Shown here: positions 1 through 64,000 of the stretch, one piece after another
Layout of the letters: every line of letters starts with the position of its first letter
How positions within the stretch are numbered: position 1 is the stretch's first letter
NCBI RefSeq assembly: GCF_012927745.1
Contig: NZ_JABBKX010000001.1
Span: forward strand, 558,001-622,000
DNA from: Neoroseomonas marina
Lineage (GTDB): Bacteria; Pseudomonadota; Alphaproteobacteria; Acetobacterales; Acetobacteraceae
Direction of reading: 5' to 3'
DNA: 64,000 bases
Made by a program: the position numbers and the translations under genes
Notes under the pieces: model-generated
Databases searched by the model: none
What the model was told of the DNA's origin: nothing
What the model saw: the letters and a program-made list of their open reading frames with translations, nothing else

Positions 1-1
1 C

Positions 2-598
2 CTCGCCGTGATCGACCCCGACCTGATGCTGAGCGTCCCGCCCGCCGTCACCGCCGCGACGGGCGTCGATGCCCTGGCGCATTGCGTCGAGGCCTTCACC
101 AGCAGGCGCGCGCATCCGGCGATCGACCTCTATGTGCTGGAAGGCATCCGGCTCGTCGGGCGTTACCTCCCGCGCGCCGTGAAGGACGGCGCCGACCGCG
201 AGGCGCGCGCCGGCCTCGCGCTGGCGTCGCTTTATGGCGGCTACGGCCTCGGGCCGGTGAACACCACGGCGGGGCATGCGGTGGCCTACCCGCTCGGCAC
301 GCGACACCACGTCGCGCATGGCCTCGCCTGCGCGGTGATCTTCCCGCACACCCTGGCCTGGAACGCGCCCGCCGTGCCGGAGAAGACCGAAGCGGTGCTT
401 GCCGCCCTCGGCACCAAGGACGCCTACGCCTGGTGCGCCGCGCTCGGGATCGAGATGCGCCTCTCCGGCATCGGTGTGCCGGAGGCCGACCTGCCGGTCA
501 TGGCGAAGGAGGCGCACGCCATCCGCCGCCTGCTCGACAACAATCCGCGCGACATCTCCGAAGCCGAGATCCTCGCGCTCTACCGGAGGGCCTTCTGA
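2..598 (+). CDS. Iron-containing alcohol dehydrogenase, C-terminal part (cut by window edge)
   Basis: This is the C-terminal two-thirds or less of a group III Fe-dependent alcohol dehydrogenase or maleylacetate reductase-like enzyme, which interconverts an alcohol and an aldehyde or ketone with NAD(P)H in the cytoplasm. The reading frame is already open at base 2 (LAVIDPDL), so the GTG at 8 is internal and the real start lies upstream. Visible family features are the DALAHCVEAF helix and the metal-site histidines in GHAVAYPLG and RHHVAHG. The stop is followed after one base by the ATG of the sialidase-like gene, so they are probably co-transcribed. The substrate cannot be read from the sequence. 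Confidence 0.9.
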   Translation, partial: LAVIDPDLMLSVPPAVTAATGVDALAHCVEAFTSRRAHPAIDLYVLEGIRLVGRYLPRAVKDGADREARAGLALASLYGGYGLGPVNTTAGHAVAYPLGTRHHVAHGLACAVIFPHTLAWNAPAVPEKTEAVLAALGTKDAYAWCAALGIEMRLSGIGVPEADLPVMAKEAHAIRRLLDNNPRDISEAEILALYRRAF

Positions 599-599
599 G

Positions 600-1757
600 A
601 TGAACGTCATCGCGAAGCCGCCGGTTCTCGCGCCCGTCGCCGGCGATGCCGGGCGCTGGGAATGCTTCATCCCCACGCCCTGCGTCCAGAACCACGCGGC
701 CTTCCTCCATGTGCTGCCGGGCGGCGACCTCGGCTGCGTCTGGTTCGGCGGCACGCAAGAAGGCGTGCCGGACATCTCGGTCCACTTCTCCCGCCTCGCG
801 CCCGGCGCCGATCGCTGGAGCGATCCGGTGCGCCTGTCCGACGACCCGACGCGGTCCGAGCAGAATCCGCTGCTTTTCACGGCGCCGGACGGCGCGCTGT
901 GGCTGCTCTGGACCGCGCAGGTCTCGGGGCACCAGGACACCGCGATCGTGCGCCGGCGCATCTCCCACGATGGCGGCGCGACCTGGGGCCCGATCGGGAC
1001 GCTGCTCGACCGCCCGGGCCTGTTCATCCGCCAGCCCATCATCGTCACGCCGAAGGGCGAATGGCTGCTGCCCGCATGGTTGTGCCCGACGCCGCCCGCC
1101 GGGGCCTGGCGCGGCGACGACGACACCGCGCTGGTGATGGTCTCGCGCGACGAGGGCAAGACCTGGACCGCGCACGACGTGCCCGGCAGCACCGGTTGCG
1201 TGCACATGGACATCCTGCCGCTTCAGGATGGGACGATGCTCGCCGTCTATCGCAGCCGGTGGGCGGACTTCGTCTACGCCTCGCGCTCGACGGACGGCAT
1301 CAACTGGTCGGCACCGGAACCCACGGAACTGCCCAACAACAATTCCTCGGTCCAGGCGACGGTGCTGGCGAACGGCCATGTCGCCATCGCCTACAACCAT
1401 TCGAGCGCGGCGGACGCCACCGGCCGCCGCCTCTCGCTCTACGACGACATCGGCGGCGAGCTTCCGGCCGAGGCGCCCGCGGGCGCGCGCAGCGCCTTCT
1501 GGGGCGCGCCGCGTGCCCCGATGACCATCGCGATCTCCGAGGATGGCGGCCGCACCTGGCCGCATCGCCGCGATGTCGAGGTCGGCGACGGCTACTGCCT
1601 GACCAACAACTCCAAGGACCAGTTGAACCGGGAGTTCTCCTACCCCTCCATCCTGCAGACGCCGGACGGCGCGCTGCACCTGGCCTTCACCTACTGGCGC
1701 CAGGCCATCAAGTACGTCCGGGTCAGCGAGGCCTGGGTGAAAGGCACCTCCGCATGA
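600..1757 (+). CDS. Sialidase (neuraminidase)-fold protein with BNR/Asp-box repeats
   Basis: A 385-residue protein of the six-bladed sialidase superfamily. Four Asp-box motifs (S-x-D-x-G-x-T-W type) are visible near residues 122 (SHDGGATW), 182 (SRDEGKTW), 230 (STDGINW) and 313 (SEDGGRTW), spaced as blades of a propeller. No signal peptide is evident from the ATG at 600, so it may act in the cytoplasm; the open frame extends further upstream but overlaps the preceding gene. Classical sialidases use an Arg triad, Tyr/Glu and Asp, which I cannot place confidently, so glycosidase activity on sialic acid is only a possibility. It overlaps the next gene by ATGA, indicating translational coupling with an aldolase. 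Confidence 0.85.
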   Translation: MNVIAKPPVLAPVAGDAGRWECFIPTPCVQNHAAFLHVLPGGDLGCVWFGGTQEGVPDISVHFSRLAPGADRWSDPVRLSDDPTRSEQNPLLFTAPDGALWLLWTAQVSGHQDTAIVRRRISHDGGATWGPIGTLLDRPGLFIRQPIIVTPKGEWLLPAWLCPTPPAGAWRGDDDTALVMVSRDEGKTWTAHDVPGSTGCVHMDILPLQDGTMLAVYRSRWADFVYASRSTDGINWSAPEPTELPNNNSSVQATVLANGHVAIAYNHSSAADATGRRLSLYDDIGGELPAEAPAGARSAFWGAPRAPMTIAISEDGGRTWPHRRDVEVGDGYCLTNNSKDQLNREFSYPSILQTPDGALHLAFTYWRQAIKYVRVSEAWVKGTSA

Positions 1758-2644
1758 CTGCGCTGCATCCGACCGGCGTCTTCAGCGCCGCGCTGACGCC
1801 CTTCGACGCTAACCTCGAGCCCGACCACGCCGCCTTCGTCGCCCATGCGAAGCGGCTCCTCGACCAGGGCTGCGACGGCATCGCCATGCTGGGGACCACC
1901 GGTGAGGCGAACTCGCTCACCACCGCCGAGCGCCAGGCGCTGCTGGAGGCGACGGTCGCCGGCGGCGTCGCGCCGGACCGCCTGCTCCCCGGCACCGGCG
2001 TCGCCGCGCTGCCCGACACCATCGCGCTGACGCGCCATGCGCTGTCCTGCGGCGTGACCACCGTCGTGATGCTGCCGCCCTTCTACTACAAGGGCATCAG
2101 CGACGACGGCCTGTTCGCCGCCTATGCCGAAGTCGTCGAGCGCGTCGCCGATCCGCGGCTGCGCGTCGTGCTCTATCACATCCCGCCCATGTCGGCCGTG
2201 CCCATCACCTTCCCGGTGATCGAGCGCCTGCGCGCCCGCTACCCCGGCACCTTCACGGGCATCAAGGATTCCTCCGGCGACCTCGCGAACATGACGGCGC
2301 TGGTGAAGACCTTCCCCGGTCTTTCGGTGCTCGCCGGCGCGGATCCGCTGATGCTGCCGCTGCTGAAGGAAGGCGGAGCGGGCTGCATCACCGCGACCTC
2401 CAACCTCGTCGCCGCGGACCTCGCCTTCATCTTCCGCCACCACGCCGATCCGGCGCGCGCGGCGGAGGTCGAGGCGGCGCAGGCGCGCGTCGTCGCGGCG
2501 CGCAACCAGGTCAGCCGCTTCCCGCAGATCGCCTCGCTCAAGGCGATGCTCGCGGAACGCACGGGCCAGCCCGGCTGGCGCCGGCTGCGGCCGCCGCTGC
2601 TCGCGCTCACCAACGACGAAGCCGCCGCGATGCTGGCGGCCTGA
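1754..2644 (+). CDS. Dihydrodipicolinate synthase / N-acetylneuraminate lyase family aldolase
   Basis: A 296-residue class I aldolase of the DapA/NanA superfamily, a TIM barrel forming a Schiff base with a 2-oxo acid. It shows the substrate-carboxylate loop GTTGE at residues 47-51, the catalytic tyrosine at about 141 (VVLYHIP) and the Schiff-base lysine at about 171 (GIKDSSGD). The start ATG overlaps the stop of the sialidase-like gene (ATGA). Housekeeping dapA is unlikely, because this copy sits in a catabolic operon with a dehydrogenase and a TctC-type receptor. A lyase for a sugar-acid, sialic-acid-like or aromatic 2-oxo acid is more plausible, but the specificity cannot be read. Confidence 0.9.
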   Translation: MTALHPTGVFSAALTPFDANLEPDHAAFVAHAKRLLDQGCDGIAMLGTTGEANSLTTAERQALLEATVAGGVAPDRLLPGTGVAALPDTIALTRHALSCGVTTVVMLPPFYYKGISDDGLFAAYAEVVERVADPRLRVVLYHIPPMSAVPITFPVIERLRARYPGTFTGIKDSSGDLANMTALVKTFPGLSVLAGADPLMLPLLKEGGAGCITATSNLVAADLAFIFRHHADPARAAEVEAAQARVVAARNQVSRFPQIASLKAMLAERTGQPGWRRLRPPLLALTNDEAAAMLAA

Positions 2645-2666
2645 CAGGACACGGGAGGAAACAATC

Positions 2667-3638
2667 ATGGATCGTCGCACCCTTCTCGCTGCGGGCGCCC
2701 TCGGGCTGCTGGCCGCGCCCGCCCTTCGCGCCCAGGGTACCTGGCCGCAGGGCCGCACCGTCCGCGTGATCTGCCCCTGGCCGCCGGGGGCCGCGAACGA
2801 CATGCTCGCGCGCCTGACCGCGCAGCGCATCCAGGAGAAGCTCGGCGCCACCGCCGTGGTGGAGAACCGCACCGGCGGCGCCGGCCTGATCGGCACGCGC
2901 GAGGTGCTCGGCGCGGCGCCGGACGGCTTCACGCTGCTCGCCTCGGCCTTCAACACCGCGGTCATGCCGCTGGTGCTGAAGAACGCGAATTTCGACCCGC
3001 AGACGGACCTCGAGGTCTGCGCGCGCACGGCGCAGGCGCCGCTGGTGCTCGCCATCGCCGGCAACCGACCGCAGCGGACGCTGGCCGAGGTGGTGGAAGC
3101 CGCCAAGGCGCGCCCGCGGGACTGGTCGATCGCGGTCACCTCGCTGGGCGCCGCGGGCCACCTCGCGACCATCGAGTTCAACCGCCGTACCGGCGCGAAC
3201 ATCGAGATGGTGACCTATCGCGGCACCCAGCCCGCGCTGCAGGACCTGATGGCGGGTAACGTCCAGCTGCTGATCGACCCATCCTTCAACCTGCTGCCGC
3301 ACCGCACCGAGGGTCGCATCCGCATCCTCGGCATCGCCTCCAAGGAGCGCTCGCCCCTCGCCCCGGACGTGCCGACGCTCACCGAGGCCGGCCTGCCGGG
3401 CTTCGAGTTCCAGTCCTGGTATGGCGTCTGGGCGCCGAAGGGCACGCCGGGCGACATCGTCCAGCGCGTCAACGCCCTGATGCAGGAGACGATGCGCGAC
3501 CCGGCGATCGTGCAGCGCCTGACGGCGCAGGTCCTCGAGCCCGTCACCGAGACGACGGACGAGACCCGCCGCTTCATCGCGAACGAGATCCTGCGCGCCG
3601 GCGAGCTGCTCCGCAGCGTGAACTACCAGCCGGAGTGA
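2667..3638 (+). CDS. Bug/TctC-family tripartite tricarboxylate transporter receptor
   Basis: A 323-residue periplasmic solute-binding protein. It has a signal peptide (residues 1 to about 22, ending APALRAQG) followed by the family pattern of a basic strand and proline-glycine loop, VRVICPWPPGAANDMLARL, and VVENRTGGAGLIG. Bug proteins bind small carboxylates and related organic anions with high affinity and normally deliver them to a TctA/TctB permease. A strong ribosome site (GGGAGGAAAC) lies just upstream, and the gene is the last of the operon that begins with the Fe-dehydrogenase. The ligand may therefore be the substrate that the aldolase and dehydrogenase degrade (inference). No TctA or TctB gene is in the window. 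Confidence 0.93.
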   Translation: MDRRTLLAAGALGLLAAPALRAQGTWPQGRTVRVICPWPPGAANDMLARLTAQRIQEKLGATAVVENRTGGAGLIGTREVLGAAPDGFTLLASAFNTAVMPLVLKNANFDPQTDLEVCARTAQAPLVLAIAGNRPQRTLAEVVEAAKARPRDWSIAVTSLGAAGHLATIEFNRRTGANIEMVTYRGTQPALQDLMAGNVQLLIDPSFNLLPHRTEGRIRILGIASKERSPLAPDVPTLTEAGLPGFEFQSWYGVWAPKGTPGDIVQRVNALMQETMRDPAIVQRLTAQVLEPVTETTDETRRFIANEILRAGELLRSVNYQPE

Positions 3639-3656
3639 CCCGACCCTCCTGGCGGC

Positions 3657-5114
3657 TCAGGCCCGCGCCATGCGCTGGCGCGGTTCCTCGAGCAGCCAGT
3701 AGAGCACGTTGTTGCGGAAGGTCGGGTCGCGCGTGAGCTCCAGATGCTCGCGCGGCAGGAACAGGGCGCGTCGCTGGTCCATCGGGCTGTCGACGGCCGG
3801 GCCGCGCGGGTCCTGCCCCTGGCGGAAGTCCAGCATCACCGAATCCCGCAGCACCACGCCGTCGCCGGGGCCGGTGCGGATGGGCGTCACGCGTCCCGTG
3901 GCCGGGTCCGCGCTCATGCGCTCGGTCGTCGGCATGGCGTCGCCGGCGACGAGCATCAGCTCCGTGCCGGGCGGCAGCGGCGCCGGGCGGTCCATCGCCG
4001 CTGCGAAGGCTTTCGCACGACGCAGCAGGCGCGCCTGCAGGCCGATGGCGATGCTGCGCCGCTCCTCGGCGCTGCCGACCGTCGGCATCAGGGCGGCGAG
4101 GTCCTCGTCGATGCCGGGCTTCACGATGCCCCAGCCCATTCGCTGCCAGATAGCGGGATCGTGCAGGTCGAGTGCGACGCCATCGGCCACAACCGGCCGC
4201 GCGCGCTGCCGCGGCAGCAACTGGTACAGTGAGGGGAAGGTGCCGAGGATCGACGGGCTGTAGCGCGGCACGATCGGCGTCCCGAAGTCGCGCCCATCGA
4301 CCAGCACGCGGAAGGCATCGAGCGATCCGCCATTCGGCGTGCCGACCTGGATCAGCCGGCCGACATGGCGCGCCCCGTCCCAGGTCAGCGGCGGCAGCGA
4401 TCCGTCCGCCGGCAGCTCGGCGCCGCCATACATCAGCGCGTAGCGCGCGACGATGCCGCCCATGGAATGCGCGACGATGTCGAACTTCACGTCGACGTCG
4501 CGCGCGCCGTAGCGGCGCGCGTATTCGCCCTGCACATAGGCGCGCTTCTCGCGGATGAACTCCACCAGCCGGCGCGCATTCACCACATTGTCCTGCCGCC
4601 AGTCATAGGCGAACTGGAAGCAGGTGAAGTGCTCGCGCCCGTAATCGACCTGTCCGCCAAGGCCCAGCGCCTCGTCCCGGTAGCCGCCGACCCCGAGCGT
4701 GCTGAGGATCTCCGCATAGGCCTGCAACGCGATCGGGATGCCGGCCACGCGGATGCGCACGCGGTCCAGCACGCCGTCCGGCCGCACGGCGGCGCCGGGC
4801 GAGGACATCATGTCCGTGAAGGGCAGCGCGACGAGCCGCGCCCCGTCCTGCGTCGACGGATCCGCAGCATTGCCGTCGAAGGCGCCCCAGACGATGCGGC
4901 CCGAGGCCGGGTCCTTCAGCCGGCTGCCGAGCAGGCCGGGAATGACGATCACCGGATTGCGGTCGATGCCGTGATGCATGGCGGAGGGCGAGTAGAGCAA
5001 CGCGAGATCGGCGGCCGGCGCCGGCGCGCAGGACGGAAGCCCCGCCGCGCCGCCGAGCAGCGCCGCGAGCAGGCCGCGCCTGTGCGACGCGAAGGCGGAT
5101 CCGGACGACGACAT
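3657..5114 (-). CDS. LCAT-like lipase/acyltransferase, alpha/beta hydrolase, probable exported lipoprotein
   Basis: A 485-residue protein related to lecithin:cholesterol acyltransferase and its bacterial lipase relatives. Recognisable blocks are the oxyanion region VIVIPGLLGSRLKD, FAYDWRQDN, the nucleophile elbow AHSMGGIVARYAL, and IQVGTPNGGSLDAF. A likely acid residue lies in GDGVVLRDSVM and a likely histidine in LPREHLELT near the C-terminus. The N-terminus has a basic stretch (SHRR), a hydrophobic core and GLPSC, which could be a lipobox, although Pro at -2 is unusual. The ATG at 5114 was chosen because GGAGGAGGG precedes it; an open frame extends upstream but lacks a ribosome site and overlaps the ABC-receptor gene. 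Phospholipid or ester hydrolysis outside the cytoplasm is inferred. Confidence 0.85.
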   Translation of the reverse strand: MSSSGSAFASHRRGLLAALLGGAAGLPSCAPAPAADLALLYSPSAMHHGIDRNPVIVIPGLLGSRLKDPASGRIVWGAFDGNAADPSTQDGARLVALPFTDMMSSPGAAVRPDGVLDRVRIRVAGIPIALQAYAEILSTLGVGGYRDEALGLGGQVDYGREHFTCFQFAYDWRQDNVVNARRLVEFIREKRAYVQGEYARRYGARDVDVKFDIVAHSMGGIVARYALMYGGAELPADGSLPPLTWDGARHVGRLIQVGTPNGGSLDAFRVLVDGRDFGTPIVPRYSPSILGTFPSLYQLLPRQRARPVVADGVALDLHDPAIWQRMGWGIVKPGIDEDLAALMPTVGSAEERRSIAIGLQARLLRRAKAFAAAMDRPAPLPPGTELMLVAGDAMPTTERMSADPATGRVTPIRTGPGDGVVLRDSVMLDFRQGQDPRGPAVDSPMDQRRALFLPREHLELTRDPTFRNNVLYWLLEEPRQRMARA

Positions 5115-5185
5115 GCGCGAACCCTCCTCCATCGTACGGCACGCCAAATCTTCGCCCGGCACGCCCGGCAGGTTACGGCCGCAGC

Positions 5186-6778
5186 CTAGCGCGCCGCCTT
5201 CCGCACGTTCCACGCAATGATGATGCCGGGCATCGCCAGCACGCCCGACAGCCGCGGGCTGATCGCGGAGGGCAGGTACCATTGCCCGTAGGGGACATAG
5301 GGCACGAGGCGATAGGCGCTTTCCTGCAGGGCGGTGAGGATGCGCTGCCGCTCGGCCGCCGTCGCGGCGTAGGGGAAGGCGTCGATCAGCGCCTGGTGCT
5401 CGGCATCGCAGGGCCAGCCGGGCCAGGCGCGCTCGCAGGAGGCCTGCATCGGCACGTTGCCCACCGGGTCCGACGCGCCGAGGCCGTTCCAGAAAGTCAG
5501 CCCGATATGCCAGCCGCCTTCGCTCGGCGGGCGCCGGTTCGCGCGCCGGCCGGCCATGGAGGCGAAGTCCATCGCCTGCACATCCGTCCGGAAGCCGACC
5601 TGCTGCATCTGCTGCGCCAGCACCAGCGTCGCCGCATGGACGAAGGGATTGTCCGTCGGGTCCATGATGACGATCGGCGTCCCGTCATAGCCGCTCTCGC
5701 GCAGCAGGGCGCGGGCGCGCTCGCGCGCCGCCGGCGAACCGAGCCCCGGCGGCACGCCGGCATCCGTCTCCTGCGGGGACCCGCAGACGAAGAAGGCGTG
5801 GCAGACCTGATACAGCGAGGGATCGGGGAACATCGCCTGCAGGATCTCCTCCTGGTTCACCAGGAGCATCAGCGCCTGCCGCGCCCGCACGTCATCGAAG
5901 GGCGGATGGATGTGGTTCATCCGGATCATGCCCGGCGCGCCGAGCGTGTTGGTGCGGATGATGCGCATGCCGCGCCGCTGCAGCATGGGCAGGAAGTCGA
6001 CGCCGGGGCTCTCGATGTAGTCGAGCTCGCCCTGGATCAGCGCCAGCACCGCGGTCTGGGCATTGGCGATGTTGAGCCACTCGACGCGGTCGACATGCGC
6101 GACCTTGCCGCCGGCGGTGCCGGAAGCGGGCTCCGCGCGCGGTACATAGGCCGGGTTGCGGCGATAGACGACGCGACTGCCCGCCACCCATTCGTCGCGA
6201 ACGAAGATGAACGGGCCTGATCCGGTGGTGTCGGTGATCGCGGTGAAGGGGTCCGTCGCCGCGACGCGCGCCGGCATGATCGCCGGCATGTTGCCCGCCG
6301 GCTTCGACAGGGCGTCGAGCATCAGCGCATAGGGCCGGCGCAGGCGCCAGGTGACGGACCGGCCATCGCCCTCGGCCGTCAGCGCCTCGGTGATGGCCAT
6401 GATCTGCCGGCCATGCGGGTCGCGCGCGCCCCAGCGCCGGAGCGAGGCGACCACGTCCTCCGCCGTCACCGGCGCGCCATCGTGGAACAGCAGGCCCTCG
6501 CGCAGCGTGAACCGCCAGGTCAGCGCATCGTCCGAGACCGACCAGGACGCGACCATCTGCGGCTGCGGCCGCTGGTTCTCGTCCCGGCCAAACAGCTGGT
6601 CGTAGATCATGTGCGCGTGGCTCGAGACCACGCCCGCCGTCGTGTTGATCGGGTCGAGCGTCTGCAGGTCCGCATTCGGGACCATGCGCAGCACGCGCTC
6701 GGGCGGCACGGTCTGCGCCAGGGCGGGCGCGGCGAGCAGCGCGGCCAGTCCGATCAGCAGGATTCGCGCGATGCGCAT
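5186..6778 (-). CDS. ABC transporter substrate-binding protein, family 5 (DppA/OppA type), orphan
   Basis: A 530-residue extracytoplasmic receptor of the peptide/nickel/opine family. It has a clear signal peptide (MRIARILLIGLAALLAAPALAQ), the mature start VLRMVPNADLQTLDP, the signature WRFTLREGLLFHDGAPVTAEDVV, and a typical C-terminal region (VPYVPYGQWYLPSAISPRL). The start at 6778 is preceded by GAGGAGG; a start ten codons upstream lacks this. Such proteins feed DppB/C permeases and DppD/F ATPases, but none are adjacent: the neighbours are a lipase and a glutathione transferase. It probably works with a permease encoded elsewhere. The ligand could be a peptide, glutathione, an opine or another small molecule. 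Confidence 0.93.
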   Translation of the reverse strand: MRIARILLIGLAALLAAPALAQTVPPERVLRMVPNADLQTLDPINTTAGVVSSHAHMIYDQLFGRDENQRPQPQMVASWSVSDDALTWRFTLREGLLFHDGAPVTAEDVVASLRRWGARDPHGRQIMAITEALTAEGDGRSVTWRLRRPYALMLDALSKPAGNMPAIMPARVAATDPFTAITDTTGSGPFIFVRDEWVAGSRVVYRRNPAYVPRAEPASGTAGGKVAHVDRVEWLNIANAQTAVLALIQGELDYIESPGVDFLPMLQRRGMRIIRTNTLGAPGMIRMNHIHPPFDDVRARQALMLLVNQEEILQAMFPDPSLYQVCHAFFVCGSPQETDAGVPPGLGSPAARERARALLRESGYDGTPIVIMDPTDNPFVHAATLVLAQQMQQVGFRTDVQAMDFASMAGRRANRRPPSEGGWHIGLTFWNGLGASDPVGNVPMQASCERAWPGWPCDAEHQALIDAFPYAATAAERQRILTALQESAYRLVPYVPYGQWYLPSAISPRLSGVLAMPGIIIAWNVRKAAR

Positions 6779-6843
6779 GGCAGCGCCTCCTCGGTCGTTC
6801 GGCTTCATCTTCGCCCCACCAGGGCGAAAGGCAACGCGGCGCG

Positions 6844-7506
6844 TCAGGCGAGCACCGCGCCCTTCGGCACGGCAAGGCCGCGCGCGACCGCCGGCCGGGC
6901 CATCAGCCGTTCGTACCAGGCGGCGATGCTGGGCGTGTCCTCGAGCCGTCGCTCCGCCCAGCCATGCCGGCCGATCCAGGGCAAGGCCGCCATATCGGCA
7001 ATCGAATACGCGGCGCCGGCGAGGTAGGGCGCCTCGCCCAGCCGCCCGTCGAGCAGGCGATAGACGCGGTCGACCTGCGCCAGCGCATGGGCCCGCGCGG
7101 CCTCCGGCTTCTCGGGGGCGAGTTCCGTCCAGTGATGCGCCTGGCCGGTCACGGGCCCGAGCCCGGTGAGCGCGACCATCAGCCAGGCGAGCGTCGCCGT
7201 GCGTTCCGGGCCATCGACCGGCAGGAAGCGGCCATGCGCCTCGGCCAGGTGGATCAGGATCGCACCGCTCTCGAACAGCACGAGCGGCGGGCCCTCCGCA
7301 TGCTCCTCCAGCAGGATCGGCACCTTGCCGAAGGGGTTGAGCGCGAGGATCTCGGGGGCGAACTGCTCGCGCCGGCGGATGTTCACGCCGGTCACGCCGT
7401 AGTCGAGGCCGAGTTCCTCAAGCAGGATCGAGACCCGGTGGGTGTTCGGCGTCGCCCAGCCATAGAGGCGGCGGCGCGTGACGGTGCGGCCCATGCGATG
7501 TCCCAT
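6844..7506 (-). CDS. Glutathione S-transferase family protein (YfcG/nu-class-like)
   Basis: A cytosolic protein of up to 220 residues. It has an N-terminal thioredoxin-like domain (RLYGWATPNTHRVSILLEELG, the cis-Pro segment NPFGKVPIL, and the gamma-glutamyl site ESGAILIHLAE) and a C-terminal helical domain (PYLAGAAYSIADMAALPWI is the GST N-capping region). The TPN motif in place of a Ser/Tyr/Cys active site is typical of YfcG/Ure2p-like proteins, which often have disulfide-bond reductase activity with two glutathiones. The start could be ATG 7506 or, more likely, ATG 7494 (MGRTVTRRR). It is divergent from a Bug receptor gene. Confidence 0.92.
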   Translation of the reverse strand: MGHRMGRTVTRRRLYGWATPNTHRVSILLEELGLDYGVTGVNIRRREQFAPEILALNPFGKVPILLEEHAEGPPLVLFESGAILIHLAEAHGRFLPVDGPERTATLAWLMVALTGLGPVTGQAHHWTELAPEKPEAARAHALAQVDRVYRLLDGRLGEAPYLAGAAYSIADMAALPWIGRHGWAERRLEDTPSIAAWYERLMARPAVARGLAVPKGAVLA

Positions 7507-7614
7507 GCGAGTGACCCCGAGCCTGCCGCAGTGCGCGGCCGCGGGAAAGCCGGGGGGTATCCCCGGGCGCGGCGAATGTCCTAGCCTTCAGGGCAAGAAC
7601 AGGAGGATGCGTTC

Positions 7615-8589
7615 ATGATCACCCGTCGTGCCTTCGCGGGCACCGCCGGCGCGCTGTTCGCCGCGCCAGTCGTCCATGCCCAGGGCACCTGGCCGGACCG
7701 CCCGCTCCGCTTCGTCGTCGGCGCGAATGCGGGCGGGGCCTCGGACATCTTCCTGCGCATGATGGAAAACCGCCTGCGCGAGAAGCTCGGCCAGCCGCTG
7801 GTGATCGACCCGCGGCCCGGTGCGGGCGGCATGCTGGGTGCCGAGGTCGTCGCCCGGGCAGCACCCGACGGCTACAGCTACTACATCAACCACATCGCCT
7901 CGCACGGCATCGGCCCGACGCTGCATGCGCGGCGCATCACCTTCGACCCACTGAAGGACCTGCGCGGCGTGGCACGGCTCTGCCGCATGCCGAACGTCCT
8001 GATCGTGAAGGGCGACGGTCCGATCCGTTCAGTGGCGGAGCTCGTGGCGTTCATCCGCGCGAACCCAACCCGGGCGACCTTTTCCTCGGCCGGCGCGGGG
8101 ACGTCCTCGCACCTCTCGGGCGTAATGCTCGGCCAGCGCATCGGCGTCGAGACGACCCATGTGCCCTATCGCGGGACGGCGCCGTCCATGGCCGCCGTGA
8201 TGAACGGCGAAGTGCTGTTCGCCATCGACAACGCACCGGCGAGCCGCCAGCAGGTGCTGGCCGGGATGCTGCGCGCGCTGGCCGTCTCGACCGCGCAGCG
8301 CGCGAGCACCATGCCGGACATCCCGACGCTGCAGGAACAGGGCATCGCAGAATTCGACGTCGCCTCCTGGTACGGCATCGTCGCGCCCGCGGCGGTGCCC
8401 GACCCGATCATCCGCCGCCTCGGCGGGGAGATCATCGCGGCACTCGAGGACCCGGCGATCGCCCAGCGCTTCCGCGACTTCGGCGCCGAGCCCTGGCCGC
8501 TCGACGGTGCCGCCTACGACGCCTTCATGCGCCAGCAGGTCGAGGCCTGGGCACCTGTGGTCCGGGCCTCCGGTGCGACGGCGGACTGA
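7615..8589 (+). CDS. Bug/TctC-family tripartite tricarboxylate transporter receptor
   Basis: A 324-residue periplasmic binding protein with a short Tat-like N-terminus (MITRRAFAGTAGALFAAPVVHAQG). The family blocks are LRFVVGANAGGASDIFLRM, VIDPRPGAGGMLG, APDGYSYYIN and the late segment FDVASWYGIVAPAAVPD. An AGGAGG ribosome site lies seven bases before the ATG. It stands alone between a divergent glutathione transferase and a convergent short-chain dehydrogenase, with only nine bases to the latter. No permease genes are linked, so it is an orphan receptor for an unknown organic anion. Confidence 0.92.
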   Translation: MITRRAFAGTAGALFAAPVVHAQGTWPDRPLRFVVGANAGGASDIFLRMMENRLREKLGQPLVIDPRPGAGGMLGAEVVARAAPDGYSYYINHIASHGIGPTLHARRITFDPLKDLRGVARLCRMPNVLIVKGDGPIRSVAELVAFIRANPTRATFSSAGAGTSSHLSGVMLGQRIGVETTHVPYRGTAPSMAAVMNGEVLFAIDNAPASRQQVLAGMLRALAVSTAQRASTMPDIPTLQEQGIAEFDVASWYGIVAPAAVPDPIIRRLGGEIIAALEDPAIAQRFRDFGAEPWPLDGAAYDAFMRQQVEAWAPVVRASGATAD

Positions 8590-8598
8590 AGGGCCGCC

Positions 8599-9399
8599 TC
8601 AGCCGCAGCGGACGGACATCCCGCCGTCCACGACGAGCTCGGTGCCGGTGACGAAGCGCGCCTCGTCCGAGGCGAGGAACAGCACGGCGTTCGCCGTGTC
8701 GCGCCCGTCGCCGGCGAAGCCCATCGGGATGCGGGACAGGCGCTGCTTGACCAGCGCCTCCACGTCGCCGCCGGCGCGCTGGCCGGCGAGGCGCACTTCG
8801 ACCATCGGCGTGTGCATCTGCCCCGGCACCACCGTGTTCACGCGGATGCCCTTCGCCGCGTACTGCACGGCGACGACGCGCGAGAGCTGGATCACGCCCG
8901 CCTTGGACGCTGCATAGGCGACCTGCGCCGCGCCGGTCCAGCGGATGCCCGAAGTCGAAGCGAGGTTCACTACCGCCCCCTTCCCCTGCGTCTCCATCAC
9001 CGGCAGCACGTGCTTGAGCGTGAGGAAGACGCTCTTCAGGTTGGTGTCGATCTGGAGGTCCCAGACCTCCTCGCTCATTTCGACCGGCCCGCCGGCGGCC
9101 GAACCCCCGACATTGTTCACCAGTACGTCGATGCGGCCGTGCCGCGCGACGACATCGGCGACCAGGGACGCGATCGCCGCGCCGTCCCGCACGTCGAGCG
9201 TCGCCATCTCGAACCGTCCGCCCTCCGCGGCGATGCGCTCGGCCGTCTCGGTCATCGAGTCCGGATTGCGGTCGACGCCGACGACGATCGCGCCTTCCCG
9301 CGCAAGGCCGACGGCGATGGCGCGGCCATTGCCCCAGCCGGGGCCGACGCACCCCGCGCCGGTGACGATGGCAACCTTGCCGGCAAAGCGCTGGGACAT
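8599..9399 (-). CDS. Short-chain dehydrogenase/reductase (SDR)
   Basis: A 266-residue classical SDR oxidoreductase. It shows the Rossmann glycine motif in a variant form (VTGAGCVGPGWGNG, with four extra residues between glycines), the adenine-ring site NNVGG, the catalytic serine region NLASTSG, YAASKAG with Tyr and Lys, and the C-terminal VTGTELVVDGG. It is transcribed away from an IclR-type regulator across a 94-base intergenic region that contains a clear palindrome, so it is likely controlled by that regulator. The substrate is unknown; the context of amidohydrolase and Bug genes suggests a catabolic alcohol or keto-acid. Confidence 0.9.
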   Translation of the reverse strand: MSQRFAGKVAIVTGAGCVGPGWGNGRAIAVGLAREGAIVVGVDRNPDSMTETAERIAAEGGRFEMATLDVRDGAAIASLVADVVARHGRIDVLVNNVGGSAAGGPVEMSEEVWDLQIDTNLKSVFLTLKHVLPVMETQGKGAVVNLASTSGIRWTGAAQVAYAASKAGVIQLSRVVAVQYAAKGIRVNTVVPGQMHTPMVEVRLAGQRAGGDVEALVKQRLSRIPMGFAGDGRDTANAVLFLASDEARFVTGTELVVDGGMSVRCG

Positions 9400-9437
9400 G
9401 CGTTCCTCCGTGATCCGGACCGCTGCTTAGCGCCGCA

Positions 9438-9474
9438 CTTCCATCTGACGCAATGGCCTTCCATAACGTGGAAG
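9438..9474. promoter_or_regulatory. Candidate IclR operator: palindrome plus phased half-site
   Basis: The perfect inverted repeat CTTCCA-TAACG-TGGAAG occupies 9458-9474, and an extra half-site CTTCCAT occurs at 9438-9444, exactly 20 bases (about two helical turns) upstream in the same orientation. The element lies between the divergent SDR and iclR starts, where an autoregulating IclR protein would bind. Binding is inferred from position and symmetry. Confidence 0.55.
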
Positions 9475-9493
9475 TGCCCGCTAGAAGGGCCGG

Positions 9494-10234
9494 GTGAGGA
9501 AACCGACGAGAAGCCCGGGCGCGGATCCCGCGCCGATGCGCGAGGCCGCGGAGCCGGACGGCCATGTCCGCGCCGTCGACCGCGCGCTCGCCCTGCTCCT
9601 CGCCTTCGGGGATGACGACCCCGTCCTGCCGCTCGCTGAGATTGCCCGCCGCACCGGCCTGCACATGACGACGGCGCTGCGCCTGCTCGGCACGCTGGAA
9701 GGCCAGGGCTTCGTGCAGCGCGTCGCCGGCGGCTATGCGCTCGGGCCGCAATTGCTGGTGCTCGGGGAACGCTTCCGGCGCGGGCTGCGGCTCGAGGACC
9801 AGGTGATGCCGGCGCTCGACCGGCTGCGCAGCGAAAGCCGGGAAAGCGCGGCCTTCTTCGCGCGGGACGGTGCGGCGCGACGCTGCCTCTTCCGCCTCGA
9901 CAGCCCGCAGCCGGTCCGCACCATCGCGCGCGTCGGCGAGGTCGCGCCCCTCGGCATCGGGGCCCATGGCCGCGCGCTCGTAGCGCTCGAAACCGAGCCC
10001 CGCCCGCGCCTGCCCATCGTCAGCCGCGGCGAACGGCTGAAGGAGGTCGCCGCCATCGCCGCGCCAGTGCTGGACGCACGCGGCCGCGTGGCAGGGTCCA
10101 TCGGCATCACCATGCCGCTCTATCGCTTCGACGCGGCGGCGGAGGCGCTCTGCCTGCCGCTCGTGCTGCGCGAAGCCGCCGCGCTGACCCGCGCCCTGGG
10201 CGGCGACCCCGCCCCCATCACGGCCCAAGCCTGA
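9494..10234 (+). CDS. IclR-family transcriptional regulator
   Basis: A 246-residue regulator with the family layout. The N-terminal winged helix-turn-helix covers about residues 22-85 (VRAVDRALALLLAFGDD, LPLAEIARRTGLHMTTALRLLGTLEGQGFV), followed by a GAF-like effector-binding domain (residues 95-240, including APLGIGAHGRALVAL). The start is taken at GTG 9494, preceded by GAAGGG; ATG 9536 would shorten only an unstructured N-terminus. It probably senses an intermediate of the downstream pathway and controls both the divergent SDR gene and the CMD/amidohydrolase/Bug genes that follow 17 bases later. The effector is unknown. Confidence 0.9.
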   Translation: MRKPTRSPGADPAPMREAAEPDGHVRAVDRALALLLAFGDDDPVLPLAEIARRTGLHMTTALRLLGTLEGQGFVQRVAGGYALGPQLLVLGERFRRGLRLEDQVMPALDRLRSESRESAAFFARDGAARRCLFRLDSPQPVRTIARVGEVAPLGIGAHGRALVALETEPRPRLPIVSRGERLKEVAAIAAPVLDARGRVAGSIGITMPLYRFDAAAEALCLPLVLREAAALTRALGGDPAPITAQA

Positions 10235-10251
10235 CCCGGAGGAAACCGCCC

Positions 10252-10827
10252 ATGCCCCGCCTGGACCTGCCGCCCGAGGAGGCAATGACCGAAGCCCAGA
10301 AGGCCGCCGTGGCGGAGGCCGTCTCCGGCATCCGCGGCCGCGTCCCCGCGCCAATGGTCGCCTGGCTGCAGAACCCGGAGCTCGCGAGCCGCGGCCAGAA
10401 GCTCGGCGAGTTGCTGCGCTACCAGACGACGCTGGAACCGCGCCTGTCGGAACTCGCGATCCTGGTCTGCGGCCGCCACTGGACGTCGCATTACGAATGG
10501 ACCGCGCATAAGCGCGAAGGGCTGAAGGCGGGGATGGACCCCGAGGTGATCGCGGCCATCGCCGCGCGCCGCACGCCGAGCCTGCGCGATGCGCGCGAAC
10601 AGGCGGTCTACGACGTCTCGACCACGCTGCTGTCCACAGGCCGCGTGCCGAAGCCGCTGTATGAGGCCGGCGTCGCCGCACTGGGCGAACGCGGCGTGGT
10701 CGAGCTGGTCGGCATCCTCGGCTACTACTGCCTGGTCGCGCTGACGCTGAACACCTTCGAGCTCGGCATCCCCGGCTCCATCGCCCCCGAGCTCAACGAC
10801 CCCGAATTCGCGGGAGCCAGCGCATGA
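10252..10827 (+). CDS. Carboxymuconolactone decarboxylase (CMD)-family protein
   Basis: A 191-residue alpha-helical protein of the AhpD/CMD superfamily. The core segment LSELAILVCGRHWTSHYEWTAH is visible near residues 65-88. It matches the 4-carboxymuconolactone-decarboxylase-like branch (YEW-x-x-H) and lacks the CxxC pair of AhpD peroxidase partners. It overlaps the amidohydrolase gene by four bases (ATGA). Proteins of this type next to PF04909 amidohydrolases often act in ring-cleavage or lactone pathways, but some are only annotated by fold. The true reaction is unknown. Confidence 0.85.
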   Translation: MPRLDLPPEEAMTEAQKAAVAEAVSGIRGRVPAPMVAWLQNPELASRGQKLGELLRYQTTLEPRLSELAILVCGRHWTSHYEWTAHKREGLKAGMDPEVIAAIAARRTPSLRDAREQAVYDVSTTLLSTGRVPKPLYEAGVAALGERGVVELVGILGYYCLVALTLNTFELGIPGSIAPELNDPEFAGASA

Positions 10828-11867
10828 CCCACAGCATGCAGCAGCACCAGATCCCGGTGCGCGAGGATTGGCTCGGGACCTGCGTCGAGGATGCGATCGA
10901 CCCCGCGCAGCCCATCATCGACCCGCATCACCACCTGTGGGACCAGCCGGGCTGGCGCTACCTGCTCGATGAATTGCTGGCGGATCTCGCGACCGGCCAC
11001 GACGTGCGCGCGACGGTCTATGTGCAGTCCTCGCGATCCCTGCTGCGCGCCGATGGGCCTGGGGAGATGCGCGCGGTGGGCGAGACCGAATTCGCCAACG
11101 GCGTCGCGGCGATGTGCGCGAGCGGCCGCTATGGCGCCATCCGCGCCTGCGCCGGCATCGTGGGTGCGGCCGACCTGCGGCTCGGCGCCGCGGTCGCACC
11201 GGTGCTCGAGGCGCATGCGAAGGCGGGCGGCGACCGCTTCCGCGGCATCCGCCACATCGCGACCTGGGACCCGGACCCCGCGATGCTTAACCCGTCCTAC
11301 ACGCCACCCGAGGACATGATGGACAGCGCGGGCTTCCGCGCCGGCATGGCCGAGCTCGGCAAGCGGGGGATGACCTTCGACGCCTGGATCTACTTCCACC
11401 AGCTTCCGAAGCTGGTCGCGCTGGCGCGAGCCTTCCCGCAGGTGCCGATGGTCCTCGACCATTGCGGCGGCATCCTCGGCATCGGGCGCTACGAGGGAAA
11501 GCGCGACGAGGTCTTCGCGACCTGGTCAGCGCATATGCGCGACCTCGCCACCTGCCCGAACGTGATGGTGAAGGTCGGCGGCCTCGGCATGCGCCTGCCC
11601 GGCTTCGGCTTCGAGACGCGCCCGCGCGCGCCGTCCTCGGCCGAACTCGCCGAGGCCTGGCGCCCCTGGATGGAGCACTGCATCGAGACCTTCGGCGCCG
11701 CGCGCTGCATGTTCGAGAGCAACTTCCCCGTCGACAAGGGCGGCTATGCCTACGCCATCGGCTGGAACGCGATGAAGCGCATCGCCGCGGGCGCGAGCGC
11801 ATCCGAGAAGACCGATCTCTTCTGGCGGAGCGCCGCGCGCTTCTACCGCCTGCCCGAGATCGCCTGA
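10824..11867 (+). CDS. Amidohydrolase family protein (PF04909, PDC-hydrolase-like)
   Basis: A 347-residue TIM-barrel metal-dependent hydrolase of the amidohydrolase-2 group, which includes 2-pyrone-4,6-dicarboxylate lactonase and related decarboxylases. The metal-binding HxH motif is in PIIDPHHHLWD near the N-terminus. Other conserved blocks are FRGIRHIATWDPDP, a later His/Asp segment PMVLDHCGG, and the C-terminal FESNFPVDKGG with the catalytic Asp. It is translationally coupled to the CMD-family gene and followed after 26 bases by a Bug receptor, suggesting uptake plus hydrolysis of a lactone or aromatic-derived acid. Exact substrate not determinable. Confidence 0.9.
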   Translation: MTHSMQQHQIPVREDWLGTCVEDAIDPAQPIIDPHHHLWDQPGWRYLLDELLADLATGHDVRATVYVQSSRSLLRADGPGEMRAVGETEFANGVAAMCASGRYGAIRACAGIVGAADLRLGAAVAPVLEAHAKAGGDRFRGIRHIATWDPDPAMLNPSYTPPEDMMDSAGFRAGMAELGKRGMTFDAWIYFHQLPKLVALARAFPQVPMVLDHCGGILGIGRYEGKRDEVFATWSAHMRDLATCPNVMVKVGGLGMRLPGFGFETRPRAPSSAELAEAWRPWMEHCIETFGAARCMFESNFPVDKGGYAYAIGWNAMKRIAAGASASEKTDLFWRSAARFYRLPEIA

Positions 11868-11893
11868 GACCACGACACGACGGAGGACACCCC

Positions 11894-12862
11894 ATGCGAC
11901 GCAACGTGATTGCCGCCGCCCTGCTCGGCGCGCTGGCCGCCCTGCCGGCCGCGGCGCAGGACGCCTACCCCTCCCGTCCCATCCGCTTCGTGGTGCCCTT
12001 CGCGGCCGGGGGGCCGAGCGACATCGTCGCGCGCATCATGGCCCCGCACATGCAGCAGACGCTGGGCCAGCCCGTGGTGGTGGACAACCGCCCCGGCGCG
12101 GGCGGCGTGACGGGCGTGGACGTCGTCGCGAAGGCGGCGCCGGACGGCTACATGTTCGGCATCGGCAGCGCCGGCGCGCTCGCCATCTCGCCCAATCTCG
12201 GCCGCGGCACGCCCTATGATCCGGTGCGCGACCTGGCACCCATCACCCTCGGCGTGTTGGTGCCGGAACCCGTGGTCGTGCCGGCGGTCTCGCCCTACCG
12301 GACGCTGCAGGACCTGATCACGGACGCCCGCGCACGGCCGGGCGCGCTGAACTTCGGCACCACCGGCAACGGCTCCATGCCGCACCTCGCGGCCGAGCAG
12401 CTGCGCGCCGCCGCCGGGCTCGACATCGTGCAGATCGCCTACAACAGCGGCGGGCAGCTCGCGACCGCGGTGCTGCGCAATGAGGTTCAGCTCGGCTTTG
12501 CGGACCTGCCCGTGCTGCTGCCGCAGATCAATGCGGGGGCGATGCGCGCGCTCGCAGTCGGGACGCCGGAACGGCTGACCTGGATCCCCGACGTGCCGAC
12601 CTTCCGTGAGCTCGGCCTGCCCTCGGTCGACGCCAGCAACTGGCATGGGCTGGTGGCGCCCGCGCGGACCCAGCCCGCGGCACTCGAGGCCCTGCGCCGT
12701 GCGGCCATCGCCGCGCTGCAGGACCCCGATGTCCGGCGCCGCCTGCACGACCAGGGCGCCATCCCCGGCGGCAACCCGGCCGAGGAATTCGGCGCCTTCA
12801 TCCGCAGCGAGAACGCCAAGTGGCGCGAGGTGATCCAGCGGAACAACATCCGCCCGGATTGA
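11894..12862 (+). CDS. Bug/TctC-family tripartite tricarboxylate transporter receptor
   Basis: A 322-residue periplasmic binding protein with signal peptide MRRNVIAAALLGALAALPAAAQ and the family motifs RPIRFVVPFAAGGPSDIVARI and VVVDNRPGAGGVTGVDVVAKAAPDGY. The ATG at 11894 follows a GGAGGACACCCC ribosome site; the longer open frame upstream overlaps the amidohydrolase and is not the gene. It is the last gene of the iclR-CMD-amidohydrolase set and most likely captures the substrate of that pathway. It ends three bases from the convergent badR-like gene. No TctA/TctB genes are linked. Confidence 0.93.
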   Translation: MRRNVIAAALLGALAALPAAAQDAYPSRPIRFVVPFAAGGPSDIVARIMAPHMQQTLGQPVVVDNRPGAGGVTGVDVVAKAAPDGYMFGIGSAGALAISPNLGRGTPYDPVRDLAPITLGVLVPEPVVVPAVSPYRTLQDLITDARARPGALNFGTTGNGSMPHLAAEQLRAAAGLDIVQIAYNSGGQLATAVLRNEVQLGFADLPVLLPQINAGAMRALAVGTPERLTWIPDVPTFRELGLPSVDASNWHGLVAPARTQPAALEALRRAAIAALQDPDVRRRLHDQGAIPGGNPAEEFGAFIRSENAKWREVIQRNNIRPD

Positions 12863-12865
12863 GGC

Positions 12866-13369
12866 TCAGCCCTCCTCAGGCTCCTGCATCCGGCTGAGGC
12901 CATCCCTCAGCCGGTCCAGCAGCTTGAACAGCAGCACGCATTCCTCGGTCGAGAAGCCGTCGAGCGCGGAGTCGTAGTAGCGGCGGATGCTGCCGAGCAT
13001 CGCGCCCCAGATGTCGATCCCCTGCGACGTCAGCCGCACATGGCGCAGCCGCCCATCGGCGCCGGCGGTGCGCACGCGCTCGACCAGGCCCGCCTGTTCC
13101 AGCCGATCGAGCACGGCCGTGAGGTTCTGGCGGCTGACCATCAGGAAGCCGATCAGCTGCTTCACCGTCATGCCACGGTCGCGGACCGAGGGGCGGGACA
13201 GGGCGCCGAGCACCGCCCATTGCTGGGTGGTGGCGCCGAAGTCGCCGACCGCCTTCGTGCCCGTCTTATGCATGAGATTCGACGCCTGATAGAGGCGCAG
13301 GAAGAGCCGGTTCGCCACGTCGAACCGGGCCTGCTCCTCGGCGGCGGCGCTTGCGGACGCCTGATCCAT
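12866..13369 (-). CDS. MarR-family regulator, BadR-like
   Basis: A 167-residue MarR/winged-helix repressor. The DNA-binding region runs from about residue 40 to 115 (TTQQWAVLGALSRP, GMTVKQLIGFLMVSRQNLTAVLDRLEQAGLVERV, followed by the wing GADGRLRHVRLTSQG). It is divergent from the badH-badI-aliB-aliA homologues, the same relationship as BadR in Rhodopseudomonas palustris, which represses cyclohexanecarboxylate genes until 2-ketocyclohexanecarboxyl-CoA accumulates (recalled from the literature). ATG 13369 is chosen; an upstream in-frame start at 13402 would run into the promoter region. The name is assigned by context; many MarR proteins look alike. Confidence 0.8.
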   Translation of the reverse strand: MDQASASAAAEEQARFDVANRLFLRLYQASNLMHKTGTKAVGDFGATTQQWAVLGALSRPSVRDRGMTVKQLIGFLMVSRQNLTAVLDRLEQAGLVERVRTAGADGRLRHVRLTSQGIDIWGAMLGSIRRYYDSALDGFSTEECVLLFKLLDRLRDGLSRMQEPEEG

Positions 13370-13376
13370 CAACCTA

Positions 13377-13418
13377 TTGCCATTTCCATCTGAATATAGC
13401 ATACCTTTGTCATATCAG
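13377..13418. promoter_or_regulatory. badR-badH divergent promoter region with imperfect inverted repeat
   Basis: The 70 bases between the divergent starts are strikingly AT-rich for this genome. TTGCCA at 13377 and CATACC at 13400 (17-base spacer) could be the badH promoter. An imperfect inverted repeat, CTGAATAT at 13390 and ATATCAG at 13412, overlaps it and is a candidate MarR operator. These are pattern assignments only. Confidence 0.4.
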
Positions 13419-13439
13419 TTCCGCCAGCACGGAGGCACC

Positions 13440-14198
13440 ATGCGCGGCCTGAAGGACAGGGTGGTCATCGTCACCGGTGGGGCCGGAGGCATCGGCGGCG
13501 CCACCTGCCGCCGCTTCGCCGAGGCGGGGGCGAAGGTTGCGGTCTTCGACATCGACGCCGCGGCGGCGGAACGGGTCGCGGGGGCGATCGGCGGCGGCGC
13601 CCGTGCCTTCGCCTGCGACATCACCGACCATGCGGCGGTCACGGCTGCCGTCGCGGCGGCCGAGGCCGCGCTCGGCCCGGTGCATATCCTGGTCAACAAC
13701 GCCGGCTGGGACGTGTTCCGCCTGTTCAAGGACAGCACGCCCGCCGAATGGCAGAAGCTGATCGCCATCAACCTGGTCGGCGCGCTCAACATGCATCACG
13801 CCGTGCTGCCGGGCATGATCGCGCGCAAGGCGGGCCGAATCGTCAACATCGCCTCCGACGCCGCGCGCGTGGGGTCCTCGGGCGAGGCGGTCTATGCCGC
13901 CTGCAAGGCCGGGCTCCTGGGTTTCTCCAAGACGCTCGCACGCGAACATGCCCGCCAGGGCATCACGGTGAACGTGGTCTGCCCGGGGCCGACCGATACC
14001 GCGCTCTTCGCCGGCTACAAGGAAGGCGCGGGCAACCCCGAGAAGCTGGACGAGGCCTTCCGCCGCGCCGTGCCGATGGGCCGCATCGGCACGCCGGAGG
14101 ACCTGCCCGGCGCCATCCTGTTCTTCGCGAGCGACGACGCCGCCTACGTCACCGGCCAGGTGCTGAGCGTCTCCGGCGGCCTGACGATGGCCGGATGA
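13440..14198 (+). CDS. badH: SDR dehydrogenase, BadH-like (2-hydroxycyclohexanecarboxyl-CoA dehydrogenase)
   Basis: A 252-residue classical SDR with the cofactor motif VTGGAGGIGGATCRRF, NNAGWD, the catalytic Ser region NIASDAARVGSSGEAVYAACKAG (Tyr and Lys present) and VTGQVLSVSGGLTMAG at the C-terminus. BadH oxidises 2-hydroxycyclohexanecarboxyl-CoA to the 2-keto compound with NAD+ in cyclohexanecarboxylate beta-oxidation. The assignment leans on the next gene, a very close BadI match, and on the matching gene order. By sequence alone it could be another FabG-like enzyme. ATG 13440 follows GGAGG by five bases. The gene starts the operon; badI follows after 16 bases. Confidence 0.8.
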   Translation: MRGLKDRVVIVTGGAGGIGGATCRRFAEAGAKVAVFDIDAAAAERVAGAIGGGARAFACDITDHAAVTAAVAAAEAALGPVHILVNNAGWDVFRLFKDSTPAEWQKLIAINLVGALNMHHAVLPGMIARKAGRIVNIASDAARVGSSGEAVYAACKAGLLGFSKTLAREHARQGITVNVVCPGPTDTALFAGYKEGAGNPEKLDEAFRRAVPMGRIGTPEDLPGAILFFASDDAAYVTGQVLSVSGGLTMAG

Positions 14199-14214
14199 GG
14201 AAGGACGAAAGATC

Positions 14215-14997
14215 ATGGAATACGAGGACATCCTCTACACGGCCGCAGATGGCGTCGCCACCATCGCCATCAACCGCCCCAAGGTGATGAACGCCTTCCG
14301 CGGGCGCACCTGCGAGGAACTGATCCACGCCTTCAACAAGGCCGGCTGGGACAAGTCCATCGGCGTCATCGTGCTCACCGGCACAGGCGACCGCGCCTTC
14401 TGCACCGGCGGCGACCAGTCCGCCCATGACGGCAACTATGACGGGCGCGGCATCATCGGCCTGCCGGTCGAGGAATTGCAGTCCATCATCCGCGAGGTCC
14501 CGAAGCCCGTCATCGCGCGCGTGCAGGGCTATGCCATCGGCGGCGGCAACGTGCTCGCGACCATCTGCGACTTCACCATCGCGTCCGAGAAGGCGCAGTT
14601 CGGCCAGGTGGGCCCCAAGGTCGGCTCGGTCGATCCGGGCTTCGGCACCGCCTACCTCGCGCGCATTGTGGGCGAGAAGAAGGCGCGGGAGATCTGGTAC
14701 CTCTGCCGCCGCTACACCGCCGCCGAGGCGATGGCGATGGGCCTGGTGAACACCGTGGTCCCGCACGACCAGCTCGATGCCGAGGTGGCGAAGTGGTGCG
14801 CCGAGATCCTTGAGAAGAGCCCGACCGCGCTCGCCATCGCGAAGCGGTCCTTCAACGCCGACACCGACAGCATCCGCGGCATCAGCGGCATGGGGATGCA
14901 GGCGCTCGCCATGTACTACGCGACCGAGGAATCCCAGGAAGGCGTCCGCGCCTTCAACGAGAAGCGCAAGCCCGACTTCCGAAAGCACCAGAAGTGA
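14215..14997 (+). CDS. badI: 2-ketocyclohexanecarboxyl-CoA hydrolase (BadI)
   Basis: A 260-residue crotonase-fold enzyme that I recognise as close to Rhodopseudomonas BadI over its whole length. Diagnostic stretches include MNAFRGRTCEELI, GDRAFCTGGDQSAHDGNYDG, VIARVQGYAIGGGNVLATICD, FGQVGPKVGSVDPGFGTA and EKKAREIWY. BadI cleaves the ring of 2-ketocyclohexanecarboxyl-CoA by a reverse Dieckmann reaction, giving pimeloyl-CoA. The related MenB is the main alternative, but the HDGNYDG segment and the operon partners favour BadI. The stop overlaps the GTG start of the acyl-CoA dehydrogenase (GTGA). Confidence 0.9.
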   Translation: MEYEDILYTAADGVATIAINRPKVMNAFRGRTCEELIHAFNKAGWDKSIGVIVLTGTGDRAFCTGGDQSAHDGNYDGRGIIGLPVEELQSIIREVPKPVIARVQGYAIGGGNVLATICDFTIASEKAQFGQVGPKVGSVDPGFGTAYLARIVGEKKAREIWYLCRRYTAAEAMAMGLVNTVVPHDQLDAEVAKWCAEILEKSPTALAIAKRSFNADTDSIRGISGMGMQALAMYYATEESQEGVRAFNEKRKPDFRKHQK

Positions 14998-16160
14998 CGA
15001 CCGCCCTGACCGAGGAGCAGCACGCCCTGCAGGAGGCCGCGCGCCGCTTCGCCCGCGAGCGCATCGCCCCCGGCTACATGGCGCGCGAGAAGACCGGACG
15101 CGTCGACCGCGGCCTGGTGCGGGAGATGGGCGCGCTCGGCCTGATCGGCGCCGACCTGCCGGAGGAGCATGGCGGCCTCGGCGCGCCATCGGTCACCGCG
15201 GGGCTGGCCATCGAGGCGGTGGCCCATGCCGACATCAATGTCTCCTACGTGCCGCTGCTCGCCTCGCTGAACGGGCAGATCATCGCGCGGCATGCCTCAC
15301 CCGAACTGGCGGGCGAATGGATCCCGCGCATCGTTGCGGGCGAGGCGCTGTTCTGCATCGGCCTGACCGAGCCGCGCGGCGGGTCGGACGCGGCGAACCT
15401 GCAGCTCTCCGCCCGGCGCGATGGCGACGACTACGTGCTGAATGGGGAAAAATCCTCCATCAGCATGGCCGACCAGGCCGATGCCGCGGTGATCTTCGCC
15501 CGCACCGGCACGCCCGACAGCGGGGCACGCGGCGTCTCGGCCTTCCTCGTGCCGATGGATGCGAAGGGCGTCACCACGACGCGCTTCAACGACCTCGGCA
15601 GCCATGCCATCGGACGCGGGTCGATCTTCTTCGACGATGTCCGCATCCCGGCGGCGAACCGCCTCGCCGAGGAAGGCATGGGCTTCGTCCAGGTCATGCA
15701 GGGCTTCGACTATTCGCGCGCCCTGATCGGGTTGCAGTGCTGCGCGGCGGCCCAGGCCTCGCTCGACGAATCCTGGGCCTATGTGCAGGAACGCCAGGCC
15801 TTCGGCGCGCCGATCGCGCAATACCAGGGCGTGACCTTCCCGCTCGCGGAAGGCGAGGGCCTCGTCGCCGCCATCCGGCAGCTCTGCTACCACACGCTGC
15901 GGCTACGCGACGAAGGCGCGCCGCATACCGCCGAGGCCGCCATGTGCAAGTGGCTCGGGCCCAAGACGGCGGTCGACGTCATCCACCAGTGCCTGCTGAC
16001 CCATGGCCATTACGGCTGGTCGCTCGACCTGCCCCACCAGCAGCGGCTGCGCGACGTCATGGGGCTCGAGATCGGCGACGGCACGGCGCAGATCATGAAA
16101 CTGATCGTGGCCCGCGAAAGGGCCGGCAAGGCGGCGGTGCAATACGCGACACGTCGCTGA
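14994..16160 (+). CDS. aliB: Acyl-CoA dehydrogenase, AliB-like (cyclohexanecarboxyl-CoA dehydrogenase)
   Basis: A 388-residue FAD-dependent acyl-CoA dehydrogenase with the three usual parts: an N-terminal helical domain (EEQHALQEAARRFARERIAP), a beta domain (FCIGLTEPRGGSDAANLQ, YVLNGEKSSISMADQAD) and a C-terminal helical bundle (QERQAFGAPIAQYQGVTF, GDGTAQIMKLIVARE). It starts at GTG 14994, overlapping the badI stop, so translation is coupled. In the cyclohexanecarboxylate route this enzyme forms cyclohex-1-ene-1-carboxyl-CoA and passes electrons to ETF. Substrate assignment is by operon context; etfAB are not in the window. Confidence 0.85.
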   Translation: MTTALTEEQHALQEAARRFARERIAPGYMAREKTGRVDRGLVREMGALGLIGADLPEEHGGLGAPSVTAGLAIEAVAHADINVSYVPLLASLNGQIIARHASPELAGEWIPRIVAGEALFCIGLTEPRGGSDAANLQLSARRDGDDYVLNGEKSSISMADQADAAVIFARTGTPDSGARGVSAFLVPMDAKGVTTTRFNDLGSHAIGRGSIFFDDVRIPAANRLAEEGMGFVQVMQGFDYSRALIGLQCCAAAQASLDESWAYVQERQAFGAPIAQYQGVTFPLAEGEGLVAAIRQLCYHTLRLRDEGAPHTAEAAMCKWLGPKTAVDVIHQCLLTHGHYGWSLDLPHQQRLRDVMGLEIGDGTAQIMKLIVARERAGKAAVQYATRR

Positions 16161-16185
16161 GAACAAGTCTGCAAGGGAGGAATGC

Positions 16186-17802
<1,617 letters not shown>

Positions 17803-17809
17803 CGGCGCC

Positions 17810-17830
17810 GGGAGGGGCGCCGCCCCTCCC
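17810..17830. terminator. GC-rich hairpin between convergent aliA and pepP
   Basis: A perfect inverted repeat, GGGAGGGGCG and CGCCCCTCCC around a single C, lies between the convergent stops. It lacks a clear T-run. It probably serves as a bidirectional terminator. Confidence 0.55.
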
Positions 17831-17839
17831 GTCCGTCGC

Positions 17840-19624
17840 TCAGATCGGCGCGCAGGCGGCGCGCAGCCAGGCGCGCGTCGGCTCCTCCACCTGCGGGCCG
17901 ATCTCGGCCAGCACCCGCGCGTGGTAGGCGTTCAGCCAGTCGCGCTCCGCCGCCGTCAGCAGGGCCGGATCGATCAGCGCGCGGTCGAAGGGCGCGAGCG
18001 TCAGCGTCTCGAAGGCAAGGAACGGCTTCGTCGCATGCGGCAGCGCCGCCGGCACGACGAGCAGCAGGTTCTCGAGCCGGATGCCGTATTCGCCCGGCGC
18101 GTAGAAGCCGGGCTCGTCGGACAGGATCATCCCTTCGCGCAACGGCACGATGCGCGCGGCGCGGCTGAAGGCGACCGGGCCTTCATGCACCGACAGGAAG
18201 GACCCGACGCCATGGCCGGTGCCGTGGTCGAAGTCGAGCCCCGCATCCCACAGCGCCCTTCGCGCCAGCGCATCGAGGTGCGGCCCCGCGACGCCCGCCG
18301 GGAACTTCACGGTGGCCAGCGCGATATGCCCCTTCAGCACCCGCGTCACCCGGTCCTTCAGGGTCGCCGGCGCGGCGCCCGGCCCGGTCCAGAGCGTGCG
18401 CGTGATGTCCGTCGTGCCATCCATGAACTGGCCGCCGGAATCGATCAGGTAGACCTCGTCCGGCGCGATGCGACGATTGGTCTCGGGCGTGACGCGGTAA
18501 TGCACGATGGCGCCGTGCTCGCCGGCGCCCGAGATCGCCGGGAAGCTCTCGCCGCGGAACAGCGGCAGGGCGCAGCGGAAGTCGAGCAGCTTCGCCGCGG
18601 CCGAGATCTCGGTCAGCCCGCCCTTCGGCGCTTCCTCGGCGAACCAATGGAGGAAGCGGGCCATGGCCGCGCCGTCGCGCCGGTGCGCGGCATGCGCGCC
18701 CTCGCGCTCCGCGGGGTTCTTGCAGGCGCGCGGCAGGCGGCAGGGGTCCTCGCCGGCGGTGATCTCGGCCCCTGCCTGGCGCAGCCAGTCGGAGAACCAG
18801 GCCGGCGTCGCCTCGGCGTCGATGCGCACGCGCTTGCCGCGCAATTCGTCGAGCGCATGGGGCAGTTCCTCGCGCGGCCGCACCGTCACCTCATTGCCGA
18901 GATGCGCGAGCGTCGCGCCCGGCACCTTCCGCGGCGCCATGAACAGGTCGACATGCGCATCCGCATGCAGCAGCGCGAAGCCCAGCGCGAGCGGCGTATG
19001 CGCGAGGTCCCCGCCACGGATGTTGAGCAGCCAGGCGAGCGAATGCGGATCCGCCAGCACCACCGCGTCCTCGCCCGCCTCGCGCAGCGCGGCGGCGGCC
19101 TCGGCGCGCTTTTCCGCCGCGGGCTTGCCGGTGAAGCCGATCGGATGCGGCACCGCTTCCGCCATCGGCGCGGCCGGGCGGTCGGCCCAGGCGGCGTCGA
19201 GCGGGTTCGCCGCGAGCGGGCCGAAATGCACGCCCGGCGCCTTCAGGCGTTCGATGGCGGGCGCGGCATGCAGCCAGGGATCGTAGCCGATCGTGAGGTC
19301 CTGGGCGTGGGCCTTCAGCCACTCCGTCGCCGGCTCCTCGGTGATGTGCCGGCATTCCCACAGCGCCGGGTCGGTCTGGTTGCGGACCTGCAGGGTGTAG
19401 CGGCCATCGGTGAAGACCGCGGCGCGGTCCGGCAGCACGATCGCCATGCCGGCGGATCCGGTGAAGCCGGTCAGCCAGGCGAGGCGTTCGCCGGCGGGCG
19501 GGACGTATTCGCCCAGGTGTTCGTCGGACCGGGGGATGATGAAGCCCTGGACGCCGGCTTGGGCGAGCCGGGCGCGCAGGGCGGCGAGGCGTTCGGAGGG
19601 GCTCAGGGCAGTGATCCTTGTCAC
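17840..19624 (-). CDS. pepP: Xaa-Pro aminopeptidase, M24B family (long, XPNPEP1-like form)
   Basis: A 594-residue cytosolic metallopeptidase that removes N-terminal residues preceding proline. It has the three-domain layout of eukaryotic-type aminopeptidase P: two creatinase-like N-terminal domains (RLAALRARLAQAGVQGFIIPRSDEHLGEYVP, then VLADPHSLAWLLNIRG) and a pita-bread catalytic domain. The dinuclear metal ligands are visible as DSGGQFMDGTTDITRT (two Asp), GHGVGSFLSVHEGP (His) and DEPGFYAPGEYGIRLENLL (two Glu). The length fits the long form rather than the roughly 440-residue E. coli PepP. It converges with aliA and diverges from a DUF1127 gene. Confidence 0.92.
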   Translation of the reverse strand: MTRITALSPSERLAALRARLAQAGVQGFIIPRSDEHLGEYVPPAGERLAWLTGFTGSAGMAIVLPDRAAVFTDGRYTLQVRNQTDPALWECRHITEEPATEWLKAHAQDLTIGYDPWLHAAPAIERLKAPGVHFGPLAANPLDAAWADRPAAPMAEAVPHPIGFTGKPAAEKRAEAAAALREAGEDAVVLADPHSLAWLLNIRGGDLAHTPLALGFALLHADAHVDLFMAPRKVPGATLAHLGNEVTVRPREELPHALDELRGKRVRIDAEATPAWFSDWLRQAGAEITAGEDPCRLPRACKNPAEREGAHAAHRRDGAAMARFLHWFAEEAPKGGLTEISAAAKLLDFRCALPLFRGESFPAISGAGEHGAIVHYRVTPETNRRIAPDEVYLIDSGGQFMDGTTDITRTLWTGPGAAPATLKDRVTRVLKGHIALATVKFPAGVAGPHLDALARRALWDAGLDFDHGTGHGVGSFLSVHEGPVAFSRAARIVPLREGMILSDEPGFYAPGEYGIRLENLLLVVPAALPHATKPFLAFETLTLAPFDRALIDPALLTAAERDWLNAYHARVLAEIGPQVEEPTRAWLRAACAPI

Positions 19625-19653
19625 CTACTCACTGCATGTATCCACAGGAAACA

Positions 19654-19679
19654 ATGCGTCTGACGCATGACTCATGCGT
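19654..19679. promoter_or_regulatory. Two overlapping perfect palindromes upstream of the DUF1127 gene
   Basis: Palindrome 1 is ATGCGTC-T-GACGCAT at 19654-19668. Palindrome 2 is ACGCATGA-C-TCATGCGT at 19663-19679. They share ACGCAT, so the same bases can serve as an arm of either. The pair lies in the 154-base region between the divergent pepP and DUF1127 starts. A regulator operator, or two competing sites, is the simplest reading. Confidence 0.55.
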
Positions 19680-19731
19680 GACCTTGGCGCATCACCTGTT
19701 GCACTGCAGCATCTAGATTGCGGCCTCGTAA

Positions 19732-19760
19732 GGTTGGCGCCCGCTCAGGAGACGCCAACC
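19732..19760 (+). promoter_or_regulatory. Possible leader hairpin before the DUF1127 start
   Basis: The arms GGTTGGCG (19732-19739) and CGCCAACC (19753-19760) enclose a 13-base loop containing AGGAG. The real start codon at 19779 has its own AAGGA site at 19766-19770, so the loop AGGAG is not the obvious ribosome site. It may be a leader structure or part of an operator. Confidence 0.4.
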
Positions 19761-19778
19761 ACACCAAGGACACTTAAC

Positions 19779-20141
19779 ATGGACGCCCGTATCACCAAGG
19801 CCGAGGCTGCCCTGCTTCTCCCGGCCGCCACGTCTCCCTCCCGCAGCGCCGCCGAGGCCGAGGCCGTGCGCCTCGCCGCCATCGCGGCGCGCGACGACGC
19901 CGTGGCCACCACCGTTCGCCGCGCCGCCGGCGCCGCCGCCCGCACGGTCGAGGCGCTGGCCCGCGCCATCGCGACCTTCCCGCAGCGTGTCGCCACCTAC
20001 AACGCGCTGCGCCGCCTGTCGGATCGCGAACTTCGCGACATCGGCATGACGCGCTACGACATCGGCCGGGTCTTCGAGCCCGGCTTCAACCCGCGCCCGG
20101 CGAACGACGCCGGCGAGCGGCCGGCCCCCCGGGCCGCCTGA
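19779..20141 (+). CDS. DUF1127-domain protein with N-terminal extension
   Basis: A 120-residue basic protein whose C-terminal part (YNALRRLSDRELRDIGMTRYDI, about residues 77-98) is the DUF1127 motif. Small DUF1127 proteins in alphaproteobacteria are typically about 45-70 residues and have been linked to phosphate, RNA and stress physiology. Here the motif is preceded by about 75 Ala/Arg-rich residues (AAEAEAVRLAAIAARDDA) predicted to be helical. The start at 19779 has AAGGA eight bases upstream; the longer open frame from 19674 lies in the promoter region. The gene is monocistronic, behind palindromes and before a hairpin, suggesting tight individual control. Confidence 0.85.
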   Translation: MDARITKAEAALLLPAATSPSRSAAEAEAVRLAAIAARDDAVATTVRRAAGAAARTVEALARAIATFPQRVATYNALRRLSDRELRDIGMTRYDIGRVFEPGFNPRPANDAGERPAPRAA

Positions 20142-20147
20142 CGCGCC

Positions 20148-20183
20148 GGGGCCGCGGCATCTCCCCCCTTCGGCCGCGGCCCC
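20148..20183 (+). terminator. Hairpin after the DUF1127 gene
   Basis: The perfect 10-base arms GGGGCCGCGG and CCGCGGCCCC flank a 16-base pyrimidine-rich loop, seven bases after the stop. There is no U-run, so it is a candidate terminator only. Confidence 0.5.
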
Positions 20184-20252
20184 TCGCGCCACGATTGATG
20201 CCCTGGCGCGCTCCGCTCTAGCCTCCCGCCCGTCATGGTGCGGGAGCCTTCG

Positions 20253-21212
20253 ATGCGTCGCCTGGTGCTTGCCCTGCTCTGCTGGTTCGCCGGCGTCGCC
20301 ACTGCCGCCGCCCAGGCGCCCTGCCCCGGCAATTTCGAAGGGCGCAGCGAGGCCGTGGCCTGCACCTGCTCGGCCGAGGCAGCCTCCGGCGGCTCCGTCT
20401 GGGGCAGTGGCCCCTACACCACCGACAGCCGCGTCTGCCGTGCCGCCGTTCATGCCGGCGCGATCCCGGCCACCGGCGGCCTGATCCATGTCTTCCCCGC
20501 CCCGGGCGAGGCTGCCTATCGCGGCAGCACCGCCCATGGCGTGACATCCATGGAATATGGCAGCTGGGGCGGGTCGTTCGTCGTCACCCCGCCGGGCGGC
20601 ACCGCGGCGCGGCCGCTGACGGCCTGCCCCGACAGCTTCCAGGACGGCAGCGGCACGATCTCCTGCACCTGCACGCCCGCCGCCACCGCCTCCGGGTCGG
20701 TCTGGGGCAGCGGGACCTACACGTCCGACAGTCGGATCTGCCGCGCCGCCGTCCATGCCGGCGTGATCCCCGCGGCGGGCGGGGCCATCACCGTGACCCC
20801 GGCTCCGGGCCGCGCGAGCTACGACGGCAGCGCCGCCAACGGCGTCACCTCGAGCCGCTACGGCGCCTGGAGTTCCTCCTTCACCGTTGCCGGCATCGCG
20901 CCGCCGCCGCCGCGCCCCGTCCTCGACGGACCGCCCGCCTGCCCAGCCGCCTTCGGCGGCCAGTCGGCGCCGCTCGCCTGCACCTGCACGGCCGAGGCCG
21001 CCGCGGCCGGGACCGTCTGGGGCACCGGCGTCTACACCACCGACAGCCGCGTCTGCCGCGCCGCCGTCCATGCCGGCGTCATCCCGCCCGCCGGCGGAGT
21101 GGTGAACGTCGTCCCGGTGCCCGGGCTGCCGGCCTATTTCGGCAGCGCGCAGAACGGCGTCACCTCGGCCAGTTACGGCCCCTGGAGCGCCTCCTTCTCC
21201 TTCCGCCGCTGA
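20253..21212 (+). CDS. Secreted protein with three tandem LCCL-type domains
   Basis: A 319-residue protein with signal peptide (residues 1-21, ending ATAAAQA) followed by three repeats at about 24-110, 125-212 and 230-317. Each has four cysteines (CP..., the pair CTC, and VCRAA or ICRAA), the segment GSVWGSG-YT-DSRVCRAAVHAGVIP, and a C-terminal NGVTS-YG-W-SSF strand, which matches the LCCL fold. LCCL domains are best known in extracellular animal proteins (cochlin, Limulus factor C) and are thought to bind carbohydrates or lipids; function in bacteria is unclear. ATG 20253 is preceded by GGGAG; an ATG at 20235 is possible. Probably periplasmic or secreted. Confidence 0.8.
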   Translation: MRRLVLALLCWFAGVATAAAQAPCPGNFEGRSEAVACTCSAEAASGGSVWGSGPYTTDSRVCRAAVHAGAIPATGGLIHVFPAPGEAAYRGSTAHGVTSMEYGSWGGSFVVTPPGGTAARPLTACPDSFQDGSGTISCTCTPAATASGSVWGSGTYTSDSRICRAAVHAGVIPAAGGAITVTPAPGRASYDGSAANGVTSSRYGAWSSSFTVAGIAPPPPRPVLDGPPACPAAFGGQSAPLACTCTAEAAAAGTVWGTGVYTTDSRVCRAAVHAGVIPPAGGVVNVVPVPGLPAYFGSAQNGVTSASYGPWSASFSFRR

Positions 21213-21252
21213 GCGCCTAGCCTCCCCGTCGAAGACGAGGGGAGAAACGCCG

Positions 21253-22365
21253 ATGCATCTCGGCCTGTTCATGATGCCGCTGCATCCGCCGCACCGGCCG
21301 ATGCACGAGACCCTGGCCGAGGACACCGAGAAGTCGCTGCTGGCCGACCGGCTCGGCTTCAACGAGCTCTGGGTCGGCGAGCATTTCTCCGCCACCTCCG
21401 AACCCATCGCCTCGCCGCTGATGTTCATGGCCGGGCTGATCCATCGCACGCGGCTGACCTTCGGCACGGGCGTGATCAACCTGCCCAACCACCACCCCGC
21501 CATCGTCGCGGCCGAGGTCGCGCAGTTCGACCACATGTCGGGCGGGAGGCTGCTGTTCGGCATCGGCTCGGGCGGCCTCGCCTCGGACTTCGAGTTGTTC
21601 GGCGACATCGAGCCGGTGGAGCGCGGCAAGCGCATGCTGGAATCCATCGCCACCATCCAGGCGATCTGGGACAGCGAGCCGCCCTACGAGATCGAGGGCC
21701 GCACCTGGCCGATCCGCCTGACGCGCACCGTGCTGCCCGACTATGGCGTGGGCTACATGCCCAAGCCCTTCCGGCCAGGCGGCCCGTCCGTCCACATCTC
21801 CGCGCGCCAGCCGAACAGCTTCAGCGTCACCGTCGCCGCCGCGCGCGGCTGGGGCGTCATCAGCGCCAATTTCGTCGCGCATCGCGTGCTGGCCGGGCAT
21901 TGGCAGGGCATGGCGAAGGGCCTGGGCGATGCCGGCCGCCCCGTGGACGGATCCAACTGGCGCGTCGCGCGCAACATGGTGATCGCCGCGACCGACGCCG
22001 AGGCACGCGCCCGCGCCACCGCCCCGGAAGGGGCGACGCGCTACTACTTCGACTACCTCGGCAGCCTGGCGAAGCGCGCCGGCCTCGCCGGCACCATGAC
22101 GCCGCGCGAGGAGATGGACCCGGCGAGCGCGACGACCGAGGACATGATCGAGGCCTGCGTCATCGCCGGCAGCCCGAAGACCGTGCTCGACCGTCTCGTC
22201 GCGCTGCGCGAGGAGGTCGGGCCCTTCGGGCACCTGCTGATGCCGGGGCTCGACTGGTCCGGCGTCAATGCGGCCTGGGAGGCGGAGACGATGAAGCACC
22301 TCGCGGAGGAGGTGATGCCGAAGCTGCGGCAGCACGCGGAAGCGGCGGCGAAGGCCGCGGAATGA
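21253..22365 (+). CDS. LLM-class (luciferase-like) flavin-dependent oxidoreductase
   Basis: A 370-residue TIM-barrel monooxygenase of the bacterial luciferase family. Visible blocks are MHLGLFMMPLHPP, RLGFNELWVGEHFSATSEP, TFGTGVINLPNHHPAIVAAEVAQFDHMSGGRLLFGIGSGG, and a C-terminal region (AGSPKTVLDRLVALREEVGPFGHLLMPG). Such enzymes use FMNH2 supplied by a separate reductase to oxidise alkanes, sulfonates, amines or aromatic compounds. No reductase is adjacent. The RBS (GGGGAGAAA) is eight bases upstream. It is followed by a strong GNRA-loop hairpin and is probably monocistronic. Substrate unknown. Confidence 0.92.
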   Translation: MHLGLFMMPLHPPHRPMHETLAEDTEKSLLADRLGFNELWVGEHFSATSEPIASPLMFMAGLIHRTRLTFGTGVINLPNHHPAIVAAEVAQFDHMSGGRLLFGIGSGGLASDFELFGDIEPVERGKRMLESIATIQAIWDSEPPYEIEGRTWPIRLTRTVLPDYGVGYMPKPFRPGGPSVHISARQPNSFSVTVAAARGWGVISANFVAHRVLAGHWQGMAKGLGDAGRPVDGSNWRVARNMVIAATDAEARARATAPEGATRYYFDYLGSLAKRAGLAGTMTPREEMDPASATTEDMIEACVIAGSPKTVLDRLVALREEVGPFGHLLMPGLDWSGVNAAWEAETMKHLAEEVMPKLRQHAEAAAKAAE

Positions 22366-22368
22366 ACA

Positions 22369-22396
22369 TCGGGGGCGGAGGGAACTCCGCCCCCGA
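22369..22396 (+). terminator. Perfect 12-bp hairpin with GGAA loop after the LLM gene
   Basis: TCGGGGGCGGAG pairs perfectly with CTCCGCCCCCGA around a GGAA tetraloop, starting three bases after the stop. It is followed by ACCCCAACCTCCTTCCTT. The layout matches the hairpin beyond ettA. Confidence 0.7.
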
Positions 22397-22483
22397 ACCC
22401 CAACCTCCTTCCTTGGCCACCTGCGCGGGCGCGTTGGACGGGGCGTTCACCGAAGATCAACGAATGCGCCGCAAGCTGAGACG

Positions 22484-22759
22484 ATGCAGGTCGCCCTCAA
22501 TGCCTCGGTCCAGGGGATGCAGCGCGCGGGCGAACGCCTCGCCGATGCGGCGACCATCATCGCCGATCCCACGCCGGGCAGCGCGCGCGCGGCCGATCCC
22601 TCGCCGGCGCCACCCAGCGGCAACCAGGCGCTGACCGCGGCGCAGGCCAGCGGCGACATCGAACGCGCCATGGTCGGCGCCATCCAGGCGCGGCGAGCCT
22701 ATGAGGCCAACGCGCGCGCCCTCGAACGCAACGCCGAACTCGTCAGGCGCGGCGCCTGA
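22484..22759 (+). CDS. Small flagellar rod-like protein (FlgC/FlgG terminal motifs only)
   Basis: A 91-residue protein whose N-terminus (ALNASVQGMQRAGERLADAATIIAD) resembles the N-terminal helix of flagellar rod proteins, and whose C-terminus (GDIERAMVGAIQARRAYEANARALERNAEL) resembles their C-terminal helix with the M-x-x-AxxAYxAN pattern. The central domain of FlgC or FlgG is missing and replaced by a short Pro/Ala linker. No other flagellar gene is in the window. It could be an independent small rod or hook-associated homologue, or an old degenerate paralogue. Its end overlaps the convergent prmA gene by 17 bases. The ribosome site is weak. Confidence 0.6.
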   Translation: MQVALNASVQGMQRAGERLADAATIIADPTPGSARAADPSPAPPSGNQALTAAQASGDIERAMVGAIQARRAYEANARALERNAELVRRGA

Positions 22760-23669
22760 GCACCAGCGTTGTCCACGGCCCCACGTCGATCCGCCGTTCC
22801 AGCACCAGCCCCGCACGCCGGTGCGCCGCCAGCACCATCCGCGCCTGCGTGCCCAACAGCCCTGCCAGGATCGCCGTGCCGCGCGGCGCGAGGTGCATCG
22901 CCAGATCCTGCGACATGGCGCAGAGCGGCCGCGCCAGGATGTTCGCGAAGATCAGGTCGTAGCGCACGCCCTTCATCAGCCGCGGCTTCCAGCCATCGGC
23001 CAGGATCGAGCGCATGCGCCGCGGCCCGAGCCCGTTCATCCGCGCATTCTGGTCGCAGACGCGCACCGACCAGGGCTCGATGTCGGTCGCCAGCACACGG
23101 CACGGCACCGTCTTCGCCGCGGCCATCGCGAGGATCCCCGACCCGCTGCCGAGGTCGCAGACGCTGCGCGGGCGGCGATGCGCGATCGCCTCATAGGCGC
23201 GCAGGCAACCCTGCGTCGACGCGTGTTCCCCCGACCCGAAGGCCAGGCCCGCATCCAGCTTCAGCACCACGCGTCCATAGGTCGCCGGGTCCGGCACATG
23301 CGTCGGCCGGATCAGGAAGCGCCGGCCGATCGGCATCTCCGGGAAGGCCTGCACGGTGCGGGCGAGCCAGCCGTCGGCTTCCACCGGCGCGGCCTGCAGC
23401 GCCGGGGGCTCGATGCCTGCGACCGCGGCGGCGAGCGCCAGCGCGGCGTCCAGTTCCTCATCGAGCGCGCCGGCCTCGCGCACGCCTTCGATGCGCCAGG
23501 TGTCGGTCGGCTCGTCGCGGAAATAGGCGACGGTGGTGCAGACCTGCTCGAGCGCGGCCTCGAAGACCGGCACGGCGTGCTCGGGCAGCCCGTCGATCAC
23601 CAGGGCTTCCAGCGGTTCGGCGCGGCGGCGGGACAGCGCGCCCGGCGCATCGGGGCCGGAGGGCCTCAT
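22743..23669 (-). CDS. prmA: Ribosomal protein L11 methyltransferase
   Basis: A 308-residue SAM-dependent methyltransferase that trimethylates ribosomal protein L11 in the cytoplasm. It has an N-terminal substrate-recognition domain (EALVIDGLPEHAVPVFEAALEQ), then GLAFGSGEHASTQGCL, the SAM motif VCDLGSGSGILAMAAAK and the FANILARPL motif (family N-I-L-A). The ATG at 23669 overlaps the helicase stop (ATGA), so the pair is coupled; the longer upstream frame lies inside the helicase gene. Length is normal for PrmA. Confidence 0.93.
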   Translation of the reverse strand: MRPSGPDAPGALSRRRAEPLEALVIDGLPEHAVPVFEAALEQVCTTVAYFRDEPTDTWRIEGVREAGALDEELDAALALAAAVAGIEPPALQAAPVEADGWLARTVQAFPEMPIGRRFLIRPTHVPDPATYGRVVLKLDAGLAFGSGEHASTQGCLRAYEAIAHRRPRSVCDLGSGSGILAMAAAKTVPCRVLATDIEPWSVRVCDQNARMNGLGPRRMRSILADGWKPRLMKGVRYDLIFANILARPLCAMSQDLAMHLAPRGTAILAGLLGTQARMVLAAHRRAGLVLERRIDVGPWTTLVLRRRA

Positions 23670-25861
23670 CGGGTCTTCTCCACGAAACTGTCGAGCAGGC
23701 GCTTCGTGCCCGCCTTCTCGAACTCGATATCGAGGCGGTTCTCCTCGATACCGGTGATGCGGCCATAGCCGAATTTCTGGTGGAAGATGCGCTCCCCGAT
23801 CGCGAAGTTGCCGGTCGCGGCGGGGCGTTCCTTCACTTCCCACGCACCGGCCTCGATCGTCCGCCGCGGACGTTGCGCGAACAGACCGCCGCCCGCGAAG
23901 ACCGAGGCATGGGACCGTGCCTCCCGCTGCGCGCCGCCCTCGCGGATGATCTCGCCGACCGGCAGCTCGTCCAGGAAGCGCGACGGAATCGAGGCCTGCC
24001 AGTTGCCGTAGATGCGCCGGTTCGCCGCATGGCTGATGACGGCGACGCGCCGCGCCCGCGTGATGCCGACATAGGCGAGGCGCCGTTCTTCCTCCAGCGC
24101 CTTCTCCCCGCCCTCGTCGAGCGAGCGCTGCGACGGGAACAGCCCTTCCTCCCAGCCCGGCAGGAAGACCATGTCGAACTCCAGGCCCTTCGCCGCGTGC
24201 AGCGTCATCAGCGAGACGCGCTCGCCTTCCGCCGCCTCGTCATTCTCCATCACCAGGGAGACATGCTCGAGGAAGCCGGACAGGTTCTCGAACTCCGCCA
24301 TGGCGCGGACGAGTTCCTTGAGGTTCTCGAGCCGCCCCGGTGCCTCCGGCGACTTGTCCTGCTTCCACATCTCGGCGTAGCCGGATTCGTCGAGCAGCGT
24401 CGCGACCATGACGACATGGCCCTCGGTGGCGTTCTGCGCGCGCCAGCGCTCGAAGCCTTGCAGCAGCTCGCGCAGCGCCTCGCGCGCCTTGGCCTGCTTG
24501 ATCGCGCCGGTCTCGAGCGCCCGCGCCGCGGCAAGGGACAGTGGCAGCGATTCCGCCCGCGCGATGGCGTGCATCGCCTGCATCGCGGTGTCGCCCAGCC
24601 CGCGCTTCGGCGTGTTCACGATGCGCTCGAAGGCGAGGTCGTCGGCCGGCTGCGCCACGACGCGCAGATACGCCATCGCGTCGCGGATCTCGGCCCGTTC
24701 GTAGAAGCGCGCGCCCCCGACGACGCGATAGGGGATCCCGAGGACGATCAGCCGTTCCTCGAAGGACCGCGTCTGGAAGCCCGCGCGCACCAGGATCGCG
24801 ACCTCGCCGAGCGAGAAGCCGGACCGGCGCGCGGCCTCGATCCGCTCGCCGACCATGCGCGCCTCCTCCTCGCTGTCCCACAGCGAGACGACACGCACCT
24901 TCTCCCCGTCCGCATCCACGCGCCCCGGACGCAGCGTCTTGCCCAGCCGCCCCGTATTATGCGCGATCAGCGCGGAGGCAGCGGCGAGGATGGGTCGCGT
25001 CGAGCGGTAGTTGGATTCCAGCCGCACGATCTGCGCGCCGGGAAAATCCTTCTCGAAGCGGAGGATGTTCTCGATCTCCGCGCCCCGCCAGGAATAGATC
25101 GACTGGTCGTCGTCGCCGACGCAGCAGATGTTCTTGTGCGCCTGCGCGAGCAGCCGCAGCCAGTAGTACTGCACCAGGTTGGTGTCCTGGTATTCGTCGA
25201 CCAGGATGTAGCGGAAGCGGCGGTGGTATTCCGCGAGGATGTCAGGGTGGTTGCGCAGCAGCGTCACCACATGCAGCAGCAGGTCGCCGAAGTCGCAGGC
25301 GTTCAGCGCCTTCAGGCGGTCCTGGTAGGCGGCGTAGATCTCGGTGGCGCGGCCGCCGGCATAGTCGGAATCCTCGGCGGGCGTGACGGCCTCGGGCGAA
25401 AGGCCGCGGTCCTTCCAGCGTTGGATCACGCCCATCAGGCCGTTGACCGGCCAGCGCTTGGTGTCGATCCGCGACGCTTCCATCACCTGCTTCAGCAGCC
25501 GCGTCTGGTCGTCGGCATCGAGAATGGTGAAGTTCGACGACAGGCCGAGCTGGTCGGCATGCCGCCGCAGCATCCGCGCGGCGAGCGCATGGAATGTGCC
25601 GAGCCACAGCCCTTCCGCCGGCTGGCCGAGGATGGCGGAGACGCGCTCGCGCATCTCCCGCGCCGCCTTGTTGGTGAAGGTGACCGCCAACACCTGGGAC
25701 GGATACGCCTTCCCCTGCAGCAGGATGTGCGCGAAGCGCGTGGTCAGCACGCGCGTCTTGCCGGTGCCCGCGCCAGCGAGGACCAGCAGCGGCCCGTCCA
25801 CCGCCTCGACCGCCGCGCGCTGTTCCGGGTTCAGCCGGACCAGGTAGTCCGCGCCGCTCAT
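23666..25861 (-). CDS. UvrD/PcrA-type superfamily 1 DNA helicase
   Basis: A 731-residue 3'-5' helicase. The SF1A motifs are in order: Q motif LNPEQRAAV, Walker A AGAGTGKTRVLTTR (about residue 30), Ib FTNKAAREMRER, Walker B ILVDEYQDTN, motif III VGDDDQSIYSWRGA, IV VRLESNYRSTRPIL, V VSLMTLHAAKGLEFDMVFLPG and VI RRLAYVGITRARR. The C-terminus (FAIGERIFHQKFGYGRITGIE) is the PcrA/UvrD Tudor-like region that binds RNA polymerase. It functions in nucleotide excision and mismatch repair and transcription-coupled repair. It is coupled on both sides by ATGA overlaps with the pentapeptide gene and prmA. Confidence 0.95.
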   Translation of the reverse strand: MSGADYLVRLNPEQRAAVEAVDGPLLVLAGAGTGKTRVLTTRFAHILLQGKAYPSQVLAVTFTNKAAREMRERVSAILGQPAEGLWLGTFHALAARMLRRHADQLGLSSNFTILDADDQTRLLKQVMEASRIDTKRWPVNGLMGVIQRWKDRGLSPEAVTPAEDSDYAGGRATEIYAAYQDRLKALNACDFGDLLLHVVTLLRNHPDILAEYHRRFRYILVDEYQDTNLVQYYWLRLLAQAHKNICCVGDDDQSIYSWRGAEIENILRFEKDFPGAQIVRLESNYRSTRPILAAASALIAHNTGRLGKTLRPGRVDADGEKVRVVSLWDSEEEARMVGERIEAARRSGFSLGEVAILVRAGFQTRSFEERLIVLGIPYRVVGGARFYERAEIRDAMAYLRVVAQPADDLAFERIVNTPKRGLGDTAMQAMHAIARAESLPLSLAAARALETGAIKQAKAREALRELLQGFERWRAQNATEGHVVMVATLLDESGYAEMWKQDKSPEAPGRLENLKELVRAMAEFENLSGFLEHVSLVMENDEAAEGERVSLMTLHAAKGLEFDMVFLPGWEEGLFPSQRSLDEGGEKALEEERRLAYVGITRARRVAVISHAANRRIYGNWQASIPSRFLDELPVGEIIREGGAQREARSHASVFAGGGLFAQRPRRTIEAGAWEVKERPAATGNFAIGERIFHQKFGYGRITGIEENRLDIEFEKAGTKRLLDSFVEKTR

Positions 25862-26358
25862 TGGCAGTTCCCCACCGATCCGGCCGCGCAGACGCGCCGC
25901 CCATCGGTCCAGCGCGCGCCGCCGAGTACCGCGCCCGACAGGTTCGCCCCCGTCAGGTTCGCGCCCGACAGGTCAGCGCCGGTAAGGTCGGCGCGGAACA
26001 GCGTCGCGCGCCGCAGGTCCGTCCCGGTGAGGGTCGCGCCCTGCAGGTTCGCCCGCGTGAAATCGGTGCTGCGCAGGATCGCGCCCGACAGGTCCGCGCC
26101 GGAGAGATCGGCGGACACGAAGCGCGCCTCCATGGCCTCGACCCCGGTGAGCTTGGCGCCCGCGAGCGTCGCCCGCTGGAAGGAGGCATCGCGCAACTGT
26201 GCGCCGGAGAGATCGGCGCCAGCCAGGTCGCTCGCATCCAGCAGGCAGCGTCGCCATTCGACGCCCGGGGCGGGCGGATCGTTGCAACCGGCCAAGGCCG
26301 GCCCGGCGAGGAGGACCAGCCCCGCGACGAGGGAGGGGAGCGAGGATGGCGTGCGCAC
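25858..26358 (-). CDS. Pentapeptide-repeat lipoprotein
   Basis: A 166-residue protein with a lipoprotein signal (LVAGLVLLAGPALAGC, lipobox LAGC) followed by about twenty A(D/N)LxG-type repeats (ADLSGAQL, ADLSGADLSGAIL, ADLTGADLSGANL), which fold as a right-handed quadrilateral beta-helix. A terminal cysteine pair (VCAAGSVGNC) could cap the helix. The role is unknown; cytosolic relatives mimic DNA and protect gyrase, but the lipid anchor here argues for an envelope location. Its stop overlaps the helicase start (ATGA), so it is the first gene of the pentapeptide-helicase-prmA operon. Confidence 0.88.
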   Translation of the reverse strand: MRTPSSLPSLVAGLVLLAGPALAGCNDPPAPGVEWRRCLLDASDLAGADLSGAQLRDASFQRATLAGAKLTGVEAMEARFVSADLSGADLSGAILRSTDFTRANLQGATLTGTDLRRATLFRADLTGADLSGANLTGANLSGAVLGGARWTDGRRVCAAGSVGNCQ

Positions 26359-26406
26359 GGCGGGGGATATAGAACCTTACGCGAACTCCTCCAACCGCCG
26401 GACGGT

Positions 26407-27348
26407 CTGACCCTGTTTCTGCTGCGATTCCTCGAATGGTCGGCCCGGCATGGCAGCGCGTTGCTGGCGGGCAGCATCTTCGTGGGCGTTGCGCTGGCGC
26501 CGCTGGCGTCCACCATGCGCGGCGTGGTCACGCCTGCGGTCGCGCTGCTGATGACGCTGGTATTGCTGCGCATCGATCCCGCCCAGGTCATGGCGTGGTT
26601 GCGGCGGCCCTGGATGGTGACCTTCCTGTCGGCCTGGGTGCTGCTGGTGGCGCCACTGGTCGCCTTCGGCGTCACCCGCGCGATGGGTCTGGACGGTCCG
26701 TTGGGCGCCGGGATCGTGCTGGTGGCGGCGAGTTGCGCCGTGACCTCGGCGCCCGCCTTCGCGCGGCTGGTGGGCCTCGATGCCGAGATCAGCCTGATCG
26801 TCGCCGTGGCCACGACCGCGCTGCTGCCCTTCACGGCGCCGCCGCTGGCGCTGGGGCTGCTCGGCCTCGACCTCGCCATCTCCGTCGGCGGGCTGATGCT
26901 GCGGCTTGCGCTGATCATCGGGCTTCCGGCACTGCTCGCGCTCGCCATCCGCCGCTGGGTGGGGGCGGCGCGGCTCGAGGTCGTGGCGAAGCCGCTCGAC
27001 GGCGCGGCGGTGCTGGTGCTGGTGGTCTTCGCCTTCGGGGTGATGGACGGGGTTCAGGCCCGCCTGCTGGCCGATCCGCTCTGGGTGGCGGGCGGGCTGG
27101 TCGCGGCCTTCGGGGTGAATTTCGGCCTCAACGGGCTGACCGCGCTGGCGCTGATCCCCTTCCTGGACCGCCGGACGGCGCTGACGGCCGGGCTGCTGGC
27201 GGGGAACCGCAACCAGGCGGTGTTCCTGGCCGTCCTGCCGGCCGCCGCCGATCCGTCGATCCTGCTGTTCTTCGCCATCGGGCAGATCCCGATGTTCGTG
27301 GGGCCCTTCGTGCTGCGGCCGGCCTATGCGCGGCTGCGCCGCGCCTAG
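26407..27348 (+). CDS. BASS-like (bile acid:sodium symporter family) membrane transporter, start uncertain
   Basis: A protein of about 300 residues with nine or ten hydrophobic segments. The pattern GVVTPAVALLMTLVLLRIDPAQV, GIVLVAASCAVTSAPAFARLVG and TAGLLAGNRNQAVFLAVLP recalls BASS/SBF family sodium-coupled organic anion transporters. No ATG, GTG or TTG with a convincing ribosome site begins the frame at the expected place. CTG 26407, TTG 26461 or GTG 26482 could be used, and I give the outermost plausible position. It may instead be a BASS-like protein of unknown substrate. It converges with metF. Confidence 0.7.
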   Translation: MTLFLLRFLEWSARHGSALLAGSIFVGVALAPLASTMRGVVTPAVALLMTLVLLRIDPAQVMAWLRRPWMVTFLSAWVLLVAPLVAFGVTRAMGLDGPLGAGIVLVAASCAVTSAPAFARLVGLDAEISLIVAVATTALLPFTAPPLALGLLGLDLAISVGGLMLRLALIIGLPALLALAIRRWVGAARLEVVAKPLDGAAVLVLVVFAFGVMDGVQARLLADPLWVAGGLVAAFGVNFGLNGLTALALIPFLDRRTALTAGLLAGNRNQAVFLAVLPAAADPSILLFFAIGQIPMFVGPFVLRPAYARLRRA

Positions 27349-27363
27349 ACCAGCCGGCGCCCG

Positions 27364-28296
27364 TCAGCCCTTCTTCGGCCGCGCCCCCAGGATATGCGCG
27401 ATCGCATAGGTCAGGTCCGGCCGGTTCAGCGTATAGAAGTGGAACTCGTCCACACCGTTCGCCTGCAGCAGCCGCACCTGCTCGGCCGCCACCACGGCGG
27501 CCACCATGCGCCGCGTCTCGGCGTCTTCCTCCAGCCCCTCGAACAGGTGCCCCATCCAGGCGGGCACGCTCGCGCCGCACATGGCCGAGAACTTCACCAC
27601 CTGCTGGAAGTTCGACACCGGCAGGATGCCCGGGACGATCGGCACCGTGATGCCCTTGGCGAGGCAGCGGTCGATGAAGCGGAGATAGACCTCGGAATCG
27701 AAGAAATACTGGGTGATCGCCCGCGTCGCCCCGGCATCGATCTTGCGCTTGAGGAAATCGAGGTCCGCATCGGCGGAAATTGCCGCCGGATGCACCTCGG
27801 GATACGCGCCGACGCTGATCTCGAAATCGGCGATCCGCTTCAGGCCCCGGACCAGGTCCTCGGCCTGGGCATAGCCACCCGGATGCGGGGTGTAGGTGGT
27901 CGCCCCCGCCGGCGGGTCCCCGCGCAGGGCCACGATGTGGCGCACGCCGGCATCCCAGTAGCGGCGGGCGACGGCGTCGACCTCCTCCTGCGTCGCGCCG
28001 ACGCAGGTGAGGTGCGCGGCGGGGGTGAGGGAGGTGTCGGCGACCAGCCGGGCCACCGTCTGGTGGGTCCGCTCCTGGGTCGATCCGCCCGCCCCGTAGG
28101 TGACGGAGACGAAGCGCGGCCCGAGCGGCTCCAGCCGCCGGATGCAGGTCCAGAGCTGGTCCTCGAGCTTCTCGGTCCTGGGTGGGAAGAACTCGAAGGA
28201 CAGGCCCGGCGCCGGCAGGTCCGACGGCGCGGGCAGCCCGGCCACCCTCGGGCCGGTGAGCCAGCGGGCCAGGGTTCCGCTCATCGGATGGTTCAT
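27364..28296 (-). CDS. metF: 5,10-methylenetetrahydrofolate reductase
   Basis: A 310-residue FAD-dependent TIM-barrel enzyme that reduces methylene-THF to methyl-THF for methionine synthesis. Family landmarks are LSFEFFPPRTEKLEDQL near the N-terminus, FVSVTYGAGGSTQERT, HLTCVGAT, HIVALRGDPP, and the C-terminal DEFHFYTLNRPDLTYAI. The ATG at 28296 is preceded by GAGGACGAGG; the frame remains open further upstream without a ribosome site. It is divergent from mlaA with a 209-base intergenic region. Length is normal. Confidence 0.95.
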   Translation of the reverse strand: MNHPMSGTLARWLTGPRVAGLPAPSDLPAPGLSFEFFPPRTEKLEDQLWTCIRRLEPLGPRFVSVTYGAGGSTQERTHQTVARLVADTSLTPAAHLTCVGATQEEVDAVARRYWDAGVRHIVALRGDPPAGATTYTPHPGGYAQAEDLVRGLKRIADFEISVGAYPEVHPAAISADADLDFLKRKIDAGATRAITQYFFDSEVYLRFIDRCLAKGITVPIVPGILPVSNFQQVVKFSAMCGASVPAWMGHLFEGLEEDAETRRMVAAVVAAEQVRLLQANGVDEFHFYTLNRPDLTYAIAHILGARPKKG

Positions 28297-28505
28297 CGCG
28301 CCTCGTCCTCGTTCATCGGGTTCCCGCTCCGGCCGGGGCGGCTCCTCTGGCCTGTCGCGGGCGGGCTGGCAAGGCTTCGTTACGCTTCGCGGCGCGACGA
28401 CATGAGCGTCGCCGCCGGGTCGGCTGGACTTCCAATTGCGATTCGGCCCACAACATCCTGAACCGACCCGTTCCAAGCCTGGACCGAAGGCTGTATTCCG
28501 GCGCG

Positions 28506-29333
28506 ATGCCCCGCACCCCCGTTCACCGACTTGGCCTCTGCGCGCTCGCCCTCGCCTTGGCGTTGAACGCCTGCGCGACCCGGCCCGGCGAAGACGACCC
28601 CGAGGGCCTCGCCGAGTACCGCGAAGCCAACGACCCCTTCGAGCCGACCAACCGCGTGATGTTCGAGGTGCACGAGGCGATCGACCGCGCGGTCCTCCAG
28701 CCGATCACCGAGGCCTACCGCGACGTCCTGCCCCAGCCGGTGCGCACGGGCATCCGGAACCTGCTCGGCAACCTGCGCTCCCCCGTCATCCTGGCCAACG
28801 ACCTGTTGCAGGGGAACATCAGCCGGGCCCGGGTGACGCTCGCGCGCTTCATGGTCAATTCCACCCTCGGCCTCGGCGGTCTGCTCGACGTCGCGCGGGA
28901 CTGGGGCGTGCCCGGCCATTCGGAGGATTTCGGCCAGACGCTCGCCGTGTGGGGGGCCGGGGAAGGCTTCTACATGTTCGTCCCCCTGCTCGGGCCGTCC
29001 TCCCCGCGGGACGTGGCCGGCCAGGGCGTCGACTTCGTGTTCAACCCCCTGACCTGGCTCGGGCAGGGAATCCTGGTCGACGTGGCGGGCTGGAGCCGGC
29101 TCGGGCTGACCGTGGTCGACACGCGTGAGGCGCTGCTCGAGCCGATCGACCAGCTCCGCGCGACCTCCCTCGATCCCTATTCCACGCTGCGGTCCGCCTA
29201 TCGCCAACGCCGCGGCTACGAGATCCGCAACGAAGAGGACCGCGGCCGCGTTGTCGGTCCGTCCGGCGTGACCGGCTTCGGCCAGGGCGTGACGCAACCG
29301 GAACCGGCGCCCGCCCAGACTCCCGCCCGGTGA
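28506..29333 (+). CDS. mlaA: MlaA/VacJ-family outer-membrane lipoprotein
   Basis: A 275-residue lipoprotein with signal and lipobox LNAC (residues 18-21), then the core YREANDPFEPTNRVMFEVHEAIDRAVLQPITEAYRDVLP, VRTGIRNLLGNLRSPVILANDLLQG and GLLDVARDWGVPGHSEDFGQTLAVWG. MlaA forms a ring-like channel with OmpC/F in the outer membrane and removes surface-exposed phospholipids, passing them to periplasmic MlaC. Here mlaC follows directly. TTCCAA at 28469 and TATTCC at 28492 (17-base spacer) could be a promoter. Confidence 0.93.
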   Translation: MPRTPVHRLGLCALALALALNACATRPGEDDPEGLAEYREANDPFEPTNRVMFEVHEAIDRAVLQPITEAYRDVLPQPVRTGIRNLLGNLRSPVILANDLLQGNISRARVTLARFMVNSTLGLGGLLDVARDWGVPGHSEDFGQTLAVWGAGEGFYMFVPLLGPSSPRDVAGQGVDFVFNPLTWLGQGILVDVAGWSRLGLTVVDTREALLEPIDQLRATSLDPYSTLRSAYRQRRGYEIRNEEDRGRVVGPSGVTGFGQGVTQPEPAPAQTPAR

Positions 29334-29359
29334 CTCGGAATCCTCGGCAGAGATCCCAT

Positions 29360-30001
29360 ATGACGCCCATGAATCGCCGCCTTCTCCTGTCGTCGCCCTT
29401 CTTCGCCGCTGCCGTCCTCGCCCTGCCCCAGGCCGGCTGGGCCGAGATGGACCTGAACCGGGCGACCACCTTCATCCAAACCGCCGGCAACGACCTGGTC
29501 ACGGCGATCAACGATCCGCGCCTCGACCTCAATGCCCGTAGGGACAAGGTCGCTCAGATCCTGCGCCGGACCATCGATATCGAGGGGACCGGGCGGTTCA
29601 TCCTGGGCCGCTACGTCCGGCAGGCGAGCCCCGCCGAATTGACCGAATACAATCGGCTGTTCGATGACATCATCGTGCGCAACCTTTCGGCGCGCTTCGG
29701 CGAGTACCGCGGGGTCAAGTTCTCCCTCGGTCGCAGCCAGCAGCGGACCGAGGAGGACGCCCTGGTCAACACCATCGTCGAGCGGCCGAGCACACCGCCC
29801 TTCTCGCTCGATTGGCGGGTCAGCGAGATCGGAGGTCAACCTAGAGTTGTGGATGTCATCGCCGAGGGTACCTCCCTGCGGCTGACGACCCGGTCGGAAT
29901 ACTCCGCGGTGATCCAACGCAATGGCGGGCGCGTGGCCTCCCTGCTCGACGCCATGCGCAACCAGATCACCCAGCTCGCGGCCCGGGAGGGCCGGGGCTG
30001 A
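29360..30001 (+). CDS. mlaC: MlaC-family periplasmic phospholipid carrier
   Basis: A 213-residue protein of the Ttg2D/MlaC family with signal peptide (MTPMNRRLLLSSPFFAAAVLALPQAGWA) and the family core ATTFIQTAGNDLVTAIND, KVAQILRRTIDIEGTGRFILGRY, LTEYNRLFDDIIVRNLSARFGEY and the late strand YSAVIQRNGGRVASLLDAMR. It shuttles phospholipid between MlaA and the inner-membrane MlaFEDB complex. The start may be ATG 29360 or GTG 29330, which overlaps the mlaA stop. The ABC components mlaF, mlaE and mlaD are not in this window. Confidence 0.92.
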   Translation: MTPMNRRLLLSSPFFAAAVLALPQAGWAEMDLNRATTFIQTAGNDLVTAINDPRLDLNARRDKVAQILRRTIDIEGTGRFILGRYVRQASPAELTEYNRLFDDIIVRNLSARFGEYRGVKFSLGRSQQRTEEDALVNTIVERPSTPPFSLDWRVSEIGGQPRVVDVIAEGTSLRLTTRSEYSAVIQRNGGRVASLLDAMRNQITQLAAREGRG

Positions 30002-30083
30002 CCGTCGGACTTGACGCGGATCAAGACATCGAGCGTTCGAGAGTGAATATTCTGCCGGCGTAGTCGGAACGGAGACTGGACCG

Positions 30084-30536
30084 ATGGCCGAGCGGACACC
30101 GTCGCTCAATCTGCGTGACCTTTTCGCTGCCAAGGCGGCGGCCGCCGCCCGGCGGGAAGCCGAGGAGAAGGAGGTCGAGGCGCACAAGAAGGCCGAGCTC
30201 GCGGCCTTCTCCGAACGTGTGCAGACCTACGAGATCACCGATGAGGACCGCGAGCGCGCCCTGGCGCGCATTCGCCGCGCCTTCGCGGCCGGCGAACGGG
30301 AACTGATGCTCATCAAGTTCCCCTCCAGCCTTTGCGCCGATGGCGGGCGGCGCATCAACAATCACCTCGAAGGCTGGCAGGACACGCTGCCGGGCGTCTT
30401 CCACAAGATCTACCATTGGTGGGAGACGGAGCTGAAGGCCGGCGGCTTCACCTTCTCGGCCCGCATCATCGACTTTCCCGGAGGCATGCCGGGGGATGTC
30501 GGCATCTTCATCGGCTGGCCGCAGAGCTTGGACTAG
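30084..30536 (+). CDS. Conserved-looking hypothetical protein, N-terminal charged helix
   Basis: A 150-residue soluble protein I do not recognise. Residues 10-60 are rich in Ala, Lys and Glu (AKAAAAARREAEEKEVEAHKKAELAAF) and would form a long charged helix or coiled coil. The rest is globular (ERELMLIKFPSSLCADGGRRINNH, TLPGVFHKIYHWWETELKAGGFTF, RIIDFPGGMPGDVGIFIGW). There is no signal or membrane segment. It follows mlaC by 82 bases, which may hold its own promoter. Codon and GC usage match its neighbours, so it is likely a real gene. Confidence 0.75.
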   Translation: MAERTPSLNLRDLFAAKAAAAARREAEEKEVEAHKKAELAAFSERVQTYEITDEDRERALARIRRAFAAGERELMLIKFPSSLCADGGRRINNHLEGWQDTLPGVFHKIYHWWETELKAGGFTFSARIIDFPGGMPGDVGIFIGWPQSLD

Positions 30537-30663
30537 GCCGCGGGCACCAGGCCCGCAGCGGGCCTGGATTGCACGCCTGCGCGGATTTGGCGCCGGCTGA
30601 CGGTTCGAGGGCGTTCGCGGCCCGAGGCGGGGGCGACGTGCCGCGCTCGATGGGTGCCCGGCG

Positions 30664-31188
30664 TCAGCCGCGGCTTTCGAACAGCAGCATCCGGTGGCCC
30701 TGGTTGCGGAACTCGCTGGCCAGGGTCATGCCGATATCCGTCAGCACGGCGCGGGAGGCGACGTTCTCGTCCCGCGCCACCGCGATGATGCGCTTCAGGC
30801 CCGCACGGTGTCCGAAGGCGAGCGAGGCCCGTGCCGCTTCCCGCGCGTACCCCCGACCCCGGCATTCGGGCCACAGCGCGTAGCGCAGCGCGACGCCCCG
30901 CCCGTCCGGGCGTTCCATGAAGCCGCAGATGCCCAGGAAGGCGCCGCTCCCGCGTTCGAAGACGCACCAGGTGCCGTAGCCGCGCACCTCCCAGAAATCG
31001 ATGTCGTCCTCGAGTTCCTCGGCCGCGCGCTCCGCCGACCGCACGCCGTGCAGCATCCAGCCGAAGACGCGCTCATCGCCCTTGAGGCGAACGAGGTCCG
31101 GCAGGTTCTCCTTGCCGGGCGGAATCATCATCAGCCTTTCGGTCGTGACGATCCGGCTCGAACGCAATGCGTTCATGGCCGCGCTCAT
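30664..31188 (-). CDS. GNAT-family N-acetyltransferase (RimJ/RimL-like)
   Basis: A 174-residue acetyltransferase with the arrangement of the RimJ/RimL branch: SSRIVTTERLMMIPP at the N-terminus, GTWCVFERGSGAFLGICGFMER, the acetyl-CoA motif ALWPECRGRGYAREAARASLAFG (Q/RxxGxG/A), and the C-terminal VARDENVASRAVLTDIGM. It would transfer acetyl from acetyl-CoA to an amine, such as a protein N-terminus or small molecule; the acceptor is unknown. It lies downstream of ettA on the same strand but beyond a hairpin, so it probably has its own promoter. Confidence 0.9.
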   Translation of the reverse strand: MSAAMNALRSSRIVTTERLMMIPPGKENLPDLVRLKGDERVFGWMLHGVRSAERAAEELEDDIDFWEVRGYGTWCVFERGSGAFLGICGFMERPDGRGVALRYALWPECRGRGYAREAARASLAFGHRAGLKRIIAVARDENVASRAVLTDIGMTLASEFRNQGHRMLLFESRG

Positions 31189-31261
31189 GTGAGGCCTCCG
31201 CCGGGGGGCCGGCTGCGTCGCGTCCAGCCCACCTTGCTGACAGACAGGAAAAGGAGGGGGT

Positions 31262-31283
31262 TCGGGGGAGTTCTCTCCCCCGA
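31262..31283 (-). terminator. Terminator-like hairpin downstream of ettA
   Basis: The arms TCGGGGGAG and CTCCCCCGA flank a TTCT loop, two bases beyond the ettA stop. Read in the ettA direction the stem is followed by ACCCCCTCCTTTTCC, including a T-run. The same stem edge and C-rich tail occur at 22369-22396. Confidence 0.75.
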
Positions 31284-31285
31284 CC

Positions 31286-32965
<1,680 letters not shown>

Positions 32966-33040
32966 GGGGCGGGGAACCTGCGAAGGGAGAGGGTTGCCCC
33001 GGGTTCTAAGGCGCACCGCCCCCTGCGCCAAGGCTGGCGC

Positions 33041-33068
33041 TTGCATTATGCGTATATGCACTTATTTA
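33041..33068 (+). promoter_or_regulatory. Candidate promoter and operator of the MarR gene
   Basis: TTGCAT (33041-33046) and TATTTA (33063-33068) with a 16-base spacer form a plausible promoter in an AT-rich patch. TGCAT at 33042 and ATGCA at 33056 form an inverted repeat inside the spacer, as expected of a MarR operator. The -10 ends only seven bases before the ATG at 33076, so the mRNA could be leaderless. Confidence 0.45.
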
Positions 33069-33075
33069 ATCGCCC

Positions 33076-33501
33076 ATGCTCCCGACGGACCGCTGCACCT
33101 GTCATGGCCTGCGCAAGGCGACGCGCCATCTGACGCAGTTCTATGACCGGCGGCTCACCGCGGTCCGGCTGAACATCGGCCAATACGCCCTGCTCGCCCG
33201 CCTCGCCGCGCGGGGGCCGATCGCCCTCGGCGCCTTCGCCGCCATCATGGCGATGGATCGCACGACGCTGGGCCGGAATCTCCAGCCCCTCGAACGCGAA
33301 GGCCTGCTGGCCATCGGCCCCGACCCGAATGACCGCCGCAGCCGTCTCCTCAGCCTCACGCCCGAGGGCGAGGCACGGCTCACCGCCGCGCGGCCGCTCT
33401 GGCGAGCGGCCCAGGCGGATCTCGAGGCCAGCTTCGGCCCCGAACGCACCCAGGCGCTGCGCGTGCTGCTGGCCGAACTCCTCGTCACCGACCTCGCCTG
33501 A
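33076..33501 (+). CDS. MarR-family transcriptional regulator
   Basis: A 141-residue winged-helix regulator: an N-terminal dimerisation helix (CHGLRKATRHLTQFYDRRL), the recognition region (IALGAFAAIMAMDRTTLGRNLQPLEREGLL) and the wing (GPDPNDRRSRLLSLTPEG). The CTCHG start is typical of a subgroup annotated as MarR with an N-terminal Cys pair, which might sense oxidants or electrophiles (inference). It precedes an MFS transporter by 20 bases on the same strand and probably regulates it. Divergent from ettA. Confidence 0.88.
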   Translation: MLPTDRCTCHGLRKATRHLTQFYDRRLTAVRLNIGQYALLARLAARGPIALGAFAAIMAMDRTTLGRNLQPLEREGLLAIGPDPNDRRSRLLSLTPEGEARLTAARPLWRAAQADLEASFGPERTQALRVLLAELLVTDLA

Positions 33502-33521
33502 TCCCGGAAGGACCGCCCGCG

Positions 33522-34808
33522 ATGTTCGCCGCTCCGCTTGCCGCCGCCCTTGCCCGCCGCGGCATCCATTACGGCTGGGTGATGGTCGCCCTGACCTTCC
33601 TCATCGCCGTGTCCTCGGCCGGGGCGCTGGGCGTGCTCGGCGCGCTGATGCTGCCGCTGCAGCGGGAGACGGGGTGGGACATCTCCGCCATCTCGGGCGC
33701 GCTGGCGCTGCGGCTGCTGCTGTTCGGGCTGATGGCGCCCTTCGCCGCCGCGCTGCTGCAGCGCTACGGGCTGCGGCGGATGGTCGCCATCGCGCTCACA
33801 GTCGTCGCGGCCGGCCTCCTGCTGTCGATGAACATGACGCGGGTGTGGGAGCTCTGGCTCTACTGGGGTGCGATCACCGGCGTCGGCACCGGCATGACGG
33901 CGATGGTGCTCGGCGCCACGGTGGCGAACCGCTGGTTCGTCGCGCGGCGCGGGCTGGTGCTGGGCTTCCTGACCGCGGCGAACGCCACGGGGCAGCTCGC
34001 CTTCCTGCCGCTGGGCGCCTGGCTGGCACAGAACGAGGGCTGGCGCGTCGCCATCCTGCCGGGCCTCGCCGCCTGCGCCGTCGCGGCGCTGCTGATGGTC
34101 CTGTTCGGTCGCAACCACCCGTCGGAACTCGGCCTGCCGGCCTATGGCGAGGATCGCGTCGCCCCGCCGCCGCCGCCGGGCGCCAACCCCGTCCGCACCG
34201 CCTTCGCCGTGCTGGCCGAGGCCGCGCAGACCCGCGTCTTCTGGATCCTGTTCGTCACCTTCATGATCTGCGGCCTGTCCACCAACGGGCTGATCCAGAC
34301 GCATTTCATCCCGCTCTGCGCCGATTTCGGCATGGCGGAGGTGCAGGCGGCCTCGGTGCTCGCGCTGATCGGCGTGTTCGACTTCATGGGCACGATCGGG
34401 TCGGGCTGGCTGTCGGACCGCTACGACAACCGCAAGCTGCTGTTCTGGTATTACGGGCTGCGCGGGCTGTCCCTGCTGTGGCTGCCGTCCTCGAGCTTCA
34501 GCCTCTACGGCCTCGCCTTCTTCGCGGTGTTCTACGGGCTCGACTGGGTGGCGACGGTGCCGCCGACGGTGAAGCTCGCCGGCGCGGCCTTCGGGCGGGA
34601 GAAGGCGCCGATCGTCTTCGGCTGGGTCTTCACCGCGCACCAGCTCGGCGCCGCGCTGGCCGCGGGCCTCGGTGGGTTGAGCCGCGACGTGCTGGCCTCC
34701 TACCTGCCGGCCTTCTACCTGGCGGGCGCGGCCTGCCTGGTGGCCGCGGTGCTGGCCCTCGGCGCGCGGCGGCCGCTGCCGCCGACGGCGACGGCCTCCA
34801 CGGCGTGA
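33522..34808 (+). CDS. Major facilitator superfamily transporter
   Basis: A 428-residue inner-membrane protein with twelve predicted helices. The opening GIHYGWVMVALTFLIAVSSAGALGVLGALM and the loop between helices 2 and 3 (FAAALLQRYGLRRMV) are typical of the OFA/monocarboxylate branch of the MFS. The second half begins near FWILFVTFMICGLSTNGLIQTHFIP, and SGWLSDRYDNRKL is the equivalent loop. It likely exports or imports an organic acid or a drug under control of the upstream MarR protein. Substrate unknown. Confidence 0.9.
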   Translation: MFAAPLAAALARRGIHYGWVMVALTFLIAVSSAGALGVLGALMLPLQRETGWDISAISGALALRLLLFGLMAPFAAALLQRYGLRRMVAIALTVVAAGLLLSMNMTRVWELWLYWGAITGVGTGMTAMVLGATVANRWFVARRGLVLGFLTAANATGQLAFLPLGAWLAQNEGWRVAILPGLAACAVAALLMVLFGRNHPSELGLPAYGEDRVAPPPPPGANPVRTAFAVLAEAAQTRVFWILFVTFMICGLSTNGLIQTHFIPLCADFGMAEVQAASVLALIGVFDFMGTIGSGWLSDRYDNRKLLFWYYGLRGLSLLWLPSSSFSLYGLAFFAVFYGLDWVATVPPTVKLAGAAFGREKAPIVFGWVFTAHQLGAALAAGLGGLSRDVLASYLPAFYLAGAACLVAAVLALGARRPLPPTATASTA

Positions 34809-34895
34809 GGCGGCGGGGCGGCGGGGCGGCGAAGCATTTCCTCGGCGCCGGGCCGCGGGCGGTCCACACAAGGGCAGGATCGCCCGGAGCACCCG

Positions 34896-35147
34896 ATGGA
34901 CACCCGAGCCGCCCCGTCACGCCCACGCCTGCTGCGACGCCTGTTCCTCGTCTTCAATGCCGCGATGGGCGTCTGGTTCCTGGTGAGCTTCGCGGATGCG
35001 GTCCGGCAATACGCCGGCGCCGAATCGGACAGCGTGCGGACCGGCACCCTGGTGGGCACCGGCCTCGGGCTGGGGGCGCTGCTGGTGCTCTGGGCGGCAG
35101 GGGCCTTGCTGCTCGGGGTCGTGATGCTGCTGAGACGGTCGCGCTGA
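34896..35147 (+). CDS. Small hypothetical membrane protein
   Basis: An 83-residue protein with a basic N-terminus (RAAPSRPRLLRRLF) and two hydrophobic helices (LVFNAAMGVWFLVSF and GLGALLVLWAAGALLLGVVMLL) separated by a short polar loop. It ends RRSR, giving a predicted N-in/C-in hairpin. I recognise no family; similar small proteins are common in Acetobacteraceae. It follows the MFS gene by 87 bases and precedes the tRNA. Function unknown. Confidence 0.6.
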   Translation: MDTRAAPSRPRLLRRLFLVFNAAMGVWFLVSFADAVRQYAGAESDSVRTGTLVGTGLGLGALLVLWAAGALLLGVVMLLRRSR

Positions 35148-35185
35148 CCTCTGCGCTCATCCTGCCCGCCTACGGGCAGAGGTCA

Positions 35186-35258
35186 TGGGCCCGGCAGGAC
35201 TCGAACCTGCAACCAAACCGTTATGAGCGGTCCGCTCTGACCATTGAGCTACAGGCCC
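35186..35258 (-). tRNA. tRNA with CAU anticodon, probably tRNA-Ile2 (lysidine-modified)
   Basis: A 73-base cloverleaf on the minus strand: acceptor GGGCCTG with CGGGCCC (one G-U type pair), D-arm GCTCAATGGTCAGAGC, anticodon loop CTCATAA, T-arm GCAGG-TTCGAGT-CCTGC. Anticodon CAU fits elongator Met, initiator Met or Ile2. The anticodon arm and variable region (TTGGTTGC) resemble tRNA-Ile2, which TilS modifies to read AUA, and the initiator features (C1 mismatch, GGG-CCC anticodon stem) are absent. CCA is not encoded. Confidence 0.85.
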
Positions 35259-35304
35259 ACGACGTCGCCTGATTGCCTTTAGCGCCGCAGGAAATCAAAT
35301 GCCG

Positions 35305-35775
35305 CTACCAGAGAGCGGGCCGGCTGAGCATCAGCCAGAAGATCGCCAACACGGCTGCGAAGGCGGGAATGCCGCAGGCGAACCAGATGCGGAACAGCCG
35401 CTGGTATCCCTCCGGCAGTGGCATGCGGTCGGCTGCCGCGGCGCGAGCAAGGTCGCGCAGCCGCAATTGGATCACCACCACCGGCAGCCAGAAGACACCT
35501 GTCAGGACATAGAGGCCCAGCGACAGGAGGATCCAGGGCTCGCCCAGGCTCCAGCCGCTCTCCCGCGCGAGCAGCGCGCCGGTCACGGGCTGCAGCACCA
35601 CGGCCGTGGCCGTGAACAGCGTGTCGGCCAGCACCACCGTCGCCGCGACATGGGCCACCAGCGCGGCGTCGCGGGTGCGATGCGCCATGAGCATGAAGAA
35701 CGCGATCCCCGCGCCCGTGCCCAGCAGCACCGCCGCGCCGATGACGTGCAGCCACCGCAGGATGTCGACCGCCAC
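35305..35775 (-). CDS. DUF2269-family integral membrane protein
   Basis: A 156-residue protein with four hydrophobic helices. It begins with LRWLHVIGAAVLLGTGAGIAFFMLMAHR and contains GVFWLPVVVIQLRLRDLA and YQRLFRIWFACGIPAFAAVLAIFWLM, the pattern of the DUF2269 membrane family (the histidines might bind haem, uncertain). The start is GTG 35775, two bases after the stop of the NAD-binding/DoxX fusion gene; the larger frame upstream is a shadow. The two genes are clearly one unit. Function unknown. Confidence 0.82.
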   Translation of the reverse strand: MAVDILRWLHVIGAAVLLGTGAGIAFFMLMAHRTRDAALVAHVAATVVLADTLFTATAVVLQPVTGALLARESGWSLGEPWILLSLGLYVLTGVFWLPVVVIQLRLRDLARAAAADRMPLPEGYQRLFRIWFACGIPAFAAVLAIFWLMLSRPALW

Positions 35776-35777
35776 GC

Positions 35778-37079
35778 TCAGCGCTCGTCGGCCAGGGCCA
35801 GCAGCATGGCCGCCGGCAGCATGGCCGGCACGACCTTCATCAGCGGTCCGGACGGATCGGCCCAGAGATCCGGCGCCACGATCGTCCCGCCCACCAGATA
35901 GGCGAGGCTCGTCAGGACCATGCCGCGCGCGGCGAACGGCATGGTCCGGCGCAGCAGCACGAGGCTCCCCAATGCGACGTCCAGCACGGCGCCACCCAGC
36001 ACCACGGACAGCGCAGAGGCCTCGGACATCCCGCGCGCGACCAGCACCGCCGCTGCCGCACCGGGCTGAGCCAGCGCGATCGCCCCCGAGGCGCACCAGA
36101 AGCCCGCCAGGACCGCGATCAGCAACGGCCGCATGAGCCATAGCCCGCCGAACCAGCGGTCCTGCAGGGTGGCGGGGCCGCGCCGCAGCGTCTCGGCGAA
36201 CGCCCTGACGGGCCGCCCGCCAGCCGCCAGCCATGCCTTGGGATCCCCGCGCACCCCCCGCGCGAGTTCCACGATCGCGGTGCTGCGGAGGGGAGCGCGC
36301 CAGCCGAGGCGGCCGAGCAGGTCGCAGGCTCGACCCACGATCCGTGCGAGCGAGGAATGCGCCGGCACGATGCGCGCCGCGGGCCGGCCGGACCAGGCGC
36401 GCAGGGCCGTCACGATGCCGGCCAGGCTGTGGCTCTCCGCTTCGACGAGGTCGTAGGTGGCGCGAGCGGCGACGCGCCCCTCGGCGGCATCCAGCACGGC
36501 GTCGGCAAGGTCCTCCACGCCGATGGTCTGCACGCGCGCGCCGGCCAGGGGCAGAGGGAGGGGCAGGCGCCGCGGCCAGGCGGCCAAGGCGCGCAGCAAT
36601 GCGGTCGCGCCGTACGCGGTCGGCGCCCAGACCAGGCCGGGCCGCAGGACGACCCAATCGAGGTCCTGCCCGGCCAGTGCGGCGTCCGCCGCCGCCTTGC
36701 TCCGCATGAAAAGGGTCGGGGCATCGGGGGCGGCGCCCGCCGCCGAGACCTGGATCACCCTTCGGACGCCGGAGGCCGCGCAGGCCTGCCACAGCGCGCG
36801 CATCGCGGTGTCCTGCACGGCCTGCACGTCGTCGCGGAGGCCGTCCTGGAGCGCGCCGGCGCAATTCACCACCACCTCCATCCCCGCAATCACCGGGGCC
36901 CAGTCCGCGGGCTGCGTGAGGGCGGCGATATCGCCGGCGATCCAGGCGATGTGCGGGCGTGCCAAGGCCGCGGCTCCGACCTGGCGCCCGAAGCCGGTCA
37001 CCGTGTGGCCTGCCCCCGCCAGGCGTTCCGCCACGGTCGCCCCGATCAGGCCATAGGCGCCGAGGACGAGGATTCGCAT
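35778..37079 (-). CDS. NAD(P)-binding SDR-like protein fused to a DoxX-like membrane domain
   Basis: A 433-residue two-part protein. Residues 1-290 are an atypical SDR/NmrA-like Rossmann domain (MRILVLGAYGLIGATVAERLAGAGH, VVVNCAGALQDG, VIQVSAAGA, FMRSKAAADAAL, DWVVLRPGLVWAP). Residues 305-433 hold four hydrophobic helices (LLIAVLAGFWCASGAIAL, GGAVLDVALGSLVLL, MVLTSLAYLVGGTIV, KVVPAMLPAAMLLAL) resembling DoxX-like domains. Such fusions occur in proteobacteria; they may couple NAD(P)H chemistry to a membrane quinone (inference). Operon with the DUF2269 gene. Confidence 0.85.
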   Translation of the reverse strand: MRILVLGAYGLIGATVAERLAGAGHTVTGFGRQVGAAALARPHIAWIAGDIAALTQPADWAPVIAGMEVVVNCAGALQDGLRDDVQAVQDTAMRALWQACAASGVRRVIQVSAAGAAPDAPTLFMRSKAAADAALAGQDLDWVVLRPGLVWAPTAYGATALLRALAAWPRRLPLPLPLAGARVQTIGVEDLADAVLDAAEGRVAARATYDLVEAESHSLAGIVTALRAWSGRPAARIVPAHSSLARIVGRACDLLGRLGWRAPLRSTAIVELARGVRGDPKAWLAAGGRPVRAFAETLRRGPATLQDRWFGGLWLMRPLLIAVLAGFWCASGAIALAQPGAAAAVLVARGMSEASALSVVLGGAVLDVALGSLVLLRRTMPFAARGMVLTSLAYLVGGTIVAPDLWADPSGPLMKVVPAMLPAAMLLALADER

Positions 37080-37097
37080 CGCGCCGCTGCCGCCGCC

Positions 37098-38360
37098 TCA
37101 GCCCCGGAGAAAATCAAACGCGGCGAGCGCATGGACGCGCGCCACCGCCTCCAGTTCCGCGATGTCCGCCCACTCGTCGGCGCCGCCCATGTTGTGTGGC
37201 GTCGGGCCGTAAACCACGGTCGGAAGCCCCGCCATGCGGAACCAGCGCGCATCGGAGCCGCCGACCCGCATGTTCACCGCGACCGCACAGCCGAGCACGT
37301 CTTCCGCGGCCGCATGGGTCCGTCGGACGATGTCGGCGGCCGGGTCGGTGTGATTCGGTTCGAACCGGCGCAGGATACGCCAGGAGATGCCCGGCAGGCC
37401 GTCCAGTCCGCGGTGCAGGGCGGCCTCCGCATCGGCGCAGGTGACGCCGACCGGGAGCCTGATGTCGCAGGACGCGCGCGCCGAGGCCGGCACCAGATTC
37501 GGCGCCGTGCCGCCCTCGACGCGCCCGATGTTCACCGTGACGGCGCCGAGCACCCGCGCCTCCCCTGCTCCGGCCAGCGGTTCGCTGATGCCCTGCGCCG
37601 CGGCGATCGCCGCCGTGACAGCCGGCGGCGCGGCGACCGGGAGCGCAGCGAGTCCCGCCACGGAATCGAGCGCCGCCCGCAACCGATCGATCGCATTGTC
37701 GCCCAGGTGCACATGCGCGCCGTGGGCGGCGCGCCCGGCGGCCTCCACCTCGATCCAGAGGAATCCCTTCTCCCCGAACCGCAGCACACGTGGGCTTCCG
37801 GCATCGCCGATGATCACGCCCTCGGCCGAGGCGAGGCCCGGGACGTTGTCCAGCAGCCATTTGGTCCCGAGCGGCCCCATCGATTCCTCGTCCCCCGCCA
37901 GCGTCAGGATCGCCTCTCCCCGCCAGGCCGCGCGGTGTTGCGCGAGGAGGGCGAAGGCGAGGAGCGACGCCGCGATGCCGCCCTTCATGTCGGCTGCGCC
38001 CCGGCCATAGAGCCGGCCCTCGCGCACCGCGCCGGCCAGCGGGTCCACGGTCCAGGGGAGCGTCTCGTTCACCGGATAGGTGTCGAGGTGACCGTTGAAG
38101 GCGAGCACCCGCCCCGGCCGCGCCCCGGACATTCGCGCGACGACGTTGGTGACCTCGGACGAAGCCGCGTGCAGGGACACCTCGGCGTCCGGGGCGAGCT
38201 CCCGCAGCAGCGCCGCCGCCACCTCGGCGCAGGCGCGGACATCGCCGGGCGGGTTGGGCGACGGCACGGCCATCAGCCGGCGGGTCAGGGCGGTCACCTC
38301 CGGCGCCCGGGCATGGGCGGCGGCGGCGAAGGCGGCGCGGGCGTCAGCGGGGTTCGGCAT
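37098..38360 (-). CDS. M20-family metallopeptidase / deacylase (ArgE/DapE type)
   Basis: A 420-residue cytosolic zinc amidohydrolase. The metal and catalytic motifs are visible: [11 protein letters not shown] (His, catalytic Asp), [15 protein letters not shown] (bridging Asp), LAGDEESMG (catalytic Glu with metal Glu), and the C-terminal His in [14 protein letters not shown]. The dimerisation-domain histidine lies in [15 protein letters not shown]. Candidates are acetylornithine or succinyl-diaminopimelate deacylase-like or a catabolic carboxypeptidase; the sequence does not decide. ATG 38360 is taken as start; the frame is open upstream without ribosome site. It is 18 bases from the SDR/DoxX gene. 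Confidence 0.9.
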
Positions 38361-38472
38361 GTCCGGAAGCCTGGGCGGGCCGCCGCCGGGGCGCAAGCCA
38401 TGCTGCACTGCGATTGGCCCGGGGCCTGCACTCTGCTACCAGCCGCGCCGACCCTACCTGGAGTGCCAGTCC

Positions 38473-39000
38473 ATGCGCATCGACGCCATCCCGATCGGCA
38501 AGAACCCGCCCGAGGACGTGAACGTGATCGTCGAGGTCCCGGTCGGCGGCGAGCCCATCAAGTACGAGATGGACAAGGAGGCCGGCACGCTCTTCGTCGA
38601 CCGCTTCCTCTACACGCCGATGCGCTATCCGGGGAATTACGGCTTCGTCCCCCACACCCTGTCCGAGGACGGCGACCCGATCGACGTGCTGGTGGCGAAC
38701 ACCCGCCCGATCATTCCGGGCGCGGTGATCAACGTCCGCCCGGTCGGCGTGCTGAAGATGGAGGATGACGGCGGCGGGGACGAGAAGATCATCGCCGTCC
38801 CGACCCCGAAGCTCACCCAGCGCTACGCCCATGTGAAGAACCACACGGACCTGCCGCAGATCACCCTGCAGCAGATCCAGCACTTCTTCGAGCACTACAA
38901 GGACCTCGAACCCGGCAAGTGGGTGAAGGTCCTGGGCTGGGGCGGGGCCGACGAAGCCCGCAAGCTGATCCGGGACGCCATCGCCCGCGCGAAGAAGTAA
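38473..39000 (+). CDS. ppa: Inorganic pyrophosphatase (family I)
   Basis: A 175-residue soluble Mg-dependent pyrophosphatase. The family I signature [11 protein letters not shown] and the substrate-binding lysine/arginine segments ([34 protein letters not shown]) are intact, and the C-terminus ([26 protein letters not shown]) is typical. It hydrolyses PPi from biosynthesis in the cytoplasm. The start ATG 38473 gives the normal family length. About 300 bases downstream is the membrane proton pump driven by the same substrate, so both PPi-consuming enzymes are neighbours. Confidence 0.96.
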
Positions 39001-39303
39001 GGCGTCGCGGGCAGCGGTCCGCCCCTCCCCGTCTGGAGCGTTCCGCCTGGGGCCGCGGGGCCCACACCGCGTCGTGCCTGAAACCGCCGGCCCTCGACCA
39101 CTATTCAAGGCCGGGTAGCCACCGCTGCCCGGTCCGGCACCCCAGCATATGCGGTTCCGGGGCGCATTTCGGCCATTCGGAGGGGCACCGCCCCTCCGGG
39201 GCCGGTTGCGCGCCCTCCCCTTCCCCCTCTAGCCTTCCCGCCGCCTGCACAAGACGGGCCTGAGCGGCGCGGACCGCGCTTTTTTCCAGGGGGAGTCCAC
39301 AAC
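39001..39303. other. Gene-free interval between ppa and hppA
   Basis: No credible gene is visible in these 303 bases. It holds a GC hairpin at 39179-39197 and, near 39286, the AGGGGGAG ribosome site of hppA. The promoter of hppA is presumably here, but I see no convincing -35/-10 pair. Confidence 0.6.
39179..39197 (+). terminator. Hairpin between ppa and hppA
   Basis: GGAGGGGC pairs with GCCCCTCC around ACC. It is similar in sequence to the hairpin at 17810-17830. No U-run follows, so terminator function is a guess. Confidence 0.4.
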
Positions 39304-41427
<2,124 letters not shown>

Positions 41428-41450
41428 CCGCGCCGTCCGGCGCCAACGAG

Positions 41451-41482
41451 AAAGGCCGGCGGAGCGATCCGCCGGCCTTTTT
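41451..41482 (+). terminator. Strong intrinsic terminator after hppA
   Basis: The 13-base arms AAAGGCCGGCGGA and TCCGCCGGCCTTT enclose a GCGA tetraloop, and the 3' arm runs directly into a five-T tract. This is the clearest rho-independent terminator in the window and could also serve the convergent GNAT gene. Confidence 0.92.
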
Positions 41483-41503
41483 CATGTGCCGCGGCGACGG
41501 GCC

Positions 41504-42067
41504 TCAGCCCTGCGCCAGATGCGCCGGCACCTTGAGCCCGAGCCGCGTCGGCACCGGCCAGACCTCCCGCACCGTCCGCAGCCGCTCGAACCCCGCCGCG
41601 ACATAGGCCGGCAGCGCGCGGGGATGGTCCGCCGTGCAGGTGTTCACCGTCACCGCCGCCCGCCCCGCCGCCCAGGCGGTGTCCACCGCGTGGCGCAGGA
41701 AGGCCCGGCCCAGCCCCGTCCCGATCGCCCAGGGCATCAGCCCGAAATAGGCGAGGTTCACCACCTGCGGATGGCGCCGGTCGAGCTCGTAGAACCCTGC
41801 CGGCTCGCCGTCCTTCACCAGCACATGGATCGAGACCGCGGGCAGCGACAGCAGCGCCGCGAGCTCGGCGTCGGACGCGGTGCGCCGCATCCACCACAGC
41901 CAGGGCTCGCCCACCGTGTCATAGAGGTAGCGGTAGAAGGGCACCGAGCAATGCAGCGCCCGGTCCACCCGCACATGCCCCGGCAACGGCCGGGCCGGCT
42001 CGGCCGGCGGGGCATCCATGCGGAGAAAGGTGACGTCCACCGTCACCTGCTGCACCGGTTCAGCCAT
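41504..42067 (-). CDS. GNAT-family N-acetyltransferase
   Basis: A 187-residue acetyltransferase. After an N-terminal segment ([23 protein letters not shown]) comes [18 protein letters not shown], then the central beta strands ([50 protein letters not shown]) where the acetyl-CoA pyrophosphate loop is the IGTGLGRA segment, and the C-terminal [22 protein letters not shown]. Acceptor unknown. It lies 59 bases downstream of rpoD on the same strand, separated by a hairpin. Confidence 0.88.
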
Positions 42068-42088
42068 GCGCGATCGCCTCCCTCCCCG

Positions 42089-42107
42089 CCCCGCGACTCT
42101 CGCGGGG
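42089..42107 (-). terminator. Hairpin downstream of rpoD
   Basis: CCCCGCGA pairs with TCGCGGGG around CTC, 20 bases beyond the rpoD stop and before the GNAT start. No T-run follows in the rpoD direction. Candidate terminator or attenuator. Confidence 0.45.
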
Positions 42108-42126
42108 CCGCCGGGCGACGGTCAAC

Positions 42127-44049
<1,923 letters not shown>

Positions 44050-44073
44050 GCGCTCTGTCGCTCCGTCCAACGG

Positions 44074-44105
44074 TTTCGGGCACCCGTGTGACCGGATGCC
44101 CGAAA
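44074..44105 (-). promoter_or_regulatory. Hairpin in the dnaG-rpoD intergenic region
   Basis: The arms TTTCGGGCA (44074-44082) and TGCCCGAAA (44097-44105) form a 9-base stem. In the direction of transcription a seven-U tract comes before rather than after the stem, so it is not a normal terminator. A processing site or internal rpoD promoter region is plausible. Confidence 0.5.
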
Positions 44106-44120
44106 AAAAGTGCCTCTACC

Positions 44121-45917
44121 CTATGCGGCGTCGCCTGACGCCCCCGCGGTATTCTCCCCGCGACGGACGGCGTCCAGCGCCTCCGTCAGCAGGATCAGCC
44201 GGCGCTGGGCCGCGGGATCATTCGTCTCGGCCAGGATCCGCCGGGCTTCCTGCTGGTCCTCGATCAAGTCCGCCTCGCCACGCAGGCGGAGGAAGAAGTG
44301 CCAGAAGCCTTCCTCGACCTCCCCGGGCAGGGCCTCGGCCCGTGCCGCGAGGGGGAGACCGGCGGGCACCAGGGCCCAGGCGACGGCATCCTCCAGTCCG
44401 CATTCCGCGAGGTGGGCGATCAACCCTTCCGAGTCAAGCCGTTCCGCGGTGCCATGCCATGCGAGAATCGCGGCCCGCAGGTGCGCGGACGGCCCATCGG
44501 GCAGGTCGAGCAGGCCGATCGCCTCCTCCACCTGGGGCAGCATCCAGGGGTGGCGCAGCAGGATCGCGAAGAGCATTCGCGCCCGTTCCGCGCGGACCGG
44601 GCCTTCCAGGATGGCCGGGCGGGCGGGTCGCCGCACCGTCGGACGCCCGCCCTGCGGCAGGCGGGACGAGGCGAAGAAGCGATCGAGCAACACCCGCCGA
44701 TATTCCGCCGCCAGCGCCTTGTCGGCGATCACCCCGGCCGCGCCGGTCAGGCGGTTCCGCAACGCGGCGCGCTGTTCCGGGGTGGTGGCGGGCCGGCCGC
44801 CGGCAACCAGGCCGAACAGCGCCTCGGACATCGGCAGGGCGGCATCGAGCACCGCCTGGAAGGCCGCCGGTCCGCCCTTGGCGACCAGCGTGTCGGGATC
44901 CTCGCCCGAGGGCAGCGTCGCGAAGCGCAGGGTGCGTTCGGTCGTGATGAGCGGCAGGGCGGTCTCGGCCGCCCGGGCGGCTGCCCGCGCGCCGGCGGCA
45001 TCGCCATCGAAGCAGAGCACCGGCTCGGGGCTGATCCGCCAGAGTTCCTCGAGCTGTTCGGGCGTCAGCGCCGTGCCGAGCGGCGCGACCGCCCCCGTGA
45101 AGCCCGCCTGGTGGAGGGCGATGACGTCCATGTAGCCTTCGACGGCCACCACGGCGCCGCCGCGGAAGGCGCCTTCCCGCGCCAGGTCGAGGCCATAGAG
45201 CCCCATCCGCTTGCGGAACAGCGGCGTCTCCGGGCTGTTCACGTATTTCGGCTGGCCATCGCCGAGGATACGGCCGCCGAAGGCGATGACGCGCCCGCGC
45301 CGGTCGCGGATGGGGAACATCACGCGGGCATAGAAGAAGTCGCGCGGCGGCTCCCCGGCCTCGCCGGGGCGAACAAGGCCGGCCTCGACCAGCTGGTCCT
45401 CGGTCACGCCCTCCCCGCGCAGGTCGGCCGCGATGGCCCCACGGCCGGAGGGCGCCCAGCCCAGCATGAAGGCGCGGATCGTCTCCTCGCTGAGCCGCCG
45501 GCGCAGCAGGTAGTCCAGCGCCGGCCGTCCTTCGGGCAGGAACAGCCGGCGGTGATAGGCCTCGGCCGCCGCCGCCATGACGGCGTGCAGGTCCCGCGAG
45601 CGGCGGTCCCGCGCGGCCTCCTGCGGGGTGGGCTTGGGCACCTCCATGCCCGCCTCGGCGGCCAGGCGCTCGACCGCCTCGGGGAAGGAGGCGCCCTCGG
45701 CGCGCATGACGAAGGTGATGGCGTCCCCATGGGCGCCGCAGCCGAAGCAGTGGAAGTGGTCGTCGTAGACGTAGAAGGACGGCGTCTTCTCGCCATGGAA
45801 GGGGCAGCAGCCCTTCCAGTTGCGCCCAGACTTCGCCAGCCGCGTCTTCCGCCCGATCAGGGAAGGGAGGGGCGTGCGGGCGCGCAACTCGTCGAGGAAG
45901 GCGGGGGGAAGGGCCAT
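44121..45917 (-). CDS. dnaG: DNA primase
   Basis: A 598-residue primase that makes RNA primers for replication. The N-terminal zinc finger is intact (GCCPFHGEKTPSFYVYDDHFHCFGCGAHGD), followed by the RNA-polymerase core with the TOPRIM acidic motifs (VVAVEGYMDVIALHQAGF and VLCFDGDAAGARAA) and the C-terminal DnaB-interacting helical domain (LLDRFFASSRLPQGG onward). ATG 45917 (MALPPAFLDEL) is the family-typical start. Forms the macromolecular synthesis unit with rpoD; rpsU is not upstream here, as usual in alphaproteobacteria. Confidence 0.97.
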   Translation of the reverse strand: MALPPAFLDELRARTPLPSLIGRKTRLAKSGRNWKGCCPFHGEKTPSFYVYDDHFHCFGCGAHGDAITFVMRAEGASFPEAVERLAAEAGMEVPKPTPQEAARDRRSRDLHAVMAAAAEAYHRRLFLPEGRPALDYLLRRRLSEETIRAFMLGWAPSGRGAIAADLRGEGVTEDQLVEAGLVRPGEAGEPPRDFFYARVMFPIRDRRGRVIAFGGRILGDGQPKYVNSPETPLFRKRMGLYGLDLAREGAFRGGAVVAVEGYMDVIALHQAGFTGAVAPLGTALTPEQLEELWRISPEPVLCFDGDAAGARAAARAAETALPLITTERTLRFATLPSGEDPDTLVAKGGPAAFQAVLDAALPMSEALFGLVAGGRPATTPEQRAALRNRLTGAAGVIADKALAAEYRRVLLDRFFASSRLPQGGRPTVRRPARPAILEGPVRAERARMLFAILLRHPWMLPQVEEAIGLLDLPDGPSAHLRAAILAWHGTAERLDSEGLIAHLAECGLEDAVAWALVPAGLPLAARAEALPGEVEEGFWHFFLRLRGEADLIEDQQEARRILAETNDPAAQRRLILLTEALDAVRRGENTAGASGDAA

Positions 45918-46013
45918 GGCGGGTCGGCTCTCATAGCGCACCAGGATGCTATTTGCGCGCCCTGCCTGCCGGGGCTATCAGCGCGCCTTTCCGGACAAGG
46001 ACAGGCAATTCTC

Positions 46014-46232
46014 ATGACCCCGGCCGAACGCGCCGCCGTGCAGGCGCATCTCCGCCGCCTCTTCGGCAACAACCGCATCGCCGTCATGCCCCCCGAGCGC
46101 AAGGGCGGTTCCGTCGAGCTCAAGGTCGGCGACGAGTTCATCGGCACGGTCCACCGCGACGCGGAGGACGGCGAAGTCTCCTACGCCATCCAGATCGTCG
46201 TGCTCTCCGAAGACCTCGAGATGCCGAACTGA
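46014..46232 (+). CDS. DUF3126-family small protein
   Basis: A 72-residue protein that matches the alphaproteobacterial DUF3126 family: an N-terminal helix (TPAERAAVQAHLRRLFGNNRIAVMPP), a short strand region (GGSVELKVGDEFIGTVHRD) and EDGEVSYAIQIVVLSEDLE. The function is unknown; it is widely conserved and compact. It is divergent from dnaG (96-base gap) and followed by a GC-rich convergent hairpin. Confidence 0.88.
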   Translation: MTPAERAAVQAHLRRLFGNNRIAVMPPERKGGSVELKVGDEFIGTVHRDAEDGEVSYAIQIVVLSEDLEMPN

Positions 46233-46239
46233 GCCGGCC

Positions 46240-46260
46240 GGGGGAGGCATGGCCTCCCCC
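46240..46260. terminator. Hairpin between convergent DUF3126 and Bug genes
   Basis: GGGGGAGGC and GCCTCCCCC form a perfect 9-base stem around ATG, eight bases after the DUF3126 stop and 15 bases before the end of the convergent Bug gene. A shared terminator is likely. Confidence 0.6.
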
Positions 46261-46274
46261 GCCATGGCGCGCGG

Positions 46275-47237
46275 TCAGTTGGCCGTCGCGCCCGAGGCCC
46301 GGATGATCGGGATCCAGATCCGGAACTGATCGTCCCAGAACGCCTCGAGGTCCGCCGCCCCGGTGCCGCGCGGCTCGACGCCCAGCTCGACCAGGCGGCC
46401 GCGCGTCGTGGGCGACGCGATCGCGTTGCGCAGCGCGCGTTCCAACCGCGCCACGATGGGCGCCGGGGTACCGCTCGCAACGAAGATGGCGTGCCAGTTG
46501 TAGGTCTCGTAGCCCGGCAGCCCGCCTTCCTCCGCCGTGGGGACGTCCGGCAGGGCGGCGCTGCGGCTGCGCGTGGCCATGGCCAGGGCCCGCACCCGGC
46601 CTTCGCGCACCAGCGCGACGTAGGGCGGCAGCGTGTCCACCATCACGTCCACCGTTCCCGCGACCAAGTCGTTCAAGGCCGGCCCCGAGCCGCGATAGGG
46701 CACGTGCACCATCGGTGCGCCGATCATGTTCGCCAGCATCTGCCCCGAGAGGTGGACGATGGTTCCCGGCCCCGAGCTGGCATAGGTGATGCGCCCGGGA
46801 TTGGCACGGACCAGGGCGATGAGCTCCTGCAGAGTCTGCGCCTGCAGGCGGGGGTTCACCACGACGATGTTGGGCACGGTGCCGACCAGGCCCACCGGCG
46901 CGAAAGCCCGGCGCAAGTCGAAGGGCATGTTGCTGTAGAGCCCGGCATTCATCACGCCTGAGGACAGCGTGTGCAGGACGATGGTGTAGCCGTCGGGGGG
47001 CGATTGCAGCGCCGCCTGCGACCCGATGACCCCGCCGCTGCCGCCACGGTTCTCGACGACGACGGATTGCCCGAGATCCTCGCTCATGCCCTGTGCCACG
47101 ATGCGGCCGACGACATCGGCCGCACCGCCCGGCGCGAAGGGAATGACCATGCGGACCGGCCGATCCGGATAGGCCGGCTGCGCGCCGACGGGCGCGGCGA
47201 GGAGCGCCGCGGCGAGGCCAAAGATCAGGCGGCGCAT
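46275..47237 (-). CDS. Bug/TctC-family tripartite tricarboxylate transporter receptor
   Basis: A 320-residue periplasmic binding protein with signal peptide MRRLIFGLAAALLAAPVGAQ and the motifs RPVRMVIPFAPGGAADVVGRI, VVVENRGGSGGVIGSQAALQSPPDGY, NPGRITYASSGPGTIVHLSG and YNWHAIFVASGTPAPI. ATG 47237 is chosen because GCGGAGGAAACG precedes it. It is inserted between housekeeping genes (DUF3126 and a DUF3592 gene), with no permease or enzyme partner nearby. Ligand unknown. Confidence 0.92.
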   Translation of the reverse strand: MRRLIFGLAAALLAAPVGAQPAYPDRPVRMVIPFAPGGAADVVGRIVAQGMSEDLGQSVVVENRGGSGGVIGSQAALQSPPDGYTIVLHTLSSGVMNAGLYSNMPFDLRRAFAPVGLVGTVPNIVVVNPRLQAQTLQELIALVRANPGRITYASSGPGTIVHLSGQMLANMIGAPMVHVPYRGSGPALNDLVAGTVDVMVDTLPPYVALVREGRVRALAMATRSRSAALPDVPTAEEGGLPGYETYNWHAIFVASGTPAPIVARLERALRNAIASPTTRGRLVELGVEPRGTGAADLEAFWDDQFRIWIPIIRASGATAN

Positions 47238-47294
47238 CGTTTCCTCCGCGAATCTTGTCCGGAGCATGGCGCGGCCATGGGCCGCTGCGAAGCC

Positions 47295-47756
47295 TCAGCC
47301 TTGCGCGGCGGGGCGCGGCGGCAGCAGGAAGACGGCGGCGCCGGCGAACATCAGCACCGCCATCCCACCCAGGATCCAGGGCGTCACGCCCATCCCGGCC
47401 TCGACCGCCGCCGCCGGGCGGACATTCGACGGATCGGCCGGATCGTAAAGGACCGGAAGTCGCCGGCCACGCGGCAGCGCCGCGGGATCGGCCGAAACGC
47501 CCGAGGTCGCCTCGACCTTCCGCCCGTCGGCGGTGGCGAACTGCAAGACCGGATACCAGCTGGTGCTGCGCCGACCGCGGACTTCCTCGTAGCGCAGGAT
47601 GGTCGCCTCGGCCCGCTGGCCGCGGGACGTCAGGGCGAGATGGCCCGAGGCCTGCGACCAGGCGAAATAGCCGAACAGCGCGCCGAGCCCCGCGAAGAAG
47701 GCGAGGAAGACCCAGCGCGACGTGTCGCGCTTCGGCGCGGGGGCTGGCGCGGCCAT
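47295..47756 (-). CDS. DUF3592-domain membrane protein
   Basis: A 153-residue protein with two membrane helices (WVFLAFFAGLGALFGYFAW near residue 15 and GVTPWILGGMAVLMFAGAAVFLL near 122) flanking a beta-rich domain (RGQRAEATILRYEEVRGRRSTSWYPVLQFATADG, LPVLYDPADPSNVRP). This is the DUF3592 layout. Function unknown; the beta domain is probably periplasmic. It lies between a Bug gene and the GatB/YqeY gene on the same strand, with 42 bases to the latter. Confidence 0.82.
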   Translation of the reverse strand: MAAPAPAPKRDTSRWVFLAFFAGLGALFGYFAWSQASGHLALTSRGQRAEATILRYEEVRGRRSTSWYPVLQFATADGRKVEATSGVSADPAALPRGRRLPVLYDPADPSNVRPAAAVEAGMGVTPWILGGMAVLMFAGAAVFLLPPRPAAQG

Positions 47757-47798
47757 GCCGCGAGCCTACCCCCCGGCCGAAGCCGCCGACAACGGGAG

Positions 47799-48251
47799 TC
47801 AGCCGCCGAGGCGCGCCTTCACCATCGGCCCGGCCTTGGCCATGTCCAGCACGGCCGCATACTTGCCCTTCAGCGCCGCCATGACCTTGCCCATGTCCTT
47901 GATCGAGGCGGCGCCGGTCTCGGCCACGGCGGCGTCCACGGCGGCGGCCATCGCGGCCTCGTCCATCTGCTGGGGCAGGAAGCTGTCGATCACCGCGATC
48001 TCGGCTTCCTCCTTCGCGGCCAGTTCCTCGCGCCCGCCTTGGCGGTACAGCGCGACCGATTCTGCCCGCGACTTCGCCATGCCGCGCAGCATCGCGACGA
48101 TCCCGGCCTCGTCCACCGGCGGACCCGGGCGGGCGGCGATGTCGGTGTCCTTCAGCTTGGCCTGGATCATGCGCAGGGTGGACACGCGGGCGCTGTCGCC
48201 GGCGCGCATCGCGGTCTTGAGCTCATCCATGAAACGGTCGCGCAGCGACAT
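47799..48251 (-). CDS. GatB/YqeY-domain protein
   Basis: A 150-residue helical protein resembling the tail of GatB (aspartyl/glutamyl-tRNA amidotransferase) and YqeY. Features: LRDRFMDELKTAMRAGDSARVSTLRMIQAKLKDTDI, EAEIAVIDSFLPQQMDEAAM, and GAASIKDMGKVMAALKGKYAAVLDMAKAGPMVKARL. It may contact tRNA, but the precise role is unclear. It is divergent from carA, with the two palindromic sites in the 117-base region between them. In several alphaproteobacteria this gene sits between carA and dnaG (from memory). Confidence 0.9.
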   Translation of the reverse strand: MSLRDRFMDELKTAMRAGDSARVSTLRMIQAKLKDTDIAARPGPPVDEAGIVAMLRGMAKSRAESVALYRQGGREELAAKEEAEIAVIDSFLPQQMDEAAMAAAVDAAVAETGAASIKDMGKVMAALKGKYAAVLDMAKAGPMVKARLGG

Positions 48252-48299
48252 GGCGGGGATCCTCGGTCTGATCGGGCACCCCTATAGCGCGCCGATCGT

Positions 48300-48318
48300 C
48301 TGGGAGGAAATTTCCCAG
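48300..48318. promoter_or_regulatory. Candidate operator 1 upstream of HTH-carA
   Basis: CTGGGAGGAAATTTCCCAG, arms CTGGGA and TCCCAG with a 7-base centre that also contains the perfect palindrome GGAAATTTCC. It matches operator 2 in arms and spacing. Confidence 0.7.
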
Positions 48319-48332
48319 TCACGGGATTCACC

Positions 48333-48362
48333 TTGCCCTGGGAAATCACTTCCCGGTATCAG
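48333..48362 (+). promoter_or_regulatory. Candidate HTH-carA promoter containing operator 2
   Basis: TTGCCC at 48333-48338 and TATCAG at 48357-48362 with an 18-base spacer could be the promoter. Operator 2, CTGGGAAATCACTTCCCGG at 48338-48356, fills the spacer and repeats the arms of operator 1 (CTGGGA-N7-TCCCRG). Centres are 38 bases apart. The -10 lies only six bases before ATG 48369, so a leaderless transcript is possible. Confidence 0.6.
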
Positions 48363-48368
48363 GGGGCC

Positions 48369-49745
48369 ATGCGCACCGTGGAAGAGATCATCAGCCTGCT
48401 CGGCGGCCCCGAGGCGGCAGCGACCCGTTGCGGCGTCGGCACCGAGGCCATCCGCAAATGGCGCCAGGCCAAGGCCATCCCGGCCAAGCACTGGCCCGCC
48501 GTCCTGGCCGCCACCGGCCTCGCTTTGTCCGACCTTCCCGGCGCGCCCACGGAAACCCAGAAGACGGAGCCGACCATGGCCTCTGCCGAGACCCCCCCTG
48601 ACGGCGCCACGGGCTGCCTGGTGCTGGCCGACGGGACGATCTTCTGGGGCCGAGGCTTCGGCGCCGAGACCGCCAAGGCCGGCGAGATCTGCTTCAACAC
48701 CGGCATGACTGGCTATCAGGAGACGCTGACCGACCCGTCCTATGCCGGGCAGGTCGTCACCTTCACCTTCCCGCATATCGGCAATGTCGGCACCAATGCC
48801 GAGGACATCGAGACGATCACCCCCGCCGCGCGCGGCCTGATCGTCAAGCAGGACGTGACCGAGCCGGCCAACTGGCGGTCGACGAAGCATCTCGACGCCT
48901 GGCTGACGTCGCACGGCATCCCGGGGCTCGCCGGCATCGACACGCGCGCTCTCACGACGCGCATCCGCGACGCAGGCGCGCCGAACGGCGTCATCTGCCA
49001 CCAGGCCGACGGGCGCTTCGACATCGCCGCGCTCAAGGCGCAGGCGGCGGCCTGGCCGGGGCTCGAAGGCATGGACCTCGCGAAGGAGGTCACCTGCCGC
49101 CAGACCTTCGCCTGGGACGAGACGGAATGGGCCTGGCCGGAGGGCTTCGGCCGACAGACCGCGCCGAAGCACAAGGTCGTCGCGGTCGACTACGGCGCGA
49201 AGCGCAACATCCTGCGCTGCCTGGCCTCCGCCGGCTGCGAGGTCGTGGTGGTGCCGGCGACGGCGACCGCCGAGGAGATCCTCGTCCACAAGCCGGACGG
49301 CGTGTTCCTCTCGAACGGCCCCGGCGACCCCGCGGCGACCGGAGAATACGCCATCCCGGCGATCCAGGGCGTGCTCGAGACGAAACTGCCGGTCTTCGGC
49401 ATCTGCCTCGGCCACCAGCTGCTGGCGCTCTCGCTGGGGGCGAAGACCTACAAGCTCGCGCGCGGGCATCGCGGCGCGAACCAGCCGGTGAAGGACCTCA
49501 CCACCGGCAAGGTCGAGATCACCAGCCAGAACCACGGCTTCGCGGTGGACCCCAAGACCCTGCCCGCGAACGCCACGGTCACGCATGTCTCGCTGTTCGA
49601 CGGCACCAATGAGGGCATCGCGGCGACCGACCGCCCGGCCTTCTCGGTGCAGTACCACCCCGAGGCGAGCCCGGGGCCGTCCGACAGCCACTACCTCTTC
49701 CACCGCTTCGTGGAGATGATCGAGGCGCACAAGGCCGGCGCCTGA
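48369..49745 (+). CDS. carA: Carbamoyl-phosphate synthase small subunit with N-terminal Cro-like HTH extension
   Basis: A 458-residue open frame. Residues 1-58 (VEEIISLLGGPEAAATRCGV, TEAIRKWRQAKAIPAKHWPA) resemble a Cro/YdaS-like helix-turn-helix. Residues 70-458 are a normal CarA: an N-terminal domain (GCLVLADGTIFWGRGFGAE, NTGMTGYQETLTDPSYAGQ) and a class I glutamine amidotransferase (FGICLGHQLLALSLG with Cys; VQYHPEASPGP with His and Glu). CarA supplies ammonia from glutamine to CarB for arginine and pyrimidine synthesis. An internal ATG at 48576 (residue 70), with GGAG six bases upstream, would give a 389-residue CarA of usual length, so both forms may be made. Two palindromes precede it. 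Confidence 0.93.
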   Translation: MRTVEEIISLLGGPEAAATRCGVGTEAIRKWRQAKAIPAKHWPAVLAATGLALSDLPGAPTETQKTEPTMASAETPPDGATGCLVLADGTIFWGRGFGAETAKAGEICFNTGMTGYQETLTDPSYAGQVVTFTFPHIGNVGTNAEDIETITPAARGLIVKQDVTEPANWRSTKHLDAWLTSHGIPGLAGIDTRALTTRIRDAGAPNGVICHQADGRFDIAALKAQAAAWPGLEGMDLAKEVTCRQTFAWDETEWAWPEGFGRQTAPKHKVVAVDYGAKRNILRCLASAGCEVVVVPATATAEEILVHKPDGVFLSNGPGDPAATGEYAIPAIQGVLETKLPVFGICLGHQLLALSLGAKTYKLARGHRGANQPVKDLTTGKVEITSQNHGFAVDPKTLPANATVTHVSLFDGTNEGIAATDRPAFSVQYHPEASPGPSDSHYLFHRFVEMIEAHKAGA

Positions 49746-49829
49746 ACGCCGGCCGCGCGTCCGATGACCGAAGCGCCGAAGGGCGCGAAGGTCTGAATCG
49801 GCCGCGCCCTACAATATGAGGGAAACGGC

Positions 49830-50588
49830 ATGTTCGACCTGAAGGGGCGCGTCGCGCTCGTCACCGGCGGCAACGGGGGCATCGGCCTCGGCTTCGCGCG
49901 CGGCCTCGCCAAGGCCGGCGCGACCGTCATGGTGGCGGGGCGCAATGCGGCCAAGAATGCGGCCGCGGTCGCCGAACTCCAGGCGCTTGGCGCGACCGCC
50001 GATGCGGTCGAGGTCGACGTGACGCAGGATGCCTCGATCCGGGCCATGGTCGCGACCACGGCCGAGCGCTTCGGCCGCCTCGACATCCTGGTGAACAACG
50101 CCGGCACCAACATCCGCCGCCGTCCGGAGGAATACCGGATGGAGGACTGGCACACCGTGCTCGCCACCAACCTGACCAGCACCATGATCGCGAGCCAGGC
50201 GGCGCATCCCTGGCTGAAGAAGGGCGGCGTCGGGCGGGTCATCAACAACGGATCGATGCTGTCGATCTTCGGTCTGCCCTTCCATGCCGCCTATGGCGCG
50301 TCCAAGGGCGGGGTGGTGCAACTGACGAAGTCGCTCGCCGTCGCCTGGGCGCCGGACGGGATCACGGTGAACGTCATCCTGCCGGGCTGGATCGACACCG
50401 ACCTGACGCGCAAGGCGCGGCAGGATATGGCGACGCTGCACGAGGACGTGCTGCGCCGGACGCCCTCCAAGCGCTGGGGCGATCCGCGCGACTTCGAAGG
50501 CGTCGCGGCCTTCCTCGCCTCCGACGCCTCGTCCTTCATCACGGGCGTGTCCATCCCCGTCGATGGCGGGTTCTCGGTGCACGGCTGA
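49830..50588 (+). CDS. Short-chain dehydrogenase/reductase (gluconate 5-dehydrogenase-like)
   Basis: A 252-residue classical SDR: cofactor loop VTGGNGGIGLGFARGL, ILVNNAGTNIRR, the Ser region INNGSMLSIFGLP, YGASKGGVVQLTKSLA (catalytic Tyr, Lys), GWIDTDLT, and ITGVSIPVDGGFSVHG. The NAGTNIRR and segments around W-D-T resemble gluconate 5-dehydrogenase and 2-dehydro-3-deoxy-gluconate dehydrogenase subfamilies, but this is a weak guide to substrate. It follows carA by 84 bases and its stop overlaps the ATG of the LysE gene by one base, so it heads the cassette that separates carA from carB. Confidence 0.88.
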   Translation: MFDLKGRVALVTGGNGGIGLGFARGLAKAGATVMVAGRNAAKNAAAVAELQALGATADAVEVDVTQDASIRAMVATTAERFGRLDILVNNAGTNIRRRPEEYRMEDWHTVLATNLTSTMIASQAAHPWLKKGGVGRVINNGSMLSIFGLPFHAAYGASKGGVVQLTKSLAVAWAPDGITVNVILPGWIDTDLTRKARQDMATLHEDVLRRTPSKRWGDPRDFEGVAAFLASDASSFITGVSIPVDGGFSVHG

Positions 50589-51220
50589 TGCCCCCGCTCG
50601 AGACCCTGCTGGTCTTCGCCGCGCTGTCCTTCGGTCTCGCGGCGACGCCGGGGCCGAACATGCTCTACCTCGTCTCGCGCGCCCTCGCGCAGGGGACGGG
50701 GGCGGGCATGATCTCGCTGGTGGGGTGCCAGTTCGGCTCGCTGGTCATCATGCTCTGCGCCGCGGCGGGACTGACCGCGGCGCTGTTCGCCGTGCCCTAT
50801 GCGTGGGACATCCTGCGGCTCGGCGGTGCGGCCTATCTGTTGTTCCTCGCCTGGCAATGCCTGCGGCCGGGCGGGCAGCCGATCTTCGCCGTCCGCGCCA
50901 TGCCGCAGGAACCGGCGGTGCGGCTGTTCTCCGTCGGCTTCGCCACCGCGGCGCTGAACCCGAAGGTGGCGCTGTTCTACGTCGCGGTGCTGCCGCCCTT
51001 CATCGACCCGGCGCGCGGCGACGTCTTCACGCAGGGTGCCATCCTCGGCGCCGTGCAGATCGCGGTCGCCATCGTCTTCGACGGTGCGCTGGTGATGGGC
51101 GCGGCGGGGGTGGCGCGCTTCCTCGGCACGCGGCCGGGCTGGATGGCGGCGCAGCGCTGGATCCTGGGCGGGGCGCTCGCGCTGCTCGCGGTCAAGCTGG
51201 CGACGGAGAGCCGCGCATGA
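50588..51220 (+). CDS. LysE-family amino-acid/metabolite exporter
   Basis: A 210-residue inner-membrane protein with five or six helices. It opens with FAALSFGLAATPGPNMLYLVSRAL, containing the conserved TPGPN motif of the LysE/RhtB superfamily, followed by GGAAYLLFLAWQCLRPGG and VGFATAALNPKVALFYVAVLPPFIDP. It probably exports an amino acid or analogue. It is coupled on both sides: one-base overlap with the SDR stop, and ATGA overlap with the next small membrane protein gene. Position between carA and carB makes export of a pyrimidine or arginine-related metabolite a tempting but unproven idea. Confidence 0.88.
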   Translation: MPPLETLLVFAALSFGLAATPGPNMLYLVSRALAQGTGAGMISLVGCQFGSLVIMLCAAAGLTAALFAVPYAWDILRLGGAAYLLFLAWQCLRPGGQPIFAVRAMPQEPAVRLFSVGFATAALNPKVALFYVAVLPPFIDPARGDVFTQGAILGAVQIAVAIVFDGALVMGAAGVARFLGTRPGWMAAQRWILGGALALLAVKLATESRA

Positions 51221-51486
51221 TCGAGGGCGTGGCCGGCCTGTTCGCCCTCGCCTATTCGGGGCTCGTGCTCTTCGTGCTGGCGTCGAGCCTGCGCCGGATC
51301 TATCCGCCGATGCGCGCGGCCGTGACGGCCTTCGTGCTCTCGGTGGCAGTGCACGGCGCCACGACGCTGATGGCGGGCGAGCATGCCATGGCGGCGCTGG
51401 CCTTCTGGGGCATCCCGCATCTCATCCTGCTGCCGCTGCTGCTCTGGAGCGCCTGGCGCCAGTCGGCGGCCGGGGCGCGACCGTGA
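51217..51486 (+). CDS. Small membrane protein 1 of the carA-carB intervening cassette
   Basis: An 89-residue hydrophobic protein with about three helices (GVAGLFALAYSGLVLFVLA, AAVTAFVLSVAVHGATTLM, AALAFWGIPHLILLPLLLW) and a C-terminal tail of mixed charge. I recognise no family. Its ATG overlaps the LysE stop (ATGA) and its stop overlaps the next start, so translation is coupled. Codon usage and GC match the neighbours, supporting a real gene. Confidence 0.7.
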   Translation: MIEGVAGLFALAYSGLVLFVLASSLRRIYPPMRAAVTAFVLSVAVHGATTLMAGEHAMAALAFWGIPHLILLPLLLWSAWRQSAAGARP

Positions 51487-51785
51487 TGTACGGCCTCGAT
51501 GCCCTGGCGCATGGCGCGACCGCAGCGCTGGTCGCGCTGCCGCCGGCACTTGGCCTGCTCTGGTGGATGACGCCGCTGCTCGCCGGCGGCCACCGGGCGC
51601 TGCGGCCCTTCGTCGCGACCTGCGCCGCCTATGGCGTCATGATCGCCGTGGCCGGCACCTGGGCGATCAACTTCGAACGCGCGGGCTTCGCCGATGAGGC
51701 GGTGGCCGGCGCGCTGATCGGCGGCGGCATCTTCGCGCTGATCGGCTTCCTCATCCTGCTCGCGCTGCCGCGGCGGTCGGCATGA
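51483..51785 (+). CDS. Small membrane protein 2 of the carA-carB intervening cassette
   Basis: A 100-residue protein with three predicted helices (ALVALPPALGLLWWMTPLL, FVATCAAYGVMIAVAGTWAI, GALIGGGIFALIGFLILLAL). It starts at GTG 51483 or the adjacent ATG 51486, overlapping the previous stop, and its own stop overlaps the third small gene. No family recognised. The three proteins might form one small complex because they are made in series (inference). Confidence 0.7.
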   Translation: MMYGLDALAHGATAALVALPPALGLLWWMTPLLAGGHRALRPFVATCAAYGVMIAVAGTWAINFERAGFADEAVAGALIGGGIFALIGFLILLALPRRSA

Positions 51786-52066
51786 TCCGCCTCCTGCCCT
51801 CGCTGTTCGGCTACGCGGTCGCGCTCGCGGTCTTCGTGTGGCTGCGTCGGCGGCGGCCGCTCTTCGTCGCGAGCGTCCTCGGCTTCCTGGCCGGCGTCGC
51901 CGCCTGCTTCGGCGCACCGGCCCTGCCGCTGTTGCTGGCCGAGGGCCCCGATGCGGTCTGGCTGCTCCTGCCGCTCGGCGTCTTCCTCTACGCGCCGACC
52001 ATGCTGCCGCTGATCCTGCTGCTGCCGCTGCTCGGCTACGTCCTGAACCGCGCCGGGAGGCCCTAG
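51782..52066 (+). CDS. Small membrane protein 3 of the carA-carB intervening cassette
   Basis: A 94-residue protein with three hydrophobic segments (SLFGYAVALAVFVWL, PLFVASVLGFLAGVAACFGAPALPLLL, WLLLPLGVFLYAPTMLPLILLLPLL). It begins at ATG 51782, overlapping the stop of the previous gene (ATGA). It ends 62 bases before carB, which has a short leader here. No family recognised. Confidence 0.7.
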   Translation: MIRLLPSLFGYAVALAVFVWLRRRRPLFVASVLGFLAGVAACFGAPALPLLLAEGPDAVWLLLPLGVFLYAPTMLPLILLLPLLGYVLNRAGRP

Positions 52067-52128
52067 GGCCATGACGCGGACCAACCTTCGCGGCCCCGCC
52101 GCCCCTTCTTCCCCCGAGGCCTGAGACC

Positions 52129-55374
<3,246 letters not shown>

Positions 55375-55380
55375 CCGCAT

Positions 55381-55400
55381 GGGGGCCCCTTCGGGCCCCC
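55381..55400 (+). terminator. Hairpin after carB
   Basis: GGGGGCCC and GGGCCCCC form a perfect 8-base stem around CTTC (a UUCG-like loop), a few bases after the carB stop. Only a weak T content follows (GTGGCGTCTTCCCC). Candidate terminator. Confidence 0.6.
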
Positions 55401-55489
55401 GTGGCGTCTTCCCCCCACCGACCGCCAGGCCTGGCTGAGCCCCGGACCGAGGGCCGGCGGGGAGGCGCTATTTCTGGGAAGGGTACGCC

Positions 55490-55963
55490 GTGCAGAAGTT
55501 CCCGATGACCGCCGAGGGTCTCGCGCGTCTGGAGGAGGAGCTGAAGGTCCTGAAGGGCGAGGAGCGTCCGGCGATCATCCGGGCGATCGCCGAGGCGCGC
55601 GCGCATGGAGATCTCTCCGAGAACGCGGAATACCACGCCGCCCGCGAACGCCAGTCCTTCATCGAGGGCCGCATAGCGGAGCTCGAGGGCATCATCCCCT
55701 CCGTCGAGGTCATCGACGTCGCCCGCATCACCGGCGACCAGGTCCGTTTCGGCGCCAAGGTCACGATCCTCGACGAGGAAAGCGACGACGAGAAGACCTA
55801 CCGCATCGTCGGCCAGTATGAGGCGGACATGAAGAACGGGTCGATCTCCGTCACCTCCCCCCTCGCGAAGGCGCTGATGGGCAAGAAGGTCGGCGATTCG
55901 GTCGAGGTCCCGGCCCCGGGCGGCGCCCGGTCGGTGGAGATTACCGCCGTCAGATACGCCTGA
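55490..55963 (+). CDS. greA: Transcription elongation factor GreA
   Basis: A 157-residue factor with an N-terminal coiled coil (TAEGLARLEEELKVLKGEERPAIIRAIAEARAHGDLSENAEYHAARERQSFIEGRIAELEGII). Its tip acids D-L-S-E-N-A-E-Y act with the catalytic Mg of RNA polymerase, and the C-terminal FKBP-like domain follows (RFGAKVTILDEESDDEKTYRIVG). GreA induces cleavage of backtracked RNA. It starts at GTG 55490. A terminator follows. Confidence 0.96.
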   Translation: MQKFPMTAEGLARLEEELKVLKGEERPAIIRAIAEARAHGDLSENAEYHAARERQSFIEGRIAELEGIIPSVEVIDVARITGDQVRFGAKVTILDEESDDEKTYRIVGQYEADMKNGSISVTSPLAKALMGKKVGDSVEVPAPGGARSVEITAVRYA

Positions 55964-55989
55964 CCGCCGGCCAAACCGCCGCGCGGCCA

Positions 55990-56025
55990 GGGCGCCCCGG
56001 GGTCACCCGGAGCGCCCTTCGTCTT
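55990..56025 (+). terminator. Intrinsic terminator after greA
   Basis: GGGCGCCCCGG and CCGGAGCGCCC form an 11-base stem with one mismatch and a 6-base loop, followed by TTCGTCTTTTC. The T-rich tail supports a rho-independent terminator. Confidence 0.75.
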
Positions 56026-56048
56026 TTCACCCACCACGAGGAACACCG

Positions 56049-57293
56049 ATGTCCGCCGTGAACGCCATCCGCCCCGAGGCCCCTGTCGCGCCGAGCGTCA
56101 CGCTCGCCGACATCCGCGCGGCGGCGGAGCGAATTCGCGGCTCCGTCCTGCGCACGCCGACCATCGAGAACCCGGCGGTGAACCGGGTGGCGGGCACGCG
56201 CGTCTTCCTCAAGCTCGACAACCTGCAGGCCACCGGCGCCTTCAAGGAACGCGGGGCGGCGAACCGCCTCGCGCTGCTGACGCCGCGGGAACGCGAGGCC
56301 GGCGTCATCGCCATGTCGGCCGGCAACCATGCCCAGGCGGTCGCGCGGCATGCGCAACTGGCCGGCGTGAAGGCCACGATCGTGATGCCGAAATTCACCC
56401 CGGCGACGAAGGTGGTGCGCACCGAATCCTGGGGCGCGCGCGTCGTACTGCACGGGGAGACGCTGGCGGAAGCCGCGGCCCACGCGCATGAGCTGTCGCT
56501 GCGCGAGGGACTGGTCTTCATCCATCCCTACGACGATCCCGGCGTGATCGCCGGCCAGGGCACCATGGCCCTCGAGATGCTCGAGGACGCGCCGGAGATC
56601 GAGGCGCTGGTCATTCCGATCGGCGGCGGCGGCCTGTGCGCGGGCACGGCGACGGCCACGGCCTCGCTGCGCCCCGGCATTCCGGTCTATGGCGTGGAGG
56701 TGCAGGGCTATCCTGCGATGGCGCAACGCCTGGCGGGCGAGCCGGTCTCGGTCGGCGGCCCGACCATCGCCGAGGGCATCGCGGTGCGCGACGTCGGCGA
56801 GTTGCCGCTCAACATCCTGCGCCGCTGCCACAGCGAGGTGCTGCTGGTCCCCGAGCGCGCCGTGGAGCAGGCCGTGGCCCTGCTCGCCGAGGGTGCGAAG
56901 GTCGTCGCCGAAGGCGCCGGGGCGGCGGGCCTCGCCGCCGTGCTGACCTATCCCGAGCGCTTCCGGAACCGCGTGGTCGGCACGACGGTCTGCGGCGGCA
57001 ACATCGACGCCCGCGCGCTGTCCAACGTGCTGCTGCGGCAATTGCTGCGCGACGGGCGCATCATGCGCCTGCATTTCGACATCCCCGACCGGCCGGGCGT
57101 GCTGGCCGACATCGCCAAGCGCATCTCGGACGTCGGCGGCAACGTCATCGAGGTGAAGCACCAGCAGCTGTTCGGCGCGCCGACGGTACAGAGCACCGAG
57201 CTGCACCTGATGATCGAGGTGAAGGACGCCGCCCAGGGCGACGCCCTGATCGCGGCGATGGAAGCGGCGGACTACGTGGTCCGCCGCGGCTGA
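56049..57293 (+). CDS. Threonine ammonia-lyase (dehydratase) with ACT domain
   Basis: A 414-residue PLP enzyme converting threonine (or serine) to 2-oxobutyrate (or pyruvate) and ammonia. The PLP lysine is in NLQATGAFKERGAAN (about residue 60), the glycine loop in SAGNHAQAV, and the substrate loop in PIGGGGLCAG. The C-terminal ACT domain (HFDIPDRPGVLADIAKRISDVGGNVIEVKHQQ) indicates amino-acid-dependent regulation. Length fits the catabolic/biosynthetic ilvA-like type with one ACT domain. It ends inside the convergent small gene (22-base overlap). Confidence 0.93.
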   Translation: MSAVNAIRPEAPVAPSVTLADIRAAAERIRGSVLRTPTIENPAVNRVAGTRVFLKLDNLQATGAFKERGAANRLALLTPREREAGVIAMSAGNHAQAVARHAQLAGVKATIVMPKFTPATKVVRTESWGARVVLHGETLAEAAAHAHELSLREGLVFIHPYDDPGVIAGQGTMALEMLEDAPEIEALVIPIGGGGLCAGTATATASLRPGIPVYGVEVQGYPAMAQRLAGEPVSVGGPTIAEGIAVRDVGELPLNILRRCHSEVLLVPERAVEQAVALLAEGAKVVAEGAGAAGLAAVLTYPERFRNRVVGTTVCGGNIDARALSNVLLRQLLRDGRIMRLHFDIPDRPGVLADIAKRISDVGGNVIEVKHQQLFGAPTVQSTELHLMIEVKDAAQGDALIAAMEAADYVVRRG

Positions 57294-57535
57294 TCCGCCG
57301 CGAGACGCGCGACCAGCGCCTTCAGTTCCGCGATCTCCGCCGCCTGCCGTCGCAGCGCGGCGGCAAGCCCTGCGATGCCGAGCAGCGCGAGCGCCGGGAT
57401 GGCCCCGGCGCCGGCATAGAGCAGTCGCGCCCGCGCCCAGCCTTCCCCGCCCCAGGGCGTCGCCTGCCAGGCGAGATGCGCGCAGGCGAGCAGCCCCGCC
57501 ACGCCCACCACCTGCAGGATGCGCGCGAGGATCAT
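57272..57535 (-). CDS. Small hypothetical membrane protein downstream of folD
   Basis: An 87-residue protein with two hydrophobic helices ([23 protein letters not shown] and [24 protein letters not shown]), then a charged helical tail ([24 protein letters not shown]) that could be a coiled coil. Its ATG overlaps the folD stop (ATGA). It overlaps the 3' end of the convergent threonine ammonia-lyase by 22 bases. No family recognised. Confidence 0.6.
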
Positions 57536-58380
57536 GCCGCCCCCCGGCGCGCCACCGCAGCGTCCAGCGTGTTCTCGAGCAGGCAGGCGATGGTCATCGG
57601 ACCGACGCCGCCCGGCACCGGCGTGATGGCGCCGGCGACGGCGGAGGCCTCGGCGAAGGCCACGTCGCCCACGAGCTTGCCGTCCGGCAGGCGGTTGATG
57701 CCGACATCGACCACGACCGCGCCCGGCGCGATCCAGTCGCCGCGCACCATCTCCGGCCGGCCCACGGCGGCGACCAGGATTTCCGCGCGGCGGCATTCGG
57801 CCGGCAGGTCGCGCGTGCGCGAATGGGCGATGGTCACGGTGCAATCCGCCCCCAGCAGCAGCTGGGCCATCGGCCGCCCGACGATCTGCGACCGCCCGAG
57901 CACGACCGCCCGGGCGCCGCGCAGCGACACGCCGGATTCTGCCAGGATGTGCATCACGCCGCGCGGGGTGCAGGGCACGAGGCCCGGCTGGCCGGCAGCG
58001 AGGCGGCCGGCGTTCAGCGGATGGAAGCCGTCCACGTCCTTGGCCGGGTCGACGGCGGCGATCGCCGCCTCCGTCCGGATATGCGCGGGCAGCGGCAACT
58101 GGACCAGGATGCCGTCGACCGCCGGGTCCGCGTTCAGCCCGGCGATGGTCGCGAGCAGGTCGGCCTCGCTCGTCGAGTCCGGCAGGTGGATCGTCGCGCT
58201 GTCGAAGCCGACCTCCTTCGCCGCCTTGTCCTTGTTGCGGACATAGACGCCGGAGGCGGGGTCCTCCCCCACCCGCACGACGCGCAGGCCGGGGCGGAAG
58301 GACAGGGTGGCGGTGCGGGCGGCGAGGCCGGCGCGGATGCGCGCGGCGATCGCCTTGCCGTCGAGGATTCGTGCGCTCAT
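57532..58380 (-). CDS. folD: Methylenetetrahydrofolate dehydrogenase/cyclohydrolase
   Basis: A 282-residue bifunctional enzyme interconverting methylene-, methenyl- and formyl-THF with NADP. The catalytic Lys lies in [14 protein letters not shown], followed by [11 protein letters not shown], the active site [27 protein letters not shown], the NADP site [17 protein letters not shown] and the C-terminal signature [19 protein letters not shown]. Normal length. It follows the DUF167 gene with ATGA overlap, so yggT-DUF167-folD-small gene form one operon. Confidence 0.96.
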
Positions 58381-58679
58381 GCCAGCGCCTCCAGCCGAGG
58401 AACGAGGATGGCCGGGTCGCCGGCCACGCGGAGCGTCTTTTCCCGCGATGCGGCGCCCTGCGCCAGGGCCACCGCCGATGCGGCGATGCCGAGCGCTTCG
58501 GCGAGCGCGTCGCAGGCCGCGCGGGTGGCCCGGCCGTCCTCCGGCGCCTCGGCCACCGCGATGGCCAGGCGCGGCCCGTCCGCGGCCGGCTTTACCCCGC
58601 CGAGGCCGCGCCGCCGGGCCTTGGGCTGCACCTTCACGCGGACCAGCACGGCATCCGGTTCGGTCCGCCAGAAGGTCAT
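58377..58679 (-). CDS. DUF167/YggU-family protein
   Basis: A 100-residue cytosolic protein of the YggU family: [48 protein letters not shown] and [12 protein letters not shown] match the two strands, the conserved D-G-x-A region and the R-x-K patch. Function unknown. Its start overlaps the YggT stop by one base and its stop overlaps folD. The family commonly neighbours yggT, as here. Confidence 0.9.
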
Positions 58680-58981
58680 CAATAGGCGTAGACGCCGAGG
58701 GCCGGCGCGAGGGTGGTCGCGAGGAAGATCCGCAGCGCCTGCAGCACCAGGATCACCACCAGCGGCGAGAGATCGACGCCGCCGAGGTCGGGCAGGCGCC
58801 GACGGATCGGGCGCAGGACCGGCTCGGTCACGCGATAGAAGAAGTCCGCGACCGCCCAGACGAAGCGGTTGCGCGAATCGAGCACGTTGAAGGCGAGCAG
58901 CAACGAGAGCACCGCAGCGATGATCAGCGCCCAGACATAGAGGCTGATCGCCGAATCCAGCAGCCAGAACAGCGCGCGCAT
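58679..58981 (-). CDS. YggT-family membrane protein
   Basis: A 100-residue protein with two to three helices ([30 protein letters not shown] and [25 protein letters not shown]) and the conserved loop [24 protein letters not shown] of the YggT family. It is probably involved in membrane or division processes in some bacteria, but the role is not established. The ATG at 58981 has AGGAGG four bases upstream. Head of the yggT-DUF167-folD operon. Confidence 0.92.
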
Positions 58982-59050
58982 GGGCCCTCCTGCGAAGTCC
59001 CGGGAACCTAGTGGCGGGCCGCCGGTCGAACAAGGCGCGCGCAAGGCGGG

Positions 59051-59056
59051 TTGACT
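59051..59056 (+). promoter_or_regulatory. Possible -35 of the tRNA-Ala gene
   Basis: TTGACT, close to the TTGACA consensus, is 41 bases before the mature tRNA start. A matching -10 near 59074-59079 (CACTCA) is poor. Confidence 0.35.
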
Positions 59057-59097
59057 TCCTGCCTGGGCTGGGGCACTCAGCGCGCCTCGCGCGGGTT

Positions 59098-59173
59098 GGG
59101 GCTGTAGCTCAGTTGGGAGAGCGCCTCGTTCGCAATGAGGAGGTCAGGGGTTCGATTCCCCTCAGCTCCACCA
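59098..59173 (+). tRNA. tRNA-Ala (anticodon CGC)
   Basis: A 76-base cloverleaf including encoded CCA: acceptor GGGGCTG with CAGCTCC, which has the G3-U70 wobble pair that identifies alanine tRNA, D-arm GCTCAGTTGGGAGAGC, anticodon stem CCTCG with TGAGG, loop TTCGCAA (anticodon CGC), T-arm AGGGG-TTCGATT-CCCCT. It reads GCG codons, used heavily in this GC-rich genome. Confidence 0.96.
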
Positions 59174-59255
59174 CCGCCCGCGAGATTCAGCCAACATTTC
59201 CACAGCGTATCGCAACGCCGCCCGCCGGGTGCCGGCGACGTTCGATCCCGCTTGC

Positions 59256-59276
59256 GGCGGAGGGCGTCCCTCCGCC
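59256..59276. terminator. Hairpin between tRNA-Ala and the C58 peptidase gene
   Basis: GGCGGAGGG and CCCTCCGCC form a perfect 9-base stem around CGT in the convergent 118-base gap. No T-run. Candidate bidirectional terminator. Confidence 0.5.
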
Positions 59277-59291
59277 GGCGCGCGCGTGGCC

Positions 59292-60026
59292 TCAGCCGGC
59301 CTTCTGGTAGTCGAGCAACTCGTACCGCTTGCCGAGGAGCTTCGTGTAGAAGGCCATCGGATAGAAGGCGTGCGTGAACCAGTCGCGGAACTTCGACTTC
59401 GAGGAGAAGGCGAAGGCGCCGTAGTTGGGATCGAAGAAGGCGCAGCCGGTGTCGTCGCCGGAAAAGGCCATGGCGTGGCCACCGACGGACCCCCAGATGC
59501 CGATCATCCGCCAGCGGCGGCCACCGCCGCGCGGGTCGCACAGGTCGCGCGCGATCAGATGCTTGATCTTGTCGCCGCCGCTGCTGTCGCCCTGGCCCCA
59601 ACCCCCGTTGTTGCCCGGCACGGGCACCAGCCCGTTCGAGAGCAGGAAGTTCTGCGTGGCGGCGTCCTGATTCTGGGCCCCGCGCCGCACGGCCGCGTTG
59701 TCCGATTCGTCGATCATCCGCGACGGCCGCATCGACTCGCCGATGATGAAGAGCTGCATGAGCAGCCGGATCTTGTTCGCATCGATCCCGTTCCCGGCGC
59801 CGGCCGAAAGCCAGGCCTGCAGCGAACGGCCGCGCGAATTCTCGACCATCCAGCGCGCGGAGAGCATCTCGCAGATACCGTCCTTGGTGGTCTTGTCTTT
59901 GCCGATAATGTCGGCGACGGGGTTGGTCATCTGGGAGAAGGCATAGGTGCAGCTGCCGCTGTAGCCCTTGGCGCTCGCCTGCACGGACTTCACGCGTGCC
60001 GCGATGATGCTGTTCAGGACGTCCAT
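59292..60026 (-). CDS. C58-family (YopT/AvrPphB-like) cysteine peptidase domain protein
   Basis: A 244-residue protein with the three catalytic blocks of the YopT family in order: Cys52 in KDGICEMLSARWM, His184 in SVGGHAMAF and Asp199 in FFDPNYGAF. The 15-residue His-to-Asp spacing equals that recalled for AvrPphB. Known members are secreted into eukaryotic cells and cleave prenylated Rho GTPases or kinases; bacterial relatives of unknown role also exist. There is no signal peptide, so any export would be by a specialised system. Start 60026 has GGAAAGG upstream. It sits beside tRNA-Ala and shows codons unlike its neighbours (for example TCTTTGCC). Confidence 0.78.
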   Translation of the reverse strand: MDVLNSIIAARVKSVQASAKGYSGSCTYAFSQMTNPVADIIGKDKTTKDGICEMLSARWMVENSRGRSLQAWLSAGAGNGIDANKIRLLMQLFIIGESMRPSRMIDESDNAAVRRGAQNQDAATQNFLLSNGLVPVPGNNGGWGQGDSSGGDKIKHLIARDLCDPRGGGRRWRMIGIWGSVGGHAMAFSGDDTGCAFFDPNYGAFAFSSKSKFRDWFTHAFYPMAFYTKLLGKRYELLDYQKAG

Positions 60027-60204
60027 GTGAGCCTTTCCACTGAGAACACGATCCCGTGTATGTTGCGTCCGCCCCTCGGCGGCGGCAAGCGCGCTTCGGT
60101 TGAATCTCGGAACGATCATGCGAACAGCCCGCCCTGCGGTGGGTCGACACTTCCCTGCCGATCCGGCCGCGTCCTAGGCTGGGGGAACCAAGGGGAGCGC
60201 GGAA

Positions 60205-60780
60205 ATGTCCGACACATCACCCGGTTTGCCCGGTCACGGGACCGCCTCGGTCCTCCGCGGGATGGCGCATCACTGGTGGGTCTTCGCGCTGCGCGGGGCG
60301 GCGGCGATCGTCTTCGCAGTGCTGACGATCATGAACCCGGGCCTCAGCCTGTTCGTCCTGCTGGCCTTCCTGGCGGCCTGGCTGGCCGTCGACGGCATCG
60401 CGACGATCGCCCAGGCGATCGCCGGAAAGGGCCCGCACGGGGCCTGGAACTGGCTGGATGGGCTGCTCTCCCTGGCAGCCGCGGTGGCTCTGGTCCTGGC
60501 CCCGGGACTGTCGCTGTTCATGCTGGTGCTGATGGCTGGCGCCTTCGCGGTCGCGGCCGGGGTCATCCGCCTCGTGCTGGCGTTCCGGGCGGCCGATGTG
60601 ATGCTCGGCGCCTTCGGGGCCATCACGGTGCTGTTCGGCGGCATGCTGCTCGCCTATCCGGGCTCGGGCCTCATCGCCATCGCCTGGATCGTGGCGCTGG
60701 AAGCCGCCGTGATGGGCATCATCCTGCTCGTCCTCGGCTTCCGTCTGCGCCGGCTCAACCGGGAAATGCCGGCCCGCTGA
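60205..60780 (+). CDS. HdeD/DUF308-family membrane protein
   Basis: A 191-residue inner-membrane protein with six predicted helices (WVFALRGAAAIVFAVLTIMNPG, LSLFVLLAFLAAWLAVDGIATI, GLLSLAAAVALVLAPGLSLFMLVLMAGAFAVAAGVIRLVLAF, IAIAWIVALEAAVMGIILLVLGF), matching the DUF308 pattern of two three-helix repeats. HdeD in E. coli supports acid resistance at high cell density. A role in acid tolerance would suit an Acetobacteraceae member but is only inferred. Its 3' end overlaps the convergent DUF3429 gene by 26 bases. Confidence 0.88.
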   Translation: MSDTSPGLPGHGTASVLRGMAHHWWVFALRGAAAIVFAVLTIMNPGLSLFVLLAFLAAWLAVDGIATIAQAIAGKGPHGAWNWLDGLLSLAAAVALVLAPGLSLFMLVLMAGAFAVAAGVIRLVLAFRAADVMLGAFGAITVLFGGMLLAYPGSGLIAIAWIVALEAAVMGIILLVLGFRLRRLNREMPAR

Positions 60781-61219
60781 GGACGAGCCATCCCGCCATG
60801 GCGAGGTGCAGCGCCGCCATGGCGACGGAGAGCACGCGCCGCAACGCGAACCACCAAGGCGGCGCGAGCCCCTCGCGGGCCAGCCGCGCATCGGCCGGCA
60901 GCAACGCCAGGAACGCCAGGCCGAGCAGCACCAGCCCCGGCACCGGCGGCAGCAGCAGCGCCAACCAGGCCGGGAAGGACGGCAGAACCGCGATGGCCAG
61001 CAGCCGCCCCTGCGCGGTCCCCTCGGCACGCGCGGCCGCGATGCCCCACCAGGCCCCGCCGACGAAGGACAGGATCACCGCGCCATAGGCGATGCCGATC
61101 CCGGCCGCGAGGAGCCGCCAGCCCGGCAGCATCCCCATGGCGGCGAGCACCGCGACGGTCGGGATCAGCCCGGCGAGGCCGAGCCGCAGGGCGGCAGCAG
61201 GGATGGGCGCATCGGTCAT
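60755..61219 (-). CDS. DUF3429-family membrane protein
   Basis: A 154-residue protein with five hydrophobic helices, including LGLAGLIPTVAVLAAMGML, YGAVILSFVGGAWWGIAAA (the conserved F-x-G-x-x-W-G motif of DUF3429) and FALRRVLSVAMAALHLAMAGWLVLS. The function is unknown. ATG 61219 is preferred; ATG 61231 is possible. It overlaps the end of the HdeD-like gene. Confidence 0.85.
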   Translation of the reverse strand: MTDAPIPAAALRLGLAGLIPTVAVLAAMGMLPGWRLLAAGIGIAYGAVILSFVGGAWWGIAAARAEGTAQGRLLAIAVLPSFPAWLALLLPPVPGLVLLGLAFLALLPADARLAREGLAPPWWFALRRVLSVAMAALHLAMAGWLVLSGPAFPG

Positions 61220-61262
61220 GCGCCCATCCATGTGGTCGGGCCCGCTGACCTGACCAGGGCCG

Positions 61263-61874
61263 TCAGCTGCGGATCCAGGTCTCCGAGAAGGCCAGCATCG
61301 CGGTCGAGATGCGCTGCCCCGCGATGTCGCGCGGGATCGGCGCGCCCGGCCGCACGCGGCCGTTCACCGTGACCGTCGCGGTCTCGCAGCCGACGAACAG
61401 CGAGGGCATGTGGTGCTTGCCCGTCGCCGAGTTGGGCGGCGTCAGAGCGAAGCAGAACGGCTTGCCCAGGCCCGACCAGGTCAGCGCGATGGTCGCGTCG
61501 CCCGCGCGCACCGTCTCGCTGTAGGTGGTGACGGCATCGCCGCTGGTCTTCACGCTGTCGAGCCTGCGGTACTGCAGCCCCTTCAGCCCCGGCAGCCCGC
61601 GCCACGCCCCGAAGTGGGAGACGTAGTCCGCGACCAGCCAGCGCGCGAGCGCCTCATTGTCCGTGTAGCAGACATTGGCGCGGTCGGCCGGCGGCGCTTC
61701 CTCGTGCGGCGAGAGCATCAGCACCAGCGCGTGCCCGCGCCCATGCGGCGAGAGCACGACGCGGAAGAAGGAGGCGAGGGTCGTGAAGGGCCCCGCCGGA
61801 TCCTCCTTCAGGGAGATGCCGGGATTCTCGCCCGACCATTCGACGGTGCCGGGGAAGAGGATCGTGTCGCTCAT
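61263..61874 (-). CDS. Hypothetical protein of unknown family
   Basis: A 203-residue soluble protein with no signal or membrane segment. The ordered segments are FPGTVEWSGENPGISLKEDPAGPF, FFRVVLSPHGRGHALVLMLSPHEE, YTDNEALARWLVADYVSHFGAWRGLPGL and YSETVRAGDATIALTWSGLGKPFCFALTP, which suggest a beta-sandwich. I do not recognise the family. It is 51 bases downstream of the SGNH-like gene on the same strand, so it may belong to the O-acetylation unit. Normal codon usage for the window. Confidence 0.7.
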   Translation of the reverse strand: MSDTILFPGTVEWSGENPGISLKEDPAGPFTTLASFFRVVLSPHGRGHALVLMLSPHEEAPPADRANVCYTDNEALARWLVADYVSHFGAWRGLPGLKGLQYRRLDSVKTSGDAVTTYSETVRAGDATIALTWSGLGKPFCFALTPPNSATGKHHMPSLFVGCETATVTVNGRVRPGAPIPRDIAGQRISTAMLAFSETWIRS

Positions 61875-61925
61875 GCGTCGGGCTCCTGGATTCGGCGCGC
61901 AGCCTGCGACGCAGTCCCGGCGGGA

Positions 61926-62972
61926 TCAATGCCCCGGCGGCGGCACCAGCAGGCGGAAGTCCGCACCCTGGCGGCCGGCCGCGGCCTCGGCCAGCTCCGC
62001 GACCAGCCGTTCGGCCACCGCGACGCGATAATGCTGCTGGTCCCAGTAATTGGTGTCCTCGCGCGTGATGGCGCTCGGGATCATGAAATCGGCCAGCACC
62101 GCGCCGGGGCGGCCGCGGACGGTCTCGGCGATCGCGTCCTTGCAGGCGGCCCATTGCTGCTCACTGATGGTCCCGGGCTGGGCCTGCCGCGACCAGTGAT
62201 ACGGCGCGAGGTAGACCAGAACCTCGGTTTCGCGCGGCGGCAGCGCCAGGGCGTCCCGCAGCAGCGCGTGCGGCGCGAACGCGAAGTGCGGGGGCGGCTG
62301 CTGCGCCGGCTCCGACGACAGCGGCACCAGCGTCGGCAGGATGCGCGCCGCGTCGTAGAGCGAATCATCCGGCAGGAAGTTCGTGTAGCCGTCCCGCCCG
62401 TAGCGCGCCCGCCCGAAGCCGAGCATCGCCATGGCCTGCTTGCCCGCTTCCTCGGCGGCGTAGAGGTTCAGGATCTCGCCATAGCCGCGCCAGGGATTGC
62501 GGCCATACATCCAGTCCGGGAAGGGGCGCGGCGTGACGCGGCGGAGCGGCCCCGTCTCGCACCACACCTCGTCCAGCCCGAGGATGATGCGCCGCGGAGC
62601 CGGGTGGCTGCGCAGGAACTGCGCGAGCAGCTGCGACTGCTCCCACGCCGTGCCGGCGTTGATCGACAGGTTCACGAAGCGCCCGCCGAAGGCGGCGTCG
62701 AGCACCTGCGGCCGCAACAGGCGCGAGGTGGAGGTGCCGATCACCGCGGAATCGAAACGCGCATCGCGGGCCAGCATGACGTAGGAAAATCGCTGGTTGG
62801 TCGAGATCGGCACGCGGTCCCCCGGCAGCGACAGCGGCAGCACGCCCCAGGGATCGACCAGGGCGATGAAGGCATAGGCCAGCGCCACCGGCACGGCGGC
62901 GAAGCCGACCAGCGCGCGCAGGAAGCGCGCCCAGCGGGCCGGATCCTCAGAACTGGAAGTAGATGAACTCAT
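61926..62972 (-). CDS. AlgJ/SGNH-like membrane-anchored protein, likely O-acetyltransferase partner
   Basis: A 348-residue protein with one N-terminal membrane helix (GFAAVPVALAYAFIALVDPWG) and a large periplasmic part resembling an SGNH hydrolase-like fold: FDSAVIGTSTSRLL (nucleophile region), RIILGLDEVWC, VLVYLAPYHWS and a C-terminal DTNYWDQQHYRVAVAERLVAEL (Asp/His region). Such proteins pair with MBOAT acyltransferases to acetylate exopolysaccharides or cell-wall polymers (AlgI with AlgJ/AlgX). Start at ATG 62972 overlaps the MBOAT 3' end by 26 bases; GTG 62987 is an alternative. Confidence 0.8.
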   Translation of the reverse strand: MSSSTSSSEDPARWARFLRALVGFAAVPVALAYAFIALVDPWGVLPLSLPGDRVPISTNQRFSYVMLARDARFDSAVIGTSTSRLLRPQVLDAAFGGRFVNLSINAGTAWEQSQLLAQFLRSHPAPRRIILGLDEVWCETGPLRRVTPRPFPDWMYGRNPWRGYGEILNLYAAEEAGKQAMAMLGFGRARYGRDGYTNFLPDDSLYDAARILPTLVPLSSEPAQQPPPHFAFAPHALLRDALALPPRETEVLVYLAPYHWSRQAQPGTISEQQWAACKDAIAETVRGRPGAVLADFMIPSAITREDTNYWDQQHYRVAVAERLVAELAEAAAGRQGADFRLLVPPPGH

Positions 62973-64000
62973 TGGGGATCCGTCCACCGATCACCAGCAG
63001 CATGAGGAAGAGCACGACGCCCACCGTGGCGCCGACCCAGGGCCGCGGGCGCAGCCGCTCGAGCGCGGCGCCTTGCGAGGTCGGCCCAAGCAGCGCGACG
63101 ACGATGCCGACGCCGAGCGCGACCTTCTGCGTGATGCCCGCCTCGATGGCGGTCCGCAGCGGCAACCCGGCCATCGCCTCCAGCACCCGCGCGGCGGTCG
63201 CGAAATCGGGGGCGCGGAACAGCACCCAGCCGACGATGACGAACAACATCGTCAGCGCCCAGCCGACCACCCAGGGCATACGCAACCCGGCGCGGTTCCA
63301 CGCGCCATTGATGGCGAGGGCGATGCCATGCATCCCACCCCAGACCACGAAGGTCCAGGCCGCGCCGTGCCACAGCCCGCCGAGCAGCATGGTGACGATG
63401 ACGTTCACCGCCTGGCGCGCCGCGCCCGACCGGTTCCCGCCCAGCGGCACATAGAGGTAGTCGCGCAGGAAGCGCGACAGCGTCATGTGCCACCGGCGCC
63501 AGAACTCGCGGATCGAGGCCGCGCGGTAGGGCGCGTCGAAGTTCATCGGCAGGCGCAGTCCGAACATCAGCGCGAGCCCGATCGCCATGTCCGAATACCC
63601 GGAGAAGTCGAAGTAGATCTGCAGCGTGTAGGCGATCGCCCCGAGCCAGGCATCGCCGGCGCCGAAGGCCTCCGCACCCGCCGCGCGGGCGAAGGCGGCA
63701 TCGGCCACCGGCGCGATGGTGTCCGCGATGCCCACCTTCTTCACCACGCCGATCGTGAACAGCACCAGGCCGCGGGCCAGGTTCTCCGCCATCTCCGGCC
63801 GCCGTGGGTCGAGCGCGAACTGCCAGATCACCTCGTTGTGGCGGACCAGCGGCCCGGCAACGAGCTGCGGGAAGAAGGTGACGAAGAGGAAGAAGTCCGA
63901 CAGCGGATAGGTCTTGGCGTGGCCGCGCTTGAGGTCGACCAGGTAGGAGACCTTCTGGAAGACGTAGAAGGACACGCCGAGGGGCAGGATGATGTTCCAT
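62947..64000 (-). CDS. MBOAT-family O-acyltransferase (AlgI/DltB-like), cut by window edge
   Basis: The last about 350 residues of a multi-helix membrane-bound O-acyltransferase; the 5' end lies beyond 64000. Family features are visible: NIILPLGVSFYVFQKVSYLVDL, FPQLVAGPLVRHNEV, DFSGYSDMAIGLALMFG, REFWRRWHMTLSRFLRDYLYVPLGGNRSG and the catalytic-histidine region LLGGLWHGAAWTFVVWGG. These enzymes pass an acyl group, usually acetyl, across the membrane to a polysaccharide. The overlapping SGNH-like gene is its probable partner. Confidence 0.93.
   Translation of the reverse strand, partial: WNIILPLGVSFYVFQKVSYLVDLKRGHAKTYPLSDFFLFVTFFPQLVAGPLVRHNEVIWQFALDPRRPEMAENLARGLVLFTIGVVKKVGIADTIAPVADAAFARAAGAEAFGAGDAWLGAIAYTLQIYFDFSGYSDMAIGLALMFGLRLPMNFDAPYRAASIREFWRRWHMTLSRFLRDYLYVPLGGNRSGAARQAVNVIVTMLLGGLWHGAAWTFVVWGGMHGIALAINGAWNRAGLRMPWVVGWALTMLFVIVGWVLFRAPDFATAARVLEAMAGLPLRTAIEAGITQKVALGVGIVVALLGPTSQGAALERLRPRPWVGATVGVVLFLMLLVIGGRIPNEFIYFQF

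Follow-up and report, generated by a model that had tools for sequence, protein, structure and literature searches.

A Cro-like HTH domain on CarA as a candidate autogenous regulator of carA in Acetobacteraceae

Carbamoyl phosphate feeds arginine and pyrimidine synthesis. In Neoroseomonas marina, the small subunit of carbamoyl-phosphate synthase (CarA) begins with an HTH domain, and two matched palindromes lie upstream of its gene. This arrangement raises the question of whether an enzyme subunit controls its own transcription. We examined it in a 64,000-nucleotide stretch of the N. marina genome (hereafter the window, whose positions are used throughout) and across related genomes. Our preferred reading, to which we assign a probability of about 0.8, is that CarA of Acetobacteraceae would be an autogenous transcription regulator, binding the two palindromes of its own promoter and repressing carA.

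The HTH domain of CarA and its distribution

The HTH-CarA gene (48369-49745, plus strand), identified from profile matches and family conservation, joins an HTH to a complete CarA in a single frame that is open throughout and encodes 458 aa, as the first-pass annotation had described. The ORF finder started this frame at a TTG (48333); conservation among relatives begins at the ATG at 48369. The whole protein belongs to the CarA family TIGR01368 (468.2 bits, cut-off 307.35), CPSase_sm_chain and GATase Pfam domains were found in its CarA part, and residues C346, H430, and E432, which we take to be the GATase catalytic Cys, His, and Glu, are invariant across 35 aligned proteins. Some loci were flagged as having one TGA inside, which was taken to lie at the C-terminal end of CarA.

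The HTH domain (48369-48536, plus strand) is a member of the NCBIfam family NF046037, carph-isopro, a name that had been tentatively suggested at first reading and proved right: the profile matches residues 4-56, with 70.7 bits for the N-terminal 69 aa and 65 bits within the whole protein (cut-off 38). Matches to P22_Cro (PF14549, 24.6 bits) and YdaS_toxin (PF15943, 23.1 bits) fell under the Pfam cut-offs of 30.2 and 30, respectively. An AlphaFold2 model of the domain (mean pLDDT 79.7) has helices at residues 4-11, 14-21, 25-34, and 39-49, and its closest PDB structures are Cro proteins, N15 Cro on operator DNA among them. The domain putatively works like a Cro, though it is not filed as a P22_Cro member. 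The model places the recognition helix at residues 25-34 (TEAIRKWRQA; 48441-48470, plus strand), including Gln33 (codon 48465-48467), and this replaces the candidate proposed earlier, as KAIP forms the loop that follows, with the next helix starting at residue 39. HTH residues are kept across the family, with invariant positions in the alignments and dN well below dS (13 of 14 values for core dN in this comparison). A search of the open-access literature found no paper on the carph-isopro domain and, among the titles listed, none on HTH-CarA in Acetobacteraceae.

CarA was found in 382 of the 395 family genomes searched. Upstream regions were read in 128 Acetobacteraceae genomes, of which 125 have the HTH, in frame with CarA in 124; two genomes of one genus (G063 and G194) have no HTH on CarA, and one further contig breaks off too soon. 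In five outgroup families, too, the carA region is without the HTH. Near protein matches come from Roseomonas, Crenalkalicoccus, and Belnapia, and HTH-bearing loci occur in genomes named Acidiphilium, Acidocella, Asaia, Gluconacetobacter, Novacetimonas, and Bombella; a few MAG titles among these loci (Nitrosovibrio, Terriglobia) misfit and look mislabelled. In one locus (L103, genome G168), which retains both operators, the HTH is out of frame with CarA next to a G/C run, perhaps through an assembly error or else through natural separation. In G194, a carph-isopro match was detected elsewhere in the genome, in an 82-aa frame (C1:2074574-2074711). Two duplicate loci (L145 and L146, from genomes identical to those of L108 and L103) were removed, and dereplicated counts omit L009-L022 and L024-L036, all from one genus, with L008 also omitted from the linker start count.

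Paired palindromes in the carA promoter

Two palindromes of the design CTGGGA-N7-TCCCRG had been reported upstream of the gene, and both are in place: a distal putative operator (CTGGGAGGAAATTTCCCAG, 48300-48318) and a proximal one (CTGGGAAATCACTTCCCGG, 48338-48356). Nowhere else in the 5,153,233-base genome does the exact pattern occur. Looser searches with this pattern did not exceed chance, with 13 matches in the 64-kb window at up to two mismatches (18.7 expected) and 22 forward matches genome-wide with one mismatch (18 for the reversed control). The design common to the family is TGGGAA-N5-TTCCCA, which, with one mismatch, recovers both carA sites plus a single further match from the N. 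marina genome (control 1); in this genome, a wider regulon outside carA was rejected on this count.

The sites recur across the family. With at least 10 of the 12 bases of TGGGAAN5TTCCCA matched no more than 230 bp upstream, 118 of the 125 HTH-bearing genomes have at least one site and 94 have two, compared to 0/125 for coding sequence of equal length and to 0.8% (one site) and 0% (two sites) for shuffled sequences. The looser core GGAA-N5-TTCC, at 7/8 matches, yields one site in all 125 genomes and two in 115 (shuffles 9.7% and 0.3%, coding sequence 2/125 and 0/125), while 10 loci have one recognisable site alone at this threshold. The distal site is kept about 38 bp from the proximal one among relatives (38-40 bp in 89 of the 115 genomes, 33 to 82 bp in the rest), and phased spacing was rejected as an argument for cooperativity since the distances spread too widely. 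A search for the exact motif in 100 family genomes returned 101 sites, against 10 for the reversed control, with at least one site in 66 genomes. Among the 75 sites listed of these 101, 61 are found no more than 420 bp upstream of carA, 6 lie elsewhere, and 8 are in genomes without an assigned carA position; because of these 61, we consider the exact motif to be largely a carA motif. One locus (L113) that a motif search had passed over was entered by hand. A single genome (G154) contains 11 exact operator-like sites; the two copies listed have an identical spacer, so the sites may be repeats with no connection to carA. The variant CGGAAN5TTCCG was no commoner than its reversed control in seven genomes and was set aside.

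The proximal palindrome also has a fixed place in the promoter. The TTGCCC-18-TATCAG promoter annotated around it is present, with a predicted -35 element at 48333-48338 and a predicted -10 element at 48357-48362 (both plus strand) separated by an 18-bp spacer; a strict sigma-70 consensus scan found no match at the carA promoter region. In the 60 dereplicated genomes whose proximal site starts 27-34 bp before the first ATG (near-type genomes), a TTG starts six bases 5' of the operator (98, 93, and 93% per base) and the second base 3' of the operator is A in 88%, so that the operator fills the spacer between -35 and -10, which is 17 bp long (18 bp in the window). This frame agrees with the measured promoter consensus of Gluconobacter oxydans, ttGnnn / Tatnnn (PMC5756330). 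In the window, the -10 element predicts a +1 at about 48369, i.e., at the A of the first ATG.

HTH and palindromes are absent together. The first-pass annotation had named, as one observation that would count against it, CarA relatives that lack the HTH and still have both palindromes. We observed the opposite: in G063, G194, and the five outgroup families, no site was detected in the 400 bp upstream at either threshold, and the best outgroup match to the 12 operator bases was 9/12 (L074).

Protein and DNA also vary together. When HTH columns were compared with four operator positions across 94 rows, residue 33 and base 2 formed the strongest pair (z 15.8), followed at z 7.0 by another pair involving residue 33. 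Proteins with Gln33 mostly have G2 operators, and Ser, Ala, Thr, or His at residue 33 goes mostly with C2 (CCGGAA-N5-TTCCGG). Among 95 representatives, a G2 majority was seen in 86 loci with Gln33 and not in 2, compared to 2 and 5 for other residues (p = 7e-6); among 114 representatives, these counts were 90 and 8 versus 2 and 14 (p = 1e-10), Fisher's test treating the rows as independent. The larger set adds 58 of 59 loci from a search with non-Gln33 HTHs, a query blind to operators (L237, not recognised as fused, was omitted). Across 143 distinct rows, the G2 majority is lost in 24 of 26 without Gln33 and in 12 of 117 with Gln33, the other 105 keeping it; these rows were recounted, with L144 restored, from a 152-row set that holds repeat genomes (29/30 and 13/122 there). 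The two rows that keep G2 without Gln33 are L090 and L144, and L144 and L255, which come from one genome and run against the covariation, were left off the trees because their CarA is under 300 aa. Residue 24 is changed from Gly in 10 of the 12 Gln33 rows without G2, and position 24 may contribute without being decisive for base 2, since 25 Gln33 rows with the same kind of change still keep G2. The CarA tree requires at least 4-5 changes of residue 33, with only 1-2 independent pairs on supported branches; in nearly all independent pairings, base 2 either moves likewise or shows no difference, and the sign test on these pairs was not significant, the pairs being too few.

Translation starts, neighbouring genes, and the wider carph-isopro class

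The gene offers two possible translation starts. No Shine-Dalgarno (SD)-like motif precedes the first ATG in the window or in 59 of the 60 near-type genomes, and one is present in 20 of 38 genomes with more distant operators (far-type). As the -10 element sets +1 on or beside the A of this ATG and an SD is absent in 59/60, we infer a leaderless start of HTH-CarA in near-type genomes; leaderless mRNAs are described as rare in G. oxydans (PMC5756330). HTH and CarA are connected by a linker (48537-48575, plus strand), with residues 60-71 at pLDDT <50 in the full-length model. The second in-frame ATG noted at first reading (48576-48578, plus strand) does follow an SD-like GGAG (48566-48569, plus strand) by six bases, and would yield a 389-aa CarA without the HTH. 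Among 96 dereplicated linkers, 69 contain an ATG, and in 44 it follows GGAG, GAGG, or AGGA at 4-10 bases, whereas codon shuffling inside each linker gave 5.2 such linkers on average and never more than 11 over 300 rounds. The share of ATG among codons is 3.0% in linkers versus 0.9% in the CarA core, and in a few genomes GTG or TTG follows an SD-like motif at the internal start position. Internal SD-ATG combinations occur in 31 of 59 near-type and 14 of 38 far-type genomes. A plain CarA form is thus likely made from an internal start in about half of the family, and not in all of it because many linkers are without an internal SD-ATG.

A divergent yqeY (47799-48251, minus strand; PF09424) was found in 44 of 60 loci tested, and was rejected as the true operator target as operators persist where yqeY is absent. 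The distal operator lies 49-67 bp before yqeY, with a minus-strand TATAG box in this interval (48252-48318), and HTH-CarA could affect yqeY too where the two are adjacent. The large-subunit gene carB (52129-55374, plus strand; CPSase_L Pfam domains) is separated from carA by a stretch (49746-52128) containing an SDR gene, a LysE-type exporter gene, and two small frames. Control of carB by the same type of site was rejected, the window's only exact GGAAN5TTCC being the proximal carA site.

Beyond CarA, carph-isopro domains occur on other proteins. In a search with residues 1-69, the best 120 of 251 matches all have CarA domains; fusions to isopropylmalate enzymes, as guessed from the family name, were discarded since every match listed (120 of 251) is a CarA. 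Stand-alone relatives amounted to 11 short matches, 4 of them named 'partial'. One long protein (L183, 1405-3132) combines the HTH with a C-terminal Mitofilin Pfam match (28.8 bits, cut-off 27.4); others in L180-L207 have an HTH near the N-terminus and, by eye, a membrane segment and a coiled coil, and some of these genes adjoin an apparent hemD, also by eye. Another protein (L204, 1486-3069) is a crotonyl-CoA carboxylase/reductase (TIGR01751, 604.6 bits, cut-off 378.55) with a carph-isopro match of 58.4 bits. This fusion was found in 18 of 24 genomes of one other alphaproteobacterial family (17 of nearly full length and one split into two pieces; loci L204, L269-L285, and L292), and in seven genomes of other families the HTH part was left uncovered by the crotonyl-CoA carboxylase/reductase matches, two of which are partial. 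Upstream of the fused genes, AACAC or its complement occurs 1-4 times per 250 bp versus 0.4 in shuffled sequence, and GTGTTG-N5-CAACAC, which has the 6-5-6 layout of the carA operator, is matched at 10 or more of 12 bases in 6 of 18 loci (shuffles 0.6%). The same half-sites with a 13-base gap score nearly as often (5/18), and the palindrome is only suggestive as a candidate operator of these genes.

Proposed regulation and relation to known systems

In the mechanism we propose, the N-terminal Cro-like HTH would bind as a dimer to a pair of 17-bp palindromes, TGGGAA-N5-TTCCCA, in front of carA. HTH-CarA on the proximal site would exclude RNA polymerase and repress carA, an effect to be expected because this site fills the -35/-10 spacer, and the distal site, about 38 bp upstream, would probably strengthen repression through cooperative binding. 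The joint absence of sites and HTH and the covariation of residue 33 with base 2 support the first proposal of an enzyme acting on its own gene via two matched operators. As for the signal, our guess would be CarA not assembled with CarB, or the ligand state of CarA; unassembled CarA is attractive, if speculative, because carB is separate from carA and without an operator of its own.

Several other explanations would account for parts of these data. A conserved palindrome does not by itself name its binder, and the palindromes could be operators of a separate transcription factor acting on carA, the HTH serving another role such as protein contacts; other carph-isopro domains belong to long proteins for which DNA binding is not obvious, and one of these, when tested, gave a Mitofilin match. 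We regard this as unlikely: residue 33 of the HTH covaries with the operator, the sites are missing where the HTH is missing, most of the listed exact sites fall at carA, unlike those of a global regulator, and no further carph-isopro match above the cut-off was found in the N. marina genome. There is a small but appreciable chance that HTH-CarA binds these sites mainly as an activator or dual regulator, with the proximal site limiting the effect. An activator usually sits about 60 bp before the start, which is where the distal site lies relative to the predicted one (it starts at about -66 to -70 in many genomes), and two sites are the rule at the looser threshold (115/125). Against this stand the 10 loci with one recognisable site and the normal length of the spacer holding the proximal site (17-18 bp), the latter favouring repression over MerR-like activation.

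The remaining two alternatives appear very improbable. If the upstream in-frame segment were an untranslated relic and CarA began at 48576, the GGAG before the internal ATG and the missing SD before the first one would be readily understood; yet the HTH has invariant residues and a dN well below dS, the -10 box of near-type loci sets +1 at or near the first ATG in a leaderless arrangement, and over half of the loci with distant operators have an SD before that ATG. Equally hard to sustain is a role of the palindromes at the RNA level, as hairpins or an attenuator within a carA leader: the RNA fold of the region is somewhat better than shuffles (z -2.0, 6/200 as good), but the palindromes lie upstream of the predicted transcription start, around conserved promoter hexamers, Rfam gave no match at gathering score across 47700-48900, and base 2 tracks a protein residue.

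Returning to HTH-CarA as a repressor of carA, a more far-reaching version is possible and is offered tentatively. The leaderless start would produce the HTH-CarA repressor and the internal SD start, on the same mRNA, plain CarA; CarB-free HTH-CarA would repress carA, such that the promoter senses assembly, and carph-isopro would represent a wider class of enzyme-borne Cro-like repressors. Translation mode would then set the ratio of regulator to enzyme, the gene would be self-limiting, and the class would take in the HTH-crotonyl-CoA carboxylase/reductase of another alphaproteobacterial family.

Taken together, a whole bacterial family appears to have placed a phage-type repressor domain on CarA itself. 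The list of enzymes that repress their own genes is short, and HTH-CarA, if the reading is true, would be a clean addition to it. It would also provide a natural series of protein-DNA coevolution, Gln33/G2 versus mostly Ser or Ala33/C2, that is directly assayable, and a way to test whether a promoter can read out subunit assembly.

Cro proteins bind palindromic operators in promoters. The HTH of CarA appears similar in its predicted fold and helix arrangement to P22, N15, and Xfaso Cro and to small YdaS-type phage repressors, but differs from P22_Cro and YdaS in falling under the Pfam cut-offs, in being fused to an enzyme, and in being vertically conserved in a family. It is a member of NF046037, whose family description gives no operator, target, or function. 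In Escherichia coli, carAB is described as controlled by many separate regulators, among them ArgR, PurR, RutR, IHF, and PepA, a trigger enzyme (PMC6245113). On our reading of HTH-CarA, both systems have an enzyme taking part in control of carbamoyl-phosphate synthesis at the carA promoter; the E. coli regulators described there are other proteins, whereas in HTH-CarA the synthase subunit itself has the DNA-binding domain. A close parallel is trifunctional PutA, a metabolic enzyme whose N-terminal DNA-binding domain represses its own gene (PMC5293562), as we propose for HTH-CarA. Two PutA-type features are found here, a DNA-binding domain within the enzyme polypeptide and, as far as sequence can tell, specific operators in its own promoter. 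PutA, as described there, is a catabolic enzyme that uses a ribbon-helix-helix domain and controls putP too, whereas HTH-CarA has a Cro-like HTH on a biosynthetic subunit, and most of the exact sites listed for it fall at its own gene. On our best reading, HTH-CarA would be a counterpart of PutA in which a biosynthetic subunit bears a Cro-like domain.
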